DNA of 64,000 nt from Acidobacteriota bacterium. GTDB lineage: Bacteria > Acidobacteriota > Thermoanaerobaculia > Multivoradales > Multivoraceae. The first letter of the stretch is position 1; every line of letters begins with the position of its first letter. A model generated the notes under the pieces. It saw only the letters and a list, made by a program, of their open reading frames with translations. It did no database searches and was not told the DNA's origin. A program made the position numbers and the translations under genes. Positions 1 to 64,000 of the stretch are shown here, one piece after another. The stretch lies in NCBI GenBank assembly GCA_029263415.1, contig JAJCXN010000001.1:1-64000 (forward strand). The letters run 5' to 3'.

Positions 1-1
1 G

Positions 2-139
2 ATGGTGATGCCCGGCGACAACGTTGAGTTGGATGTCGAGCTGATTGCTCCGATCGCGATGGAAGAAGGCGTGCGCTTTGCAATCCGCGAAGGCGGCCGC
101 ACAGTTGGCGCCGGCACAGTTACCAAGATCGTCGAATAG
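2..139 (+). CDS. tuf: Elongation factor Tu, C-terminal end (partial)
   Basis: This is the last 45 codons of EF-Tu, the GTPase that delivers aminoacyl-tRNA to the ribosome; the rest lies upstream of the window. The reading frame beginning at base 2 gives the very conserved domain 3 end, with MVMPGDN, then [22 protein letters not shown], ending in TKIVE and a TAG stop. It lies directly upstream of rpsJ, the common tuf-S10 order in many bacteria. The family assignment is secure. Whether the genome has a second tuf copy cannot be told from here. Confidence 0.97.
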
Positions 140-174
140 AGACGTCGGCCCGAACCCGCTGGAGAAGCAACGCA

Positions 175-501
<327 letters not shown>

Positions 502-536
502 TTGAATTTTAGGTTAAGAGAGTTAGGGAACTTCCC

Positions 537-1196
537 ATGAACGGAATACTCGGCAAGAAGATCGGCATGACCCAGGTCTACAAAGACGATGGCCAGGCAG
601 TCCCGGTGACGGTGATCCAGGCAGGTCCCTGCGTAGTAGTGCAACGGAAGACCAGCGAGGCTGACGGCTACGACGCTGTGCAGATTGGATTGGTCGAAGG
701 GCCTCGCAATGCTGAGGGCAAGTTGGTCCCCAAGGCCCCCAACAATGTGAACTCGCCGCGGCGAGGCCACTTTAAGAAGGCGGGGGTTGCCCCGACTTAT
801 CAGTTGGCGGAATTTCACGTCGAAGGCGATAGTGAGGTCCAGGCCGGCGATGAGATCGACGTGTCGATTTTCGAAGAAGACAGTTACATCGACGTAGTCG
901 GAACCTCTAAGGGTAAGGGCTTCCAGGGTGTTATGAAGCGCCATGGTTTTGGTGGCGGTCGGGCTTCCCATGGTTCCTCGTTCCATCGTGCTCCTGGCTC
1001 GATTGGACAGTCAGCGTACCCGTCTCGCGTCTTCCCTGGCATTAAGCTGCCGGGGCAGATGGGGAATAAGCGGATCACGACTAAGAACCTGCAGATCGTC
1101 AAGGTCGATACCGACGAGAACCTCCTCTTTATCAAGGGTGCGGTTCCCGGTGCGCGCAACAGCTACGTCCAGATTAGACCGGCCAAGAACGGCTAG
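537..1196 (+). CDS. rplC: 50S ribosomal protein L3 (uL3)
   Basis: Full-length L3, 219 residues, a primary 23S rRNA binder near the peptidyl transferase centre. It starts [15 protein letters not shown] and has the long central loop with the [21 protein letters not shown] segment (about residues 138-158), which reaches toward the active centre and carries the Gln-methylated motif region in other bacteria. The upstream sequence AGGGAAC is a fair ribosome binding site. It lies between rpsJ and rplD in the standard order. Confidence 0.98.
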
Positions 1197-1254
1197 CAAC
1201 GTTTCCTAGGGCCGGAATCAAATTCCGACCCCATAGTGAACTCGGAGTTCAACG

Positions 1255-1878
1255 ATGAAACTCGCGGTAAAGAACCTCAACAACGAAGCGGTCGGCGAGA
1301 CCGAAGTGCCCGACGAGATTTTCTCGTACCCTTACAAGGAGCACCTCATCCATCTTGCTGTTGTTTCAGTGCGCGCCAGCGCTCGATCCGGCACCCACAA
1401 GACCAAGGGAAGAGGCGAAATTCGCGCTTCTGGTAAGAAGCCGTATCGCCAGAAGGGCACCGGTCGGGCCCGCGCGGGTAGTGTCGCTTCGCCTTTGTGG
1501 CGCAAGGGTGGAGTCGTTCACGGTCCGGTGGTGCGGGACCACAGCAACAAGCTCACACCTGGTGAGAAGCGCAATGCGCTCAAGTCGGCCTTGTCACGCA
1601 AGTTCGCCGACGAACAGATCGTGGTTGTGGATAGCCTCGATTTGGCCGACCACAAGACCCAGGCTCTTGACTCTGCACTCACCAAGATGGGCATTGCAGG
1701 TAAGGCGCTCGTGGTCGACGACTTCAACAATCGTAATCTGGCTTTGGCCTCGCGCAACAACAAGCGCCTGAAGCCGGTCGATGCACTCGCGGTGAATGTC
1801 TATGACGTTGTGGATCGCACCCACCTTGTGGTGAGTCAGCAGGCACTTGACCGCTTGGTTCAGGTTCTCGGCAAATAG
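1255..1878 (+). CDS. rplD: 50S ribosomal protein L4 (uL4)
   Basis: L4, 207 residues, lines the upper peptide exit tunnel and in E. coli represses the S10 operon. The extended loop is visible as KTKGRGEIRASGKKPYRQKGTGRARAG (about residues 49-76, tunnel arm), followed by the globular C-terminal part. It starts MKLAVKNLNNE, 58 bases after rplC. Nothing suggests that L4-mediated autoregulation in the E. coli style is retained, because the E. coli leader would lie upstream of rpsJ, where only 35 bases separate it from tuf. Confidence 0.97.
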   Translation: MKLAVKNLNNEAVGETEVPDEIFSYPYKEHLIHLAVVSVRASARSGTHKTKGRGEIRASGKKPYRQKGTGRARAGSVASPLWRKGGVVHGPVVRDHSNKLTPGEKRNALKSALSRKFADEQIVVVDSLDLADHKTQALDSALTKMGIAGKALVVDDFNNRNLALASRNNKRLKPVDALAVNVYDVVDRTHLVVSQQALDRLVQVLGK

Positions 1879-1923
1879 AGCTCGTTAAGTCACGAATAGG
1901 CAAGAAAGAGTGGAGCATTCCTA

Positions 1924-2211
1924 ATGCGCGTCCAAGACATCATCATCAAACCTCTGATAACCGAGAAGTCGACTGCCCTGCGCGACGAAAAGAACGTTGT
2001 TGCGTTCCATGTCGACCGCCGGGCAAACAAGGTTCAGATCAAGACCGCGGTCGAACATCAGTTCAAGAATGTTGTGGTCTCCGAGGTCCGAGTGGCCAAC
2101 GTGCACGGCAAGATTCGTCGTCAGGGTCGCTTCGTCGGTAAACGACCAGATTGGAAGAAGGCATACGTCCGACTCGCGTCGGGCCAGATCGATCTCTTCG
2201 ACGGGATCTAG
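1924..2211 (+). CDS. rplW: 50S ribosomal protein L23 (uL23)
   Basis: L23, 95 residues, sits at the tunnel exit and docks trigger factor and SRP. It starts MRVQDIIIKPLITEKST, the family signature, and has the flexible loop GKIRRQGRFVGKRPDWKKAYVRL. Length is typical. The 163-base gap that follows before rplB is unusually long for this operon and carries several hairpins, described separately. Confidence 0.97.
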   Translation: MRVQDIIIKPLITEKSTALRDEKNVVAFHVDRRANKVQIKTAVEHQFKNVVVSEVRVANVHGKIRRQGRFVGKRPDWKKAYVRLASGQIDLFDGI

Positions 2212-2374
2212 CCTCGTCAAGTCAACACCAGGTCTGGTGTTGGCGGCAGGAAAACAAAGAACAGCAGGCATTCAGTTTCGAGAACGATGGTCGAGCGGCC
2301 GATAAGCGCTCGCTGACGATAGGCAACGGGCTACGTCAGCATTTGCGAAGTGTACTTCGCCTAAGGAAAGCCCG
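2212..2374 (+). other. Long structured rplW-rplB spacer
   Basis: No reading frame of note. Three inverted repeats are visible. CAACACCA at 2223-2230 pairs with TGGTGTTG at 2235-2242 (8 bp, 4-base loop). GCTGACG at 2312-2318 pairs with CGTCAGC at 2334-2340 (7 bp). GCGAAG at 2345-2350 pairs with CTTCGC at 2355-2360 (6 bp, loop TGTA), just upstream of the AAGGAAAG ribosome binding site of rplB. None is followed by a T run, so they do not look like terminators. An mRNA processing site or a binding site for a ribosomal protein is possible, but this is inference. Confidence 0.5.
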
Positions 2375-3202
2375 ATGGCACTAAAGAGACGAAGACCTAC
2401 GAACCCGGGAAGCCGGTTTCAAGAGTACGCAGGGTTTGAAGAGGTCACGACCTCTACCCCGCATAAGCCCCTCACCAAGGGAAAGAAGCGGATTGGCGGT
2501 CGTAACAACGCCGGGCGCCAGACGATTTGGTTCCGTGGTGGTGGCCACAAGCGGCGTTATCGCTTGGTTGATTTCCGACGCGAGAAGCACGGCGTGCCCG
2601 CGAAGGTCGCCACTGTTGAGTACGACCCGAATCGCACGGCGCGCATCGCACTGCTGCACTATGCGGATGGCGAGAAGCGCTACATCCTGTGCCCAGCGGG
2701 GCTCGTGGTAGGCGATACTGTGGAATCCGGCCCCACCGCCGAAGTCAACGTTGGCAATGCCCTGCCGTTGCGCGCGATTCCACTCGGTACCGTGATCCAC
2801 AACATTGAGCTCAAGATCGGCAAGGGCGGACAGATGGTCCGCAGCGCCGGTGGCTCAGCTCAGTTGATGGCGAAGGAGGGGGCCTACTCGCAGATCCGTC
2901 TTCCCTCCGGAGAAGTGCGGCTGGTGCACCTTGATTGCTACGCAACCATCGGCACTGTGGGCAACTCAGAGCACTCCAACATTTCATTGGGCAAGGCTGG
3001 TCGCAACCGTTGGAAAGGCCGCCGGCCTCACAACCGAGGCGTAACCATGAACCCGGTTGATCACCCGATGGGTGGTGGTGAGGGTCGCTCCAGCGGCGGT
3101 CGTCATCCCACCACACCGTGGGGCAAGCCGACCAAGGGATACAAGACGCGGCGCAACAAGCGCACCAGCAACATGATCGTGCGTAGGCGCAAGAAGAGGT
3201 AG
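2375..3202 (+). CDS. rplB: 50S ribosomal protein L2 (uL2)
   Basis: L2, 275 residues, a primary assembly protein needed for subunit association and peptidyl transfer. It carries the conserved block [18 protein letters not shown] near the C-terminus, including the His in VDHP that matches the functionally important His229 of E. coli, and the basic tail [17 protein letters not shown]. The start is [15 protein letters not shown] with AAGGAAAG upstream. Only two bases separate its stop from rpsS, so the two are translationally close. Confidence 0.98.
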
Positions 3203-3204
3203 TC

Positions 3205-3483
3205 ATGTCTCGTTCACTAAGAAAAGGCTTTTTCATCGACCATCATCTGTACGACAAGGTTGTCGCTCAGAGCGAAGGCGGCAGTAACCGAGTCATTCGA
3301 ACTTGGTCACGTCGCTCCACGATCGTTCCGGAGATGGTCGGCCAGACCATCGCCGTCCACAACGGTCAGAAGTTCATTCCCGTTTTCGTGAGTGAGAACA
3401 TGGTCGGTCACAAACTCGGCGAGTTTGCTCAGACCCGGACGTTCCGCACTCACGCTGGCGACCGGCGAGGTCGGGCGCGCTAA
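3205..3483 (+). CDS. rpsS: 30S ribosomal protein S19 (uS19)
   Basis: S19, 92 residues, in the 30S head next to S13. It starts [19 protein letters not shown] and ends with [21 protein letters not shown], the family's typical C-terminal block. The ATG lies two bases after the rplB stop, and the 3' end of rplB (AAGAAGAGG) supplies the ribosome binding site. Confidence 0.98.
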
Positions 3484-3503
3484 GCGGCCCGCTGGAGATA
3501 ATC

Positions 3504-3878
3504 ATGGAATTCACTGCAAAACTCCGCTACCACCAGGGCTCGCCTCAGAAGCTTCGGTTGGTGGTAGACACGATCCGTGGGAAGGGCGTCCAGGACGCCG
3601 TCAACTCACTCAGTCTCTCGAAGAAGCACGCTGCGCAACCGCTGAGCAAGTTGCTCAAGTCGGCTATCGCGAACGCCGAGAACCTGGACGACAACGTAGA
3701 CATTGACAACCTGTTCATCAAGGAAGTGTTTGTCGATCCGGGCCCGACCCTCAAGCGGCTGCGGCCGCGAGCACAGGGTCGTGCCTTTCAGATCCTCAAG
3801 AGGCAGAGCCACATCACTATCAAGCTCGACTCGCGGCCGGTTGCCGCTGAAGCTGCTACAGCAGGCGACGGAGACTAA
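3504..3878 (+). CDS. rplV: 50S ribosomal protein L22 (uL22)
   Basis: L22, 124 residues, whose beta hairpin lines the exit tunnel. It starts MEFTAKLRYHQGSPQKLRLVVDTIRGK. The hairpin segment is GPTLKRLRPRAQGRAFQILKRQSHITI, the macrolide-resistance region in other species. The C-terminal tail SRPVAAEAATAGDGD is a slightly longer acidic end than usual. The start follows GGAGATAATC. Confidence 0.97.
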   Translation: MEFTAKLRYHQGSPQKLRLVVDTIRGKGVQDAVNSLSLSKKHAAQPLSKLLKSAIANAENLDDNVDIDNLFIKEVFVDPGPTLKRLRPRAQGRAFQILKRQSHITIKLDSRPVAAEAATAGDGD

Positions 3879-3881
3879 GCC

Positions 3882-4532
3882 ATGGGACAAAAGACACATC
3901 CATACGGGTTCCGACTCGTCTACAACAAGAACTGGCACTCTCGCTGGTACGCAGACAAGGACTACGCTCAACTGCTCGAGTCCGACATTGACCTGCGAAC
4001 CAAGCTCAAGAAGCGCCTCGCTCATGCGGGTCTGAGCCAGGTTGACATCGATCGGGCCGCGGACCGCCTTCGCGTAACGATTCACACGTCGCGTCCTGGC
4101 ATCATCATCGGCCGGAAGGGTTCGGAGGTCGACAAGCTGCGCGACGACCTGAGCAGATTGATGGGCCAGGAGGTCCACATCAACATCCAGGAGATTCAAC
4201 GACCTGAGTTGGACGCGCAGTTGGTCGCAGAGAACATCGGTAATCAGCTTCTTCGGCGCGTCGCTTTTCGGCGTGCAATGAAGAAATCGATGGAGTCGGC
4301 CTTCCGTTTTGGAGCGAAAGGCGTCAAGATCATGGTTTCCGGCCGCCTCGGTGGCGCTGAGATCGCGCGCTCCGAGTGGTACCAGGAAGGCCGTCTGCCC
4401 TTGCACACTCTCAAGGCAGACATCGACTATGGCTTTGCCGAAGCCCGTTCCGGTTACGGAATCATCGGGATCAAGGTCTGGGTCTACAAGGGCGATGTCT
4501 CTCGCGAACGCGGCCATCGCGCTACCGCCTAG
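3882..4532 (+). CDS. rpsC: 30S ribosomal protein S3 (uS3)
   Basis: S3, 216 residues, at the mRNA entry site and part of the helicase activity of the ribosome. It starts [12 protein letters not shown], with a KH domain containing [21 protein letters not shown] (about residues 70-90, GxxG motif IGRKG). The C-terminal half includes [31 protein letters not shown]. Three bases separate it from rplV. A 146-base gap follows before rplP. Confidence 0.98.
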
Positions 4533-4678
4533 CGTCTTCGCTGGTGCTTTCGGGCCCCGCCCACTCTTTGAGCGTCGGCTCTGCGAGGAGTGATTAGCGC
4601 TCGATGCGCCGGTCTCTCAGCTTCAGTTTTCGTTTTCCGAATTCAGCAACTTTTAAGTAGATATAGAAGGCTATCGCC

Positions 4679-5104
4679 ATGTTGATGCCAAAGAAGGTCA
4701 AGTACCGCAAGCACCAGAGAGGCCGCCGTGCCGGTCTCTCGAAGGGTGGAACCAAGGTCGATTTTGGCGACTTCGGCTTGCAGGCTCTCCAGGCTGGTTG
4801 GATCACCTCCCGCCAGATCGAGGCCGCCCGTATCGCGATCACACGCCACATCAAGAGAACCGGCAAGGTTTGGATCCGCGTGTTCCCCGACAAGTCCGTT
4901 AGTAAGAAGCCGTTGGAAACCCGAATGGGTAAGGGTAAGGCCAACCCCGAGTTCTGGGTGGCGGTCGTCAAGCCAGGTCGCGTCATGTACGAGCTCGAAG
5001 GTGTCCCCATGGAACTGGCGAAGGAAGCCATGAAACTGGCCAATGCCAAGTTGCCGATCAAGACCCGCTTTGTGGTCCGACACGGCTTGCAGGAGCATTC
5101 GTAA
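4679..5104 (+). CDS. rplP: 50S ribosomal protein L16 (uL16)
   Basis: L16, 141 residues, contacts A-site tRNA. It starts [19 protein letters not shown] and has the family block [32 protein letters not shown] at the C-terminal end. The preceding spacer (4533-4678) is AT-rich in its last 60 bases and may hold an internal promoter, though no clear -35/-10 pair is seen. The stop overlaps the rpmC start in the form TAATG. Confidence 0.97.
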
Positions 5105-5301
5105 TGAAAGCAAACGATTTTCGCGAACTGACAGTCAGCGAACTCGAGGGCAAAGAAAGTGAACTCGCGGAGCGACTCTTTTCGCTCCGGATTCAGAAGG
5201 TAACGGGCCAACTCGAGAAGCCACATAAAGTAAGTGAGGCAAAGCGCGATCTGGCAAGGGTGCTGACGGTACTTCGTGAGCACTCGACCTCAGATCAGTA
5301 G
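5104..5301 (+). CDS. rpmC: 50S ribosomal protein L29 (uL29)
   Basis: L29, 65 residues, two helices at the tunnel exit beside L23. It starts [53 protein letters not shown], which is a good family match. It overlaps the rplP stop by one base (TAATG), so translation is likely coupled. Confidence 0.96.
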   Translation: MKANDFRELTVSELEGKESELAERLFSLRIQKVTGQLEKPHKVSEAKRDLARVLTVLREHSTSDQ

Positions 5302-5379
5302 AGCTGTCTCCCGCTTCTGCTGAGAGACGATCTCTAACCAAAGCCTCCCTGCTCAAGCCTGACCTCTTAGGAAAGAACA

Positions 5380-5679
5380 ATGTCTGAAGAAACACAATCC
5401 ACTGACGCTGCTGCCGCGAACGCACAGCGTGGAGCGCGGCAGGTCCGTGTTGGCCGGGTGACCTCGGCGAAGATGGACAAGACCGTGGTCGTCGCGGTTG
5501 ACAAGCCGGTTCTACATCGCTTGTACAAAAGCCGTATGACCAAGTCGACTAAGTTCGTCGCACACGACGCTGAGAACACCTGCCGCGAAGGCGATCTGGT
5601 GAGCTTGGTTGCAACTCGGCCGTTGTCCAAGACCAAACGTTGGCGTGTGCAGTCTGTGCTGCAGAGAACGGAGGGCTAG
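5380..5679 (+). CDS. rpsQ: 30S ribosomal protein S17 (uS17)
   Basis: S17, 99 residues, a 16S rRNA-binding OB-fold protein. The core is [41 protein letters not shown], with a C-terminal [14 protein letters not shown]. The first 20 residues ([20 protein letters not shown]) are an extra low-complexity N-terminus compared with the roughly 80-residue standard form. An upstream TTAGGAAAG serves as ribosome binding site. Confidence 0.96.
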
Positions 5680-5683
5680 CGCC

Positions 5684-6052
5684 ATGATCCAGATGGGTAC
5701 CATCTTGGAGGTCGCCGACAACTCGGGCGCCAAACGCATCTCGTGCATTAACACTCGGGGGGTTGGTGCTTCCCGATATGGCTATCTTGGCGACACCATC
5801 ACTGCATCAGTGAAAGAGGCAACTCCAGACGGCACGGTCAAGAAGGGCCAGGTTGTCCAGGCGGTCATCGTTCGGACGCGCAAAGAGCGCCGCCGCCGCG
5901 ACGGTAGCTATATCCGCTTCGACACCAATGCTGCGGTTCTAATCAACGAAGCCAAGGAGCCCGTCGGCACACGCGTCTTCGGTCCCGTGGCTCGTGAGCT
6001 GCGCGAACGGCGATTCATGAAGATCGTGTCGCTAGCTCCGGAGGTTCTGTAA
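5684..6052 (+). CDS. rplN: 50S ribosomal protein L14 (uL14)
   Basis: L14, 122 residues, the exact family length when the ATG at 5684 is used; an open frame extends further upstream but overlaps rpsQ. It starts [22 protein letters not shown] and includes [26 protein letters not shown] and [13 protein letters not shown]. The start is four bases after the rpsQ stop, and GGAGGG in the rpsQ end is the likely ribosome binding site. Confidence 0.98.
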
Positions 6053-6375
6053 TGGCCAAGGCCAAGATTAAGAAAGGTGACACGGTTCTCGTGATCGCGG
6101 GCAAGAACAAGGGCGCTCAGGGCAAGGTCATGCGCGTCTATCCGCAAAACGACCGCGTCCTCGTAGAGAACGTCAACAAGATCAAAAAGCACACTCGCCC
6201 TAACCCTCAGCAGGGGATTCAGGGTGGGATCGTGGAACGGGATTCTCCGATTCACATTTCCAACCTCATGTTGATCGACCCGGAGTCAAAGAAGCCAACG
6301 CGGGTCGGCCGGACCCGTCTGGAAGACGGCAAGGTCGCTCGGCTCGCGAAGGTCACCGGCTCTGTCATCGGTTAA
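6052..6375 (+). CDS. rplX: 50S ribosomal protein L24 (uL24)
   Basis: L24, 107 residues, an assembly initiator with a KOW motif at its N-terminus (IKKGDTVLVIAGKNKGAQGKV). The middle NVNKIKKHTRPNPQQGIQGGIVERDSPIHISN is typical. It overlaps the rplN stop in the form TAATG. Its last codons (SVIG and TAA) form the first unit of a 15-base tandem repeat that runs on for about 78 bases after the gene; see the repeat entry. Confidence 0.97.
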   Translation: MAKAKIKKGDTVLVIAGKNKGAQGKVMRVYPQNDRVLVENVNKIKKHTRPNPQQGIQGGIVERDSPIHISNLMLIDPESKKPTRVGRTRLEDGKVARLAKVTGSVIG

Positions 6376-6453
6376 CGGGTCATCGGTTAGCGGGTCATCG
6401 GTTAACGGATCATCGGTTAGAGGTTTATCAGTTAGAGGGTTATCGGTCAGCGC
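6364..6453. repeat. 15-bp tandem repeat, 6 units, spanning the rplX stop
   Basis: Six consecutive 15-base units. Units 1 and 3 are identical (GTCATCGGTTAACGG), unit 2 differs by one base, and units 4-6 decay progressively. Unit 1 encodes the last residues of L24 plus its TAA stop. Units 2-5 keep a TAA or TAG in the same phase; unit 6 has CAG instead. The array therefore looks like repeated duplication of the gene end by slippage, with older copies downstream. No known element type matches. Confidence 0.92.
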
Positions 6454-6568
6454 GTCTAAGACCACTTGGTCTCAGGCCACCATCATCGGCTAGCGCGTTC
6501 AGCGCGACCGCAAATGCGGTTTGCGCCAACGGTCCAACGAAGTCTCGTAGCCGCCCAAGGAAAATTTC

Positions 6569-7126
6569 ATGTCGACATCTACTTACATCCCCCGCCTCAA
6601 GCAGCAGTACCAAGATGAGGTGCGCTCGAAGCTCAAAGAAGAATTCCAGCTCAGCAATCCCATGGAGATCCCCGGTCTGGACAAGATCGTGCTCAACATG
6701 GGGCTCGGCGAGGCCAGCAAGAACATCAAGATCTTGGACAGCGCCCTGGTGGACCTTCGTTTGATCGCCGGCCAACAGCCGGTTATCACTCGGGCTAAAA
6801 AGTCAATCGCTGCGTTCAAGCTGCGTGATGGCATGCCAATCGGCTGCCGAGTGACTCTGCGCCGCAGCAATATGTGGCATTTCCTGGACCGCTTGGTCTC
6901 CGTCGCGCTCCCGCGGGTTCGCGATTTCCGCGGAACTCCCTCGAAATCGTTTGATGGGCGTGGCAGCTATACCCTCGGTATCCGAGACCACTTGATTTTC
7001 CCCGAGGTTGAGCAAGGCTCGGGTGACGGCGCGGTTGGCATGAATGTGACGTTTGTGACGACCGCAAAGAACGATGAGCAGGCGTCCTTCCTGCTGCGCG
7101 CGCTCGGAATGCCGCTGCGCGACTAG
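6569..7126 (+). CDS. rplE: 50S ribosomal protein L5 (uL5)
   Basis: L5, 185 residues, binds 5S rRNA and contacts P-site tRNA. The core [62 protein letters not shown] and the later [27 protein letters not shown] are diagnostic. AAGGAAAA precedes the ATG. The gene normally following it, rpsN, is absent: rpsH starts 103 bases later. Confidence 0.98.
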
Positions 7127-7229
7127 GTCAGCAAATCGAACTTTTGCTTCCACAAGACCCCCGCAAAGAACAATCGCCTAGCCTGCTTTCATTTGGCCAG
7201 GCCCTACTCCCACTAGCAGAGACTGAACC

Positions 7230-7634
7230 ATGAAGACCACTGATCCCATTGCCGATCTCCTAACGCGGATTCGCAACGCGCACCTTGCCAAGCACGACCG
7301 TACTCGCGTCCCTTCGTCAAAGGTCAAGCTGGCGGTTTGTAAGGTGCTTGAGAGTTCCGGTTACATCAAGGGTTTCCGGGTGCATGACGCGACCACTACC
7401 CCTTCAGATGAGATCGAGGTGCTGCTGAAGTACAACGCGGAAGGCGTCGCTGCGATCACCAAGATCACACGGGTGAGTAAGCCCGGCCGCCGGGTCTATA
7501 GCGCCGCCGACGAACTGCGACCGGTGCTCAACGGAATCGGAACCGCAATCGTCAGCACGCCTGAAGGGATGCTGACCGACGATGAGGCGCGCGAACGACG
7601 GGTTGGCGGCGAAGTCCTCTGCGAGATCTACTAG
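7230..7634 (+). CDS. rpsH: 30S ribosomal protein S8 (uS8)
   Basis: S8, 134 residues, a primary 16S rRNA binder. It starts MKTTDPIADLLTRIRNAHLAKHDRTRVPSSKVKLAVCKVLESSGYI. The conserved C-terminal block is STPEGMLTDDEARERRVGGEVLCEIY. The ribosome binding site upstream of the ATG is weak (GAGACTGAACC). In E. coli S8 regulates the spc operon; no matching S8 site could be recognised here. Confidence 0.98.
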   Translation: MKTTDPIADLLTRIRNAHLAKHDRTRVPSSKVKLAVCKVLESSGYIKGFRVHDATTTPSDEIEVLLKYNAEGVAAITKITRVSKPGRRVYSAADELRPVLNGIGTAIVSTPEGMLTDDEARERRVGGEVLCEIY

Positions 7635-7702
7635 AACGCGCGTTCGTTCTTCCTCAACCAATCTGAAGTCGACTGCATAGTTCGAAAGCTCAGGAGAGCA
7701 AG

Positions 7703-8242
7703 ATGTCACGTATCGGATATTCCCCGATCACAGTTCCAGCAGGAATTAAGATCAACCTCAGCGAGGCGGCCATCGAAGTCGAGGGCCCCAAAGGCAAGCT
7801 CACCGAGCGTGCTCAACCCAATGTACAGGTCAAGCTCGACGGCGCGACGATTACCGTCGAACGCGACGGCGATTCGGGCCCCGTTCGAGCCCGTCATGGT
7901 CTGATGCGGGCACTTATTGCAAACGCCGTGACCGGCGTCCTCGAGGGCTTCAAGAAGGAGCTTCAGATCGTCGGTGTTGGTTACCGCGGAGAAGTCCAGG
8001 GAGGCTCTTTGAACCTCGCGCTGGGCTACTCCCACCCCGTCGTCTTCCCAGTTCCCGACGGGATCGAGGTCGAAATAGACAAACAGAACAAGATTACGGT
8101 TTCGGGTGTCGATAAGCAGGCAGTTGGCCAAGTAGCTGCTGAGATTCGCGAGCTGCGCAAGCCTGACGCATACAAGGGCAAGGGCATCCGCTACGTCGGC
8201 GAGCACGTGAGAATCAAGGAAGGCAAGGCTTCCGGCGCCTAG
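7703..8242 (+). CDS. rplF: 50S ribosomal protein L6 (uL6)
   Basis: L6, 179 residues, near the sarcin-ricin loop. It starts MSRIGYSPITVPAGI and has two repeated domains, with the family signature YKGKGIRYVGEHVRIKEGKA at the C-terminal end. AGGAGAGCAAG precedes the ATG. Length and order are standard. Confidence 0.98.
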   Translation: MSRIGYSPITVPAGIKINLSEAAIEVEGPKGKLTERAQPNVQVKLDGATITVERDGDSGPVRARHGLMRALIANAVTGVLEGFKKELQIVGVGYRGEVQGGSLNLALGYSHPVVFPVPDGIEVEIDKQNKITVSGVDKQAVGQVAAEIRELRKPDAYKGKGIRYVGEHVRIKEGKASGA

Positions 8243-8320
8243 GCGCGGATGCTGAGTAATCCCCTTCGACCGGCCGTGAGCCGTCACCAAGTGAAATAGA
8301 GCAAAGATAACGGAACCGAT

Positions 8321-8707
8321 ATGAGCAATCCATCTAAGAAACGCACCATGATCAAGGCGTCGCGGCGTCAGCGGACGCGCTATCGCATTCGCAACCGGGT
8401 TGTTGGCACTGCAGAGCGCCCGCGGCTCGCCGTACGCAAGAGCCTGCGGTACATTTACGCGCAGCTGATCAACGACTTGTCCGGTGAGACTCTTGCGGCA
8501 GCCTCCTCACTTGAACCGACGGTCAAGGCGGACAGCAACGGCAAGACCGGCAACAAGGAAGCGGCGAAGCTGGTTGGTGAGAAGCTCGCCGAGCGAGCCA
8601 AAGAAAAGGGTCTGGGCGCGGTGGTTTTTGACCGTGGCGGCTCGGTCTACCATGGTCGGATCAAGGAACTCGCTGACGGCGCGCGCGGAGCGGGGCTGGA
8701 CTTTTAG
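8321..8707 (+). CDS. rplR: 50S ribosomal protein L18 (uL18)
   Basis: L18, 128 residues, binds 5S rRNA together with L5. The conserved parts are [37 protein letters not shown], then [43 protein letters not shown] at the C-terminus. It is followed by a 176-base spacer before rpsE. Confidence 0.97.
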
Positions 8708-8883
8708 GCCGCATTGTTGGCCTGCTTGCTGCGACTGCAACACCTCCAAGAAGAGATCTTCAGAGACAAAGACAGAAATCCCCCAGTGGGTTCAGGATAA
8801 TGGCGAGACGATTCGCCCGAAGCCGGGAACCCCTCAACGAGTCGGTCTGATCGCCGGCGCTAGGCAAAAAAAGGATCACAACA

Positions 8884-9393
8884 GTGGCTAGGGATAATCA
8901 GCTCGATAGCGAATTCTTCGAGCAAGTCGTACACATCAACCGTGTAACGAAGGTCGTCAAGGGTGGCAAGAACTTTTCGTTCTCGGCGTTGGTGGTTATT
9001 GGTGACGGTAACGGCCGCGTCGGATTCGGTTCCGGCAAGGCAAAGGAAGTGCCGATGGCGATCCGCAAGGGCGTCGACTCGGCAAAGAAGAATCTGATCC
9101 GGATTCCGCTGGTCGGCACGACCATCCCGCACGAAGTGCTAGGTGTCTTCAGCGCTGGCCGTGTGCTGCTCAAGCCGGCTTCGGAAGGTACCGGCGTCAT
9201 CGCTGGTGGTCCTGTCCGTGCCGTCATCGAGAGTGCCGGTATCAGCGATATTCTGACCAAGTCACTCGGCTCCACCAACCCTCAGAACGTGGTGAAGGCC
9301 ACCTTCGAGGCATTGTTGCAGCTGCGCTCAGAGCAGCAGGTCCGTAAGCTGCGTGGCCTCCCGCCGCGTGCTGCAACCGAAGCTGTGAGCTAA
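8884..9393 (+). CDS. rpsE: 30S ribosomal protein S5 (uS5)
   Basis: S5, 169 residues, important for decoding accuracy. It uses a GTG start at 8884 preceded by AAAAGGATC. The double-stranded RNA-binding-like domain is [38 protein letters not shown]. Later come [18 protein letters not shown] and [19 protein letters not shown]. rpmD starts four bases after its stop. Confidence 0.97.
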
Positions 9394-9397
9394 GCCG

Positions 9398-9598
9398 ATG
9401 GCTAAGACGATCAGAATTCGCCAGGTCCGTAGCCCGATTGGCTACAACAAGAAGCAAAGAGAGGTTCTTCGCGGGCTTGGGCTGCGTCGAATCCGCCATG
9501 AGGTCGAGCGTGAAGATAGCCCGGCTGTTCGTGGAATGGTTTTCAAGATCAAGCACCTCGTCGAGGTGGTCGATGAGCTCGAAGGAGCATCGTCATGA
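9398..9598 (+). CDS. rpmD: 50S ribosomal protein L30 (uL30)
   Basis: L30, 66 residues. The sequence [53 protein letters not shown] contains the family pattern (RSxIG, then GLGLRR, then the RGM-KI-HLV end). It overlaps rplO by the ATGA form, so the two are translationally coupled. L30 is absent from several bacterial groups, so its presence is mildly informative. Confidence 0.97.
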
Positions 9599-10032
9599 AA
9601 CTGCATGAGTTAAGTCCAGCTCCTGGGAGTAAGCGGAACCGCAAGCGTGTGGGCCGCGGCCCAGGTTCAGGAACCGGCAAGACCGCCGGTCGTGGTCACA
9701 AGGGTCAGAAGTCCCGATCCGGCTACTCCCGAAGGGCGGGATTCGAGGGCGGCCAGATGCCCCTCATCCGTCGAGTACCGAAGCGCGGGTTCACCAATAT
9801 CTTCCGCACTGAGTACTCCGTGATCAACGTTGGCGACCTCGAGGCCTTCGAAGGTCCGGTGAACCCCGCCAGCCTTCTGGCCAAGGGTAAGGTTCGTAAG
9901 GGTCGCAAGGTGAAGATCCTCGGTAATGGCGAACTGACCAAGGCTGTAACCGTTCAAGCTCACAAGTTCAGCACCGGTGCTCGGCAGAAGATCGAGGCTG
10001 CTGGCGGAACCTGCGAGGAGATCACCAAGTGA
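9595..10032 (+). CDS. rplO: 50S ribosomal protein L15 (uL15)
   Basis: L15, 145 residues, late assembly protein. It starts [43 protein letters not shown], the glycine and arginine-rich N-terminal arm that penetrates the subunit. It continues [21 protein letters not shown] overlap with rpmD and a GTGA overlap with secY make this a coupled run. Confidence 0.98.
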
Positions 10033-11408
10033 TCGAGAGTTTCCGCAACATCTTCGCCATCCCCGAGCTCCGCAAACGACTGCTGTTCATGTTTGCCATG
10101 CTCGCGGTCTATCGTGTGGGTTGCTATATCCCCACGCCGGGTGTGAACCCCGCTGCGCTTCTTGAGTTCATGGAGCAGATGCAGGGCACCATTCTCGGCT
10201 TCGTCAATACGTTCACCGGCGGGAGCCTCGGGCGCGTTGCGATCTTCGCGTTGGGCATCATGCCCTACATCACCGCCTCGATCATCTTGCAGCTATTGAC
10301 GGTGGTCTGGCCCTACTTGGAGAAGCTCTCCAAAGAGGGTGAGATGGGGCGGAAGAAGATCACTCAATACACGCGCTACGGCACGGTTTTGATCTCCTCG
10401 GTGCAGTCCACCGTGATGGCCTTCTGGATTCAGTCACTCACCACCGCGAGCGGCGCTCCATTGGTTCCGAACGCAGGCATCGGCTTTGTGCTGATGACCG
10501 TGCTTTCGTTGACCACTGGCTGCGCGTTCGTCATGTGGCTCGGTGAGCAGATCACCGATCGAGGCATCGGCAACGGGATCTCGCTGATCATCTTCGCGGG
10601 AATTGTTGTCGGGCTTCCAGGCGCAATCGCAAATACCATTCGGCAGATGTCCAACGGCACGTTGAGTCTGATTCAGATTCTGATCTTGGTTGTTTTCATG
10701 CTCTTGGTCATCGCGTTCATCGTCTACATGGAGCGCGCTCAACGTCGCATTCCGGTTCAGTATGCCAAGCGCATCGTCGGGCGTAGACAGTTCGGTGGTC
10801 AGAGCACGTACTTGCCGTTGCGAGTCAACTCGGGCGGCGTTATCCCCGTGATCTTCGCAAGCTCGATCTTGGCAGTTCCGGCAACGCTCGGTCAGATGGT
10901 CAACCAACCCTGGATCCAGCCGTTCACCGATGCGCTCGTCCAAGGCCAGCCTCTGTACTACCTGGTCTACGTGGTTGCGATTGTCTTTTTCTGCTATTTC
11001 TACGTTTCGATCATCTTTAATCCAGCTGATCTTGCCGAGAATATGCGGAAGTACGGCGGCTTCATTCCCGGGATCCGTTCCGGCCGCCGGACGGCGGACT
11101 ACATCGACCGCGTGCTGACGCGACTGACTTTGGTGGGCGCTAGCTACCTTGCTGCCGTCTCCGTCCTGCCCGACTTCCTGATCAACGGCTTCAACGTTGC
11201 AGGCTTGCCCTTCATCGGTGATCAGTTGGATGGCTTCACCCCACTGTGGATCAGCCAGGGCCTAGGCCTGCAGTTCTACTTCGGTGGTACGTCGCTACTG
11301 ATCGTTGTCGGCGTCGCAATGGACACGCTTCAGCAGATCGAAAGCCAGCTAGTCATGCGCAACTATGACGGCTTCATGAAAAAGGGACGGATCCGTGGAC
11401 GACGCTAG
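10029..11408 (+). CDS. secY: Preprotein translocase subunit SecY
   Basis: Channel subunit of the Sec translocon, 459 residues with ten membrane segments. The start is a GTG overlapping the rplO stop as GTGA. Visible motifs are the N-terminal [26 protein letters not shown], the plug-region [28 protein letters not shown], and the cytosolic loops around [14 protein letters not shown] and [15 protein letters not shown]. The order rplO-secY-adk-map-infA is common. The 3' end overlaps adk by 14 bases. Confidence 0.98.
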
Positions 11409-11988
11409 GAGCCAAGCGTCCGCCAGCACTAGCCGTAAGGCGGTGATGTTGGGCGCGCCCGGATCCGGGAAGGGTACCCAAGCGGAGCTGCTTGCTGAGC
11501 GCTTGGGCATTCCCGCGATCTCAACAGGCGAGATGCTGCGCGCAGCGGTGGCTGCTGGTTCCGAGCTGGGCAGGCGGGTCGAAGGCGTAATGGCGAGTGG
11601 TGACCTCGTTTCAGATGAACTGATCGCTGAAGTCGTTGACGCTAGGTTGGCCGTGCCGGATGCCCAAGGCGGGTTCCTGCTGGACGGCTACCCGCGAACC
11701 TCGCCGCAGGCGGACGCCCTGGATAGAATCCTCGCAAAGCGTGAGACCCAACTCGACCACGTGATTCACCTAGAGGTTCCGCAGGAAGAGCTGATAGGGC
11801 GGGCTTTGGCCCGCCAGCGAGCCGACGATGAAGAAGATGTTGTGCGTGAGCGATTGAGGGTCTACCACGAGAAGACCGCACCGCTGATTGATCGTTATGC
11901 CGATGCAGGCTTGCTACGTCGGGTCGACGGGCACCGCTCGATCGACGCCATCATGAAGGATCTCGCCCGACTCTTTGGTGCCGCCTGA
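11395..11988 (+). CDS. adk: Adenylate kinase, short-LID form
   Basis: Converts ATP and AMP to two ADP; 197 residues from a GTG start inside the secY 3' end. The P-loop GAPGSGKGT is at residues 20-28, STGEMLR at 43-49, and the DGYPRT nucleotide-binding motif at 97-102. Where long forms carry a roughly 40-residue LID domain, this protein has only a short stretch, GRALARQRADDEEDVVRERLRVY, so it is a short-LID form without the zinc-type Cys motif. The first 14 residues are a loose extension, so a slightly later start is possible. Confidence 0.95.
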   Translation: MDDARSQASASTSRKAVMLGAPGSGKGTQAELLAERLGIPAISTGEMLRAAVAAGSELGRRVEGVMASGDLVSDELIAEVVDARLAVPDAQGGFLLDGYPRTSPQADALDRILAKRETQLDHVIHLEVPQEELIGRALARQRADDEEDVVRERLRVYHEKTAPLIDRYADAGLLRRVDGHRSIDAIMKDLARLFGAA

Positions 11989-12139
11989 AGGAACCACCTG
12001 AATTCATCGGGTCTCGCCTGTAGGGCCGAAACCTCGGCCGCCCACAAGCAGGATCTGTGACCATCGGTAGCTGATTCCTGCCGAGGGCTTCAAGACCCAT
12101 CGGCCAAAGCAAACAACACGCCGCACTCCATCCAAGCCA

Positions 12140-13018
12140 ATGACCATGCCAATCCTGAAAACCACCAGCGAACTTGAGGCGCTCGACCGAGCGAATCGCA
12201 TCGTGCACGCCGTCCTAGACGAGATGGCCCTGCGCATTCGCCCCGGCGTGTCCACGGCTGAGCTCGACCAGGTCGCAGAAGGCATGATTCGCGACGCTGG
12301 CGGGGTTCCAGCGTTCTTGGGCTATCACGGCTTCCCAGCCACCTTGTGCACGTCGGTAAACGACGTGGTGATTCACGGGATCCCCAGCACCTCCCAAATT
12401 GTCCAAGAAGGCGATATCATAGGCGTTGATTGCGGAGTCTTCCTTGAAGGCTACTGCGGTGACTCTGCACGTACCTTCACGGTCGGCGAAGCGTCCGCGG
12501 CTGCAACCGATCTGCTGGAGGTGACCCGCGCCTCGTTGGATCGTGCCATTGATGCGGTTCAGGTCGGACGCCGTTTGTCGGATATCGGGCACGCGGTGCA
12601 GACACATGTCGAAAGCCACGGGTTCTCCGTGGTCCGAGATTTTGTGGGTCACGGGATTGGATCGTCTATGCATGAAGATCCTCAGGTGGCCAACTACGGG
12701 CGTCCGGGGCGAGGGCTTCGGCTCGAAGCCGGAATAGTTCTGGCTATCGAACCGATGGTCAATGCTGGAAAACGCGGAGTCAAGACCGACCCCGATGGTT
12801 GGACGGCGAGAACCAAAGACGGTTCGCTCTCGGCCCATTTTGAATTCTCGGTGGCGTTGACAGAGGACGGTCCGAAGATTCTTGGACTCGACCCTGGAGA
12901 TCGCCGATCACTCGGCTATAACGCAGACGGTCAATGCGCAGTTCCCATTCGCCTCGCCGCTGCATCACAGGTGGCGGGCCAAGCATCGTCGGCGCAGCCG
13001 GCCCTGGTCACCGGTTAA
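12140..13018 (+). CDS. map: Methionine aminopeptidase, type I
   Basis: Removes the initiator Met from nascent proteins; 292 residues against about 260 for type I enzymes. The metal ligands are all visible: VDCGVFLEGYCGDSA (two Asp), FVGHGIGSSMHED (His), EPMV (Glu) and FEFSVALTEDG (Glu), with the substrate His in YHGFPATLCTSVND. A C-terminal extension of about 35 residues after the last Glu is poorly conserved. No good ribosome binding site lies before ATG ACC ATG. The 151-base gap upstream contains a small hairpin (GGCCGA at 12024, TCGGCC at 12034). Confidence 0.96.
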   Translation: MTMPILKTTSELEALDRANRIVHAVLDEMALRIRPGVSTAELDQVAEGMIRDAGGVPAFLGYHGFPATLCTSVNDVVIHGIPSTSQIVQEGDIIGVDCGVFLEGYCGDSARTFTVGEASAAATDLLEVTRASLDRAIDAVQVGRRLSDIGHAVQTHVESHGFSVVRDFVGHGIGSSMHEDPQVANYGRPGRGLRLEAGIVLAIEPMVNAGKRGVKTDPDGWTARTKDGSLSAHFEFSVALTEDGPKILGLDPGDRRSLGYNADGQCAVPIRLAAASQVAGQASSAQPALVTG

Positions 13019-13081
13019 GCCCTCAGTATCGAAGTCTTAGACCAAACCCATTCAGTATCGGAAAGAGCAGAAGCAGCCACA

Positions 13082-13306
13082 GTGTCAAACAAAGAAGAAG
13101 CAATTGAAGTCGAGGCGGTCGTCGTCGAGACACTTCCCAACGCGATGTTCAAGGTCGAGCTCGAAAACAAGCACCAAGCCTTGACACACATCTCGGGGAA
13201 GATGCGCAAGCACTTCATTCGGATCCTGCCCGGCGACAAGGTGCTCGTAGAACTCTCCCCCTACGACCCTTCGCGCGGTCGGATCGTCTATCGCCTCAGG
13301 ACCTGA
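13082..13306 (+). CDS. infA: Translation initiation factor IF-1
   Basis: IF-1, 74 residues, an OB-fold protein that blocks the A site during initiation. It uses a GTG start ([29 protein letters not shown]) and contains [38 protein letters not shown], a near-textbook IF-1 sequence. Its place between map and rpmJ is the usual one. Confidence 0.98.
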
Positions 13307-13456
13307 ACTGGTCTAGCGGGACCTCGGCCGCTTTGGCGCCGGGTAGGCGGCCCTTTGGCTGCAACAGCACAACTCAGCAACTTAACCACGAAATCCATAG
13401 ACAGAAACGGCGCACTGGAGTGTTAGCCGGTCGATTAGAAATCAAAGGCGAACACC

Positions 13457-13570
13457 ATGAAAGTAAGAGCATCCGTCAAGAAGATGTGCTCAAAGTGCAA
13501 AGTCGTTCGGCGTCGTGGAGTCATCCGGGTGCTCTGCGAGAACCCGAAGCATAAGCAGAGGCAGGGATAA
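13457..13570 (+). CDS. rpmJ: 50S ribosomal protein L36 (bL36), zinc-binding form
   Basis: A 37-residue gene read directly from the sequence: it starts [17 protein letters not shown] and ends KHKQRQG. It keeps the zinc ligands of the ancestral form, with Cys at 11, 14 and 27 and His at 32, so this is the C+ type. The ATG at 13457 lies 150 bases after infA, and the TAA stop (13568-13570) is two bases before rpsM. Confidence 0.97.
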
Positions 13571-13572
13571 AG

Positions 13573-13953
13573 ATGGCACGTATTGCAGGGGTTGATTTGC
13601 CCCAAAACAAGCAGGTTTGGGTCGGTTTGACATACATCTACGGTGTCGGCCGGACTCTTTCGGCCAAGATCCTAGACCAAGCGGAGGTGGAACCGACCAC
13701 CAAGGTCAAGGACCTCACCGAGGACGAAGCGCAGAAGATTCGTAAGGTGATCCAGGAGAACGTCAGAGTCGAAGGCGACCTGCGCAAGGAAGTGACCGGC
13801 AACATCAAGCGATTGATGGAGATCGGCAGCTATCGTGGCGTCCGTCATCGTAAGGGTCTTCCAGTGAATGGCCAGCGCACCAAGACCAACGCGCGGACCC
13901 GTAAGGGGCCGAAGCGTGGCACGGTGACTGGCAAGAAGATAGTTCGCAAGTAG
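13573..13953 (+). CDS. rpsM: 30S ribosomal protein S13 (uS13)
   Basis: S13, 126 residues, at the top of the 30S head, contacting P-site tRNA and bridging to the 50S. It starts [26 protein letters not shown] and has the C-terminal tail [31 protein letters not shown]. The start follows GAGGCAGGGATAAAG. Confidence 0.98.
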
Positions 13954-14019
13954 GTACTGTCACGGTTTCGAGGAACTGAAGCGTTGAGACCCAACCTTCA
14001 ACCACGATCGCGATGCACG

Positions 14020-14043
14020 CGGCACCACCGAGAACTGGTGCCG
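14020..14043 (+). other. Hairpin in the rpsM-rpsK spacer
   Basis: CGGCACCA (14020-14027) pairs perfectly with TGGTGCCG (14036-14043) around an 8-base loop, in the 139-base gap between rpsM and rpsK. There is no T run after it. It may act as a structured mRNA element or processing site; no family could be recognised. Confidence 0.45.
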
Positions 14044-14092
14044 GGACTCTAGACACCCCAATTCGGCAACAAAGATTCAGGGAAGTAGAAAC

Positions 14093-14494
14093 ATGGCCAA
14101 AGCGACTGGCAAAGAAAAGAAGAGTGGCAAGCGCAAAGAGCGCCGCTCGGTACCGCATGGCGTAGCGCACGTTCACGCTACCTTCAACAACACGGTCATC
14201 ACCATTGCCGATCCGGACGGCAACGTCCTGACCTGGTCCTCCGCTGGCCGCAATGGGTTCAAGGGTTCGCGCAAGGGCACTCCCTTTGCTGCGCAGGTTG
14301 CTGCTCAGGCAGCCGGTCACGCAGCGCGAGACCTCGGCGTGCAGTCGGTCGACGTGTTGGTGAAGGGCCCGGGCGGCGGTCGCGAGTCAGCTGTGCGATC
14401 ACTCCAGGCAGCTGGCATCGGTATCAAGTCGATCAAAGACGTGACGCCCATCCCCCACAACGGCTGTCGGCCGCCGAAGCGCCGACGGGTCTGA
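14093..14494 (+). CDS. rpsK: 30S ribosomal protein S11 (uS11)
   Basis: S11, 133 residues, on the 30S platform by the E site. The conserved part is [50 protein letters not shown], ending [18 protein letters not shown]. The lysine-rich N-terminal tail is typical. In most bacteria rpsD would follow; here the next 193 bases hold no gene and then rpoA starts. Confidence 0.98.
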
Positions 14495-14687
14495 TTCCAA
14501 GTTTGCGGAGGACTTTCGCCGGCAACCGAGCCGGGTCCTAACCTCAGGTTTCGCCCCGATTTCTGGCCTCCACACGGACCCCTAGCCGCATTTCCGGAAC
14601 TCATTCCGTGACCACTGCCCAATTAGAGTCCAATCTCTTGCGGACCACTGTCCGCATAGTCAAGTTTTAAGAATTGAGGAGCAATCA
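14495..14687 (+). other. rpsK-rpoA spacer lacking rpsD, with a hairpin
   Basis: No S4-like reading frame is present in this 193-base stretch. A perfect 7-bp hairpin is present: TGCGGAC at 14639-14645 and GTCCGCA at 14650-14656, loop CACT. A TTTT tract follows ten bases later and the rpoA ribosome binding site TGAGGAG comes after that. It could be a partial terminator/attenuator, an mRNA processing site or an rpoA translation control; the sequence alone cannot decide. Confidence 0.45.
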
Positions 14688-15659
14688 ATGCTTTGGAAAG
14701 GTTTTCAAAAACCCAAGCGTGTCGAGGTCGATCGCGACACCCTGACCGACGAGTACGGCCTCTTCACTGCTCAACCCTTTGAGCGGGGCTTCGCCACGAC
14801 CCTCGGCAACGCACTACGCCGTTGCTTGCTGTCGTCGATTGAAGGCGCCGCCGTGACCGGTGTCGAGATCGAAGGCGTGCTTCATGAGTTTTCTTCGTTG
14901 TCCGGTGTGGTCGAAGACACCACCGACATCATCTTGAACCTGAAGCAGATTCCCTTTCGTTACCACGGTGACAGTCCTAAGGTGCTGACCATTGACGTTG
15001 AAGGTCCACAGATCGTTCGCGCCGGCGCGTTCGATGATCCTTCGATCGAGGTCTGTGACCCGGATCTTCCGATTGCCACGCTGAATGATGAAGGTCGGCT
15101 CAAGTTACAGGCCCGCATCGCCAACGGCCGCGGCTATGTGAGTGCTGAGAACAATCTCGACGATTCCATGGGTATTGGCTGGATCCCGATCGACTCGGTT
15201 CACAGTCCGGTTCGCCGGGTCAACTACCGGGTCGAATCCGCTCGACTGGGTCGTGATACGGACTACGAGAAGCTCATTCTCGAGGTCTGGACCAACGGTA
15301 CGGTGACACCGATCGACGCCATCTCATTTGCGTCGATGCTCCTCAAGGATCACCTGGCGACGTTCATCAACGCTGAAGAGAGTCTGACCGAGGAGATTCC
15401 GGCGGACGTACAGCAAGAGATGTCGGCGATGGAAGCCCTTCTCGCAAAGCGAATTGAGGAGCTTGAGCTCTCGGTTCGTTCGGCAAACTGTCTGAAGAAC
15501 GCCAACATTCAGACCTTGCGAGAGCTGGTTGTGCGGACCGAGAAGGACATGATGGAGACCAAGAACTTCGGCAAGAAGTCCTTGGAAGAGCTCCAGGATC
15601 TGCTGAGCCAACTCGGCCTCTCCTTCGGCATGGAGCTCCCAGACCTGCCCGTCGTCTAG
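14688..15659 (+). CDS. rpoA: DNA-directed RNA polymerase subunit alpha
   Basis: Alpha subunit, 323 residues, which dimerises to nucleate RNA polymerase assembly. The N-terminal domain contains GFATTLGNALRRCLLSSIEGAAVTGVEIEGVLHEFSSLSGVVED. The C-terminal domain, which binds UP elements and activators, is ELELSVRSANCLKNANIQTLRELVVRTEKDMMETKNFGKKSLEELQ (about residues 255-300). TGAGGAG precedes the ATG. Length and domain layout are normal. Confidence 0.98.
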   Translation: MLWKGFQKPKRVEVDRDTLTDEYGLFTAQPFERGFATTLGNALRRCLLSSIEGAAVTGVEIEGVLHEFSSLSGVVEDTTDIILNLKQIPFRYHGDSPKVLTIDVEGPQIVRAGAFDDPSIEVCDPDLPIATLNDEGRLKLQARIANGRGYVSAENNLDDSMGIGWIPIDSVHSPVRRVNYRVESARLGRDTDYEKLILEVWTNGTVTPIDAISFASMLLKDHLATFINAEESLTEEIPADVQQEMSAMEALLAKRIEELELSVRSANCLKNANIQTLRELVVRTEKDMMETKNFGKKSLEELQDLLSQLGLSFGMELPDLPVV

Positions 15660-15721
15660 GCAGTTTCTCCTAGCCCACCAAGCACAGCTATTTACGAAGA
15701 CCCATCTAGAAAGACAGCGCA

Positions 15722-16096
15722 ATGCGACACAACGTTAAGAACAAGAAGCTCGGTCGGACGAGTTCTCATCGGCGGGCCATGTTCCGTAATCAGCTGGCTT
15801 CGCTGATTCAACATGGTCGCATCACGACCACCTTGGCCAAGGCGAAGGCTCTGCGTCCGATCGCGGAAAAGCTAGTCACCCACGGGCGCAAGGACACTGT
15901 TGCGGCTCGTCGACTCGTGAGAAAGTGGATTTCAGATAGAACACTGGTTCAACGGCTGTTTGATGATATCGCGCCGCGGTTCGTTGACCGTCCAGGCGGC
16001 TACCTACGGGTTGTCAAGCTCGGTCATCGCAAGGGCGACGGCGCGGAGACGGCAGTGCTGGAGTTCGTCGACTACGAGTTCGGTGCCGCCGACTAG
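15722..16096 (+). CDS. rplQ: 50S ribosomal protein L17 (bL17)
   Basis: L17, 124 residues, last gene of the superoperon. It starts [53 protein letters not shown] and ends with [17 protein letters not shown] strong hairpin terminator follows 25 bases after its stop. Confidence 0.98.
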
Positions 16097-16121
16097 CCAG
16101 CAGCCCGAGGCCTCGAACAAG

Positions 16122-16148
16122 AAAGGGACGGCGTTTGCCGTCCCTTTT
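16122..16148. terminator. Bidirectional intrinsic terminator after rplQ
   Basis: An 11-bp perfect stem, AAAGGGACGGC (16122-16132) with GCCGTCCCTTT (16137-16147) and a GTTT loop, followed by T residues on the + strand. On the minus strand the stem is followed by a weaker T-rich stretch. It sits between the convergent rplQ and EF-G-like genes, so it probably ends transcription from both sides. Confidence 0.9.
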
Positions 16149-16176
16149 GCGTCGCGCCGACAACCGGCAAACTGAA

Positions 16177-18240
16177 TTACTCTCCTTGGGCAGGTGTTGC
16201 CGCATCGATGATTCCCTGCTGGACGCTCTTCGGCACATCTTCATAATGGGAGAATTCCATCGAAAAGTTGGAGCGGCCCTGTGTCATTGAGCGCAAAGCC
16301 GTCTCGTAGTTCAGCATCTCAGCCATCGGTACGATGGCCTTGATGATCTGAACGTCGCCATCGCGGGTTTCCATACCTTGCGGCTTACCGCGGCGCTGCG
16401 AGAGATCGCTCATGATGTCGCCCATGAACTCCTCGGTGGTGGAAATCTCAACTTCCATGACCGGTTCGAGAATCGTTGGCGCGGCCGACTTCAGAGCGTC
16501 CTTGAACGCTAACGAGCCTGCGACCTTGAACGCCATCTCGGATGAGTCCACGTCGTGGTACTGGCCGTCTAAGAGACGAACCCGAAACTCGACCACCGGG
16601 AAACCTGCGAGAAAACCGCGGGCCGCTGTCTCTTGAATGCCCTTCTCAACCGCGGGCCGATAGCTCTGGGGAATTGAGCCGCCGAAGATCTCGTCGACAA
16701 ACTCGAATCCGCTTACGTTGGCCAACGGTTCAACCTTAATCTTGCAGTCGGCGAACTGGCCGCGTCCTCCACTCTGCTTCTTGTGGCGGCCATGGCCCTC
16801 AGCTGCGCGCCGAATGGTCTCGCGGTAGGGGACCGTGGGAGGATGAAGGACTACCTCGACTTTGGAGCGTGATTTGAGTTTCGCGACAGCGATCTCAACA
16901 TGCAACTGTCCCGTGCCCGACAGAAGAAACTCACCGGTTTGTGGATCGCGTCCGGCTTTGAGAGTTGGGTCTTCTTCCACAAGACGCGCACAGGCCTCAC
17001 CAATCTTCTCCTCGTCCCCTTTTGATTTCGGCTCGATAGCAAACGAGATGGCTGGCTCTCGGATCTGAATCCACGCGACTTGGCACCCATCGCCCTTCTC
17101 GGTAAGCGTGTGCCCGCTGGCTGTGCTTCTAAGCTTCGCTACGGCACCGAAATCACCGGCAACCAATTGATCAACGTTGCTTCCCTGCTTGCCTTGCATG
17201 GTCATCAGGTGCCCCAAACGCTCCTCGACGTTGAGAGCGGTGTTGAGGTAGCTGGTGTCAGATCTAAGAGTTCCGCTTACCACCCGCACAAGCGAGATTC
17301 TGCCGGTGAACGGGTCGCTGAGCGTCTTGAACACCAGGGCACGAGTTTCGCCGTCGCCGATCGCGACAAGTTCGCCATCTGCTGCCGGAAAGCTCCCTCG
17401 GTCTAGAGGAGAGGGGCAGACGTTCACGATCGTGTCAAGAAGACAACCGGTACCGATTCCCTGAAGAGCCGCAGTGTAGACCACAGGAAACAGGGCGCGG
17501 TTGGCGGTGGCCAGGCTCAGACCCTGTCTCATCTGATCGTTGCTCAGCTCGCCGGCATCGAAGAACGACTCCATGAGATCTTCGTTGCTCTCGGCGATCG
17601 CCTCCATCAGTAGGGACCGTGCTTCCTCAACTTCGGCTGCAACCTCGTCTGGGATCTCCCGCTTGGTGGCCGTGCCGTCGGCTTCGAACGCGTACGCCTT
17701 GCTGTTGACCAGGTCGACGATACCGCTGAAGTCTGCCTCGCGCCCGATGGGATACTGGATCGGAATCGCGGTCCGCGAGAAGCGCTCCTGAACGCGCTCA
17801 AGCATGAGGTCTGGATCTGCGTTCTCCCGATCCATCTTCGCGAAGTTCAAGAGCACCGGGACACCATACTCGTTGGCGTAGTCCCAGACCTTCTCGGTGG
17901 TGACCTCAATACCCGCGACGGCGTTGAGGTTCAAGATCGCTGCGTCCGCTGCCCTGATACCGGCCCGGCTCTCTGCCAAGAAAATGCCTGCCCCAGGGCA
18001 GTCGATGATATTGACCTTGTGCTTGCGCCAGGGCACCCAGCACGCGGCTAGACCGATCGACATCGCTCGGGCCGCTTCCTCCGGGTCGAAGTCCGTGATC
18101 GTGTTGCCTTGCTCGACCTCGTTCAGCCGTCCGGTAACGCCCCCGGTGTACAGCATGGCGCTTGCGAGAGTCGTCTTACCCGTGTCCTTGTGACCAACGA
18201 TCGCTACGTTGCGCAAGAGTGCGGAGTTGTCAACACGCAT
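16177..18240 (-). CDS. EF-G-like translational GTPase (EF-G2 group) with altered G motifs
   Basis: A five-domain EF-G homologue, 687 residues from the ATG at 18240, which has GGAGG seven bases upstream. G1 is GHKDTGKTT (residues 16-24). G3 reads DCPGA (80-84), with Ala where canonical EF-G has the catalytic His. G4 reads AKMD (134-137) instead of NKxD. The switch I segment is RAMSI rather than RGITI. The later domains keep GRGQFADCKIKVEPL (domain IV) and MSDLSQRRGKPQGME (domain V). It belongs with the EF-G2-like paralogues, whose role is poorly known. The G4 change could lower or alter nucleotide preference. It is not the main EF-G, which must be elsewhere. Confidence 0.9.
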   Translation of the reverse strand: MRVDNSALLRNVAIVGHKDTGKTTLASAMLYTGGVTGRLNEVEQGNTITDFDPEEAARAMSIGLAACWVPWRKHKVNIIDCPGAGIFLAESRAGIRAADAAILNLNAVAGIEVTTEKVWDYANEYGVPVLLNFAKMDRENADPDLMLERVQERFSRTAIPIQYPIGREADFSGIVDLVNSKAYAFEADGTATKREIPDEVAAEVEEARSLLMEAIAESNEDLMESFFDAGELSNDQMRQGLSLATANRALFPVVYTAALQGIGTGCLLDTIVNVCPSPLDRGSFPAADGELVAIGDGETRALVFKTLSDPFTGRISLVRVVSGTLRSDTSYLNTALNVEERLGHLMTMQGKQGSNVDQLVAGDFGAVAKLRSTASGHTLTEKGDGCQVAWIQIREPAISFAIEPKSKGDEEKIGEACARLVEEDPTLKAGRDPQTGEFLLSGTGQLHVEIAVAKLKSRSKVEVVLHPPTVPYRETIRRAAEGHGRHKKQSGGRGQFADCKIKVEPLANVSGFEFVDEIFGGSIPQSYRPAVEKGIQETAARGFLAGFPVVEFRVRLLDGQYHDVDSSEMAFKVAGSLAFKDALKSAAPTILEPVMEVEISTTEEFMGDIMSDLSQRRGKPQGMETRDGDVQIIKAIVPMAEMLNYETALRSMTQGRSNFSMEFSHYEDVPKSVQQGIIDAATPAQGE

Positions 18241-18369
18241 CAAAGAGCCTCCGATTCCTATGGGTGTGAATCGAAGAGGGTAGCACGCGGCTCAGCGTGG
18301 ACTGAGGGTGTTGAGTCCGTTTGACCGGATTGCTGCCATGAGCGCGCGGCACCGGTTTCGGCGGGTTGC

Positions 18370-19767
18370 CTAGTCGTCCAGGGTGTGCACTTCGACTGCG
18401 CCGAATTCAGCGCCGAACTGGCGCGCAATCTGTTCAGCAGGACCGACGGCCACGACCACAAGGCGCTCTGGGTGAAGGTGTTCGTTTGCTACTTGCAAGA
18501 GATCTGCCGAGGTTACCCGGGTCAGCGCTAGCTGTTGTTGTTCGTACCAATCGGTGGGTAGGTCAAACACCGCGAGACTGCCGAGCGCCGAAAGCCAACC
18601 TTCGAGTGTTTGGAAACCATAGGGCTGGACACCAAGAAGATAGGAACGTGCATCCTCCAGTTCAGTCTTCTCGATCGGCTCGGTTCGAATCCGCCGGAGC
18701 TCCAGGAGTACTTGCTCCACAGCGGCACCCACATGCTGGTTCTCGATTGCAGCTTGAATCGCGAACGGGCCCGGGCCTCTGCGGGCTGAAAAGGAGCTGT
18801 TGGCGCCGTAGGTGAAACCGTGGACTTCGCGCAGATTCAGGTTGATCCGACTGGAGAATTTGCCTCCAAAGATGGCGTTGAGAAGACGCAGTTTGGCGCG
18901 GTCGGGGTGCATCCGGATCGGTCCGACGTGGCCCATGAGCACCTGGGTTTGCGCCGCTTGAGGGCGGTCCATGATGTGGACCTCGATCGCTGACCGTTGG
19001 GGAAGTTCTGCTTCGCTGGTGAAGCCGCCGGGCGACGACAACGTCGCCCGCCCCTCTGATTGGCTGACCGTCCTGAGTCGTTCTGCTGCGAGCCGGAACA
19101 CGTGTTCCGGCTCGACGTTGCCGGCCACAACCAAGGACGCGACCATCCGGTTCCGGCGCCAGTGGTCGGCGACCTCAACCGCGCTGGTGATCTCCAGGCT
19201 TTCGCGTTCGCCGATGAGCGGAGTACCGTAGTGAACGGACCTGCCGTAGAGCCGTCGGATTAGCTCTTTGCCCGCGATCGAACCAGGGTCCTCGTCGCGC
19301 CGTGCGAGCTCGGAGAGTCGACGGCTTCTGAGCCGTTCGATGTCATCGTCGTGGAATGCCGCATCCAGATAGGCGTCGCAAGCCAATCCGAAGGTCGAGT
19401 CGAGGTGCTCACTCAAGGATCCTGCGTGAACGGCAGTCGCCTCCCAATCAGCACCTGACGAGACGAATCCGCCAAGCGCTTCGGCGCTTCGGTGAAACTC
19501 GACGGCACTCCGACTCGAGGTCCCTTCGGTCAGCGCAGCAGCAGCTAGTGATGCCAGGCCTGATCGGTTCCGGGGTTGGTTCTCGGCCCCAGCCGCGGTG
19601 GCAATGAGCGACAAGGACACAATCGGAAAATCGGTTCGCGGCAGTACCAGAATCTCAAGACCGCCCTCCGTGGATCGCTCGAACGGAGCCAGTTGGAACT
19701 GGCGGGGAGTCCTCTGGGCCGGAGGCTGCGATCGATCGAACTCGGTTGCTGCATTGAGATCGTTCAA
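18370..19767 (-). CDS. M16 family peptidase-like subunit, non-catalytic
   Basis: A 465-residue M16B-fold protein starting with TTG, which overlaps the stop of the upstream M16 gene as TTGA. At the place where active members have the zinc motif HxxEH, it reads NRSGLASLAAAAL, so the zinc site is gone. It keeps the second-half features of the fold, including YGANSSFSARRGPGPF (about residues 330-345), the substrate-binding region of regulatory M16 subunits. It probably forms a heterodimer with the active partner encoded just upstream, as in mitochondrial processing peptidase and bacterial alpha/beta M16 pairs. No clear signal peptide is seen, so its location is uncertain. Confidence 0.85.
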   Translation of the reverse strand: MNDLNAATEFDRSQPPAQRTPRQFQLAPFERSTEGGLEILVLPRTDFPIVSLSLIATAAGAENQPRNRSGLASLAAAALTEGTSSRSAVEFHRSAEALGGFVSSGADWEATAVHAGSLSEHLDSTFGLACDAYLDAAFHDDDIERLRSRRLSELARRDEDPGSIAGKELIRRLYGRSVHYGTPLIGERESLEITSAVEVADHWRRNRMVASLVVAGNVEPEHVFRLAAERLRTVSQSEGRATLSSPGGFTSEAELPQRSAIEVHIMDRPQAAQTQVLMGHVGPIRMHPDRAKLRLLNAIFGGKFSSRINLNLREVHGFTYGANSSFSARRGPGPFAIQAAIENQHVGAAVEQVLLELRRIRTEPIEKTELEDARSYLLGVQPYGFQTLEGWLSALGSLAVFDLPTDWYEQQQLALTRVTSADLLQVANEHLHPERLVVVAVGPAEQIARQFGAEFGAVEVHTLDD

Positions 19768-21071
19768 TGGGTGGTCACCTCTTCGTTGCGGACGGCCGAT
19801 TCCTCCGCGCCGCTGCTGGGCACGATCACTACATTGGTGGATTCAGACATATCCAGCAGCTCCTGCGCAGCGCCGTTGACCTCATCCAGCGAGATCTTCT
19901 TGAAGGTGTCCGCTTCGGTGAAAGCAAATTCCGGATCGTCAAAGTAGGTGTGCCCCATCGAGATCGCGTCAGCTCGATCATCGAACGCTTGAAGTTCCTC
20001 GTATTGGGAGGTGATGATCGCGTTCAGTGCGCGCTGGTACTCGTAGTCTTCGATGCCGCCGTCGCGGATCTCTTTCAGGACTTCTTGAACGGCAGAGGAC
20101 AACGATTCGGCACTCTGCTCGCTCTTGCCCACCGCCTGAAGCGCGAAGGTCGCGCAGAGTTCAGTAGGCATGAGATAACAACCGACCGATTGTGCATCTT
20201 GGCGCTCTTGCACCAAACGGCGAAAGAGACGGCTGGATCGTCCGCCGCTGATGACTTCGGTGAGCAAGCTTGCTCGATACCACGCTTCCGTACCAACACC
20301 GGCGATGGTCTTTGCCCAGGTTGATTGAGTCAGCGCGACTTGATCCTCTAGTGTCTCGGTGGCTGCATGACTCTGGTGCTCGACCTCCGCGAGCGGGGCA
20401 AGCGCAGGGCCTCTCGGTATGTCTGCGAAGTACTTGCCGACCAGATCGAGTGCTGCGTTGGGTTCCACGTCGCCCACGAGCGTCAACACCGCATTGTTGG
20501 GGGTGTAGTAGACGCTGAAGAAGTCTTCCACTTGTTTGAGCGTCGAAGCCTCGATGTCATCGGTGTAGCCAATCACAGGCCAGCTGTACGGATGATCTGT
20601 TGGGTAGAGCAGCTCGTTGAGACGCTCTGAGCCGCGGCCATAGGGCGCGTTGTCTACGCGTTGGCGTCGCTCGTTGATGACGACCGACTTCTGCGTATCG
20701 AGCTTTTCCTGGGTCAACGCCGGGAGAAAAAAGCCCATGCGATCAGACTCAAGCCACAGGCCAAGTTCCAAGTGTTCCGAGGGGAGCGTCTCGTAGTAGT
20801 TGGTGCGGTCGTACCAGGTTGAACCGTTGGCCACGCCCCCGGCCCGTTGTACATGGGCGAAGTGTCCATTGGTATCGACGTTCTCAGAGCCTTGGAAAAG
20901 CATGTGCTCGAACAAGTGGGCGAAGCCGGTCCGGCCTGGACGTTCGTTCTTGGAGCCGACGTGGTACCAGAGGTTGATGGCGACCAAGGGAAGCGAGTGG
21001 TCCGGCTGGACAATAACCGTGAGACCGTTCTCGAGAGTGTGACGCTCTAACACGTCTGGTCCGAGCTGCAT
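19764..21071 (-). CDS. M16 family zinc metallopeptidase, catalytic subunit
   Basis: A 435-residue zinc peptidase from the ATG at 21071, chosen because GGAG lies at good spacing before it; an open frame runs 16 codons further upstream. The inverted zinc motif HLFEH is at residues 52-56 and the third ligand Glu lies in NERRQR at about 134. The partner YGRGSERLNELLYPTDHPYSWPVIGY is typical of M16B enzymes. It is first in a two-gene minus-strand operon with the inactive M16 protein and lies divergently from lexA. The substrate is unknown; peptides or leader sequences are usual for the family. Confidence 0.92.
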   Translation of the reverse strand: MQLGPDVLERHTLENGLTVIVQPDHSLPLVAINLWYHVGSKNERPGRTGFAHLFEHMLFQGSENVDTNGHFAHVQRAGGVANGSTWYDRTNYYETLPSEHLELGLWLESDRMGFFLPALTQEKLDTQKSVVINERRQRVDNAPYGRGSERLNELLYPTDHPYSWPVIGYTDDIEASTLKQVEDFFSVYYTPNNAVLTLVGDVEPNAALDLVGKYFADIPRGPALAPLAEVEHQSHAATETLEDQVALTQSTWAKTIAGVGTEAWYRASLLTEVISGGRSSRLFRRLVQERQDAQSVGCYLMPTELCATFALQAVGKSEQSAESLSSAVQEVLKEIRDGGIEDYEYQRALNAIITSQYEELQAFDDRADAISMGHTYFDDPEFAFTEADTFKKISLDEVNGAAQELLDMSESTNVVIVPSSGAEESAVRNEEVTTH

Positions 21072-21293
21072 GAAATCTCCGCAAAGGTTGATCGTGGGCG
21101 CTTCGCTCCAGAGCGGCACCCAAAAGAGCGAGGATGATACCGGCCTCGAGGCCGCGGTGGGGCGCTACCGCAAAAACAAGCGCGACTCACTTCCCAGGTA
21201 CTACTGGGTCTCCGGCCTTGTTTTACGTCCTTCTTACGCCTAAGCTCAGCCGCAGGGCAGAAAAGTGATCCTGGCATCCGAACGAGGTCTTTG
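21072..21293. promoter_or_regulatory. Divergent M16 / lexA intergenic region with two palindromes
   Basis: This 222-base region serves both directions. It contains a perfect 14-base palindrome CGGCCTCGAGGCCG at 21141-21154 and an inverted repeat CCCAG-N6-CTGGG at 21193-21208. A weak + strand promoter may be TTGTTT (21218-21223), a 17-base spacer and TAAGCT (21241-21246) ahead of lexA. The CCCAG repeat could be a LexA operator, but it matches neither the E. coli nor the Bacillus consensus, so this is a guess. Confidence 0.3.
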
Positions 21294-21908
21294 ATGGAAG
21301 CAACGCTAACCCGCAGACAGAAAGTAATCCTCGATTTCATTCGGCATTTTCGAGATCGAGAAGGCATCTCGCCCACTCATCGTGAGATCCGCGACCACTT
21401 TGGGTATCGCTCGTACGGCACGGTCCACAAGCATCTGAAGCTGTTGAGGGAGAAGGGCTTGCTCGACCGTACTCGCTATCAGCGTCGGGGAATCCTGCCC
21501 CGCACTCAGCCCACAGCAGCCCCTGGGCTCCCGTCGTTGCCATTTCTCGGAAACATCGCTGCTGGGCAACCGATCGAGGCGCTTTCAGGCAGCGAGTCGT
21601 TGCCCGTGCCCGATCATCTGCTGGGCGGTCCCCAAGAACAGCACTACGTGCTGCGGGTCGTCGGCCAATCGATGATCGAGGAAGGGATTCACGACGGCGA
21701 CTTCGTGGTCGTCCGTCAGAGTCCAGTGGCGGAGGTGGGGGAGATGGTGGTGGCGCTCATCGACGGCGAGGCAACGTTGAAGCGGTTCTATCCGGAGGGT
21801 GCTGAAGTACGCCTGCAGCCAGCGAACGTGTTGATGCAGCCAATCCGCGTAGCGGCGGACCGCTTGGTCATTCAAGGAATCGTCGTCGGACTCATGCGCA
21901 AGTTCTGA
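21294..21908 (+). CDS. lexA: LexA repressor
   Basis: SOS repressor with self-cleaving protease domain, 204 residues from the ATG at 21294 (a TTG lies immediately before). The winged-helix DNA-binding domain is residues 1-65 (MEATLTRRQKVILDFIRHFRDREGISPTHREI). The cleavage site Ala90-Gly91 sits in LGNIAAGQPIEA, the catalytic Ser126 in VVGQSMIEEGIHDGD, and Lys163 in ATLKRFYPEG. All parts needed for RecA-stimulated cleavage are present. The recognition helix region (GTVHKHLKLLREKGLL) differs from E. coli, so the operator is likely different. Confidence 0.96.
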   Translation: MEATLTRRQKVILDFIRHFRDREGISPTHREIRDHFGYRSYGTVHKHLKLLREKGLLDRTRYQRRGILPRTQPTAAPGLPSLPFLGNIAAGQPIEALSGSESLPVPDHLLGGPQEQHYVLRVVGQSMIEEGIHDGDFVVVRQSPVAEVGEMVVALIDGEATLKRFYPEGAEVRLQPANVLMQPIRVAADRLVIQGIVVGLMRKF

Positions 21909-22077
21909 GAGGCGGTCGCACTGGGGCTCCTGGGGTAGACTTCGAGATCGCATCTTTCTCTGCGTTACATTCGTCAGCCCTGACCGCAGGGTCTGCCAAA
22001 ACTCTGTCCGCTTTCCCCCTTCTGCGTCCTGGTTCTGTTTTCCGGCACCAGCTTCGCCTTCGTTCGAGACACTCTCC

Positions 22078-23475
22078 ATGATGAACGTCGACGAACTCTT
22101 GCGCCTCATGACCGAGCGCGGAGCTTCTGATCTGCATCTCAAACCGGGACGACCGCCGCTGTTGCGCGTTAACGGACGCATTACGGCTCTCGATGTCCCA
22201 GGACTCAAGCCGGAAGAGATCGGTCGAATGCTGTCGACCATTCTGCAGCCTCATCAGAAGGCACGGTTGGAGAAGGAGTTCTCGGTTGATTTGGGCTACG
22301 GTGTGCCGGGCCTGGCTCGCTTTCGGTGCAACATCTATCTGCAGCGCGGCACGCTCGCAGCCTCGTTCAGATTGATTCCCTACGACATTCTCACGGTCGA
22401 AGAACTCGAGCTACCCGACGTCCTATTCGATCTCTGCACTCTTAAGCAGGGCATGGTGTTGGTGACAGGTCCCACCGGCAGCGGTAAGTCGACATCGCTG
22501 GCGGCAATGATCAAGCACATCACGCGCACCCGTGACGTCAACATCATCACCATCGAAGATCCGATGGAGTTTTTGATCTCAGACAGTCGAGCCACTGTTT
22601 CGCAACGCGAGGTCGGCACCGACACACCCAGTTTCAAAGAAGCACTGCGGAACTCTCTGCGGCAAGATCCCGACGTGATCATGGTCGGCGAGATGAGAGA
22701 CACCGACACCATCTCAACGGTGATCTCGGCTGCTGAGACAGGGCATCTGGTCTTCTCGACCTTGCACACCAACAACGCCACGCAGACGGTCGATCGTATT
22801 CTGGATAGCTTCCCTGCCGAGCAGCAGCTGCAGGTCCGCTCTCAGTTGTCTCAAGTACTCAGAGCCGTGCTGTCGATGAAGCTAGTCGAACGCAAGGGTG
22901 GCGATGGCCGCATCGCAGCGATCGAGGTGCTGCGGATGTCGCCCAAGATTTCGAAGGCGATCGAGGAAGGAAAGACCAGCGAGATTCACGAGGATATCGA
23001 GACCTCCGTGGCGCTCAACCGTAGCCAATCGATGAACCAGTCTTTGCTGGCCCTACTGGTCAACGGTGCAATCACCTATCAAGAGGCGATGAAGGAATCC
23101 ACTGATCCGGATGACTTGTCGCTCAAACTGCGCAAGATGTTTCCGCGCATCGAAGAACAGAAGGACGACGACATGGGCTCAACCGGAGACTTCTCAGAAA
23201 TTCTGGAACTGCAGCAGTTCAAGCGCCTGTACGAAGAGCAAGAAGAGAAGAACCAGATCCTGCTTCGGCAGAACGAGGACGAACTCTCCCAGCTTAGACA
23301 GGCAATGGCAGAACGCGACCAACAGCTAGAGAGTCTGAACGAGCGACTGCAGCGCGGCGGCGGAGAGTTGGACAAGACCAAGGCTGACTATCTACGCCTC
23401 AAGACCGAAGCGCAGCAGAAGATCGACAAGCTGATGGAACGCATCCGCGAACTCAACCAGCGCCTGGTCGGCTAG
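22078..23475 (+). CDS. pilT: PilT-type twitching motility ATPase with a C-terminal coiled coil
   Basis: Retraction ATPase of type IV pili, 465 residues. The core is complete: Walker A GPTGSGKST (131-139), Asp box IITIEDPMEF (156-165), Walker B DPDVIMVGEMRD (198-209) and His box TGHLVFSTLHTNN (221-233). PilT proteins usually end near residue 345-370. Here about 110 more residues follow, rich in Glu, Gln, Leu and Arg with heptad character (about 375-465), which predicts a long coiled coil. The gene stands alone: no pilus genes lie beside it. There is no clear ribosome binding site before the ATG ATG start. Confidence 0.93.
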   Translation: MMNVDELLRLMTERGASDLHLKPGRPPLLRVNGRITALDVPGLKPEEIGRMLSTILQPHQKARLEKEFSVDLGYGVPGLARFRCNIYLQRGTLAASFRLIPYDILTVEELELPDVLFDLCTLKQGMVLVTGPTGSGKSTSLAAMIKHITRTRDVNIITIEDPMEFLISDSRATVSQREVGTDTPSFKEALRNSLRQDPDVIMVGEMRDTDTISTVISAAETGHLVFSTLHTNNATQTVDRILDSFPAEQQLQVRSQLSQVLRAVLSMKLVERKGGDGRIAAIEVLRMSPKISKAIEEGKTSEIHEDIETSVALNRSQSMNQSLLALLVNGAITYQEAMKESTDPDDLSLKLRKMFPRIEEQKDDDMGSTGDFSEILELQQFKRLYEEQEEKNQILLRQNEDELSQLRQAMAERDQQLESLNERLQRGGGELDKTKADYLRLKTEAQQKIDKLMERIRELNQRLVG

Positions 23476-23562
23476 TTAGCCGCTTCGGCTCAAGCTTGAA
23501 AGAGCATTGGGCCGCCTCCTGACGCAGTCTCTTGTAGACTCGGATGATGAGAGGTCGGATTC

Positions 23563-23835
23563 TTGTTAAGTAGTAGTGAAATCAAGCACATAGCTGGATT
23601 GGCGAAGCTCCGTCTGAGCGCCGAGGAGGTGCAGGGGTTGGGCGCCGATCTGTCACGTGTCCTTGACTACATCGCGCTCCTTGATGGGGTGGCGGTTGAT
23701 GAGACTGTTGCAAAGCAAGACACGGATCCTCAGACTCGCGCCGACGTTCCATCGGCGGGCCTCGATGTCGAGGCATTCTTGAACAACGCTCCCAAGGACC
23801 TTGATCGGTTCTTGTTGGTTCCAGCGATCAAGTGA
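23563..23835 (+). CDS. gatC: Aspartyl/glutamyl-tRNA amidotransferase subunit C
   Basis: GatC, 90 residues, the small chaperone-like subunit of the GatCAB complex that amidates misacylated Glu-tRNA(Gln) and Asp-tRNA(Asn). It starts at a TTG with AGAGG upstream. The typical opening is SSEIKHIAGLAKLRLSAEEVQGLGADLSRVLDYIALLDGVAVDE and the typical end is VEAFLNNAPKDLDRFLLVPAI. gatA follows 51 bases later. gatB is not in the window. Confidence 0.95.
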   Translation: MLSSSEIKHIAGLAKLRLSAEEVQGLGADLSRVLDYIALLDGVAVDETVAKQDTDPQTRADVPSAGLDVEAFLNNAPKDLDRFLLVPAIK

Positions 23836-23886
23836 CCCGAGTCACTGCGTGAGAATCGTGATGAATCCGCTTCAGCAGCCGATCCG

Positions 23887-25368
23887 ATGAAGCCCTCGAT
23901 CCGCGCAATTGCCGAGGATGTGAGGTCCGGGACCCGTTCCGCAGTCGATACTCTGGATGAGTCGCTCGTTCAGATCGAGCGGAGCGACCCGACCGTGCGG
24001 GCCTTCGTGAGGCATCATGCTCCGGCTCACTCGATCGCTGAGAGCATCGATCGCCGAGTGGCAAACGGAGAGGATCCGGGACCCTTGGCCGGTGTTCCTG
24101 TTGCTCTGAAAGACAATCTCGCGCTCGAGAATGAGGCTCTGAGCTGCTGCTCAAAGATTCTGTATGGCTATGTGTCGCCATTCTCGGCCACTGCAGTCGA
24201 GCGCTTGGTCGCCGCCGGCGCGGTACCCGTTGGTCACACCAACATGGATGAGTTCGGCATGGGATCGTCATGCGAGAACTCCGCGTTCTTTGCGACTCGT
24301 AACCCGTGGGATCGTGATCGTGTACCGGGCGGGTCCAGCGGTGGATCTGCGGCTGCGGTCGCAGCTTCCTGTGTACCAGTCGCTCTAGGGTCCGATACTG
24401 GTGGCTCGATTCGCCAACCTGCCGCGCTGTGCGGAGTGGTGGGACTGAAGCCGACCTACGGCCGGGTTTCACGCTATGGCCTGGTGGCGTTTGCATCGTC
24501 GCTTGATCAGATCGGCCCGATCACTCGTAACGTTGAGGATGCAGCAGTGGTGCTCGGCGTCTTGGCAGGAGAGGATCCTAGGGATGCAACCAGCTCGAGC
24601 GAACCGGTCGGCGACTACCTTAGCGGGATTGATCAAGGCATCGAGGGATTGCGCATCGGTGTGATCAAACAGTTCGAAGACGCCGAGCAGATGGCCGGGT
24701 TGGCGCCGTCGGTCCGATCGAACTGGGCCGCAACGACCGCGATGCTCACTGAAGCGGGTGCTCAAGTCGTTGAGGTCGATCTGCCGTCCGTTCATGCAGC
24801 GATCGCCACCTATTATGTTCTCGCCAACAGCGAGGCTAGCGCCAATCTTGCCCGCTTCGATGGCATTCGGTACGGGCATCGCGCGCAAACTCGGACGCTC
24901 AACGACTTGTATGAGCAGAGCCGCAGTGAAGGCATGGGCCCCGAGGTTAAGCGACGGATCTTGCTAGGAACCTTTGCGCTCTCGAGCGGCTACTACGACG
25001 CCTACTATGGTAAGGCCTGCGCCGTCGCCGGCCAGCTCACCGCTGAACTCTCGGCCGCGTTCGAGCACTGTGACGTCGTGATGACGCCGACTAGCCCGAC
25101 CAGCGCCTTCCGCATTGGTGAGCGCACGGCGGACCCGCTGGCGATGTACCTCTCGGACGTGTTTACTACCGTTGCTAGTTTGTCCGGTCTGCCTGCGCTA
25201 GCGGTTCCCTCGGGGCTCGATGACGAAGGCCTGCCGATGTCGGTACAAGTCGTAGGTCAGCGCTTCGATGAAGGACGGGTCCTTCGCTGTGGACACGCAA
25301 TTGAGAGCCAACTAGGTACCTTGGTGCTGCCGAAAATCAGCGCCGCGGCTTTGGAGATCGATCCGTGA
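23887..25368 (+). CDS. gatA: Aspartyl/glutamyl-tRNA amidotransferase subunit A
   Basis: Amidase subunit of GatCAB, 493 residues, releasing ammonia from Gln. The Ser-cisSer-Lys triad is visible: Lys75 in VALKDN, Ser150 in [14 protein letters not shown], and nucleophile Ser174 in [13 protein letters not shown]. The rest is collinear with GatA, for example [24 protein letters not shown]. The GTG start of the next gene overlaps its stop as GTGA. The organism therefore probably makes Gln-tRNA and/or Asn-tRNA by the indirect route. Confidence 0.97.
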
Positions 25369-27179
25369 GCGGAGCGGGTAGGCGAGCAATCGGACTACTC
25401 GCTGTTCTGGCCGGAGTTTGCATCGTCGAGGTGGCGTCGGGCCAGGCGCGGTCATCTGCACGGATTCCTTCGGGGGCACTGCGAGTACAGGTTGAGCCGG
25501 GCATTGTGATCGCGCTTGACGAGGATCTCGCATTCGAGGTGGTGCCGAGGCGGGGTGAAGGGCTGCTCGCTTTGGCAAAGAGAGTGTGTGGTGACCGCTC
25601 ACGCGACGATCAGATCGCCAGCGCAAACGGCGGCTCGCTCAGATTGCTCGCAGGGGTCCGATATCGGGTCCCCTTCGACTGCGCTCGCGAGTCGTTGAGG
25701 GAACGCGGAATGGCCGCATTGTTCCCCGGAGATCGGGCCGTTCCGGGTGGTTGGTTGCATCAAGTAGGTGACGGCGAAGATCGAGAGGAGACTCTCTGGC
25801 GGATTGCCTTGTGGTTCACCGGGAGTGGCCATGCACACCCTGAGGTCAGGGCCGCTAACTCCCTCGCCGACGAGACCATCGAGCAGGGCCAGATCGTTCA
25901 GATCCCGCGACACCTGCTGCGCCCGGTGTTTGCTCAGTTGCTCCCACCGAGCTTCGTTGCCGTTTCATCCGGCAGTCCGAGTCGCGCGAGTCGGGCGATT
26001 CTCCCCTCGATAGTGACTGGCTCTGCCTCAAGCGATCTTGATTTTGGGCGGGATCGAAGCGGCGACTTCGCGAGTTATCGGCTGAAGGCAGGAGAGGCGC
26101 TCTACTCGAGCGTGGTGGTGCGCTTCACCGGCCGTTTGCTCGCTCAAGACGTCAATCCGTTGGCTCAGGAAATCGCGAACCGAAGCGGGATCTCCGACCT
26201 GACTGACATCCCCGTCGGCTATCAGATCAAGATCCCGCTCGAGTACCTGAGCCACCAGTTCCTACCGGCCGACGATCCGCGTCGCAAGGAGTATGAGGAC
26301 GAGCGCTCGGCCGCAGCCCAATACACGAACTCCGTGAGGTCCGCCGATCTGCGAGGAGTTACGGTGATTCTCGATGCTGGGCACGGGGGCAAGGATGTGG
26401 GTGCATCAAAGGGTGGCATTTGGGAGAGCGTCTACGCTTACGACATCATGGAACGGGTCAAGAGACACTTGCAGCAACGGACTGCGGCTGAGGTCTCAAC
26501 CACCACGCGCGATGGCACGAGCGAGTACCGTATTCCGTCTCGAGACGTGCTGCCGAACTCCCGAGCACACCGAGTGCTGACCTCCCCGCCCTACCCGAAC
26601 GAAGACTCCAAGGTGTCCGCGAATCTTCGCTGGGCATTGAGCAACTCGATGTTCAGAGGGCAACGCAAGAGCGGCAGTAGTGAGAGCAACGTGATCTTCG
26701 TCTCGATCCACGCGGACTCGTTGCATCCCTCGGTGAGAGGCGCGATGGCCTACCTACCCGGCTTGTTGCCTCTCAACAGTAAACGGTTGACCTCGGAGGT
26801 GTACCGAAAGCGCAAGGAGGTGCGAGAGCAGAACACCGTTAAGTTCTCGCAGCAGGAACGAGTCAAGAGTCTTGGTTTGTCGCGCGACCTTGCGGAGAAT
26901 GTGATCTCCGTGCTGCGCCGCCAAGGCATTGCCATTCACCATAACCAGCCGATACGCGATCGCATCATTCGAGGCGGGAGGCCATGGGTTCCCGCAGTTC
27001 TCAAGCACAGCCAAGTGCCCGCGAAGATCTTGGTGGAAGTCTGCAACCTGTCGAACGCCGAAGACCTGCGACTAATCAAGACGCAAGAGTTTCGTGAGAA
27101 GTTCGCATCAGCCCTAGTCGATGGGATTCTCTCCTACTATGAGTCCGGCGATGGCGGTCGTGCCACCGCAGGTGGGTGA
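25365..27179 (+). CDS. Exported N-acetylmuramoyl-L-alanine amidase (Amidase_3, AmiC-like)
   Basis: A 604-residue periplasmic cell-wall hydrolase that should cut the bond between MurNAc and the stem peptide. Residues 1-27 form a signal peptide (GLLAVLAGVCIVEVASGQA). Residues about 60-310 contain three LysM-like stretches, for example GEGLLALAKRVCGDRSRDDQIASANGG and RSGISDLTDIPVGYQIKIP. The catalytic domain begins about residue 330. Its zinc ligands and catalytic Glu are seen in ILDAGHGGKD, GIWESVYAYDI, FVSIHADSLHPS and ILVEVCNLSN. It starts with a GTG overlapping gatA. Its likely role is daughter-cell separation or wall remodelling. Confidence 0.92.
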   Translation: MSGAGRRAIGLLAVLAGVCIVEVASGQARSSARIPSGALRVQVEPGIVIALDEDLAFEVVPRRGEGLLALAKRVCGDRSRDDQIASANGGSLRLLAGVRYRVPFDCARESLRERGMAALFPGDRAVPGGWLHQVGDGEDREETLWRIALWFTGSGHAHPEVRAANSLADETIEQGQIVQIPRHLLRPVFAQLLPPSFVAVSSGSPSRASRAILPSIVTGSASSDLDFGRDRSGDFASYRLKAGEALYSSVVVRFTGRLLAQDVNPLAQEIANRSGISDLTDIPVGYQIKIPLEYLSHQFLPADDPRRKEYEDERSAAAQYTNSVRSADLRGVTVILDAGHGGKDVGASKGGIWESVYAYDIMERVKRHLQQRTAAEVSTTTRDGTSEYRIPSRDVLPNSRAHRVLTSPPYPNEDSKVSANLRWALSNSMFRGQRKSGSSESNVIFVSIHADSLHPSVRGAMAYLPGLLPLNSKRLTSEVYRKRKEVREQNTVKFSQQERVKSLGLSRDLAENVISVLRRQGIAIHHNQPIRDRIIRGGRPWVPAVLKHSQVPAKILVEVCNLSNAEDLRLIKTQEFREKFASALVDGILSYYESGDGGRATAGG

Positions 27180-27223
27180 CGAGTCCTGTTGGACTCCGGG
27201 CTCCGCCTCACCCTGACTTTTTC

Positions 27224-27253
27224 GGAACTTCCAGCAGTATCGTTGGGTCACAT
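27224..27253 (+). promoter_or_regulatory. Candidate ECF-type promoter for the sigma factor gene
   Basis: GGAACTT (27224-27230), a 17-base spacer and TCACAT (27248-27253) resemble the RpoE/ECF pattern GGAACTT-N16-TCTGA. It sits about 76 bases before the preferred start of the sigma gene, so the sigma factor may transcribe itself. The -10 part is weaker than the -35 part. Confidence 0.35.
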
Positions 27254-27328
27254 AGGACTATGGTGGTTAGCGTCAACTCATCTGCGATTCCGTTTGGCAC
27301 GAACCGACCGAAGAGGCGGCGTCAGTCA

Positions 27329-28030
27329 ATGCGTGTCGCGGCTGCTGACCGTGCTCCTGTTGTTGACCTGGATCTGCCCCATCAACCGATGACCAAGACA
27401 GCCGAAGGACGAAATCCTGCGTTGACTGAAGCTCCATCAGAGGCACAGCGCGAACGCGACATTTTGGTTCGGCATCAACAGGGCGACCGCCAAGCATTCG
27501 AGGAGTACTACCGCCGGTTTGCGCCCATGGTCTACAACCTGGTGCTTCGCCAGTGCGGCGACCCTGAGTTAGCGAAGGATCTGGCCCAAGAGGCCTTTCT
27601 GCGACTGTTTCGCAATCTGTCGAAGTTCGAGGGGCGTTCTTCGATGAAGACCTGGACCTATCGGGTGGTTCTCAACCATTGCCGAAGTCGACTTGGCCGG
27701 CGTCGGCAATACGATCAGCCCGCGATCGATGAGCAGGGTCGCGAACGCGACATCGTCGACGAGCGACGTGGAGCCGAGGGTAGGGCCGAAGCCGCGGACA
27801 GTCGCCGGCAGATCGAGACAGCACTTCACGAGGTGGAGCCGAGCTACCGTGAGGCGCTGGTGCTCAGAGATATCGAAGACTTGAGTTACTTAGAGATTTC
27901 GCAAGTATTGGAGATTCCCATTGGCACCGTCCGTTCCCGCATCGCACGCGGGCGGGATCGGCTTCGCTCTTTGCTATTGGCGCAGCAGTCGAATAGTGGT
28001 CGAGGGGACGCCAGAGGAGCGCGATCGTGA
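27329..28030 (+). CDS. RNA polymerase ECF-type sigma factor
   Basis: A sigma-70 family factor of the extracytoplasmic function type. Region 2 is ERDILVRHQQGDRQAFEEYYRRFAPMVYNLVLRQCGDPELAKDLAQEAFLRLFRNL followed by GRSSMKTWTYRVVLNHCRSRL. Region 4 is VEPSYREALVLRDIEDLSYLEISQVLEIPIGTVRSRIARGRDRLR. The start is uncertain: the open frame extends to a GTG at 27176 overlapping the amidase stop, with further ATGs at 27260, 27329 and 27389. I prefer 27329 (233 residues) because a purine-rich AGAGGCGG precedes it and the candidate promoter lies upstream. The anti-sigma gene follows with a GTGA overlap. Confidence 0.9.
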   Translation: MRVAAADRAPVVDLDLPHQPMTKTAEGRNPALTEAPSEAQRERDILVRHQQGDRQAFEEYYRRFAPMVYNLVLRQCGDPELAKDLAQEAFLRLFRNLSKFEGRSSMKTWTYRVVLNHCRSRLGRRRQYDQPAIDEQGRERDIVDERRGAEGRAEAADSRRQIETALHEVEPSYREALVLRDIEDLSYLEISQVLEIPIGTVRSRIARGRDRLRSLLLAQQSNSGRGDARGARS

Positions 28031-28773
28031 ACGCGGGCTGTTCCACTCTCCGGCCCGAAGTTCTGTCCTCTTACGTCGATCGAGAGTTGCCAAAGGAAGA
28101 ACTGACCGAGGTCGAAGCGCACCTTGAAGAGTGCCATTTTTGTCGCGGCCAACTGGAGCGTGTTGCGGGTGTAGCGAACGCTCTTCGGGGGCTAGATCGG
28201 ATTGCGCCGCCGCCGATTCTTGAAGAGTTGGTGCTCGGTCGACTAGAGGTTCGAGGTACCCGCACTTGGTCCGATCGCTTGGACTCCATGTTGACGCCGT
28301 CCCGTCGCGTGAGGGCGACCATTGGTCCGGTCTTTGCGACCGTGATGATGCTGGTGTTGTTGGTGTTTGTTTTCAGCGACGCCCTTGTGCGCCGAGCGAC
28401 CCAGCCGATCGTGATCAGCGTTCCCTCGGGTGCTTGGCCGCCTCCGAGTGGACTGAACCCGAGCGCCGTGACTGACTCCGGTCGTCAGTTCCTTACGGTC
28501 ACCGGGGCTCAATGGGACGAACTCGCGCGAGAGCGAGGTGCTTCTAGCGTCTTAGTAGAGCTGAATGCTGCCGAACGCGCGGGCTTGAGCCAGGGCCCCG
28601 GTGCAGGAGCAGCACTGGTTCTGATTGGCGGTCTACCGTCCTGTGATCCGCCAACGGATGCTGAGTTCCGGGATCTGAGAGAGCTTGCAGCGTTGAATGA
28701 GAGCGAAGATCAGGGGATCCTGATCGTGCTGGTGGAGCCTACAGGCGAGACCGGCTGCCGGGTTCTGTTCTAG
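28027..28773 (+). CDS. Membrane anti-sigma factor with zinc-binding domain
   Basis: A 248-residue partner of the upstream ECF factor. Its N-terminal zinc anti-sigma domain has His32, Cys36 and Cys39 (AHLEECHFC, the HxxxCxxC pattern). A single membrane segment spans about residues 99-117 (GPVFATVMMLVLLVFVFSD), and the C-terminal half would lie in the periplasm. It starts at a GTG overlapping the sigma stop (GTGA), so the two are co-translated. Signal sensing probably works by release or degradation of this protein, as in the wider family; the signal is unknown. Confidence 0.9.
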   Translation: MNAGCSTLRPEVLSSYVDRELPKEELTEVEAHLEECHFCRGQLERVAGVANALRGLDRIAPPPILEELVLGRLEVRGTRTWSDRLDSMLTPSRRVRATIGPVFATVMMLVLLVFVFSDALVRRATQPIVISVPSGAWPPPSGLNPSAVTDSGRQFLTVTGAQWDELARERGASSVLVELNAAERAGLSQGPGAGAALVLIGGLPSCDPPTDAEFRDLRELAALNESEDQGILIVLVEPTGETGCRVLF

Positions 28774-28782
28774 CAGTCCGGT

Positions 28783-30861
28783 CTAGTCTGTGTAGCGTTG
28801 GATCCGCACGATCTTGTAGGCCACGCCTTGAAGCTCGAACGGATCATCGACCTTCTTGCCGAGGAGGCGCACGGCGAGTTCTGACTCGTGCGAGATGACG
28901 CCGTTGTCGGGATCGCTCTCCCAAGGTCCGAGCATGGTGATTGTGCGCGACTGGTTGTTCATGCTCTCGAGCTTGGTCACCGTACCGACCCGAACCTGAT
29001 CGGGATTTACATTGGCAACGTGCAAGACGATTGTACGATCCAGTTGGCCGCTCAGCTCGCTAGCACGTGAGGCGAGATACTCGTGGCGTTGGCGGGCAGC
29101 TTTGTACTCGAAGTTCTCGCGTAGATCGCCCATCTCGCGCGCGGTTTCGATCGCCTTGCGGTTGAGCGGAATCTCTTCTTCGAGCATGACGCGGAGTTCA
29201 TCGCGCTTGTGCTTGTAGGTGGTGGGTAGGGCATAAAGTGGCTCGTCTTCGACCACCTCAAGGCTTGGAAAACGCAGGTGTACGGTGGTGATCAGCGGTT
29301 CACGCTGATAGTCCTCAAGGCCGCGCGCTCGCTCAATCGCGGATTTCGCCTCTCGCATGTCTTTAACATCTAGAGCTGAGAGGATCTTGGGCACCGTGCC
29401 GCCTGATTCCGATAGCGGCGAGAGCTTGCTCCGGTACTCAGAAAAAGACTCGTCACCCAGCGCAACTAGCAGCTGCTTGAGCAGGCGAAGTGGTCGGTAT
29501 TCACGGATCGCTTCGTCATCGGAGGCTTGGTCGGCTAGCCAACTGAAGGCAGCCGGTGTCTTGCTGGGCTGAGCCAAGACTCTGTCGATAGCGGTATGGC
29601 GCGCTTCATCTGAGTGTTCGAAGATGTGGCTTGCTAGCAGCTTCAAACATCGGGCGTCTGTCTCGTGGGCGAAACGCTGGGTGAAGATCTCCAGCCAATC
29701 AGTGCGAACTTCCCGGATGATTTCGTAGACCCGGTCGCGCGCGCGTGGAGCATCGGTTTTGACCAACACCGGTTGCAGGTCAACCACCTCAGAGATAGCG
29801 GTCTTGGGGCTGAAATCCGAATCTTCATCCAGGTACTTCTCGGACGCGGCCCAAACCACCAAACCGATCGGCAGCTGAGGGGACACCGAAGACAGCATGT
29901 GTCGGCCCTCTTCACTGAGCAAGCCGACCATGCGGCGGAGCAGGTCGAGGTCTTGGTTGGCGGCTCTGCGCAGGTGATCTAGGCGACCAGCGAGATCTGC
30001 GGCCTCGAACGCGTCCCAGATGGCGTCCGCGGCGTCTTCGCCGGTGGCGGCCCAGACGTAGGTTTGTTTGCCTTTGCCGGAGGCCAGGACCTGTGGGTGC
30101 TTGCGTGCTGAAGTCCACCAGCTCGTCCACTTTGCGGTGGGTACAACGCCGGCTACCACTTCCTTGACGTCTGCTCCGGTCAGCGGCCGGTCGTAGCTTT
30201 GTAAGACCTCACGCAGTAGGAGAGAGGGTTTGAGGCCCGTGAGCGACTCGGCATCTTCGTGCTTTCGCTTGAGGACATGTCCGTCGGGAAGCACTTCGAG
30301 CATCTTACTGGTCGCGCGGAAGCCGACGGAGACGCCCTTCTGTCGCTCAAAATCGATCTTGAGCGATTGCAGGGCAAGATTGACATCGGTGACCACACCG
30401 ACCCCTTTTCCCTTCATCGCCACGATTGTGCCGGTCTCGAAGATCAACAGGCTGCGAAGTCGCTCGACTTTGTCCCACAGCTTGGGGGTTTCGTCGCGCT
30501 CGCCGTCTAGTCCGACGGCAGGTAGCAAGATTTCGAGTTGCTCTTTGCGATCTGCGTAGAGAAGGTCGATGGTTGAGAGCACGGTCTCGAACATCGTGCC
30601 GGCCTTGACCCACCGCTTGCCTGCTCCTCGGAGCAGGTCGAGCCGCAGATCGTAGAGTCCTTTCTCCTTGAGCTGGTCATCGAGTAGCGACAGTAGGCTC
30701 CGCGCCTTGTCGGCTTGGCCGAGGCGGTCTAGGGTCTCAGCCGCCCTGATAAAGCCTTCGATCTCTTGTGGAGATTGGTCAGCGGCCGAAAGCCACTCGC
30801 TCTCGACCTCCTGAAAGTTCTTAGCGGCGAGTGCGTCAGTGAGCTTTTGAGGTAGAGCCAT
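28783..30861 (-). CDS. GreA/GreB-domain transcription factor with a large N-terminal domain
   Basis: A protein of 692 residues whose last 150 (about 543-692) are a GreA-type transcript cleavage factor. There is a coiled coil with the acidic tip DLRENFEY (about 577-584, matching the DLxENAEY tip that enters the RNA polymerase channel), then the FKBP-like end containing VGTVTKLES. The first 540 residues are helical, without any motif I recognise, apart from a region rich in helix pairs (TPR-like) at 1-70. Chlamydial GreA is a fusion of similar size, which supports the arrangement. The ATG at 30861 is preferred over one at 30963. It converges with the anti-sigma gene, 9 bases apart. Confidence 0.85.
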   Translation of the reverse strand: MALPQKLTDALAAKNFQEVESEWLSAADQSPQEIEGFIRAAETLDRLGQADKARSLLSLLDDQLKEKGLYDLRLDLLRGAGKRWVKAGTMFETVLSTIDLLYADRKEQLEILLPAVGLDGERDETPKLWDKVERLRSLLIFETGTIVAMKGKGVGVVTDVNLALQSLKIDFERQKGVSVGFRATSKMLEVLPDGHVLKRKHEDAESLTGLKPSLLLREVLQSYDRPLTGADVKEVVAGVVPTAKWTSWWTSARKHPQVLASGKGKQTYVWAATGEDAADAIWDAFEAADLAGRLDHLRRAANQDLDLLRRMVGLLSEEGRHMLSSVSPQLPIGLVVWAASEKYLDEDSDFSPKTAISEVVDLQPVLVKTDAPRARDRVYEIIREVRTDWLEIFTQRFAHETDARCLKLLASHIFEHSDEARHTAIDRVLAQPSKTPAAFSWLADQASDDEAIREYRPLRLLKQLLVALGDESFSEYRSKLSPLSESGGTVPKILSALDVKDMREAKSAIERARGLEDYQREPLITTVHLRFPSLEVVEDEPLYALPTTYKHKRDELRVMLEEEIPLNRKAIETAREMGDLRENFEYKAARQRHEYLASRASELSGQLDRTIVLHVANVNPDQVRVGTVTKLESMNNQSRTITMLGPWESDPDNGVISHESELAVRLLGKKVDDPFELQGVAYKIVRIQRYTD

Positions 30862-31061
30862 TTGGGTATCCGGCAAATCCGAGGAGACGGACTGTGAGTC
30901 GATGCAAGGAGATGGTCGTGGGACCGCGGTCGGCATACTGTGGCCAGTCGGGGAAGCTATCAAACAGCTGGGCTTCGCGGGTGTGATTCCGCGTATCGGT
31001 GGCCTTTCTTTCGAGTCTGGCGGTGGCTCGCGGTGCCTGAAGACCCTTAGGATCGGAATGG

Positions 31062-31841
31062 ATGAGATCGATGACAGACGATGATCAAGAACGAGAATCG
31101 ACCGCCGACGGTCGCGATCCCGGCATCGCGTCGGGCTTCTGGCAACAGGCTGGCATGGAAGAAGTGACTGGAGGGTTGGTTCGGCTGGGCGATGCGTTCA
31201 AAGTCGAAGCGGCCCGAGCGGTGCTGCGCAATCCATACTTGACTGCAGAGGTTCTGGCACAGCTGCTTGAAATCCGGCCGCTCCAGTCGAGCTACCGCTG
31301 GCGTCTGGATCTGGCCAAGCATCGGTTGGTGCCGCTCGCTCAGGCGATGGCGATGGTTCAGGGTCTCTTTTGGCGAGATCTCGCAATGGTGGGGCTGGAC
31401 GTGTCGATCCGACCGCAGGTCAGGCGGCAGGCTGATCAGACCTTGCTCATGCGTTTGCCCAAGCTCGCACTCGGCGAGCGCATCGCTCTAGCGCGTATCG
31501 CTAGCCGCCCGATCGTTGCCGAGCTTCGCAAAGATGGCCGGGAGCGGGTGTTCAGGAGTTTGCTCGAGAATCCGCGCCTCACCGAGGGTGATCTGATGCC
31601 ATTGGTTGTGGGTAGTTCGGGGCACCCCGTCACGCTCGGGCTTCTGGCGCGTGATCGGCGGTGGGGAAGCCGACCGACGATTCGCTACGGGCTCGTGCGC
31701 AATCCCAAGACGCCGGTCGATCTAGCGATCCACATGGTCGCCTCCTTGAGCAAGGCCGATCTACGCACGCTGACCAAAGATCCTAGGGTCAAAGAACCGA
31801 TTCGGAAGCGATGCCGCGTCCTGTTGGGAGAACACCAGTAG
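31062..31841 (+). CDS. Helical-repeat protein A (HEAT/LRV-like), uncharacterised
   Basis: A 259-residue soluble protein of unknown function. Its C-terminal half consists of short alpha-helical repeats with an NP motif: LLENPRLTEGDLMPLVV, then LLARDRRWGSRPTIRYGLVRNPKTPVDLAIHMVASLSKADLRTLTKDPRVKEPIRKR. The same pattern, including NPKTP/NPRAP, ends the protein encoded at 32807-33862, so the two are paralogues. There is no signal peptide or membrane segment. An ATG nine bases further on (31071) is an alternative start. It is divergent from the GreA fusion, followed by the RodZ-like gene. Confidence 0.75.
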   Translation: MRSMTDDDQERESTADGRDPGIASGFWQQAGMEEVTGGLVRLGDAFKVEAARAVLRNPYLTAEVLAQLLEIRPLQSSYRWRLDLAKHRLVPLAQAMAMVQGLFWRDLAMVGLDVSIRPQVRRQADQTLLMRLPKLALGERIALARIASRPIVAELRKDGRERVFRSLLENPRLTEGDLMPLVVGSSGHPVTLGLLARDRRWGSRPTIRYGLVRNPKTPVDLAIHMVASLSKADLRTLTKDPRVKEPIRKRCRVLLGEHQ

Positions 31842-31965
31842 AGGAGAGCTACTAGAGCGGCAGAAGGCCGACGTTTCCGGTTATTGTTGGCCACACAATA
31901 ATAGGTCGTCTGGTTCTAGGCTCGTCACCGAGTCCGAGAGGGTACGCGGCCGAGCTGGAGGCTTT

Positions 31966-32742
31966 GTGTCCGAAGAAAACCGCCCCTGGGATAATGACCC
32001 AAACGCTGGCTCGTTTGGAGCTTGGCTCAGGCGCCAGAGAGAGGTGCGAGAGATCACTCTCCGCGAGATCTCTGATGAGAGCAAGATCTCTTTTCGCTAC
32101 CTGGAGGCGTTGGAGCAAGATCGCTTTGAGATTCTTCCTGCTCCGGTGTTTGCTCGCGGATTCTTGCGCGAGTACGCTCGGTTCGTGGGTCTAGACCCGG
32201 ACGAGGTCGTCAACTACTACATCTCTGCCGTTCCGGACGAAGAGCCTGAAGAGGAAGATGGAAGATTGATCATCTCGCAAGAGCGTCGGTCCAGCGTGTG
32301 GCCGGTGATTGGCGTGCTGGCTGTTCTCTTGCTCGTGCTGTTGGCCTTCTATTGGTTCTCGTTGAGGACCCCTAAGAACGTGGCCGTGCCCGAGATCGTT
32401 CCGCCTACCATCGAATCGGTTGGCGATTTGGTCGAGATGGTAGAGCCCGAGGCCGTCGATCCGATCCGCATGACTTTGGACTTCAGGCAGAACTCATGGG
32501 TCGATGTCGTGGTTGACGGCGAACGACAAGTGAGTGAGTTGCGGGTCCAGGGCGAGTCACTAAGAAGCTCTGCACAGGGCGAAGTTCGGATCACTCTAGG
32601 CAATGTTGCTGGCGTCACGCTTGAGGTGAATGAGCAACCGGTTGCAATCGGCGTTGGCGACAAGGAAGAGTTCGTTCTTAATCGAGAGTCGCTCAGTGCA
32701 CTTGGCATCGAACTTCCCGACGCATCGGGTTCTTCGATCTAG
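31966..32742 (+). CDS. RodZ-like membrane protein (HTH_25 plus DUF4115)
   Basis: A 258-residue protein from a GTG start with GGAGG just upstream. The N-terminal helix-turn-helix (about residues 15-85) is SFGAWLRRQREVREITLREISDESKISFRYLEALEQDRFEILPAPVFARGFLREYARFVGLD, typical of RodZ. One membrane segment lies at about 111-132. The periplasmic part (about 165-250) fits the DUF4115 beta domain (VDVVVDGERQVSELRVQGESL). RodZ links MreB filaments to the cell-wall machinery in rods. Neither mreB nor ispG lies near. The two flanking helical-repeat proteins suggest a dedicated role. Confidence 0.88.
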   Translation: MSEENRPWDNDPNAGSFGAWLRRQREVREITLREISDESKISFRYLEALEQDRFEILPAPVFARGFLREYARFVGLDPDEVVNYYISAVPDEEPEEEDGRLIISQERRSSVWPVIGVLAVLLLVLLAFYWFSLRTPKNVAVPEIVPPTIESVGDLVEMVEPEAVDPIRMTLDFRQNSWVDVVVDGERQVSELRVQGESLRSSAQGEVRITLGNVAGVTLEVNEQPVAIGVGDKEEFVLNRESLSALGIELPDASGSSI

Positions 32743-32806
32743 TGCTCGAGGTCTGGGAGCGTGACGCCTGAGCGTTTGATGGTTTCACTACTGAAGGATC
32801 ACGCTC

Positions 32807-33862
32807 GTGACCGCTGAGAACGGCTCTGGCGAAGACCTGATTCAGCGTGTGCTAGGTGGCGCCAACCCGCAGCTTGAACGCTTGGCGGCAGAGGGCGTTC
32901 TGCCGCTCCCGCAAGAGCAGGTGGTGGGTCTGCAGGTGCGGCTCGCCATGCGGGGGGAATCGGATGGCGAAGTCGTCACCATCGCTCGCGAGTCCCTCGC
33001 GGAGTTGAACCTCTCGTACCTAGTCGAGCACGTCCGGCAGGATGCGGAACCGGACACCTTGAGTTTCTTCTTGCGACCGGAGACCAACCCTGCCTTGGTC
33101 GAAGCTGCTATTCAGCGCCGCGGTGTGAGCGCTGCAGCACTTACTTCAGCAGCGCCGACGCTCGACGAGCGGGCGCAAGAAGTGTTGCTGCTTCGCCAGG
33201 ACCTGATCACCGAGAATCCGGAGATTCTCGAGAGTTTGGCAACCAACGAGCGGCTCTCCAGCTACTCCCGTCGACTGATTTCGGAGTACAACCGCCACCT
33301 GCTCGCGCCCGAGCCGGAAGCGCCGCCCGAAGAGCTGAGCATCGAGGAGCTGCCCGAAGGCGAGCTCACCGAGGAGGAGAAGGAGGAAGTCGCAGAGGCG
33401 ATCGCGGAAGTCTTGACGGCAGTAGAACCTGAGGGCGACTACGACGAGAAGACCGGCCTCAGCGAAGGTCAAGTGCGCATGTTGCCGCTACCGGTCCGAA
33501 TCAAGTTGATTCGAGGTGCGGGTCGGACTCTTCGAGGAATTCTGATCAAAGATTCCAACCCGTTGATCGCTGTAGGAGTGATCAAGGGAAGTGCCTTCAG
33601 CGAAGGTGAGGCGGAGATGGTGGCGAGCAATCGCAACGTTTGTCCGGAGGTCTTGATTGAAATTGCGAGTCGGCGCGATTTTGTTGGCAAGTACAAGATC
33701 GCTAAAGCGCTGGTCAAGAACCCTCGAGCGCCGGTGGCGACGGCCGTCAAGCTGCTGCCGCGACTGTCGGTTCGCGATCTCAGCACTCTGCGCAATGATC
33801 GCAATGTGTCGGAGGCCGTTCGACAAATGGCTGTCCGGTTCCACATCGCCCGGAGTCGTTAG
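32807..33862 (+). CDS. Helical-repeat protein B (HEAT/LRV-like), uncharacterised
   Basis: A 351-residue soluble protein starting at GTG. Residues 1-160 are helical. A very acidic linker (about 165-215) is rich in Glu, with PEPEAPPEELSIEELPEGELTEEEKEE. The C-terminal third (about 225-351) is a run of short helical repeats: LPVRIKLIRGAGRTLRGILIKDSNPLIAVGVIKG, then VASNRNVCPEVLIEIASRRDFVGKYKIAKALVKNPRAPVATAVKLLPRLSVRDLSTLRNDRNVSEAVRQ. This matches the C-terminus of the protein at 31062-31841. No enzymatic motif is present; a scaffold or binding role is likely. Confidence 0.78.
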   Translation: MTAENGSGEDLIQRVLGGANPQLERLAAEGVLPLPQEQVVGLQVRLAMRGESDGEVVTIARESLAELNLSYLVEHVRQDAEPDTLSFFLRPETNPALVEAAIQRRGVSAAALTSAAPTLDERAQEVLLLRQDLITENPEILESLATNERLSSYSRRLISEYNRHLLAPEPEAPPEELSIEELPEGELTEEEKEEVAEAIAEVLTAVEPEGDYDEKTGLSEGQVRMLPLPVRIKLIRGAGRTLRGILIKDSNPLIAVGVIKGSAFSEGEAEMVASNRNVCPEVLIEIASRRDFVGKYKIAKALVKNPRAPVATAVKLLPRLSVRDLSTLRNDRNVSEAVRQMAVRFHIARSR

Positions 33863-34159
33863 CGTCCCCTGGGCCCTCAGTTCCGTCTTTGCCTCGGCTC
33901 TCTGCCCATGACCCCAGGGTCTCTCACAGCCCCCGGGTCCGGTACGCCGTGGCCTTCCCAGTAGGGATTCTCGAACCTCGAGATGGTTCACGCCACGTCG
34001 GATCACGCGAAATCGGTGTTCGCTACCCGTTGCGCCGCCGCCTGAGCCGCAGTAGCGTTGGCAACGTCTTGTTCTACACAAAGGCCTATACTCTTCACAA
34101 GGACCGCATCCAGCGCGCCAAGTTCGACACAGCGCGTACCTCTCAACCCCAATGTGACA
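33863..34159 (+). promoter_or_regulatory. Spacer with a candidate promoter before the J-domain gene
   Basis: No gene is supported in these 297 bases. A good -10 box, TATACT, lies at 34087-34092, about 68 bases before the downstream ATG, but no matching -35 hexamer stands at 16-18 bases. Three GC-rich clusters with CCC/GGG symmetry at 33866-33935 have no clear role. The J-domain gene may therefore have its own promoter. Confidence 0.3.
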
Positions 34160-34771
34160 ATGGCCACTGATTACTACTCAATCCTCAACATTGCGCCGTC
34201 GTCGAGCGTTCAGCAGATTCGCGCTCGCTTTCTGGAACTGGCCCGCAGCCGGCATCCTGATCTCTTCCCTGGAGAAGCCAAGGCGAAGGCGGAAAGCGAC
34301 TTCCAGGCGATCACCGAAGCGTTCAACGTCCTAACCGATGGCGAGCGACGACGCTTGCATGATCAGGCGCTGGCCAACCCCATGCCATCCCGTTCGGCCG
34401 GTGATCCTCGGCAAATGGCAAAGGTGTTCTTGCAACGCGGTGGTAAGTCCTACCGAGAAGGCGAGTTCAGCGCCGCTGCTGCTGAGTTTAGTCGGGCGAC
34501 TCAAGCCGATCCAGACAGCGCTACGGCGTGGTTCAATCTTGCTCTGGCGAGCGGTCGAGTTGAGTCTCTCAGATCCCAATCGTTGTCGGCTATCGCGCGG
34601 GCGTGTGAGCTGGATAGAATGAACGGGTCGTATCTGAAGCTTGCCGGTCGACTCTTCTCGGAAGGCGGGATGCCGCTGCGCGCCGAGCGATACTATCGGT
34701 CCGCTCTGCGCTGGTTGAGTGAAGATCAAGAAGTCACCGACGCGCTCGCGCGCCTGCAAAAGAACCGATAG
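34160..34771 (+). CDS. J-domain protein with TPR-like C-terminus
   Basis: A 203-residue co-chaperone-like protein. The J domain is at the N-terminus (MATDYYSILNIAPSSSVQQIRARFLELARSRHPD), with the essential HPD at residues 32-34 and the usual helix IV (FQAITEAFNVLTDGERRRLHD). There is no Gly/Phe region or zinc finger, so it is not DnaJ itself. Residues about 88-203 form TPR-like helix pairs (GKSYREGEFSAAAAEFSRATQADPDSATAWFNLALA). It probably recruits DnaK to a specific partner. The ATG at 34160 opens the domain directly; the longer open frame upstream lacks conservation. Confidence 0.88.
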   Translation: MATDYYSILNIAPSSSVQQIRARFLELARSRHPDLFPGEAKAKAESDFQAITEAFNVLTDGERRRLHDQALANPMPSRSAGDPRQMAKVFLQRGGKSYREGEFSAAAAEFSRATQADPDSATAWFNLALASGRVESLRSQSLSAIARACELDRMNGSYLKLAGRLFSEGGMPLRAERYYRSALRWLSEDQEVTDALARLQKNR

Positions 34772-34815
34772 AGCTCCAATGAATTCAAATGTGTATTGAA
34801 GGAACTTCATAGTCC

Positions 34816-35547
34816 ATGGGTATGGAGCTGAGCGTCGCTGGCCTGACGGATGTCGGGTTGGCGCGTAAACACAACGAGGATTGTTACGAGATAAATCGTG
34901 ACCACAATCTTTACGTGGTGGCTGACGGCATGGGCGGTCATAGTCACGGCGAGGTTGCCTCGCGGATAGCTGTTGACTCGATCTGCGATTTCATCATTGC
35001 GGAGGGAGCCGATTGTGACGGAGCTTTTGGCGCGCGCTTGGAGGAAGCAGTGCGAAGTGCCCACGAAGAGGTTCTGCGAGCGATCGTGCGCGACGCATCC
35101 CTGCAAGGGATGGGTACCACGGTTGTCGGTATGCAGGTCTGCGGCAAGCGGGCGGCTTTGGCTCATGTTGGAGATAGCCGCGCTTACCGTTGGCGTGACA
35201 ACCAACTCGGGTTGCTCACCCAAGATCACACTTGGGTGCACGAGCAAGTGCTGGCGGGCTATCTCTCTGAAGAACAGGCGCGGCACCACCCGCTCAAGAA
35301 TGTGGTCACCCGCGCACTTGGAAGCGAAAAGGAAGTCGTGGTCGATCTGCAACAGGTTGACCTTGCGAGCGGCGATACCTACTTGATTTGCTCGGATGGC
35401 CTGACCAGCATGCTGGACGACCCCGAGATCGCCGACGTATTGCGACAGAGTTCAGATCTAGAAGAGATCTCGAGGACGCTGGTGAGCGAAGCGAACCGTC
35501 TCGGCGGACTAGACAACGTCACCGTGGTGCTGTTTGCGGTTTCGTGA
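34816..35547 (+). CDS. PP2C-family serine/threonine phosphatase (Stp1-like)
   Basis: A 243-residue metal-dependent protein phosphatase. Key motifs: GLTDVGLARKHNEDCYE (first Asp), VVADGMGGHSHGEVAS (metal-binding DG), LAHVGDSRAYRWRDNQLGLLTQDHTW, ICSDGLTSMLDD and GGLDNVTVVLF (final metal Asp-Asn). All are those of the bacterial Stp1/PrpC group that counters Hanks-type Ser/Thr kinases. No kinase gene is in the window. It follows the J-domain gene by 44 bases. Confidence 0.94.
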   Translation: MGMELSVAGLTDVGLARKHNEDCYEINRDHNLYVVADGMGGHSHGEVASRIAVDSICDFIIAEGADCDGAFGARLEEAVRSAHEEVLRAIVRDASLQGMGTTVVGMQVCGKRAALAHVGDSRAYRWRDNQLGLLTQDHTWVHEQVLAGYLSEEQARHHPLKNVVTRALGSEKEVVVDLQQVDLASGDTYLICSDGLTSMLDDPEIADVLRQSSDLEEISRTLVSEANRLGGLDNVTVVLFAVS

Positions 35548-35791
35548 CGATCGCGCACGACTTCTGGCGGGCAACTTCTAGCGGGCGAAACCGCCTTTGG
35601 CCTTGACCCCCAGCAAGCGGCGTTTTATCCTTCCGCGTCCCGCAGAGGTCCCGACCTCACCGACAGCAGACTCGCCGGGCGGATCAGTTTCGAGATGATC
35701 GGCGTAGTCGAATCGAACGAGCGGCGTTCGAACTGCAGGGCAGGAGCTACACAGTTTCAGGCACTGTGTGAGCATGAAGCAGTAGAGAAGC
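35548..35791 (+). other. Spacer before tRNA-Pro with two inverted repeats
   Basis: No gene seen. Two perfect inverted repeats precede the tRNA: TCGAAC (35713-35718) with GTTCGA (35726-35731), and ACACAGT (35749-35755) with ACTGTGT (35763-35769), the second ending 22 bases before the tRNA. They may be protein-binding sites or hairpins in the tRNA precursor. No convincing -35/-10 pair was found. Confidence 0.3.
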
Positions 35792-35868
35792 CGGGGCGTA
35801 GCTCAGCCTGGTAGAGCGCACGGTTCGGGTCCGTGAGGCCGGAGGTTCGAATCCTCTCGCCCCGACCA
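35792..35868 (+). tRNA. tRNA-Pro, anticodon CGG
   Basis: A complete 77-base tRNA with encoded CCA. The acceptor stem CGGGGCG pairs with CGCCCCG, the D arm is GCTC-AGCCTGGTA-GAGC, the anticodon stem CACGG/CCGTG holds the loop TTCGGGT (anticodon CGG, reading CCG), and the T arm is GGAGG-TTCGAAT-CCTCT. The C1-G72 pair and A73 are the usual identity features of bacterial tRNA-Pro, and the molecule closely resembles E. coli tRNA-Pro. Confidence 0.97.
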
Positions 35869-36179
35869 GCTTCTCGATTCGCTTCTTTACAAAGGCCTCT
35901 TCATTGAGAGGATGTCTTTGCGTGATACCTCGCTCTGCCGTGAAAGTGGGCCTACAGAAGGGCCGCCGCCTTTGTAGCCGCCGATTGTGGCGCTAAGTCA
36001 GCGATCGAGCGATGCTCTCGCGATAGAATTGTCGACTCGCGGTGGCGTCTACGGACGCTGCTCCAATGATGGTCGGCGTGACCGCTCTTTTTGTGAGCGC
36101 GGTTGGACATCCGCCCGTGCCACCTGCGGCGTTCGGACCTTTTGGGCGAATGTGGACCGCACTTTCTCAGGAGCCTCTC
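35869..36179 (+). other. 311-base spacer after tRNA-Pro
   Basis: A weak hairpin (CCTCT, six-base loop, AGAGG) lies about 30 bases after the tRNA and could help end its transcript. An open frame without good codon character crosses the second half, but the downstream gene has a clear ribosome binding site and signal peptide at 36180, so this stretch is probably non-coding leader. A TAGAAT box near 36024 might be a -10 element; its -35 is poor. Confidence 0.35.
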
Positions 36180-36983
36180 ATGTTGCAGTTTTCGACTCCG
36201 TCGCAGTCGCCCCAGTTCGCACGCAGCTTGACCGGTCTGGTGCTGGTACTGGCGTTGGCGATTCCGTGCGTTGCCCTGGGTGAGCACCACAATCCTGCGG
36301 CCGAAGGCTTCAATCTCGACGGATCCGATGCGAAGGCCATCGAGGTCGCGGATTCCGTTATGGAAAAGATGGGTGGCCGCGAGGCTTGGGACAAGACGCG
36401 CTATTTGTCTTGGAACTTCTTCGGTCGCCGCACCCACCTTTGGGACAAGTGGACGGGCGCCGTGCGGTTTCAGCAGGGCGACCTATTGGTATTGATGAAC
36501 ATCAACACTCAAGAAGGCGAGGCCTTCAAGGCCGACGAACCACTCTTGGGCGATGATTTGGCAAAGGCTCTAAAGGACGGCTACAACGCGTGGATCAACG
36601 ATTCCTACTGGTTACTGATGCCATACAAGCTCAAGGATTCGGGCGTGACCCTGCGCTACGTGGGCGAGGACGCCATGGAAGACGGGCGCTCGGCGGATGT
36701 GTTGATGCTGACCTTCGAGGGCGTGGGAGTCACTCCGCAGAACAAGTACCACGTGTTTGTAGCGCAAGACACCGGTCTCGTCGAGCAGTGGTCCTTCTTC
36801 AGTTCAGCGGCGGATGAGGAGGCCCGGTTTACTACCCCGTGGGCCAAGTGGCAAAGGCAGGGCAATGTGATGCTCTCAGGCGATCGCGGCCGCTCGCAGC
36901 TCGAAGACATCAATGTATATGAGACCGTGCCGCAGAGTGCGTTCGAGAGTTCGACGCCGATCGACCCGTCGAGTTGGAAATAG
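36180..36983 (+). CDS. Exported protein of unknown function (DUF6503-like)
   Basis: A 267-residue protein with an N-terminal signal peptide (SLTGLVLVLALAIPCVALGEH, about residues 15-35). GGAG lies at good spacing before the ATG at 36180. The pattern ADSVMEKMGGREAWDKTRYLSWNFFGRRTHLWDKWTGAVRFQ followed by alternating beta-strand sequence recalls the DUF6503 group and the LolA/LppX fold, but this is from memory and not certain. No lipobox Cys is seen in the usual place: the Cys in PCVALG falls within the hydrophobic core. It precedes the NfeD and slipin genes, so a membrane or envelope role is plausible. Confidence 0.7.
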   Translation: MLQFSTPSQSPQFARSLTGLVLVLALAIPCVALGEHHNPAAEGFNLDGSDAKAIEVADSVMEKMGGREAWDKTRYLSWNFFGRRTHLWDKWTGAVRFQQGDLLVLMNINTQEGEAFKADEPLLGDDLAKALKDGYNAWINDSYWLLMPYKLKDSGVTLRYVGEDAMEDGRSADVLMLTFEGVGVTPQNKYHVFVAQDTGLVEQWSFFSSAADEEARFTTPWAKWQRQGNVMLSGDRGRSQLEDINVYETVPQSAFESSTPIDPSSWK

Positions 36984-37004
36984 CGACGGAGGTTCGAACG
37001 AACG

Positions 37005-38333
37005 ATGCTCCAGCTCAGGCAGACGCTGCTTTACATGGCTCTAGCAATGTTGGTGGCTGTTGCGGCCAACGGACGTTCTGACGCGGAGCAGGCGTTCATC
37101 GCAGGAACGCCTCGGGTGACGGTGCTTCAGATTGAGAGCATCATTCAGCCGGTCGTCGCTGAGTTCTTGATCGAGCAGTTTGAAGCTGCCGATCAGCGCG
37201 AGGATGCGTTGGTTGTGATTGAACTCAGTACTCCGGGAGGCGTGCTCACGTCGACTCGCCAGATCACATCGGCGATGTTGGAAGCTCAAACTCCAATCGT
37301 CGTGTTCGTCTATCCCCAAGGTGTACATGCGGCCTCGGCCGGGTTCTTTGTTTTAATGGCGGCAGACATCGCGGCAATGGCCCCAGGAACCAACACCGGG
37401 GCAGCTCATCCGGTGGGCGGCAGTGGCGAGGACATTCCTGGAGACATGGGCAACAAGGTGGAGCAGGACACAGCGGCCATGATTCGTTCGCTGGCGAAGG
37501 CGCGCGGTCGCGATGAGACCTTGGCCGAAGAGGCCGTGATTGACAGTAGGTCGTTCTCAGCGAGCGAGGCGCTCGAACTTGGTCTGGTTGACCATATTGC
37601 AGAGGAGTTGGGCCAGTTAATTGAGCGGATCGACGGCACCGTGATTGGCGAGGGCGAAGACTCGATTGTGCTCGAATTGGCGAGAGCCCGTGTCGAACGG
37701 GTGGAGATGACGCCGTTTCAACGCGCGCGCTCAGCGATCGCGGATCCGAACATCGCCTACATGCTGCTGAGTCTGGGTGGCCTGGGCCTCTACTTCGAAT
37801 TCTCGAACCCTGGGGCGAGCTTTCCCGGCGTGCTCGGCGCCATTTGCTTTGTTGTAGGTCTCTATGGAACGTCCGTTCTGCCGGTGAACTATGCGGGACT
37901 CGCCTTGCTTGGGCTTTCCGGCTTCTTCTTTCTAGCAGAGCTCAAAGTGCCCAGTTTTGGCCTGTTCACCTTAGGCGGGGTTACCAGCCTGGTCCTCGGG
38001 TCGCTGATGCTGTTCAGCAGCGCGGATCCGGCGGTGCGAGTCAGCACCAACCTGGTGATCGCACTCGCCGTGGTCGCGCTACTGGTGGCCGGCACGGTTT
38101 CAGTGCTGGTAGTGAAGAGCCGAGGTTCTCGAGTCGCGACCGGCATGGAAGGAATGAAGCACGAGACCGGTACCGTGCGGTCGACGATCGGGCCTACTAC
38201 CGTGGGCAAGGCCTTCTTGCACGGTGAGCTCTGGAACGCGACTAGCGATGTCGAGATTGGGGTGGGGGAAACAATCGAAGTGGTTCGGGTCGACGGACTC
38301 ACGCTTGAGGTCCGACCTCACCAGAATGTTTGA
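37005..38333 (+). CDS. NfeD family membrane protease (long form, ClpP-class domain)
   Basis: A 442-residue long-type NfeD. Signal peptide at about 1-27. A serine protease domain of the S49/ClpP type follows: STPGGVLTSTRQI, Ser111 in HAASAGFFVLMAADIAAMAPGTNTGAAHPV, and candidate base Lys151 in GNKVEQDT. Then come four membrane segments (about 250-365) and a C-terminal OB-fold region (about 385-442, GKAFLHGELWNAT). Long NfeD proteins are known to cut a slipin C-terminus, and a slipin gene lies next. GGAGG precedes the start. Confidence 0.94.
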   Translation: MLQLRQTLLYMALAMLVAVAANGRSDAEQAFIAGTPRVTVLQIESIIQPVVAEFLIEQFEAADQREDALVVIELSTPGGVLTSTRQITSAMLEAQTPIVVFVYPQGVHAASAGFFVLMAADIAAMAPGTNTGAAHPVGGSGEDIPGDMGNKVEQDTAAMIRSLAKARGRDETLAEEAVIDSRSFSASEALELGLVDHIAEELGQLIERIDGTVIGEGEDSIVLELARARVERVEMTPFQRARSAIADPNIAYMLLSLGGLGLYFEFSNPGASFPGVLGAICFVVGLYGTSVLPVNYAGLALLGLSGFFFLAELKVPSFGLFTLGGVTSLVLGSLMLFSSADPAVRVSTNLVIALAVVALLVAGTVSVLVVKSRGSRVATGMEGMKHETGTVRSTIGPTTVGKAFLHGELWNATSDVEIGVGETIEVVRVDGLTLEVRPHQNV

Positions 38334-38464
38334 GATGAGCCAAGTTGCTGCTGCCTAGTGGTCAGCAGCAATGAGTAATTGCCGATAAACTGTTCAAACA
38401 TGGTGGTTTAGAGTTCCCTTTGGGCGGGGGTTCTCGACCGCAAGAGTCTGCCAAGGAGAATCAG

Positions 38465-39289
38465 ATGTTGGGCGGAATCGCATTCGCAGTGATGGCCGCG
38501 GCGATCCTCGTCGTCCGTTGGATTAATGTCCTCGCGGAGTACGAGCGCGGCGTCGTGTTTCGATTGGGTCGACTGTTGCCGGAACCGAAGGGGCCCGGTC
38601 TGGTGCTGGTGGCTTGGCCATTCGATCGGATGGTGAAGGTGTCGCTACGAACCGTTGTGCTGGATGTGCCTGCGCAAGACATCATTACCCGTGACAACGT
38701 CTCCGTGAAGGTCAACGCGGTGGTGTACTTCCGGGTCGTTGCGCCGATCAAGGCGATTGTGGAGGTCGAGAACTTCTTGTACGCGACCAGTCAACTTGCT
38801 CAAACTACGTTGCGTTCGGTGTTAGGTCAAACGGAGCTCGACGAACTGCTGTCGGAACGCGACAAGCTCAACGAGCAACTGCAGACCATCATCGACAAGC
38901 AAACGGATCCTTGGGGCGTGAAGGTTTCTCTGGTTGAGGTCAAGCATGTTGATCTCCCGCAGGAAATGCAGCGCGCGATGGCCAAGCAGGCCGAAGCCGA
39001 GCGCGAGAAGCGAGCGAAGGTCATCCATGCCAGTGGCGAGTTGCAGGCCTCATCGGCACTTTCTGAGGCTGCCACAGCGATGAGCGCCAACCCAACTACG
39101 CTTCAGCTGCGATATCTGCAAACACTTGCTGACATCGCCACTGAGCGGAATTCCACGATTCTCTTCCCGCTGCCCCTTGAACTATTCCGTGCGTTCATGC
39201 CGACCCCGACCCCGGCACCGGCACCGAGCGAGCAAGCGGCTCCGCCCGCTGCCAGGATGGGTGTCTCGGACACGGACTCTTCGGAATAG
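38465..39289 (+). CDS. Slipin (stomatin/prohibitin-like SPFH protein)
   Basis: A 274-residue SPFH protein with a single N-terminal membrane segment ([20 protein letters not shown]). The core is [67 protein letters not shown] coiled coil ([26 protein letters not shown]) and then [29 protein letters not shown] follow. The last 30 residues are Pro/Ala-rich ([16 protein letters not shown]). The ATG at 38465 with AAGGAG upstream is preferred. Slipins form membrane assemblies and are the partners of NfeD. Confidence 0.94.
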
Positions 39290-39359
39290 CCAAACCTTCG
39301 ACCTGTTGTCTCAAGGGCGAATAGGTCTCTCTCAGTTACGCCACCCAAATCCCAAAACG

Positions 39360-40109
39360 ATGAATGATTCTTACGAACGTAGCTACTACGAAATCGCCTT
39401 GACCAATAACCAGGTGCTGTCAGCATTGGCGGTCCTGTTGCTGTGCCTTCTCGGTTCCTTTGTCGCCGGGATGTGGGTCGCACGTGAAGCCGGCAGCCCG
39501 GAGGATCTTGGCACTCTAGTTGCCGTGACAACCGAGCCTGAGAGCACCGACGAATCAGCGGGCAGTGAATTTCAGTTCTTTCGTCGCGCGGGGAGCGACG
39601 GGGACTCTGCCTCCGCCGCTCAAGAGGGCGCTGGTAGCACTCAGGCTCCGACCATCGCCAACCAGGCCAAGGAGCCTGCCGTCGAGCCGATCGCCCGCAC
39701 TGTGACGCCAGTTGAGATTGCTACCGCTGGTGAGCCCGAAGCGGAGGCGCCGCAGCCATTCCGTCAGGCGGTGACGCCTGCTCTCGTGGAACGGGAACCT
39801 TCCGCGCTTGTAGAAACAGAGCGCAAGACGACTCCGGAACCTAGTCAACAGGCCACTGACCCATTCCCGGTTGGGCAGGAACTGGTGATTCAGGTGCTGT
39901 CGAGCTCTGATCAAGAGCAGGCCGGTAAGACAGCTGATCAACTCAGGGGCTCGGGGTATCGTGCCTTCCTATCTTCGGCGCTGGTCGAAGGACGGACGAT
40001 GTACCGCGTACGAGTCGGCCCCTATTCTGACCAGACGCAGGCCGAAGATGCTGCGCAGAAGATCAAGAGACAGTTCCGGCTCAATACCTGGATCACCCCG
40101 CGCAGTTGA
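39360..40109 (+). CDS. SPOR-domain membrane protein
   Basis: A 249-residue protein with a short cytosolic N-terminus, one membrane segment (about residues 17-38, LSALAVLLLCLLGSFVAGMWV), a long Pro/Glu/Ala-rich periplasmic linker and a C-terminal SPOR domain (about 175-249, FPVGQELVIQVLSSSDQEQAGKTADQLRGSGYRAFL, then MYRVRVGPYSDQTQAEDAAQKI). SPOR domains bind denuded septal peptidoglycan, so a role at the division site, as for FtsN or DamX, is likely. The ribosome binding site is weak. The lnt start overlaps its stop as TTGA. Confidence 0.9.
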   Translation: MNDSYERSYYEIALTNNQVLSALAVLLLCLLGSFVAGMWVAREAGSPEDLGTLVAVTTEPESTDESAGSEFQFFRRAGSDGDSASAAQEGAGSTQAPTIANQAKEPAVEPIARTVTPVEIATAGEPEAEAPQPFRQAVTPALVEREPSALVETERKTTPEPSQQATDPFPVGQELVIQVLSSSDQEQAGKTADQLRGSGYRAFLSSALVEGRTMYRVRVGPYSDQTQAEDAAQKIKRQFRLNTWITPRS

Positions 40110-41770
40110 GTTCGCCTGAGGGCGGTCGCAAGCGACCCTTTTGGGGTGAGTTGGCTCAGACGGTTGGTTTGTTCGCATGCGTTGGCCTGCTGCAAACGCT
40201 GTGTTTTGACGTGGTGCCTTCGGTCTGGCTTCCCTGGATCAGCTGGGCACCACTAGTGTGGCTGGCTGTTCATAGCCGTTGGTCTTTGCGCCGACGCTTG
40301 CTTGCAGCCTGGGCTTGCGGGACCGTCTTTTGGATCGTCAATGTCTCGTGGATCGCACATACCATTGGCCTTCATGGCGGCTTGCCACGGTGGGTCGGCG
40401 CAGCGCTTTTGACTCTACTCGCGCTCTATATGGGGCTCTACTGGGTAGGGTTCGTGACGTTGGGAACTCTGCTTCGCGGTCGAGCGCGCGAGGTCGGGTT
40501 CTGGAACCGGTTGATGCAGGCCGGTGCACTTGCTGGAGTGTGGGTTGTGCTCGAGATTGCGCGCGAGTGGGTGTTCACCGGGTTTCCGTGGTCGCCCTTG
40601 GGTGAGTCGTTGGTACGCGTCCCAGGCGCTCTGGATGCCGCGCCTTGGCTTGGGTCGAGAGGCTTGTCGTTGCTGGTGCTGTTGGTTAATGCGGTGGTCG
40701 CTCAAACGGTGGTCGACGAAGTAGGCGGTCGCCAGCGCAGCCGGGCGCTGCTTGTAACAGTGGTTGCTGGCACGTGTTTGGTCTTAGGCGTGGCGTTCCT
40801 CGGTGGCGCCGAAAGCAAGCAGGACTCGATCCTCGAGGCGAGAGACTCGGCGCTAGGTGCGGACTCTTTGCCCGTGCGCATCGTCCAACCCAACGTGCCG
40901 ATCGCACCGCCAGCTACGGAGGTGGTTGAGAACTACCAGCGCCTGTTGCGCTTGTCCGAATGTGGTGCACTGGATGAACTAATCGTGTGGCCAGAGAGCG
41001 CGGCGTACCCCTTTTCCTGGCAGCAGGCATCGCTTCGCCGCGACGTTCTCTCGGCAGTTGGAACGCGGTGCGCACTGTTGTTCAACAGTGCTGTCCGAGT
41101 GGAGAAGCCTGATCGCTCGATTGGATACACCAACACTGCGATGTTGGCCACGTTATCGCCTGATGCAAGCTCAGAGCTGATGCTCCAGAGCTACGACAAG
41201 ATCCACCTGGTTCCTTATGGGGAATTCATTCCGCTCAAGGAACTACTACCCTTCGTTGGTCAGCTCGCACGCAACGTTGGTGAGTTTGAGCGCGGCGAGC
41301 AGTTCTCGCTGTTGCGTTGGCGAGATGCCGTCCTGGGAGTGTCAATTTGCTTCGAAGTGCTCTTTCCCAAGGAAGTTGCAGAGCGCGTTCGCGACGGCGC
41401 CACGGCGCTTCTGACCTTGACCAATGACGCCTGGTTCGGGAACACACGCGCGCCCCACCAGCATCTGGTCTCCGCGCGCTTTAGAGCTGCAGAGAACCAG
41501 CGGCCCATGGTGTTCGCCGCGGTCACCGGAACTTCGGCTGCGATCGACACAAGCGGCCGGGTTGTTAAGAGTCTCCCTGTGGGGGTCGTGGGCACTCTTG
41601 AAGTCGATCTAATCCGCGATCTCGGACACCGAGTTGCAGACCCAGGCCTGCCGACCACGATCTACACGCGCTATCCCTGGCTTGCTGATGTGCTCGCGCT
41701 GCTACTCTTTGGGTCAGGCCTAGTGCACCAGCGATGGCGCTCCAAAGCAATGCCAACGAGACCACAATAG
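40106..41770 (+). CDS. lnt: Apolipoprotein N-acyltransferase
   Basis: Adds the third acyl chain to bacterial lipoproteins in the inner membrane; 554 residues from a TTG overlapping the previous stop. The N-terminal half has about six membrane segments. The nitrilase-type domain keeps the triad: Glu in VWPESAAYPF (about 295), Lys in YDKIHLVPYGEFIPL (about 364) and Cys in GVSICFEVLFP (about 414). The later TNDAWFGNTRAPHQHL and RAAENQRPM are diagnostic. The prfB GTG overlaps its TAG stop by one base. Confidence 0.96.
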   Translation: MSSPEGGRKRPFWGELAQTVGLFACVGLLQTLCFDVVPSVWLPWISWAPLVWLAVHSRWSLRRRLLAAWACGTVFWIVNVSWIAHTIGLHGGLPRWVGAALLTLLALYMGLYWVGFVTLGTLLRGRAREVGFWNRLMQAGALAGVWVVLEIAREWVFTGFPWSPLGESLVRVPGALDAAPWLGSRGLSLLVLLVNAVVAQTVVDEVGGRQRSRALLVTVVAGTCLVLGVAFLGGAESKQDSILEARDSALGADSLPVRIVQPNVPIAPPATEVVENYQRLLRLSECGALDELIVWPESAAYPFSWQQASLRRDVLSAVGTRCALLFNSAVRVEKPDRSIGYTNTAMLATLSPDASSELMLQSYDKIHLVPYGEFIPLKELLPFVGQLARNVGEFERGEQFSLLRWRDAVLGVSICFEVLFPKEVAERVRDGATALLTLTNDAWFGNTRAPHQHLVSARFRAAENQRPMVFAAVTGTSAAIDTSGRVVKSLPVGVVGTLEVDLIRDLGHRVADPGLPTTIYTRYPWLADVLALLLFGSGLVHQRWRSKAMPTRPQ

Positions 41771-42895
41771 TGACCGATCAGACAGCGACCAACAGTGAAA
41801 CGAGTTCGGTCCTCGAGCGACTAGGGCAGCGGCTCGAAGTGCTCAGGGGGTATCTTTGACGAGGCCCAACTGAAGGAAGACCTAGGCTCCATCGATCACG
41901 AAATGCAGCAGCCGGGTTTCTGGGATAATCCCGAAGTGGGCGCTCCTCTCGTGCAACGACGACGGGCGCTCGAGCGCCGACTCGAAACCGTCGACCAGCT
42001 CGATGAGGACGCCACTGAGATTGAGGCGTGGCGCGAACTGCTCGCCGAGGGTGAAGCCGATGGCGAGGTGGCGGCGCTGATCACGCGGGTGGATGCGGCG
42101 CTTGCGACGCTTGATCTCGAACTCAAGCTGTCCGGCGAGAACGACGCCAACAACGCCATCTTTTCGATTCATCCTGGTGCCGGCGGCACCGAGTCGCAGG
42201 ACTGGGCGGAGATGCTCTTGCGCATGTATTTGCGTTTCGCCGAACAGAGCAAATTCGAAGTGGAGATCCTAGAGCACCAGTCAGGTGAAGAGGCGGGTTT
42301 GAAGTCGGCCACGATCGCGGTTCGCGGCGAGTACGCCTATGGCTACATGAAGGGCGAGAGCGGTGTGCATCGGCTGGTACGTATATCGCCTTTTGACGCT
42401 GCCAAGCGGCGCCACACGTCATTTGCGTCGATGAGCGTGGTGCCTGAAGTTGATGACGACGTGGTCATTGACATTGACGAGAAGGAGCTGCGTATCGACA
42501 CCTATCGCTCCTCAGGCGCCGGCGGTCAACACGTCAATGTCACCGATTCCGCAGTGCGCATCACCCACCTGCCGACCGGCGTGGTTGCGAGCTGCCAGAA
42601 CGAGCGGAGTCAACACAAGAACAAAGCAACGGCGATGAAGATCCTGCGGGCTCGTCTGTACGATCGCGAAATGAAGGCGCGCGCAGACGAAAAGGACAGG
42701 CTCGAAGGCGAGAAGATGGAGATCGGGTTTGGGAGCCAGATCCGCAGTTATGTCTTGCATCCTTATCGCATGGTGAAAGATCACCGAACCGACTTCGAGG
42801 TGGGCGACGCGGACCGAGTGCTGGATGGCGAGTTGAAGCCGTTCATCGAGGCCTACCTCAAGAGCCAACTTAGCACCGCAGGCGCAGATGGCTGA
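41770..42895 (+). CDS. prfB: Peptide chain release factor 2, with programmed +1 frameshift
   Basis: RF2, about 374 residues, recognises UGA and UAA stops. It is read in two frames. The first frame starts at the GTG at 41770 and gives VTDQTATNSETSS to LRGYL, then meets an in-frame TGA at 41857. A +1 shift continues as DEAQLKEDLGSIDHEMQQPGFWDN to the stop at 42895. The second frame holds the SPF recognition motif (RISPFDAAKRR), GGQ in SSGAGGQHVNVTDSAVR and the rest of domain 3. Annotators may wrongly start it at the ATG at 41903. It overlaps the downstream glycosyltransferase gene by 8 bases. Confidence 0.95.
41845..41860 (+). promoter_or_regulatory. Programmed frameshift site in prfB
   Basis: AGGGGG TAT CTT TGA C at 41845-41860. 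This is the classic RF2 autoregulation signal: an internal Shine-Dalgarno-like AGGGGG, three bases later the slippery CTT codon and then UGA followed by C, a poor termination context. It is the same arrangement as in E. coli prfB. Low RF2 lets the ribosome slip +1 and complete the protein. Confidence 0.97.
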
Positions 42896-44612
42896 TCCCC
42901 GTGTCGAGACAGCCGGGCTCGAGCCTGGGACCGACGCTAGCCCCCGCTTGAGTCCGCTGAGTATCGACTATGTCTCGCCACTGCCTCCGGTGAGATCGGG
43001 CATCGCCGACTACAGCGTCGATCTGCTCCAAGCGTTGCAGGCGCTCGAGGAACCCGGAGTGAGGCTGCGCATTGCTTCGGTGCCCGAGCAGCCCTGTGAC
43101 GATGACGTTCTGAGCGAGTGGCAGCGCGTTGCTTTCGATCAGATCGGTAGTGAGGGCCACGTCCCGGTGTACCACATGGGCAACAACACCTACCACGAGC
43201 CGATTTACAACGCGGCCTTGGAGCGTCCCGGCATAGTGGTTCTGCACGATGTGTTCTTGCACCACCTCCTGCAGGACCGGACACTCGCTAAGACCGGCGG
43301 CGTTGATGCCTACATCGGCGAGCTCACCGCAGACCATGGCTGGGTTGGCGCGGCAGTGGCCCTGCCACCGAGATGGTCGGGCTTCGGGCGAGCTGGGTTG
43401 TTCGCGTTGCCGGCACATCGAACGCTCCTTGAGTGTCAACTCGGCGTGGTGGTGCATAGTGAATGGGCGCGGCGTTTCCTCCTGTCAGAAGGGATCACCC
43501 GGCCGATTGTGCGGGTGCCGATGGTCATGCCGGTCCCGGAGTTGACCGCGGAGCTAGAGGATCGCGCCTCGTCTTTGCTCAGTTCATGGGGGGTTCCAAA
43601 GGGAGCCTTCGTCCTTGGTTCGTTCGGCTTTCAAACCCCGATCAAACGCACCTCAACGGCGATCCGCGCGTTGGCACAGCCAGGTCTTGAGCAGCTTCAC
43701 CTGGTCGTCGGAGGTGAAGTCAGCGTGGGAGTGGATCTCGTCGCTATGGCCGACGATTTGGGTGTCTCGGAACGGGTGCACCTGGTGGGCTTCTTGCCCG
43801 GCGAGCTATTCTCCGCCGCCATCCGAGCGTGCGATCTGAGTGTCAACCTGCGTTATCCGACCGCGGGCGAGACCTCGGCTTCCCTGCTCCGGGTTCTAGC
43901 ACTCGGCCGCGGGGCGATTGTGTCGGACTACGCTCAGTTTCGCGACTTCTCTCACGACCTTGTGGTGCGCTTGCCACTAGGTGACGACCCTCAGGATCCA
44001 TCGCCGGAGAGCCAGGAGGTGCTCTGCCTGGCAACCGAACTGCGTCGACTAGTTGCCGATCGCGACCGAGTGCGCGTTATGGGTTCAGCGGCACGAGACT
44101 TTGTTCTGGGTGAACACAGGCCGCACAAGGCGGCTGCAGCTTTCGCAGCAGCACTTCAGGCATTGGCGGATCCCGGGGTCCTGGGTGAGTCGCTTGCGCT
44201 GGGCTCCCACAGTGATGAGCCCAGGCGACCGTCGACCCTGACCTGGGGCCGTCTGGAAAGTTCATTGAAGGTGAGTGGAGTCGACGGCTGGCTGCCAGGT
44301 GAGCTGCGGACCATTGAGATCGAGTTGGAAAACCAGTCGTTCGCTCGGTTCCTCGCCGCCAAGCAGGGTGCAGGCGGCGTCATGCTCGAAGTACGGTTGC
44401 TCGGTCTGCGGGATGGCAGCGTTTGCGACTTCCTCGAGGGAAGGCCGTGGCTTGCATTGCTACGCGACCTTGAGCCTGGCGAGAGTTGCACAATGACCTG
44501 CACGCTGCGCCGGCCGCTGGTCTCGACCGACCTGGAGATCGAACCATATGTGGTTGGCGGTCGCGGTTTCTCCAGGTGTCGCGGCGCTCGCTACCACAGA
44601 CACTTCGCCTGA
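42888..44612 (+). CDS. Glycosyltransferase, GT4-like, with C-terminal extra domain
   Basis: A 574-residue cytosolic glycosyltransferase. The N-terminal Rossmann domain opens LSIDYVSPLPPVRSGIADYSVDLLQAL, typical of GT-B enzymes acting on nucleotide sugars, and has YHMGNNTYHEPIY (about 100). The donor-binding half contains GSFGFQTPIKRTSTAIRAL and VHLVGFLPGELFSAAIRACDLSVNLRYPTAGETSASLLRVLALGRG, a variant of the GT4 EX7E motif. From about residue 450 to the end comes an unrelated segment with beta-strand character (ELRTIEIELENQSFARFLAAKQGAGGVMLEVRL), which may bind sugar. The acceptor is unknown. The ATG lies inside prfB. Confidence 0.85.
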   Translation: MADPRVETAGLEPGTDASPRLSPLSIDYVSPLPPVRSGIADYSVDLLQALQALEEPGVRLRIASVPEQPCDDDVLSEWQRVAFDQIGSEGHVPVYHMGNNTYHEPIYNAALERPGIVVLHDVFLHHLLQDRTLAKTGGVDAYIGELTADHGWVGAAVALPPRWSGFGRAGLFALPAHRTLLECQLGVVVHSEWARRFLLSEGITRPIVRVPMVMPVPELTAELEDRASSLLSSWGVPKGAFVLGSFGFQTPIKRTSTAIRALAQPGLEQLHLVVGGEVSVGVDLVAMADDLGVSERVHLVGFLPGELFSAAIRACDLSVNLRYPTAGETSASLLRVLALGRGAIVSDYAQFRDFSHDLVVRLPLGDDPQDPSPESQEVLCLATELRRLVADRDRVRVMGSAARDFVLGEHRPHKAAAAFAAALQALADPGVLGESLALGSHSDEPRRPSTLTWGRLESSLKVSGVDGWLPGELRTIEIELENQSFARFLAAKQGAGGVMLEVRLLGLRDGSVCDFLEGRPWLALLRDLEPGESCTMTCTLRRPLVSTDLEIEPYVVGGRGFSRCRGARYHRHFA

Positions 44613-44692
44613 CCTCAGCAGCGCTTCCGGCGATATCATCCGACAACTGCTCTCAGCTTTGCAGCATCCGACAACACTCTTTGGAAACTCCT

Positions 44693-45340
44693 GTGACCCG
44701 CCACGACAGCGATTCTCTCAACGGCCATCCCGACGGTTCAAGTTCGGACAACGGCGGCTCAGGTGCCAGCCATCCGCCGAGTTGGATCCTTGACCTGCGC
44801 GCTCGACTCGAGGGGACGAAGGCGCGCCTGCCCGAGCGGGACGACCGGATCGTTTTTCTGGTTCCGTTGTTCGTCGACGCTGGTGGTCTTTGGACTGTTC
44901 TGGGTGAAGACACAGTGACCGATGAGGGTGCTCTCGCGCGCACCAGTTTCCCGGCCGCGAGTTTGGGCGTCGATGAGCCGGCGTGGCCGGCCGCCGCTGC
45001 GTTGATCGACGAGGTCTTGGGGATCGATGTTAATCATGGTCTCCAGATTGGCGAGTTGCCCGAGCTACGGACACTCGGAGGCTTACGAGTTCTGCCGTTG
45101 GTGGTGGCAATTCCCCGTCCCGAGATGGCCGGCCGAACCCTGAGCGTGACCACCGAGGGTGGACTAGCCTTGTTTCCTTTGCACATCATGAGCCTGCTAG
45201 AGCCTCAGCAGAACCGACGTCAGTTGATGGAGTTGCCGGGCGGGCCGGTGGAGGTCGACGTGATCACCATTGACGACCACCAGCTCTGGGGGCCGTCGCT
45301 TGAAGTCTTAGAGGCTTTGGTGGCCGTACTCGCCACTTGA
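44693..45340 (+). CDS. Nudix-fold protein lacking the Nudix box (CoA pyrophosphatase-like)
   Basis: A 215-residue protein from a GTG with GGAAA upstream. The sequence DRIVFLVPLFVDAGGLWTVLGEDTVTDEGALARTSFPAASLGV followed by ELPELRTLGGLRVLPLVVAI aligns by eye with CoA-pyrophosphatase-type Nudix enzymes, which have the pattern SFPGGRVEPGD and LTPTGFRVTPV. Where the catalytic GX5EX7REUXEEXGU should be, it has SLGVDEPAWPAAAALIDEVLGI, so the Gly pair and metal-binding Glu residues are missing. It is thus probably not a hydrolase. The first 30 residues are Ser/Gly/Asp-rich and disordered. Its partner or ligand is unknown. Confidence 0.65.
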   Translation: MTRHDSDSLNGHPDGSSSDNGGSGASHPPSWILDLRARLEGTKARLPERDDRIVFLVPLFVDAGGLWTVLGEDTVTDEGALARTSFPAASLGVDEPAWPAAAALIDEVLGIDVNHGLQIGELPELRTLGGLRVLPLVVAIPRPEMAGRTLSVTTEGGLALFPLHIMSLLEPQQNRRQLMELPGGPVEVDVITIDDHQLWGPSLEVLEALVAVLAT

Positions 45341-45431
45341 CCAGCGCTTTGAAGCCGGTGGTGCACAGACGATGGTTCAAGCTCCGCCGCGCGGGGCACA
45401 GGCCGCTGCTTAGGCGCGGCTACAAACAGCT

Positions 45432-45509
45432 GCTGGGGCAGGTACAATCTGCGCCAATTCGCACGAACTCGTAGGAGTTCGCTCTTAGCTCAAGACCTGT
45501 TGCCCCAGC
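45432..45509 (+). other. Structured leader of the aldolase gene
   Basis: A nested inverted-repeat structure. The outer arms are GCTGGGGCAGGT (45432-45443) and ACCT-GTT-GCCCCAGC (45495-45509), giving 12 pairs with a 3-base bulge. Inside is a perfect 7-bp hairpin CGAACTC-GTAG-GAGTTCG (45464-45481). A possible -10 box TACAAT (45443-45448) overlaps the left arm, in which case only the inner hairpin and right arm would be transcribed. No T run follows, so it does not look like a plain terminator. It ends 28 bases before the aldolase ATG. Confidence 0.55.
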
Positions 45510-45537
45510 GCACGGGTTCAACCAGGAGTCCCTACGG

Positions 45538-46599
45538 ATGTCTGATCTCGGCACCATCCAGAACTATCTCGGCGACGAGGCCTCGAGCCTTCTCGACCAC
45601 ACTTGCACGGGCATTCCCAAAGACCAGCTGACGCTTCCGGGCGCAGATCACGTCGATCGCTCGTTCGGGCTATCGGATCGCAATCCGCAGACCCTGGTGA
45701 GCTTGGGTCGATTGGCAGGGCACGGCCGCTTAGGCAACACCGGCTACTACTCAATACTGCCGGTCGATCAAGGAATCGAGCACTCGGCTGCGGCTTCGTT
45801 CGCACCGAACCCGATGTATATGGATCCGGCAAACATCGTTGAGCTTGCGATTGAGGGTGGCTGCAACGGCGTTGCTTCAACCTTAGGTGTCCTGGGCTCG
45901 GTGTCGCGCCGGTACGCCCATCGCATTCCGTTCATCGTCAAGGTGAACCACAACGAGATGCTGACCTACCCAAATCGTTTCAAGCAGGTGATGTTCTCTC
46001 AAGTTGAGCAAGCCTGGGACCTTGGTGCCTGCGCCATCGGCGCGACCATCTATTTTGGCGCTGAGAACTGTGACGAGATGCTGGTCGAGATCGCGGAGGC
46101 CTTCTACCGCGCTCACGAACTGGGCATGGGGACGATTCTGTGGTGCTACCTGCGTAACTCTGAATTCAAGGTCGGTGGCGAGGACTACCACGCTTCAGCC
46201 GATCTCACTGGGCAAGCCAATCACCTGGGCGTGACCATTGAGGCCGACATCATCAAACAGAAGCAGGCGACCAATAATGGCGGCTATCCCGCCGTCGATT
46301 TCGGCAAGACTCACGATGACGTTTACAGCAAACTGACCACCGACCATCCGGTCGACTTGGTGCGCTGGCAGGTTGCTAACTGCTACATGGGTCGCATTGG
46401 GCTGATCAACAGTGGCGGTTCCTCGTCGGGCGCGGGTGACCTAGCTCAAGCGGTGCGCACTGCAGTGATCAACAAGCGCGGTGGTGGGGCTGGACTGATC
46501 TCAGGCCGCAAGGCATTCCAGCGGCCGATGGGCGAAGGTGTCGAGCTGCTGAACGCCATCCAGGATGTCTTCTTGAGCGACGAGGTCACCGTTGCCTAG
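45538..46599 (+). CDS. fbaB: Fructose-bisphosphate aldolase, class I (FbaB/DhnA type)
   Basis: Cleaves fructose 1,6-bisphosphate into two triose phosphates through a Schiff base; 353 residues, close to the 350 of E. coli FbaB. It contains [49 protein letters not shown] and the Lys-bearing [15 protein letters not shown], then the phosphate-binding end [18 protein letters not shown] precedes the ATG at a rather long 10 bases. Being Schiff-base dependent, it needs no metal. It could serve glycolysis or gluconeogenesis. Confidence 0.95.
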
Positions 46600-46617
46600 T
46601 ATGTATCCTTGATCTCG

Positions 46618-47295
46618 ATGCTCGCCAACGCGGTCAAGCCGCTGGTTGCACTGTCGATAGCGGGTTTGGCGCTAGCAGCGCTCTTGACCACCAAGCTCGA
46701 TCAACGAAGTCAGGTCACTGCTCTGTTCTTCGACGAGCTCCTTGAACATTCTCACCGGGTCGATCTCGACATCGTCGCGAGCGATGAGACGTCGATTGGC
46801 CGAGGCCGGTTCGATGATCACGCCGTCGCCCTTCGCCTGGGCGATGCGCTAGTACGGTGGCAGATTGCGAAGCGCGCTGTTGAAGACAGCGTTGAACTCC
46901 GCGCGACGACGCAGCAGTTGCTGCTGTGGCTGGAACAGACGGATCTGCGCGGCGCAGGCCTAGAGTGGGTCGAGCAGCTGCGAGCGGACGAACGTAGCCT
47001 CGATCCTGTGGGCCAGCAGCTACGCAGCTTGCGTCGCTCGCTGCCAGACGATGTGGTGGAGGCTGGGCGATGGCTGGCGGCGCTGCGCCTCTGGCCACAG
47101 AGCAGGCGAGCCGAACTCACGGTTGATCGTCGCAAGGCAGCCTTCGAGGTGTTGGATGCCGCTCAGCTCATGGGCATTGCGCACCCTCGATTGCCGGAAC
47201 TGCTTACTCGTCCAGTGCTCGAGGCTGCTGATCTGCGGGAGCTCGCTGACCTAGCGACCGAAACCCTTCTAGTCGGGATTGGGATCATGCAGTAG
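46618..47295 (+). CDS. Hypothetical protein with N-terminal signal anchor
   Basis: A 225-residue protein of unknown function, from the ATG at 46618 (a TTG three codons earlier is also open). Residues 5-25 form a hydrophobic segment (AVKPLVALSIAGLALAALLTT), a signal peptide or anchor. The rest is helical, rich in Leu, Arg and Glu with coiled-coil-like stretches (TTQQLLLWLEQTDLRGAGLEWVEQLRADERSL). There is no Cys lipobox and no recognised motif. It starts 18 bases after the aldolase stop, so it probably shares its transcript. Confidence 0.65.
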   Translation: MLANAVKPLVALSIAGLALAALLTTKLDQRSQVTALFFDELLEHSHRVDLDIVASDETSIGRGRFDDHAVALRLGDALVRWQIAKRAVEDSVELRATTQQLLLWLEQTDLRGAGLEWVEQLRADERSLDPVGQQLRSLRRSLPDDVVEAGRWLAALRLWPQSRRAELTVDRRKAAFEVLDAAQLMGIAHPRLPELLTRPVLEAADLRELADLATETLLVGIGIMQ

Positions 47296-47347
47296 TTACA
47301 TCGCAGAGTAGTTGCACTGAGACCCAAAGCACGCCCTCGTGCGCTGA

Positions 47348-48538
47348 CTATCGACGGAGTGTGCGAGCGATCCGCTGATGGTTCGATTCCGCGTCGCGTT
47401 CGCCGACCTCGATCAACCGTTGAACGTAGTCGGGCTGGAACATCAGCATTGCGAGGATGTCGGGGCTCTTGGTTTCCTTGGTCCCCAAACCGCGCGTTGC
47501 GAAGCGAAAGGCTCTCGGCAACTTGAACTCATACTCGGCGGCGAGCCGGCCGAGGTCCTCTGATGGTCGCACCACACAGAGGTCGATGTGTCGTAAGGAA
47601 GCTTCGTGGCGTGCCTGCCCCTCTCTAGGGTCGGGCGCGGCTGCTGTGCGATGCAAGAGGTGGTTGATGCGCTCGAGCCGCTGCGCATCTTGATCCAGCT
47701 GATCGAGAAAGATCGCATTCATCAACACGCCCGCCACCTGTGCGGTTGGCGGATAGCCCACCGTGTCGGGTGTTCGTTCTCCTGGTGGTCGCGTTCGGGT
47801 GCTGATTGCCAGGATTCGATCGGCTTGCGAATGCACAGCGGGCGCCAGCGGATAGATCAGTCGCACTCCACCGTCGCCATGCCAACTATCGCCCAGTTGA
47901 ACGGCGGGGAATAGCAGTGGCAGCGCAGAGGACGCCATGACGTGCTGGAGAGTGAGTTCAGTTTGACGGCTCTCTCGCCCAGACCTACGCCAGAGTTCAG
48001 GCTCGCGCGCTTGGATCCAAGTGTGGCCTCGGCCGGTCGCCCAGTCGATCGTTCCCAGAGCGACGGAGTCGAGAGCGGTTGATCCTTGCAGCTTGGCGAT
48101 GATGCCTGGAATCGGTGAGTCGTTGTCTGTGCCTAGCGCGTTGCGTAGAAACTCGGCGAGTGGCCGGGTGTCGACCATGCCGCGGGTTTCAGGAGCGAGA
48201 CGCGATCCTCCGCTGCCGAATTTGAGAATCGCGCGTGCCATCCGAGATAGCAAGGATAGAGCGTCCACGTTGAACACCTTCTCCGGCGTCAGGCTTAGCC
48301 AGAGCTCAGTGAGAGCATCAACGTTGGCGCGGAAGTCGCCGGGGTGGGCCGCCAGATGGCTGACGTTAATCGCGCCAGCGGATACGCCCGAGAGGATCTC
48401 GATTTCGAGGTCGGGCCATCGTGCTGCGATCCCGCGCAGCAGACCAACTTGATACGCCGCCCGGGCTCCACCGCCAGTGAGGACGATGGCGAGCCTGCTC
48501 TTGCTGTGAGGGGCGGTTGCGTCGGGTGGGAAGGTCAT
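47348..48538 (-). CDS. Patatin-like phospholipase
   Basis: A 396-residue acyl hydrolase of the patatin family. The oxyanion motif GGGARAAYQ is at residues 22-30, the nucleophile Ser53 in ILSGVSAGAINVSHLA (GxSxG), and the catalytic Asp at about 222 in SWHGDGGVRLIYPLAPAV (DGG/A). No signal peptide is present, so it is likely cytosolic or membrane-associated. The final 60 residues are family-variable. It stands alone on the minus strand between the aldolase and E3 genes. Likely substrates are phospholipids or neutral lipids. Confidence 0.92.
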   Translation of the reverse strand: MTFPPDATAPHSKSRLAIVLTGGGARAAYQVGLLRGIAARWPDLEIEILSGVSAGAINVSHLAAHPGDFRANVDALTELWLSLTPEKVFNVDALSLLSRMARAILKFGSGGSRLAPETRGMVDTRPLAEFLRNALGTDNDSPIPGIIAKLQGSTALDSVALGTIDWATGRGHTWIQAREPELWRRSGRESRQTELTLQHVMASSALPLLFPAVQLGDSWHGDGGVRLIYPLAPAVHSQADRILAISTRTRPPGERTPDTVGYPPTAQVAGVLMNAIFLDQLDQDAQRLERINHLLHRTAAAPDPREGQARHEASLRHIDLCVVRPSEDLGRLAAEYEFKLPRAFRFATRGLGTKETKSPDILAMLMFQPDYVQRLIEVGERDAESNHQRIARTLRR

Positions 48539-48768
48539 GATGTGTTAGGGGCACTGCTCTCTTCGTCGAAGTGATGATCGCGAATCAACGGTCAAGCGCA
48601 GATTCTGTCCCATGCAAGCAGGAACGGTGACGCTTCCGCTACGGTCTTTGATCGAGGACTTAGATAGTCGTTTTCTGGGCCTCGAAGTGTTCCGAGGCCG
48701 ATGCTAGAGTCAGCGGTCGCGCTCTCATTTTGCGCCCACTTTCTAAGAACCTCAGCAGGACTCAGACT

Positions 48769-50187
48769 TTGTCAGAACAATCCATGGATCTCGTAGTCAT
48801 TGGCAGCGGCCCGGGCGGCTATGTTGCTGCGATCCGCGCTGCTCAACTTGGCCTGCGCACTGCCTTGGTCGAGAAGGATCCGCTCTTTGGCGGCACTTGC
48901 TTACACCGCGGTTGCATTCCCACCAAGGCTCTCTTGCACACCGCGTCGGTTTTCGAAGGCGTCCTCAAGGCTGCCGATTTTGGTGTCGAGACCACGGGAG
49001 TGCCGCGGTTCGATGGCGCCAAGGCGCTGGACTACCGGCAGGGCGTCATCGACAAGAATGCAAAAGGTGTTGCCTATCTGCTGAAGAAGAACGGCGTTGA
49101 AACGGTCCACGGCCGAGGAACGCTGGACTCCGCTCAACGACGGGTCAACGTGGTTGGCCCCGATGGCGCTGAGAGCTATCTCAACACTGAGCACGTGCTC
49201 ATTGCTACCGGCTCGGTGCCGCGCGAGCTGCCGTTCGCGAAGACCAACGGCACCACCATCATCAACAGCGACCATGCGCTTCAGATGCAGACGGTGCCCG
49301 AGTCGGTGGTGGTGCTCGGTGCCGGCGCGGTCGGTTGCGAATTCGCCTCGATCTACGCGTCTCTCGGCGCACAGGTGACGTTGGTTGAGTTGTTGCCGGC
49401 CGTGTTGCCGCTCGAGGATCAGGACGCTCGAGACGAGGTGGCGCGCGCGTTCAAGCGACGAGGAATCAACGTTATGGTTGGCACTCAACTCGACTCGGTG
49501 GTCGAGGAGAATGGCGGCGTTCGTGTTGTCCTCATTCAGAAGGGCGCTGGGAGTGAGCCAGTGTCGGTCACCGCGTCGCAGCTGCTGGTCGCTGTTGGTC
49601 GGGTGCCGGTGACCAGCGGTCTCGGTCTCGAACCCATTGGCGTCACCCTCGACGATGGCGGGTTTGTTGCCGTTGATGAATGGATGGAGACAACTTCGTC
49701 GGGCGTCTACGCCATTGGCGACGTGGTCAGGACGCCATGGCTAGCGCACGTTGCGTCGGCTGAGGGCATCCTGGTTGCTGAACGAATCGCTCAAGCCGAG
49801 TGCGACCCGATCGACTATGACTTGGTGCCGTCGTGCACCTACTGTGAACCAGAGGTTGCGAGCGTTGGGCTGAGCGAAGAGCAGGCTCGCGCTCGTGGTT
49901 ATGACGTTGGAGTCGGGAAGTTCCCATTCTCCGCCTTGGGCAAGGCGTCAATTCTGGGTAAGACCGGTGGTTTCGTCAAAGTGGTTCGAGAGACCCGTTA
50001 CGATCAGTTGCTTGGTGTGCACATCGTAGGGCCGCATGCGACCGATCTGATTGCCGAGGCGTGTGTGGCGCTGCGCATTGAGTCGACCACAGAAGAGCTG
50101 TTTCGAACCATGCACGCACACCCCACGCTCTCAGAAGCCATGTCGGAAGCAGCGCAAGTCGCTTTGGGACGCGCGCTCCACGCGTAG
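48769..50187 (+). CDS. lpdA: Dihydrolipoyl dehydrogenase (E3)
   Basis: Re-oxidises dihydrolipoyl groups with NAD+; 472 residues. The FAD motif is MDLVVIGSGPGGYVAAIRAAQLG, the redox disulfide Cys44/Cys49 lies in GGTCLHRGCIPTK, the NAD motif is VVVLGAGAVGCEFASIYASLG, and the C-terminal His-Glu pair is in HAHPTLSEAM. The TTG at 48769 with AGGA upstream gives the usual MSEQ-like start; an ATG at 48784 is an alternative. E2 follows 120 bases later, lipB after that. E1 is not in the window. Confidence 0.96.
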   Translation: MSEQSMDLVVIGSGPGGYVAAIRAAQLGLRTALVEKDPLFGGTCLHRGCIPTKALLHTASVFEGVLKAADFGVETTGVPRFDGAKALDYRQGVIDKNAKGVAYLLKKNGVETVHGRGTLDSAQRRVNVVGPDGAESYLNTEHVLIATGSVPRELPFAKTNGTTIINSDHALQMQTVPESVVVLGAGAVGCEFASIYASLGAQVTLVELLPAVLPLEDQDARDEVARAFKRRGINVMVGTQLDSVVEENGGVRVVLIQKGAGSEPVSVTASQLLVAVGRVPVTSGLGLEPIGVTLDDGGFVAVDEWMETTSSGVYAIGDVVRTPWLAHVASAEGILVAERIAQAECDPIDYDLVPSCTYCEPEVASVGLSEEQARARGYDVGVGKFPFSALGKASILGKTGGFVKVVRETRYDQLLGVHIVGPHATDLIAEACVALRIESTTEELFRTMHAHPTLSEAMSEAAQVALGRALHA

Positions 50188-50307
50188 ACGCGTCCACACT
50201 CCACTCCTTCTGTCTTGGCCGTCCGTCCCAGATCACTTCTTCCCACAAACCGTTCCTGCTCTCTCGCAAACCTGCCACTAGAGAGCCAATCGGAGTACCA
50301 GTAACTC

Positions 50308-51777
50308 ATGCCGACCGAAATCATCATGCCGCAAATGGGCGAGTCCATCGCCGAAGGCACCATCACCAAGTGGCTTGTGGGGCTGGGCCAACCGGTTGAA
50401 CGCGATCAGCCGCTGCTCGAAATCTCTACCGACAAAGTAGATGCCGAGATTCCCAGCCCGGCAAGCGGCGTGCTGTCGCAGGTCTTGTTTGCCGAAGGCG
50501 ACACGGTGGAAGTGGACACTGTGATCGGAATGATCGGAGCGGAGGCGGCTGAGCCGGCTGCAGCGCCGGCCGCGTCCACCATGGGTGAGGTTCCATCAGC
50601 CAGCGATGCGAGCCCTCAGGCGGTCGGGGGCGCCACCGTGACCCTAGCGGAGCCGAGTGCTCCAGGCGACCAGACCCTCGAGGAGCGTGTTCGAACTAGC
50701 TCCAGCCCGGTCGTGCGCAAGATCGCCAAGGAACGCGGTGTTGATATCTCTAGTGTTCCAGGGACCGGGATTCACGGTCGTGTGACCAAGCGCGACATTG
50801 TCCAGTACTTGGAACAAGGAGCTGTGCCCTCCGCGAGCGAAGCTGCACCAGTGTCCGCGACACCCGCATCGGCGCCGGCAGCACCCCAAGAAGCCGCAGC
50901 GAGCACTGCAAGCTCCAGGGAAAAGGACAGCGCGTCGCTAGTGACCACCGAGACCACCATTGAGAGCCATCCGGTTACGCCAAAGGCACCGGAGCGCGCG
51001 CCCTCTAGGGGCAATGATGAATTGAGCTTCTCGGTGCCTGCGTACGGCGCGAGTGAGAACGTCAAGATCGAGTCGATGTCGCGCGTGCGCCGCTTGACGG
51101 CAGCACACATGCTCTACTCTCGTCAGACCTCAGCGCACGTGGCCACGGTATTCGAGATCGACATGAGCAGCATCGTGACTGCTCGTAGCCGAGCCAAGGC
51201 GAAGTTCCAAGAGCGCGTTGGGACCAAGCTGACTTACATGCCGTTCATTTTCAAGGCGGTGGCTGACGGTCTGCAAAGCTACCCGAAGTTCAATGCTTCC
51301 CTAGATGGTACCGATATCGTCTACAAGCGGGACATTAACCTTGGCATGGCTGTGGCAGTCGATTGGGGACTGCTGGTTCCTGTGATTCCCAACGCTGACC
51401 AGCTCAACTTGGTTGGCCTCGCGCGCACCGCAAACGATCTTGCAGATCGCGCGCGCACCAAGAAGCTCAGCCCAGACGAGCTGCAACGCGGCACGTTCAC
51501 GGTGACCAATCCAGGTGTTTTTGGCAGCCTCTATGGCATTCCGATCATCAACCAACCCCAAGTCGCGATCCTGTGTGTCGGTGCCATCGAGAAGCGCCCA
51601 GTGGTGATGACCGACGCTGATGGCAACGATAGTTTGGCGATTCGCACCATGTGTCACTTCTGCTTGAGCTACGACCATCGGTTGATCGACGGTGCGGATG
51701 CTGAGAAGTTCATGAATCGACTGAAGCGCACGCTGGTCGACTCCACCTGGGACGAACTCGATCCGTTCTTGGGTTGA
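50308..51777 (+). CDS. 2-oxo acid dehydrogenase E2 (dihydrolipoyl acyltransferase)
   Basis: Core acyltransferase of a 2-oxo acid dehydrogenase complex, 489 residues. One lipoyl domain (1-78) carries the modified Lys43 in EISTDKVDAEIPSP. An Ala/Pro-rich linker follows. The peripheral subunit-binding domain is at about 130-165 (SPVVRKIAKERGVDISSVPGTGIHGRVTKRD). A second Ala/Ser-rich linker leads to the catalytic domain (about 250-489), which ends with CHFCLSYDHRLIDGADA (active His457, Asp461). Whether the substrate is 2-oxoglutarate, branched-chain or pyruvate cannot be told safely; the MGESIAEGT opening is common in the 2-oxoglutarate and branched-chain types. Confidence 0.93.
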   Translation: MPTEIIMPQMGESIAEGTITKWLVGLGQPVERDQPLLEISTDKVDAEIPSPASGVLSQVLFAEGDTVEVDTVIGMIGAEAAEPAAAPAASTMGEVPSASDASPQAVGGATVTLAEPSAPGDQTLEERVRTSSSPVVRKIAKERGVDISSVPGTGIHGRVTKRDIVQYLEQGAVPSASEAAPVSATPASAPAAPQEAAASTASSREKDSASLVTTETTIESHPVTPKAPERAPSRGNDELSFSVPAYGASENVKIESMSRVRRLTAAHMLYSRQTSAHVATVFEIDMSSIVTARSRAKAKFQERVGTKLTYMPFIFKAVADGLQSYPKFNASLDGTDIVYKRDINLGMAVAVDWGLLVPVIPNADQLNLVGLARTANDLADRARTKKLSPDELQRGTFTVTNPGVFGSLYGIPIINQPQVAILCVGAIEKRPVVMTDADGNDSLAIRTMCHFCLSYDHRLIDGADAEKFMNRLKRTLVDSTWDELDPFLG

Positions 51778-51851
51778 TTGGGCTCAAGGGGCCGAAGATA
51801 GTTCGTTGTGCGGAGGTCGAGCCTGAGTGCTTGAGGCCTTAAGATGTGGCC

Positions 51852-52655
51852 ATGAGCGTCAGCGCGTCAATCACCACTGAATCGAGCAACACTGGATCCA
51901 GCACGTCTGGATCCGGCAGCCATCGATCGACTCAAACCGAGGTGGTCGGAGTGCGTCGAGAGCTTGAAGTAATCCGGCTGGGACGGGTCGGTTACGCCGA
52001 TGCGTTCGCGATGCAAGTGGAGCGACGCGATGCCATCCTTCGTGGCGATGCAACCGATGCACTCTTCTTGTTGGAGCATTCGCCGGTGTTCACACTTGGC
52101 CGCAATGCTGCAGAGAAAGACATTCTTGCCGGGGCTGACTGGTTGAGGCAGAACGGTGTCGAGGTGCATGAGAGTGATCGTGGTGGCCAGGTGACGTACC
52201 ATGGTCCCGGTCAGCTGGTGGGCTATCCCGTCCTCAACTTGAGTCCGGATCGCCGCGACGTGCGCCGCTACGTGCGCGACTTGCAGGCCATGATTGTTCA
52301 GGTGCTCAAGGTGTGGGGAATCGGGGCTCGGGGTGGAGAAGGGGACCGCATTGGTGTGTGGACCAGCGAGGAACAGCCGCGAAAGATCGCGTCGATCGGC
52401 ATCCACTTGAAGCGCTGGGTGACAACCCACGGATTTGCCCTCAATGTGGCGACCGATCTCGCGCACTTTCAAGGCATCGTAGCCTGCGGTCTGCACAACG
52501 TGCAGATGGTCACAATGGAGGAGTTGGTGGACCAGGGTCCGTCACTCGACCGGGTCTCTGATGCGGTAGCTGAAGCGTTTTGCTCGGTGTTCGACTATCC
52601 TCTGCCCGCGCCGACTCTCGACATCAGTGCGAACCCCTCGGAACCGAAGAGTTGA
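51852..52655 (+). CDS. lipB: Octanoyl-[ACP]:protein N-octanoyltransferase
   Basis: Transfers octanoate from ACP to the lipoyl domains of E2 and GcvH; 267 residues from the ATG at 51852, or 269 from the GTG at 51846. The first 40 residues are Ser/Thr/Gly-rich and extra. The core has LLEHSPVFTLGRNA, ESDRGGQVTYHGPGQLVGYPVLNL, the catalytic Lys in RKIASIGIHLKRW (about 178) and the catalytic Cys in GIVACGLHNV (about 214). It sits directly after an E2 gene, which is its likely substrate. The next gene starts inside its stop (TTGA). Confidence 0.95.
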   Translation: MSVSASITTESSNTGSSTSGSGSHRSTQTEVVGVRRELEVIRLGRVGYADAFAMQVERRDAILRGDATDALFLLEHSPVFTLGRNAAEKDILAGADWLRQNGVEVHESDRGGQVTYHGPGQLVGYPVLNLSPDRRDVRRYVRDLQAMIVQVLKVWGIGARGGEGDRIGVWTSEEQPRKIASIGIHLKRWVTTHGFALNVATDLAHFQGIVACGLHNVQMVTMEELVDQGPSLDRVSDAVAEAFCSVFDYPLPAPTLDISANPSEPKS

Positions 52656-53629
52656 CCGGGGATGGGGTTGGGCTGAGAGTCGGTCTGTCGGCGGCGATTC
52701 TTGCAGTCACAGACGAGCAGCCGCGTGTGGTCACGGTCGGTCGCTCTGAATGGGGGCGCTCAGACAAGGCGGCTCTGCCGTTTGGCATCCTCGATGCCTT
52801 CGCTCACCGCACGCTCGAACTGGGTTTACGCTCGTGGGTACAGGAGCTGGCCGAGCTAGTGCTTGGCTACACCGAACAACTCTACACCTTCGGGGACCGT
52901 GATCGTGTTGATCGTCCGCTGCTGACGGCGGCACCGTCTGAAGATGAGGAACGAGTGATCTCGGTGGCTTACCTTGCGCTGACTCGCGAAGCGGAGAGTG
53001 AGGGCGGCGACGGCGTCGACTGGCGGGATATCTATCGTTTCTTGCCTTGGGAAGACGGACGTGGCGAGCAACCTTCGCGCTCGCGTCAGCTGGCTCTTGA
53101 CGCGATTGGTCGATGGTGTAGGAAGCCGCGGGCAAGAGCGGAACGGGAGCGACGAGAAGAACGAGCCCAATTCGCTTTCGGCTTGGATCGAGAAGTGTGG
53201 GACTCGGAGAAGGTCCTGGAGCGCTACGAGCTCTTGTTCGAAGCAGGATTGGTTGCTGAGTCTGATCCGGATGGGTCGTCCTGGCCGGATGGTGGCTTTA
53301 GTTCGCGACCCATGGCTGCAGATCACCGCCGCATCCTTGCGACCGCGCTCGGACGCCTGCGGGCCAAGATCAAGTACCGCCCGGTCATCTTCGAGTTGAT
53401 GCCCGAGCAGTTCACGTTGTTTGAACTGCAGCGCACGGTTGAGGCGCTTGCCGGGCTCAGGCTGCACAAGCAGAATTTCCGTCGACTGATCGATCGAGGT
53501 GGTCTGGTAGAGCTCACTGGTGGGGTCAACGCTCAGACCGGTGGCCGTCCGGCCAAGCTCTACGCGTTTCGCCGGGACGTGCTGCGCGAGCGCCGTGCTC
53601 CTGGTGTGGGCCTACCTGGGCAGCGCTGA
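52652..53629 (+). CDS. NrtR-like Nudix-fold transcriptional regulator of NAD metabolism
   Basis: A 325-residue regulator from a TTG overlapping the lipB stop; the open frame extends 24 codons upstream. The N-terminal Nudix-like part has EQLYTFGDRDRVDRP and RVISVAYLALT, a hallmark of NrtR. The Nudix box is degenerate: the spot for REXXEE reads QELAEL, so catalysis is unlikely and ligand sensing (ADP-ribose in known NrtRs) is inferred. The C-terminal winged helix is very typical: LGRLRAKIKYRPVIFELMPEQFTLFELQRTVEALAGLRLHKQNFRRLID, then GGRPAKLYAFR. It lies right before nadA-nadB-nadC, with a two-site promoter between. Confidence 0.9.
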   Translation: MTGDGVGLRVGLSAAILAVTDEQPRVVTVGRSEWGRSDKAALPFGILDAFAHRTLELGLRSWVQELAELVLGYTEQLYTFGDRDRVDRPLLTAAPSEDEERVISVAYLALTREAESEGGDGVDWRDIYRFLPWEDGRGEQPSRSRQLALDAIGRWCRKPRARAERERREERAQFAFGLDREVWDSEKVLERYELLFEAGLVAESDPDGSSWPDGGFSSRPMAADHRRILATALGRLRAKIKYRPVIFELMPEQFTLFELQRTVEALAGLRLHKQNFRRLIDRGGLVELTGGVNAQTGGRPAKLYAFRRDVLRERRAPGVGLPGQR

Positions 53630-53670
53630 AACGCTCCGCGAAAGACTTGGCAGATTGTGCAAGATGTTGG

Positions 53671-53699
53671 TTGACAGGGTTTATGCTCAGGAATAGCAT
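53671..53699 (+). promoter_or_regulatory. nadA promoter (sigma-70 type)
   Basis: A perfect -35 TTGACA at 53671-53676, a 17-base spacer and a -10 TAGCAT at 53694-53699 (four of six matches to TATAAT). It lies 42 bases after the regulator stop and about 115 bases before the nadA start at 53814. The first palindrome covers the spacer and the -10. Confidence 0.75.
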
Positions 53700-53701
53700 T
53701 A
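53680..53701. promoter_or_regulatory. Candidate NrtR operator 1 (nadA promoter)
   Basis: A palindrome of the form ATGCT-N7-AGCAT with TTT before and TA after, spanning 53680-53701. It overlaps the promoter spacer and -10 box, where a bound protein would block RNA polymerase. Its flanks match site 2 in reverse orientation, with 18 of 22 positions identical. Confidence 0.65.
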
Positions 53702-53749
53702 GTCCAAAGGTAGAGTTCAGCGCTCACCGAGGATGAATTTTTCGCAGAG

Positions 53750-53771
53750 TAATGCTTAAACTGAGCATAAA
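53750..53771. promoter_or_regulatory. Candidate NrtR operator 2 (nadA leader)
   Basis: A second copy of the ATGCT-N7-AGCAT palindrome, in opposite orientation, at 53750-53771. It lies downstream of the promoter, in the untranslated leader. The centres of the two sites are about 69 bases apart, which allows either roadblock repression or looping. Confidence 0.65.
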
Positions 53772-53813
53772 GCAATGTGCTCGCCCGTAGAGGTCTCTGA
53801 AAGGGGAACTTCG

Positions 53814-54941
53814 ATGTCTCTCGATAACGGTTCAATCAAGCTTCCGATCTCGACCGCCGCAGTTGGGGTGAATACCCAGACCAGCGGTTCCGTTCACAAT
53901 CTCATCTTTGACGATGAGGTCAAACGCCGCACCGATCCCATTTGGCAGCGGGTCCAGGACGTGATTCCCGCCATTGAGTGGTCTGTGCACGCCCCGTACA
54001 TCGATGCCATCAACGAGTGGAAGAAGAAGCGCAATGCGGTGATTCTGGCGCACAACTACCAGACCCCAGAGATCTTCCACGGAGTCGCTGACATCACTGG
54101 TGACTCCCTGGCCCTCGCGCGACTCGCCTGCGATGTTGAAGCCGATGTCATCGTGCTATGTGGTGTTCACTTCATGGCTGAGACCGCCAAACTCATGAAT
54201 CCTGCGAAGACGGTGTTGATCCCTGACGCTCGCGCCGGGTGCTCACTTGCAGACTCAATCACTGGCGCAGACATTCGGCTCCTTCGCCAGAAGTACCCTG
54301 ATGTGCCAGTCGTCACCTACGTCAACACCTCGGCCGAAGTGAAGGCTGAGTCCGATATCTGTTGCACCTCTGGCAACGCGGTTGAGGTGGTTGAGTCGCT
54401 GGGCGTGGATCGGGTACTGGCGATTCCAGATGAGTACTTGGCTAAGTGGATTGCGACCCAAACGGAGGTCGAGATTCTGACCTGGAAGGGCCACTGCGAA
54501 GTGCACGAGCGCTTCACGGCGGAGGAGTTGCGCCGCTACCGCGAAGGCGATGAGAACCTGGTGATCATCGCTCATCCTGAGTGCCCGCCTGATGTGCTCG
54601 ATGAGGCTGACTTCGTCGGTTCTACGGCAGCAATGATTGGCTATGTCGGTGACAAGAAGCCTCAGCGGGTGGTCATGGTTACCGAGTGTTCGATGAGCGA
54701 CAACGTTGCCGTTGAACATCCCACTGTCGACTTTGTCAGGCCGTGCAATCTGTGCCCGCACATGAAACGCATCACCCTGCCCAAGATTCTCGACGCGTTG
54801 ATCGAGATGAAGGACGAGGTTCTGCTCGAGCCGAGCACCGCTGATCGCGCGCGCCAAGCGGTGGAACGTATGCTGGCGGTGACGCCGACCAACAAAGCGG
54901 TCAAGGTCGATCGCGGTCGGACCGCGGCGGTGGTGGCCTGA
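53814..54941 (+). CDS. nadA: Quinolinate synthase
   Basis: Condenses iminoaspartate with dihydroxyacetone phosphate to quinolinate, using a [4Fe-4S] cluster; 375 residues from the ATG at 53814, which follows AAGGGGAAC; an ATG at 53775 also opens the frame. Conserved parts: [29 protein letters not shown]; the cluster Cys residues in [17 protein letters not shown] (about 116), [16 protein letters not shown] (about 183) and [13 protein letters not shown] (about 311-314). It heads nadA-nadB-nadC, the complete aspartate route to nicotinate mononucleotide. Confidence 0.97.
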
Positions 54942-54945
54942 ACCG

Positions 54946-56772
54946 ATGATCGACCCTGCACTAGGCAAGACGCCGACCGCGGCCTTGCTGGATCAGCTGT
55001 TCCGCGAACAGCTTGCATTTGAGAAGAGCTCTGAGTCAGTCGATCGAGTCGATCATGCGGACTTGATCATCGTCGGCAGTGGGATCGCTGGGTTGTCGGC
55101 CGCGATCACTGCGGCACGGCACCTCGACGCCGGACAGCGGGTTGTGCTGATCACCAAAACTGAGCTTGGCGACGGTGGCTCGAGTAGGTGGGCGCAAGGC
55201 GGAATCGCCGCTGCTGTTGGTGGCGTCGACGATCAAGTTGAGCATGCAGAAGACACATTGCGAGTGGGGCGCGAGCTCTGCGAGCCTGAGATTGTCGAGC
55301 ACCTGACCTCGCTGGGAGACGAGGCGGTCGCACGCTTGGTGAGCCTAGGGGTTCGCTTCGATGTTGATGCCGATGGTGCGTTCTTGCTTGGCCGTGAAGG
55401 CGGGCATCATCGTCGTCGCGTTCTGCACGCTGAGGGCGACGCCACCGGCAAAGAGATCATGCGCGCCTTGCGCGTTACGTTCACCGAGATGGTCAAAGAT
55501 CACCCGCGGGTTGTGCTCGAAGAGAACTTCTTCGCTCAAGACCTACTGATTGTCGACGATGAAACTTTTGGTGGTCGTCACTGTGCTGGGGTGTTCGGCT
55601 CGAGAACGGCGAACGGCGAGCGAGCCGAGACTGTTGCGTGGCTCGCGCCGCGCGTTGTTCTCGCGACCGGCGGCATGGGACAGCTATTCCAGTACACCAC
55701 CAATCCGCAGGAAGTCACTGGCGACGGCATCGCCATGGCCGCGCGCGCTGGCGCCTTGTTGGCTGACATGGAGATGATCCAGTTTCACCCGACGACTTTG
55801 GCAGTGGGCTCAGAACTCAACCAGACCGGCAAGGCGATGCTGCTGACCGAGGCGCTGCGCGGCGAGGGCGCACTGCTGCTCGACGAACAGGGTCGTCGGT
55901 TCATGAAGGCGGTGCACGAGCTGGCTGAGCTTGCTCCTCGAGACGTGGTCGCGCGGACCTTGTGGCAAAGGTCTGCGCGCGGTGAGCGGAGTTTCTTAGA
56001 CCTGCGCCCGGTCCAAGACGCCTTAGTGGAAAGCGGTAGCCACCTTGCCCGGCGCTTCCCAACGGCTTACAAGCAGTGCAAGTCCGTGGGCCTAGATCCT
56101 TTGAGCGAGCCGGTTCCGATCACTCCAGCAGCGCACTACACCATGGGTGGTGTGTGGACTGATTCTCAAGGGCACACCTCACTCGAAGGCCTATTGGCGA
56201 TTGGCGAGGTGGCATCGAGCGGAGTGCATGGGGCGAATCGGCTGGCGAGCAATTCTTTGCTCGAAGGCGCGGTGTTCGGTCACGAGTTCACCCTAAGAGT
56301 GCTACACGAGATGTCGAGTGTGCGTTTGATTTCGGTCGAAGACCGGGAGGCGGTCGGTTTCAATTCTCGTTGGCAACTTGGTGATCGACCGGTTGCGGCT
56401 GCGCTTGAGACACATACCCCGGGGCTGGCAGACCACTCGTTGCGGGATAAGATCCGCCGGCGGATGTGGCAGGGTGCGGGACTCGTCCGCGACGCAGATG
56501 CCTTGCGTGAACTCGACCGAGAACTCATGATTCTCCAACGCTTTCGGCCCAACTCTGGCCCCGAGGAGCGCAACCTGCTGTTACTCGGACGCTTGCTCTG
56601 CAACGCGGCGCTGGCGCGCACCGAAAGTCGCGGCGGTCACTATCGGTCGGACTTTCCTGCAAGTGATCCCAAGCAAGCGCGGCGCAACATCGCCTCGGCC
56701 TCCCGACTGCTCGGTGAAGACACCGTGACGCCGTTGCAAGTGGAGATGCCTGCGGTTTCGGGGTTGCGATGA
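54946..56772 (+). CDS. nadB: L-aspartate oxidase
   Basis: FAD enzyme producing iminoaspartate for NadA; 608 residues against about 540 for E. coli. About 35 residues before the FAD motif (LIIVGSGIAGLSAAITAARHL, about 40-60) are extra. The substrate-side motif GDGGSSRWAQGGIAAAVG and the later QFHPTTLAVG, LTEALRGEGALLLDEQG and AAHYTMGGVWTDSQGHTSLEGLLAIGEVASSGVHGANRLASNSLLE are as in NadB. This last segment distinguishes it, with context, from succinate dehydrogenase. nadC overlaps its stop as ATGA. Confidence 0.97.
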   Translation: MIDPALGKTPTAALLDQLFREQLAFEKSSESVDRVDHADLIIVGSGIAGLSAAITAARHLDAGQRVVLITKTELGDGGSSRWAQGGIAAAVGGVDDQVEHAEDTLRVGRELCEPEIVEHLTSLGDEAVARLVSLGVRFDVDADGAFLLGREGGHHRRRVLHAEGDATGKEIMRALRVTFTEMVKDHPRVVLEENFFAQDLLIVDDETFGGRHCAGVFGSRTANGERAETVAWLAPRVVLATGGMGQLFQYTTNPQEVTGDGIAMAARAGALLADMEMIQFHPTTLAVGSELNQTGKAMLLTEALRGEGALLLDEQGRRFMKAVHELAELAPRDVVARTLWQRSARGERSFLDLRPVQDALVESGSHLARRFPTAYKQCKSVGLDPLSEPVPITPAAHYTMGGVWTDSQGHTSLEGLLAIGEVASSGVHGANRLASNSLLEGAVFGHEFTLRVLHEMSSVRLISVEDREAVGFNSRWQLGDRPVAAALETHTPGLADHSLRDKIRRRMWQGAGLVRDADALRELDRELMILQRFRPNSGPEERNLLLLGRLLCNAALARTESRGGHYRSDFPASDPKQARRNIASASRLLGEDTVTPLQVEMPAVSGLR

Positions 56773-57659
56773 GTACGGTTTCCCGCGGCAACGAGGCGCC
56801 AACCGAGCGCTTGTTGAGTTCACCACCACGGTTCCTTTGGGAACCGATGATTCGGAGAGCTTTTGAAGAAGATCTGGGCACCGCTGGCGATCTGACGACT
56901 CAGTCGATCGTTCCTCAGACGGCCACCGCCACCGCCCGCATTCGTTCGCGGGCTGCTGGGATCGTTGCGGGCGTCGAGGTTGCTGCCGGCACCTTCAAGT
57001 TGTATGACCCAGAGCTGAGCGTTCACATTCTGGTGGCCGACGGTGACCGGATCGCTGCTCAGCAAGTGCTGCTTGAACTAGAGGGCTCGGCGAGATCGAT
57101 CTTGATCGCTGAGCGCACCGCTCTAAACCTGCTCGGCCGCTTGTGCGGCATCGCCTCCGCCACCGATCGGCTCGCCACCTTGATTGCAGGCACCCGTGCA
57201 CAAGTGGTCTGCACTCGCAAAACCACTCCTGGCCTCCGCGCCCTTGAGAAGTACGCAGTGCGCTGCGGTGGCGGCGGCAATCACCGCTTCGGGCTGGACG
57301 ACGCGGTGTTGATCAAAGACAACCACATCGCCGTTGCCGGGGGAGTGGCAGAAGCGATCCGCAGTGCCCGCTCGCACGTTGGGCATCTGGTCAAGATCGA
57401 AGTCGAGGTAGACACCCTGGATCAGCTCGAAACAGCACTCGAGAGCGGGGCTGAAGCAGTACTCCTAGACAACATGCCACCCGAGACTTTGCGCGTTGCA
57501 GTCGAGCGGTGCCGCGGCAAGGTGCTCACCGAGGCGTCCGGTGGAATCAACGCTTCGACGATTCGGGCAGTCGCTGAAAGTGGCGTCGACTTGATTTCTG
57601 TCGGGGCCTTGACTCACAGCGTCAAGGTCCTTGACCTTGGCCTAGATATCGATCTCTGA
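56769..57659 (+). CDS. nadC: Nicotinate-nucleotide pyrophosphorylase (carboxylating)
   Basis: Quinolinate phosphoribosyltransferase, 296 residues, makes nicotinate mononucleotide. The substrate-binding pattern is visible as VVCTRKTTPGLRALEKYAVRCGGGGNHRFGLDDAVLIKDNHI (about 155-196). Then come IEVEVDTLDQLETAL and LTEASGGINASTIRAVAESGVDLISVGALTHS. It ends the three-gene NAD operon, 20 bases before the convergent MFS gene. Confidence 0.97.
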   Translation: MSTVSRGNEAPTERLLSSPPRFLWEPMIRRAFEEDLGTAGDLTTQSIVPQTATATARIRSRAAGIVAGVEVAAGTFKLYDPELSVHILVADGDRIAAQQVLLELEGSARSILIAERTALNLLGRLCGIASATDRLATLIAGTRAQVVCTRKTTPGLRALEKYAVRCGGGGNHRFGLDDAVLIKDNHIAVAGGVAEAIRSARSHVGHLVKIEVEVDTLDQLETALESGAEAVLLDNMPPETLRVAVERCRGKVLTEASGGINASTIRAVAESGVDLISVGALTHSVKVLDLGLDIDL

Positions 57660-57679
57660 GGCACGTTGGCGCCGTGGTC

Positions 57680-59170
57680 TCAGCTCCTCACGGGGGGTGG
57701 GGTTCGAGCGCTCTGAAGACCTTGATAGCGCACAATGCTGGTCGCCGCTGCCACCGCAGCGAGGGCAACCACCATCGCCACTAGGTGAGCAACGATGTAG
57801 CCGCGGGTGAGCAAGGTGGCGGTGTCGCTGGTCGCTACGGCTGTGGCAACCGCGTGCGGATCCGCTGCGCCGAGGACTGGGTTCCAAGCGAGCACGATCG
57901 TACCCAGAGCAGCGGTACCGTAGGTCAAGGCCATGTTGCGCAGGAACTGGTGGGCCGAGGTCGCGCGACCGATCTCAGTCGCGATTGCCGCGTCTTGAGT
58001 CAAAGACAAACAGGCATTGGTGGTGGAACCGATCCCTGCCCCCATCAAGAAGTACGCCGCGAACAGCCAGCCCAGACTCCAGCCCTGCCAGATGGCGAGG
58101 GTCGCAAATGCGATCGACACCGGCAGCGTCGCTGTGCCAAGTTGAGCAACCCTTGCCTCGCTGATGCGGTCATACAAGCGGCTTGCGGTGTTCGCCGCAC
58201 TCGTCCAGCCGATCGTCAAGAACAGGACAGACCAAGCCGCGAGGGCGACGCTGGTACCCCGTGCTTCTCGAAGATAGAGGGGTAGGTAGTTCTCAACCCC
58301 AACGCCCGCACCGATCGCCAGAGCGGCCGCCAATGCTAAGCCGCGAAACGGCATTTCTGCATAGTGCCGTCGCCTGAGGACGGGTGGCTTGCCTTCGCGA
58401 TCGCGACCGCTGTGGCGATGAAAGCCGATGAAGAGCATGGCAGTGGCGACTAGGGCTAGGAGCGAGACCCAGGAGAAGTCCGACAGGCCGGTAACCGCCG
58501 CTGCTGCGAGCAGGCTCAGCAGCAGGATGCCCACCCGGTCGAGCGTCTGCTTCTGCGCTCCGGCTGCGGGCCCGGGAATGGTGTTCCAACCGATGGCCAG
58601 TGCGATCAGCGCGAGCGGGGTGTTGATCCAGAAGATCCATCGCCATGAGAGGGTCGTCAGCATCAGTCCCGCGATCGCCGGGCCACCCACTCCCAAGACG
58701 CCCCAGATGGTGGAGGCCAGCGCGTAAGCGCGCGCTCGCATGCGCGGTGGGTACCCAAGTCCAATCGCCGCACCATTGGTCGCGATCAGCATGCCTCCCG
58801 CGAGGCCCTGCACCAAACGCAAGGGGATTAGGGCCCAGAGGTTGGGACTTAGACCGCAACCAAGGCTCGCTAGTGCGAACACCACCAAGCCGGTTCGGTA
58901 CAACCGCCGCGGGCCAAAACTGTCGGCCAATGGGCCACTTGCCGCAATCGCGATGCCCGATGCCAGTAGGTATGCGGTCATCACCAGCGGTAAGTAGCGC
59001 ACAGTCTCAGGAACGGTCAACTCTCGACCGAGTTCGGGCAAGGCGGCAACCACCGACAACCCTTCGAAGGCGACCAGCGCGGTGGCCAAACTGAGTCCCA
59101 TTGTGAGGCTGCGCACCGACGGCGAGAACAAGGTCGACGGGGGTGTGGTGGCGTTGGTGTTTGGCGTCAT
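57680..59170 (-). CDS. MFS drug/metabolite exporter (EmrB/QacA-like, 14 TM)
   Basis: A 496-residue membrane transporter. About 14 hydrophobic segments are visible. Characteristic MFS motifs: GPLADSFGPRRLYRTGLVVFALASLGCGL (motif A region), LVQGLAGGMLIATNGAAIGLGYPPRMRARAYAL (motif B and around), and WGVLGVGGPAIAGLMLTTLSWRWIFWINTPL (motif C GxxxGPxxGG-like). This layout matches the DHA2 drug:proton antiporter group. Its location opposite lipA, inside a NAD/lipoate region, gives no firm substrate. The start at 59170 is 55 bases from lipA, so their promoters overlap. Confidence 0.87.
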   Translation of the reverse strand: MTPNTNATTPPSTLFSPSVRSLTMGLSLATALVAFEGLSVVAALPELGRELTVPETVRYLPLVMTAYLLASGIAIAASGPLADSFGPRRLYRTGLVVFALASLGCGLSPNLWALIPLRLVQGLAGGMLIATNGAAIGLGYPPRMRARAYALASTIWGVLGVGGPAIAGLMLTTLSWRWIFWINTPLALIALAIGWNTIPGPAAGAQKQTLDRVGILLLSLLAAAAVTGLSDFSWVSLLALVATAMLFIGFHRHSGRDREGKPPVLRRRHYAEMPFRGLALAAALAIGAGVGVENYLPLYLREARGTSVALAAWSVLFLTIGWTSAANTASRLYDRISEARVAQLGTATLPVSIAFATLAIWQGWSLGWLFAAYFLMGAGIGSTTNACLSLTQDAAIATEIGRATSAHQFLRNMALTYGTAALGTIVLAWNPVLGAADPHAVATAVATSDTATLLTRGYIVAHLVAMVVALAAVAAATSIVRYQGLQSARTPPPVRS

Positions 59171-59225
59171 GTGGAAGCGATTGTCTCAGACTCTGCGGGT
59201 GGAAGAGCAAGTAGAATAGGAGGCT

Positions 59226-60170
59226 ATGAGCGAACTCATTTCACTGGGCCTTGCGGCCCCGAACACCCCTGTTGAGGGCCAGCTTGCGACCGCCGTAAAA
59301 CGCCGTCCAGATTGGCTGAGGATTCGCCTGGCGACACCTGACAAGTACCGCAAGGTGAAGGCGATGGTCGATGGACTGAACCTCCATACAGTTTGCCAAG
59401 AGGCGCGCTGCCCGAACATCTATGAGTGCTGGGGCGAGCATGGCACCGCTACCCTGATGATCCTGGGCGATACCTGCACGCGGCGTTGTGGCTTTTGCGC
59501 GGTCAAGACTGGCAAGCCGCCGATGCCGCCTGACCCGCTCGAGCCGGATCATGTCGCCCAAGCGGTTGCCACCATGGAACTCAGGCACGCGGTCATAACA
59601 TCGGTCGATCGCGATGATCTCAAAGACGGCGGAGCGCACCATTTTGCAGCCGTCATACGAGCGATCAAAGATCTCAATCCCAAGACTGCTGTGGAAGTAC
59701 TAACACCCGATTTTCGAGGTGTCACCGACGCACTCGACATCGTGCTCGGCGCACTTCCCGAAGTCTTCTCCCACAACATGGAGACGGTGCCGAAGATGTA
59801 TCGCGCTGCGCGCCCCGGCTCAAGTTACGAACGGTCACTGGCGCTTCTCAAGGATGCGGCTAGCCGTCGCGACGCTGGTGACTACGAAGGCACGGTCAAG
59901 ACCTCAATCATGGTCGGTCTGGGCGAGACCGATGACGAGTTGCGCCAGACCATGCGCGATATCCGTTGTGCCGGGGTCGAGGTGTTAGCCATCGGCCAGT
60001 ACCTGCAACCCACTAAGCAGCATCTGCCGGTCGATCGCTTCATGCACCCTGACCAATTCGCGCTGCTCAGCGAGTACGGCAAGAAACTTGGCTTTTCGCA
60101 CTGCGAAGCTGGGCCATTAGTGCGCTCCAGCTACCACGCCCACGAGCACGTAGGGCGCAAGCTGCGGTAG
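59226..60170 (+). CDS. lipA: Lipoyl synthase
   Basis: Radical SAM enzyme inserting two sulfurs into octanoyl groups; 314 residues. The auxiliary cluster motif CxxxxCxxxxxC is CQEARCPNIYEC, the radical SAM motif CxxxCxxC is CTRRCGFC, and the C-terminal RSSY motif is VRSSYHAHEH. AGGAGG lies only two bases before the ATG at 59226, unusually close, so a slightly later start might be used; no better one is apparent before the conserved region. With lipB 6.6 kb upstream, the window encodes the whole de novo lipoylation pathway. Confidence 0.97.
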   Translation: MSELISLGLAAPNTPVEGQLATAVKRRPDWLRIRLATPDKYRKVKAMVDGLNLHTVCQEARCPNIYECWGEHGTATLMILGDTCTRRCGFCAVKTGKPPMPPDPLEPDHVAQAVATMELRHAVITSVDRDDLKDGGAHHFAAVIRAIKDLNPKTAVEVLTPDFRGVTDALDIVLGALPEVFSHNMETVPKMYRAARPGSSYERSLALLKDAASRRDAGDYEGTVKTSIMVGLGETDDELRQTMRDIRCAGVEVLAIGQYLQPTKQHLPVDRFMHPDQFALLSEYGKKLGFSHCEAGPLVRSSYHAHEHVGRKLR

Positions 60171-60192
60171 CGTCCGCTTCGCCATAAACTTT

Positions 60193-60210
60193 GGGCCTCT
60201 TAAGAGGCCC
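60193..60210. terminator. Perfect 18-base palindrome after lipA
   Basis: GGGCCTCTTAAGAGGCCC, a perfect palindrome 22 bases after the lipA stop and 18 bases before the proline dehydrogenase GTG. As RNA it can form a 7-bp stem with a TTAA loop, followed by TCTCT, a poor T tract. It could be a weak terminator for lipA or an operator/translation control for the proline dehydrogenase gene, whose ribosome binding site follows at once. Confidence 0.5.
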
Positions 60211-60228
60211 TCTCTAGGGAGACTCGCC

Positions 60229-61122
60229 GTGTCAATCGTGCAACGGGCGCTGGGTGCAGCGCTACCTTTGATTCCCAAGAGCGTGACCAAGCGGGTCGCG
60301 ACTCGCTACGTCGCAGGCGAAGGTCTCGCTGAAGCGCTCGCTCGGGCGGAGGAGCTGCAGCGGAGTTCGTTACGCCTAACCATGGCGTTGCTCGGTGAAG
60401 AGGTCGCCGAGCGCGAGCGCGCGATGGCGGCGGTCGAGGAGTACCTTGCGGTACTCGCGGCGATCGCCGAGCGCGGGATCGACTCGGGCATTTCGATCAA
60501 GCTCACCCTGATCGGCCTCGATATCGACGAGGGGTTCTGCCGAGAGAACCTGCATCGATTGCTCGAGGCGGCCGAGCCTGCGAGCACGCTGGTCCGAATC
60601 GACATGGAGGATCACACCTACACTGATCGCACTCTCGACTTCTTCCGCGAGGTGCAACCACGCTACAAGAACGTGGGCACCGTGCTGCAGGCCTATCTCC
60701 GGCGGACTCTCGATGACATCCAGTCGCTGCCCGCCGACGCCAACCTGCGCTTGTGCAAGGGCATCTACATCGAACCGAGCAAGGTCGCGTTCCAAAGCTA
60801 TGACCGCGTGCGCTCCAAGTTCCTCGAGGCGTTGGAGGCCATGCTGGTTCGAGGCCAGAGTGTCGGGATTGCCACCCACGACGAATTCTTGGTCGACGGC
60901 GCTCTGGCCTTGATCGAGAAGCGTGGAGTTTCGAACGAGCAGTACGAATTTCAGACCCTGTTGGGCGTGACCGAGGATCTGCGTGATCGAATCCGAGATT
61001 CTGGACACGCCGTTCGCGTCTATCTTCCATACGGGAAAGATTGGTATCTGTACTCGATGCGCAGATTGCGCGAGAACCCCAAGATCGCGGTGTACGTCGC
61101 CAAAGCAATGTTCGGTCGCTAG
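60229..61122 (+). CDS. Proline dehydrogenase
   Basis: FAD enzyme oxidising proline to pyrroline-5-carboxylate; 297 residues, the short single-function type (no P5C dehydrogenase domain). It starts at GTG. Motifs: GISIKLTLIGLDID, RIDMEDHTYTDRTLDFFREV, GTVLQAYLRRTLDDI, RLCKGIY, and the C-terminal VRVYLPYGKDWYLYSMRRLRENP, the proline-binding Arg pair. The gene ends in an 8-base unit tandemly repeated four times. proC follows about 60 bases later, an unexpected pairing of breakdown and synthesis. Confidence 0.94.
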   Translation: MSIVQRALGAALPLIPKSVTKRVATRYVAGEGLAEALARAEELQRSSLRLTMALLGEEVAERERAMAAVEEYLAVLAAIAERGIDSGISIKLTLIGLDIDEGFCRENLHRLLEAAEPASTLVRIDMEDHTYTDRTLDFFREVQPRYKNVGTVLQAYLRRTLDDIQSLPADANLRLCKGIYIEPSKVAFQSYDRVRSKFLEALEAMLVRGQSVGIATHDEFLVDGALALIEKRGVSNEQYEFQTLLGVTEDLRDRIRDSGHAVRVYLPYGKDWYLYSMRRLRENPKIAVYVAKAMFGR

Positions 61123-61146
61123 GTCGCTAGGTCGCTAGGTCGCTAG
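61115..61146. repeat. 8-bp tandem repeat, 4 perfect units, across the proline dehydrogenase stop
   Basis: Four perfect copies of GTCGCTAG. The first contains the last bases of the final Arg codon region and most of the TAG stop of the proline dehydrogenase gene; the other three follow it. The frame after the stop is not coding. Confidence 0.95.
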
Positions 61147-61182
61147 GCTTAAGATCGTAAGAGAGTCTGAGAAAGCAGCACA

Positions 61183-62061
61183 ATGACACCATCACAAGAT
61201 GCAGCCGAGGCATCAAATCTCGGTGAGAGCCTAATCGGTGAGAGCCTAAAAGGTCAGCGCCTGGCAATTCTAGGTGCCGGGAAGATGGGGGCCTCGCTGC
61301 TGCAGGGGTTGCTGCGGGTGGGCGCGGTCGAAACCAGCCAGGTCATCGTGACCGCAGCGCACGCGAAGCGGCTCGACGAACTCAAGAGAGATCTAGGGGT
61401 CGAAGGCACCCTCGACAATCGAGCTGCTGTTGAGACCGCCGACGTGGTGCTTTTGTGCGTCAAGCCCCAGATGGCCGAGGCGGTCCTCGAAGAGATCGGA
61501 GCGATGCTGCGGCCGCAGCAACTGCTGATCTCGATCCTTGCCTCGATCAGTACACGACATCTCGAAGCACGGGTCGCAGACGGCGTGCCGGTGGTGCGCT
61601 CGATGCCCAATACTCCGAGCTTGATCGGCGCAGGCATGAGTGCCTTGTGCGCCGGCACTGCGGCTCATGAGGAGCACCTGGCGTTGACCGAACGCATGTT
61701 CGCACCCTTAGGCCGCACCACCCGGATCGATGAACGACACTTTGATGCGGTGACTGCACTCTCTGCCAGCGGCCCTGCTTTCATCTACGTCATGCTCGAA
61801 GCAATGGCTGATGGCGGGGTCAAAGTTGGCCTTCCGCGCCGCACTGCAATTGAACTGGCAGCGCAGGCCGCGTTGGGCGCCTCGCGCATGGTTCTAGAAA
61901 CCGGTCGCCATCCAGCATTGCTCAAGGACGAAGTGACGACGCCTGCCGGCTGCACTGTCGACGGCATTCTTCAACTCGAAGAGGGTGGTGTGCGCGTAGC
62001 GTTGATCAAGACCATAGTAGAAGCGACCGCTCGCGCGCGCGAACTGGTCGACGACGAATAG
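61183..62061 (+). CDS. proC: Pyrroline-5-carboxylate reductase
   Basis: Last step of proline synthesis; 292 residues. The NAD(P) motif is LAILGAGKMGASLLQGLL (about 28-45). Also seen: VVLLCVKPQMAEAVLEEI, VVRSMPNTPSLIGAGMSAL, and the signature TALSASGPAFIYVMLEAMADGGVKVGLPR with LLKDEVTTPAGCTVDGILQLEEGG. The first 25 residues are extra and contain a perfect tandem 15-base duplication (61220-61249) that encodes GESLI-GESLK. No strong ribosome binding site precedes the ATG (GAAAGCAGCACA). Confidence 0.96.
   Translation: MTPSQDAAEASNLGESLIGESLKGQRLAILGAGKMGASLLQGLLRVGAVETSQVIVTAAHAKRLDELKRDLGVEGTLDNRAAVETADVVLLCVKPQMAEAVLEEIGAMLRPQQLLISILASISTRHLEARVADGVPVVRSMPNTPSLIGAGMSALCAGTAAHEEHLALTERMFAPLGRTTRIDERHFDAVTALSASGPAFIYVMLEAMADGGVKVGLPRRTAIELAAQAALGASRMVLETGRHPALLKDEVTTPAGCTVDGILQLEEGGVRVALIKTIVEATARARELVDDE
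61220..61249. repeat. 15-bp tandem duplication in the proC N-terminus
   Basis: TCGGTGAGAGCCTAA occurs twice back to back, at 61220-61234 and 61235-61249, with no mismatch. In frame it adds five residues to the non-conserved N-terminal tail of ProC, so it is tolerated. Confidence 0.93.
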
Positions 62062-62089
62062 CGAAACTTAGCTAGGAACTCCACAACTC

Positions 62090-63871
62090 ATGTTGCGCCA
62101 TTTGCACACCAAGAACCTCGCTGTCATCGAAGAAGCGAGCGTCGACTTCGGCCCCGGGCTGAATGTCGTCACCGGAGAAACCGGGGCTGGTAAGTCACTG
62201 GTGGTTGATTCGCTGGCGCTGCTGGCCGGCGCGCGCGCTTCAGCGGACCTGATTCGCAGTGACGCAGAAGGTCTGAGCGTCACCGGCGTGTTCGAACCCG
62301 TTGGGACCGACTGGCGCGAGTTGTTGGGGGAAGCGGGCATCGAATGCCAGGACACCGAGCTTGTGGTTCGCCGCGAGGTGGCGCGGTCCGGCCGCAACCG
62401 AGTATTTCTCGATGATCACCCCGTCACACTGCGATTGCTGAGCCAGCTGTCCCCCTACCTTCTGCGCATCCACGGTCAGCGTGAAGAGCTGGGACTGGTA
62501 GCTCCCGACCTACAGCGAGCCTGGCTGGATCGTCTTGGTTTAGAGCTCGAGGGCGAAGCCGCGCAGCACCAGATCGATGCCGTAGCTGCCGCGTACGCGC
62601 AATACCAAGAGCTTGCCCGTCGCCTCAGTCGCATGACCACCGATGATCGCTCGCGCCAGGAGCGTGTGGACCTTCTGCGCTACCAAGCAGCGGAGATTGC
62701 AGGGGCGGGTTTGTCCGCCGGTGAAGAAGACGAGCTCCATGTACAACGCGGAGTGCTCCGTCACGCGGAGCAGATTGGCGACGTTCTGTCGCTAGGGACG
62801 CAGTCGCTGCTTGAGTCGGAGAACTCGATCGCCTCTCAGCTCGCGCGTCTCAAGGCGGCGGTGGAGCGGATTGCCAAGATTGATCCGGTGGCTGTTGAGT
62901 GGGTGGGCGAACTAGAAGAGTTGCGCATTCGCGCGGAGGACCTGGGCACTACCGTGCGCTCGCGTCGTGATTCGATCGAGGCTGATCCTGCCAAGCTGAA
63001 CGGGATCGAAGATCGCCTAGCAGTGATTGAACGGCTGTTGCGCAAGTACGGACTGAATACCGCGGCGGTCCTTGAGCATGAGCAGACCGTGCGCGAAGAG
63101 CTGCTCGAACTCGAGGGTAACGATGAGCAGATCCAAGAGTTAGAAGATCAAGTCAAAACCTCGCTCGATCAGTACGCCACTGCGGCTCGCAGGCTCACTG
63201 CCAGCCGCAAGGTTTGGTCGAATGAGCTTACTCAGCGCATGCACCGTGAGCTGGGTGAGCTGGCTTTGCCCTCGGCTACCCTTGAGGTGGCGTTCGAGAC
63301 GCGGCCGCGGGAGGACAGCCCGCTCAAAATTGACGGTGCATCGGTCGAGTTTCATCCGTGGGGGCAGGAAGCCGTGGTGTTTCTGTTCTCTTCGAATCCA
63401 GGTGAAAGCCCACGCCCGTTGGCGAAGGTCGCATCCGGCGGCGAGCTGTCGCGGCTCTATCTTGCCCTCCAGCTAGCGAGTGGTGCCTCGGCTGCAAGCG
63501 CGCAATCAGGTGGAGCGCTGGTATTCGATGAGATCGACACCGGGGTCGGCGGCGCTGAAGCCGCTGCGATTGGCGCCAAGATGCAATCGCTTGGCGCGTC
63601 GGGCCAAGTGCTCGCGGTCACCCATCTGCCGCAGGTCGCGAGTTTCGGCGATCGTCACGTGCGGGTGGAGAAGCAAGTGAGCAAGGGCAGCACCAAGACA
63701 GCGGTGCGTGTGCTGGATATGAGCGAGCGTGTGGAGGAGCTGGCTCGGATGTTAGGCGGTGCCGAGATCACCGAAGTGACGCGGCAACATGCTCGCGAGC
63801 TGCTCGGCTTACCGGATGCGCCACCGTCGGGCGACGCTGCTGAGCGCCGCGGGCTGCGCAGCGTTCAGTAG
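62090..63871 (+). CDS. recN: DNA repair protein RecN
   Basis: SMC-like ATPase in double-strand break repair, 593 residues. Walker A GETGAGKS is at residues 29-36 within LNVVTGETGAGKSLVVDSLALLAGARASADLIRS. Long coiled-coil arms fill about 160-380. The signature ASGGELSRLYLALQL and Walker B ALVFDEIDTGVGGAEAAAIG (about 475-495) follow, with VLAVTHLPQVASFGDRHVRVEK. RecN is commonly under LexA control; no LexA-like palindrome shared with the lexA region was found in the 28-base gap before it. Confidence 0.96.
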   Translation: MLRHLHTKNLAVIEEASVDFGPGLNVVTGETGAGKSLVVDSLALLAGARASADLIRSDAEGLSVTGVFEPVGTDWRELLGEAGIECQDTELVVRREVARSGRNRVFLDDHPVTLRLLSQLSPYLLRIHGQREELGLVAPDLQRAWLDRLGLELEGEAAQHQIDAVAAAYAQYQELARRLSRMTTDDRSRQERVDLLRYQAAEIAGAGLSAGEEDELHVQRGVLRHAEQIGDVLSLGTQSLLESENSIASQLARLKAAVERIAKIDPVAVEWVGELEELRIRAEDLGTTVRSRRDSIEADPAKLNGIEDRLAVIERLLRKYGLNTAAVLEHEQTVREELLELEGNDEQIQELEDQVKTSLDQYATAARRLTASRKVWSNELTQRMHRELGELALPSATLEVAFETRPREDSPLKIDGASVEFHPWGQEAVVFLFSSNPGESPRPLAKVASGGELSRLYLALQLASGASAASAQSGGALVFDEIDTGVGGAEAAAIGAKMQSLGASGQVLAVTHLPQVASFGDRHVRVEKQVSKGSTKTAVRVLDMSERVEELARMLGGAEITEVTRQHARELLGLPDAPPSGDAAERRGLRSVQ

Positions 63872-63892
63872 GCGCTGAGGATCTCTAGTTCC

Positions 63893-64000
63893 GTGACTGT
63901 TCCGACCCAGTGGCGCTTCGGTGACGATGTAAGACCGATCCGGCAGCTGCTCTACGTTGGCGGAGTGGTTGCGGTTCCCACTGAATCCTCGTATGGCCTA
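63893..64000 (+). CDS. Threonylcarbamoyl-AMP synthase (TsaC/Sua5/YrdC), N-terminus, partial
   Basis: The first 36 codons, from a GTG at 63893 to the window end, give MTVPTQWRFGD to GGVVAVPTESSYGL. The VVAVPTESSYGL segment is the start of the YrdC-like domain that makes threonylcarbamoyl-AMP for the t6A modification of tRNAs. The rest lies beyond the window. The family is likely, but the short length keeps the confidence moderate. Confidence 0.8.
   Translation, partial: MTVPTQWRFGDDVRPIRQLLYVGGVVAVPTESSYGL

Follow-up and report, generated by a model that had tools for sequence, protein, structure and literature searches.

A predicted NadQ-type repressor and paired palindromic operators at the nadABC locus of an Acidobacteriota bacterium

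Introduction

NadQ was named in 2016 (Leyn et al.), and its winged helix, similar to that of NrtR, is remarked upon in passages of PMC5343134. The operator consensus given there is ttATRCTCannntGAGYATaa, and the core targets are nadABC in alphaproteobacteria and in several beta- and gammaproteobacteria. Solved structures are available for NadQ of Agrobacterium tumefaciens (7q91–7q94); their PDB titles name complexes with ATP, NAD and DNA, those of 7q92 and 7q93 carrying ATP/NAD. The title of the paper on these structures (J Struct Biol 2022), as cited in the reference lists of PMC11452294 and PMC12421817, contains the term 'ATP-responsive'.

Two further groups are related by architecture. NrtR (Shewanella 3gz5/3gz6, M. 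smegmatis) acts in the same pathway. AraR of Bacteroides (5bs6) combines a Nudix-like part with a winged helix, and its structure 5deq was solved with L-arabinose.

The window described here is the whole stretch of DNA analysed, 64 kb in length. It holds a regulatory gene followed by a set of genes for de novo NAD synthesis.

Genes of the locus

Coordinates are given in Table 1. The TGA stop of lipB overlaps TTG 52652, the likely start of nadQ; the longest nadQ open reading frame opens at 52580 and encodes 349 aa. ATG 53814, placed behind the ribosome site aaagggg, is probably the start of nadA, rather than 53775. The order nadA-nadB-nadC downstream of the regulator, as given in a preliminary description of this DNA, agrees with the family models (Pfam NadA, NCBIfam equivalog, TIGR00551, TIGR00078).

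Positions 48730–53629 form one gene string of an E3-type dehydrogenase, a 2-oxoacid dehydrogenase E2, lipB and nadQ. This placement of nadQ after lipB distinguishes the locus from the proteobacterial NadQ regulon. Within the order, lipB lies inside the examined stretch at 23 of 30 nadQ loci, the present one counted. The string may tie the NAD regulator to expression of lipoate and 2-oxoacid dehydrogenase functions.

Table 1. Features of the nadQ-nadABC locus, positions numbered from the first letter of the window
Feature	Position	Strand	Evidence
lipB (octanoyltransferase)	51846..52655	+	Pfam LplA-B_cat, E 9.5e-44
nadQ, almost certainly a NadQ (COG4111) regulator, 325 aa from TTG 52652	52652..53629	+	phmmer, AlphaFold model, NrtR_WHD 2.7e-19
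-35 element TTGACA	53671..53676	+	Promoter search; in the order, at most 1 mismatch at 16–18 bases in 33/35
Predicted NadQ operator O1, ATGCTCAGGAATAGCAT	53683..53699	+	Overlaps the -10 and the greater part of the spacer; palindrome and consensus match, conservation
-10 element TAGCAT, right half of O1	53694..53699	+	T at that O1 position in 33/35 promoters of the order
Predicted NadQ operator O2, ATGCTTAAACTGAGCAT	53752..53768	+	Opposite orientation to O1; lies downstream of it, centres 69 bp apart
nadA, quinolinate synthase	53814..54941	+	Pfam NadA 8e-111; NCBIfam equivalog above cut-off
nadB, L-aspartate oxidase	54946..56772	+	TIGR00551, 480.4 bits (cut-off 452.75)
nadC, nicotinate-nucleotide pyrophosphorylase (carboxylating)	56769..57659	+	TIGR00078, 331.5 bits (cut-off 198.4)

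Identity of the regulator

Among solved structures the regulator is most similar to A. tumefaciens NadQ 7q91 (phmmer E 1.2e-79). The similarity is near full length, covering residues 34–347 of the 349-aa long open reading frame. Shewanella NrtR 3gz5 is matched far more weakly (E 8.3e-14), with 41.5 bits from the winged helix versus 11.3 bits from the N-terminal part. Pfam matches are confined to the C-terminus (NrtR_WHD and AraR_C); the NrtR-like winged helix located there scores 69.5 bits (cut-off 27, E 2.7e-19). The AlphaFold model was built from 28 NadQ sequences (pLDDT 81.6, pTM 0.83). Its top 14 fold matches include the native, ATP-, NAD- and DNA-bound forms of A. tumefaciens NadQ, 7q91–7q94 (best E 1.6e-31, 48% identity), and AraR, NrtR and Nudix proteins follow after NadQ. 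The N-terminal part is Nudix-like in its modelled fold, with a match to the Nudix domain of NrtR 3gz8 that is weaker than that to NadQ, and lacks a typical Nudix sequence. The architecture of AraR is shared at 18% identity.

The preliminary description took the regulator for an NrtR-type protein. The NrtR-like winged helix bears this out as far as the C-terminal domain is concerned; the family assignment does not hold, and on sequence and model the protein is almost certainly NadQ (COG4111). A classical NrtR, with an ADP-ribose-sensing Nudix domain and a lineage-specific operator, is very unlikely. That reading would suit the NrtR_WHD winged helix and the overall fold, similar to NrtR 3gz6, as well as the targeting of nadABC by mycobacterial NrtR mentioned in passages of PMC6800001. 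It was rejected because the chain as a whole is much closer to the NadQ structures, the NCBIfam NtrR equivalog model gives 70 bits where the cut-off is 400, and no Pfam Nudix domain is matched in the regulator at E 0.001. The operator fits the NadQ consensus, unlike the mycobacterial NrtR operator GTTTTCGA-N7-TCGAAAAC given in the same passages. The regulator shares with NrtR a homologous C-terminal winged helix, a similar overall fold and the pathway, and differs in N-terminal sequence, expected ligand and operator sequence. With the proteobacterial NadQ of Leyn et al. (2016) and of 7q91–7q94 it shares family membership over nearly the whole length, the winged helix and, in the model, the Nudix-like N-terminal fold.

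Four genomes of the order (G037, G040, G043, G057) contain, besides NadQ, open frames of 235–267 codons that match only the C-terminal winged-helix part of NadQ. By sequence these are perhaps NrtR- or AraR-like paralogues.

Palindromes and promoter

Two exact copies of ATGCT-N7-AGCAT, O1 and O2, are present in the 64 kb window, and no other match is found there even with 1 mismatch. The window count alone is unremarkable (2 palindromes versus 1.51 expected with 1 mismatch allowed; at least 2 in 48/100 shuffles); what is unusual is that a single intergenic stretch of 184 bases contains two exact copies. The copies have opposite orientations, agree at 18 of 22 positions when one is inverted, and are contained in a 25-nt inverted repeat of 80% complementarity. 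Their centres are 69 bp apart. The only promoter-like site in 52500–54000 is TTGACA with a 17-base spacer and TAGCAT (10/12 positions; shuffle mean 0.3). The search thus reproduced the sites, spacing and identity reported in the preliminary description, together with its promoter overlapped by the first palindrome at the spacer and -10. Upstream of nadQ the window has no palindrome, even with 1 mismatch, and hence no hint of autoregulation.

The two sites differ from the 21-base NadQ consensus ttATRCTCannntGAGYATaa at 2 and 3 positions. The right half of O1 deviates from it, reading TAGCAT instead of GAGCAT, which may weaken NadQ binding. An earlier view of the operator as an undescribed version has to be given up, since the consensus published in 2016 (passages of PMC5343134) fits both sites. 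Operator consensus and nadABC targets are thus shared with the proteobacterial regulon as described in those passages.

In the 6.9 Mb genome the consensus is matched with at most 3 mismatches at 3 places (O1, O2 and one within a 452-aa open reading frame), versus 0 for the reversed control. At that stringency the regulon would comprise nadABC alone, as nothing else of a wider NadQ regulon was found in the genome. The exact pattern ATGCT-N7-AGCAT occurs at 3 places, versus 2 for the reversed control pattern. The third exact palindrome, ATGCTCACCGTGAGCAT, lies at L083:1501-1517 (G000:C23:35576-35592), within the 452-aa open reading frame just mentioned, and is probably due to chance; exact pattern and consensus thus pick out the same 3 places. 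Extra palindromes at two loci of relatives (L187, L188) have no NAD gene found alongside: the L187 site lies within an open reading frame with a DUF4412 match, and the two flanking frames tested at L188 match no NAD-gene family.

Conservation within the order

Sixty genomes of the order were compared, the present one and 59 relatives. nadA is present in 35/60, and NadQ is matched at E 2.2e-48 or better in 35/60, a count that leaves out a weak partial match in G016 and includes a few genomes where the match is partial or split. Both genes occur in 34 genomes and neither in 24; G028 has nadQ only and G048 nadA only (concordant, 58/60). Of the 24 genomes in which both are absent, 21 belong to one genus, so few independent events underlie the co-occurrence. 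That genus (g2; G001, G004–G023) is placed in the same family as the present genome. All 21 species sampled from it are without a nadA match and without a full nadQ match, and 19/21 are more than 90% complete; they may require a precursor of NAD or make it by a different route.

Every one of the order's 35 nadA-bearing genomes has one or more sites within 1 mismatch before that gene (32, and 3 added later). Among the 32 upstream stretches, at most 1 mismatch allowed, at least one site is found in 32/32 and two sites in 27/32; exact sites number at least one in 26/32 and two in 16/32. As controls, the reversed pattern was found in 0/32 of these stretches, the sequence inside nadA gave 0/32, and shuffles averaged 0.50. 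The three further nadA genes each have two sites within 1 mismatch, and the reversed pattern is found in 0/3. The palindromes are therefore conserved before the nad genes of relatives; their lack of conservation there had been named beforehand as grounds for abandoning the proposal.

Paired sites occur in 32/35 promoters of the order, the second 57–91 bp downstream. The analysis anchored on O1 gave O2 in 29/35, to which L172 (pair 59 apart, its second site having been taken as O1), L152 and L162 were added; the last two have exact sites 57 and 60 apart, with the second at or past the aligned NadA start. In the other 3 of 35 (L145, L168, L169) no second site within 1 mismatch is found.

nadQ and nadA lie on different contigs in 12 genomes. 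Three of these were set aside: G059, where nadA is split and its first part lies beside nadQ, and G035 and G055, where a contig break is possible. In the remaining nine (G026, G029, G030, G034, G036, G037, G041, G043, G047) the nadA loci, about 1.5 kb upstream included, are without nadQ, and each keeps at least one site within 1 mismatch before nadA. By sequence comparison, the palindromes are attached to nadA rather than to nadQ.

Promoter architecture

TTGACA within 1 mismatch is found in 33/35 promoters of the order when O1 is picked by the best -35, a choice that favours the -35 count; when O1 is picked by the site alone, the count is 31/32. The hexamer TAG[C/T/G]AT is present in O1 of 31/35 promoters. 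At site position 12, O1 has T in 33/35, completing a -10-like hexamer, and O2 has G in 29/29. The distance from O1 to O2 is 57–91 bp, with 19/29 at 57–62. These patterns suggest that O1 sacrifices one operator base for a working -10, and that O2 retains the fuller operator and adds affinity. A fixed two-operator design can be put forward tentatively, at somewhat below even probability: the O1 palindrome would double as the -10, and a better O2, 57–91 bp downstream, would cooperate by looping or as a roadblock, giving tight repression with promoter strength kept.

Distribution in other lineages

NadQ at E 1e-30 or better was found in 24/247 genomes drawn from the same phylum, the present one included; its distribution is thus patchy. 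By 16S, located in 1/11 named genomes tried, identity over the aligned part is 78.8% to E. coli and 76.7% to Bradyrhizobium. Those two share 76.4% with each other, a comparable distance, so the host is close to neither.

Named NadQ loci were represented by the best 80 of 164. Sixty-seven of these were scored; 12 without a nadA match were left out, and L010 was dropped, as its nadA aligns only from residue 66, though an exact site is present. Among the 67 scored loci from the best 80 of 164, at least one exact site is found in 62, at least two in 44, and at least one within 1 mismatch in 64. The reversed pattern occurs in the same 67 loci 0 times exactly and once within 1 mismatch; control stretches inside nadA gave 0/67 exact, but 8/67 within 1 mismatch. 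Paired operators are likewise frequent, and a similar design appears to recur in distant NadQ-carrying lineages. Among the sites listed for these loci (best 80 of 164), spacings are 22–23, 27, 32–34, 51–53, 57–67 and once 83 bases; a spacing of 34 or 64 is common among named alphaproteobacterial loci, compared with 69 bp here and 57–91 in the order. Five named loci (L005, L019, L020, L026, L041) have sites 22–23 bases apart, about two helical turns, unlike the pairs at 57–91 bp. L020 has three NadQ sites in succession.

Discussion

Sequence comparison makes it very probable that the nadABC promoter is bound at two palindromic operators, and repressed, by the NadQ-type regulator encoded upstream. 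Control of nadABC by the neighbouring regulator through the palindromes, the central prediction of the preliminary description, thus receives comparative support from 35/35 genomes of the order. O1 covers most of the spacer between -35 and -10 and the -10 hexamer, so NadQ bound there should exclude RNA polymerase. The centre of O2 lies about 54 bases past the predicted transcription start, and NadQ at this site would strengthen repression as a roadblock or through contact between two NadQ. By analogy with the A. tumefaciens complexes, DNA binding would be released or strengthened by adenine nucleotides; ATP and NAD are the expected ligands. ADP-ribose is not expected as ligand, because the regulator is a NadQ with the described operator.

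It is highly improbable that some other regulator recognises the palindromes and that NadQ acts elsewhere. Their persistence with nadA where nadQ is not adjacent would accord with it; set against this, the palindrome is the published NadQ motif (passages of PMC5343134) and lies within 1 mismatch before nadA in 64/67 scored named NadQ loci (best 80 of 164). A chance origin of the palindromes at this promoter is next to inconceivable: the exact pattern, at 3 places versus 2 for the control, is not enriched genome-wide, and this explanation is refuted by the conservation in 35/35 genomes with nadA, the reversed pattern being found in 0/32 and 0/3.

Regulator and operator are almost certainly an already described pair, and the finding is real, well conserved and mostly ordinary. 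The name NrtR for this NadQ is likely an annotation error that would lead to the wrong ligand being tested; its correction matters for this reason. New here is a further lineage whose de novo NAD synthesis is predicted to be under the described repressor. New also are the conserved paired-operator promoter, the operators that stay with nadA, and the tendency of regulator and pathway to co-occur.
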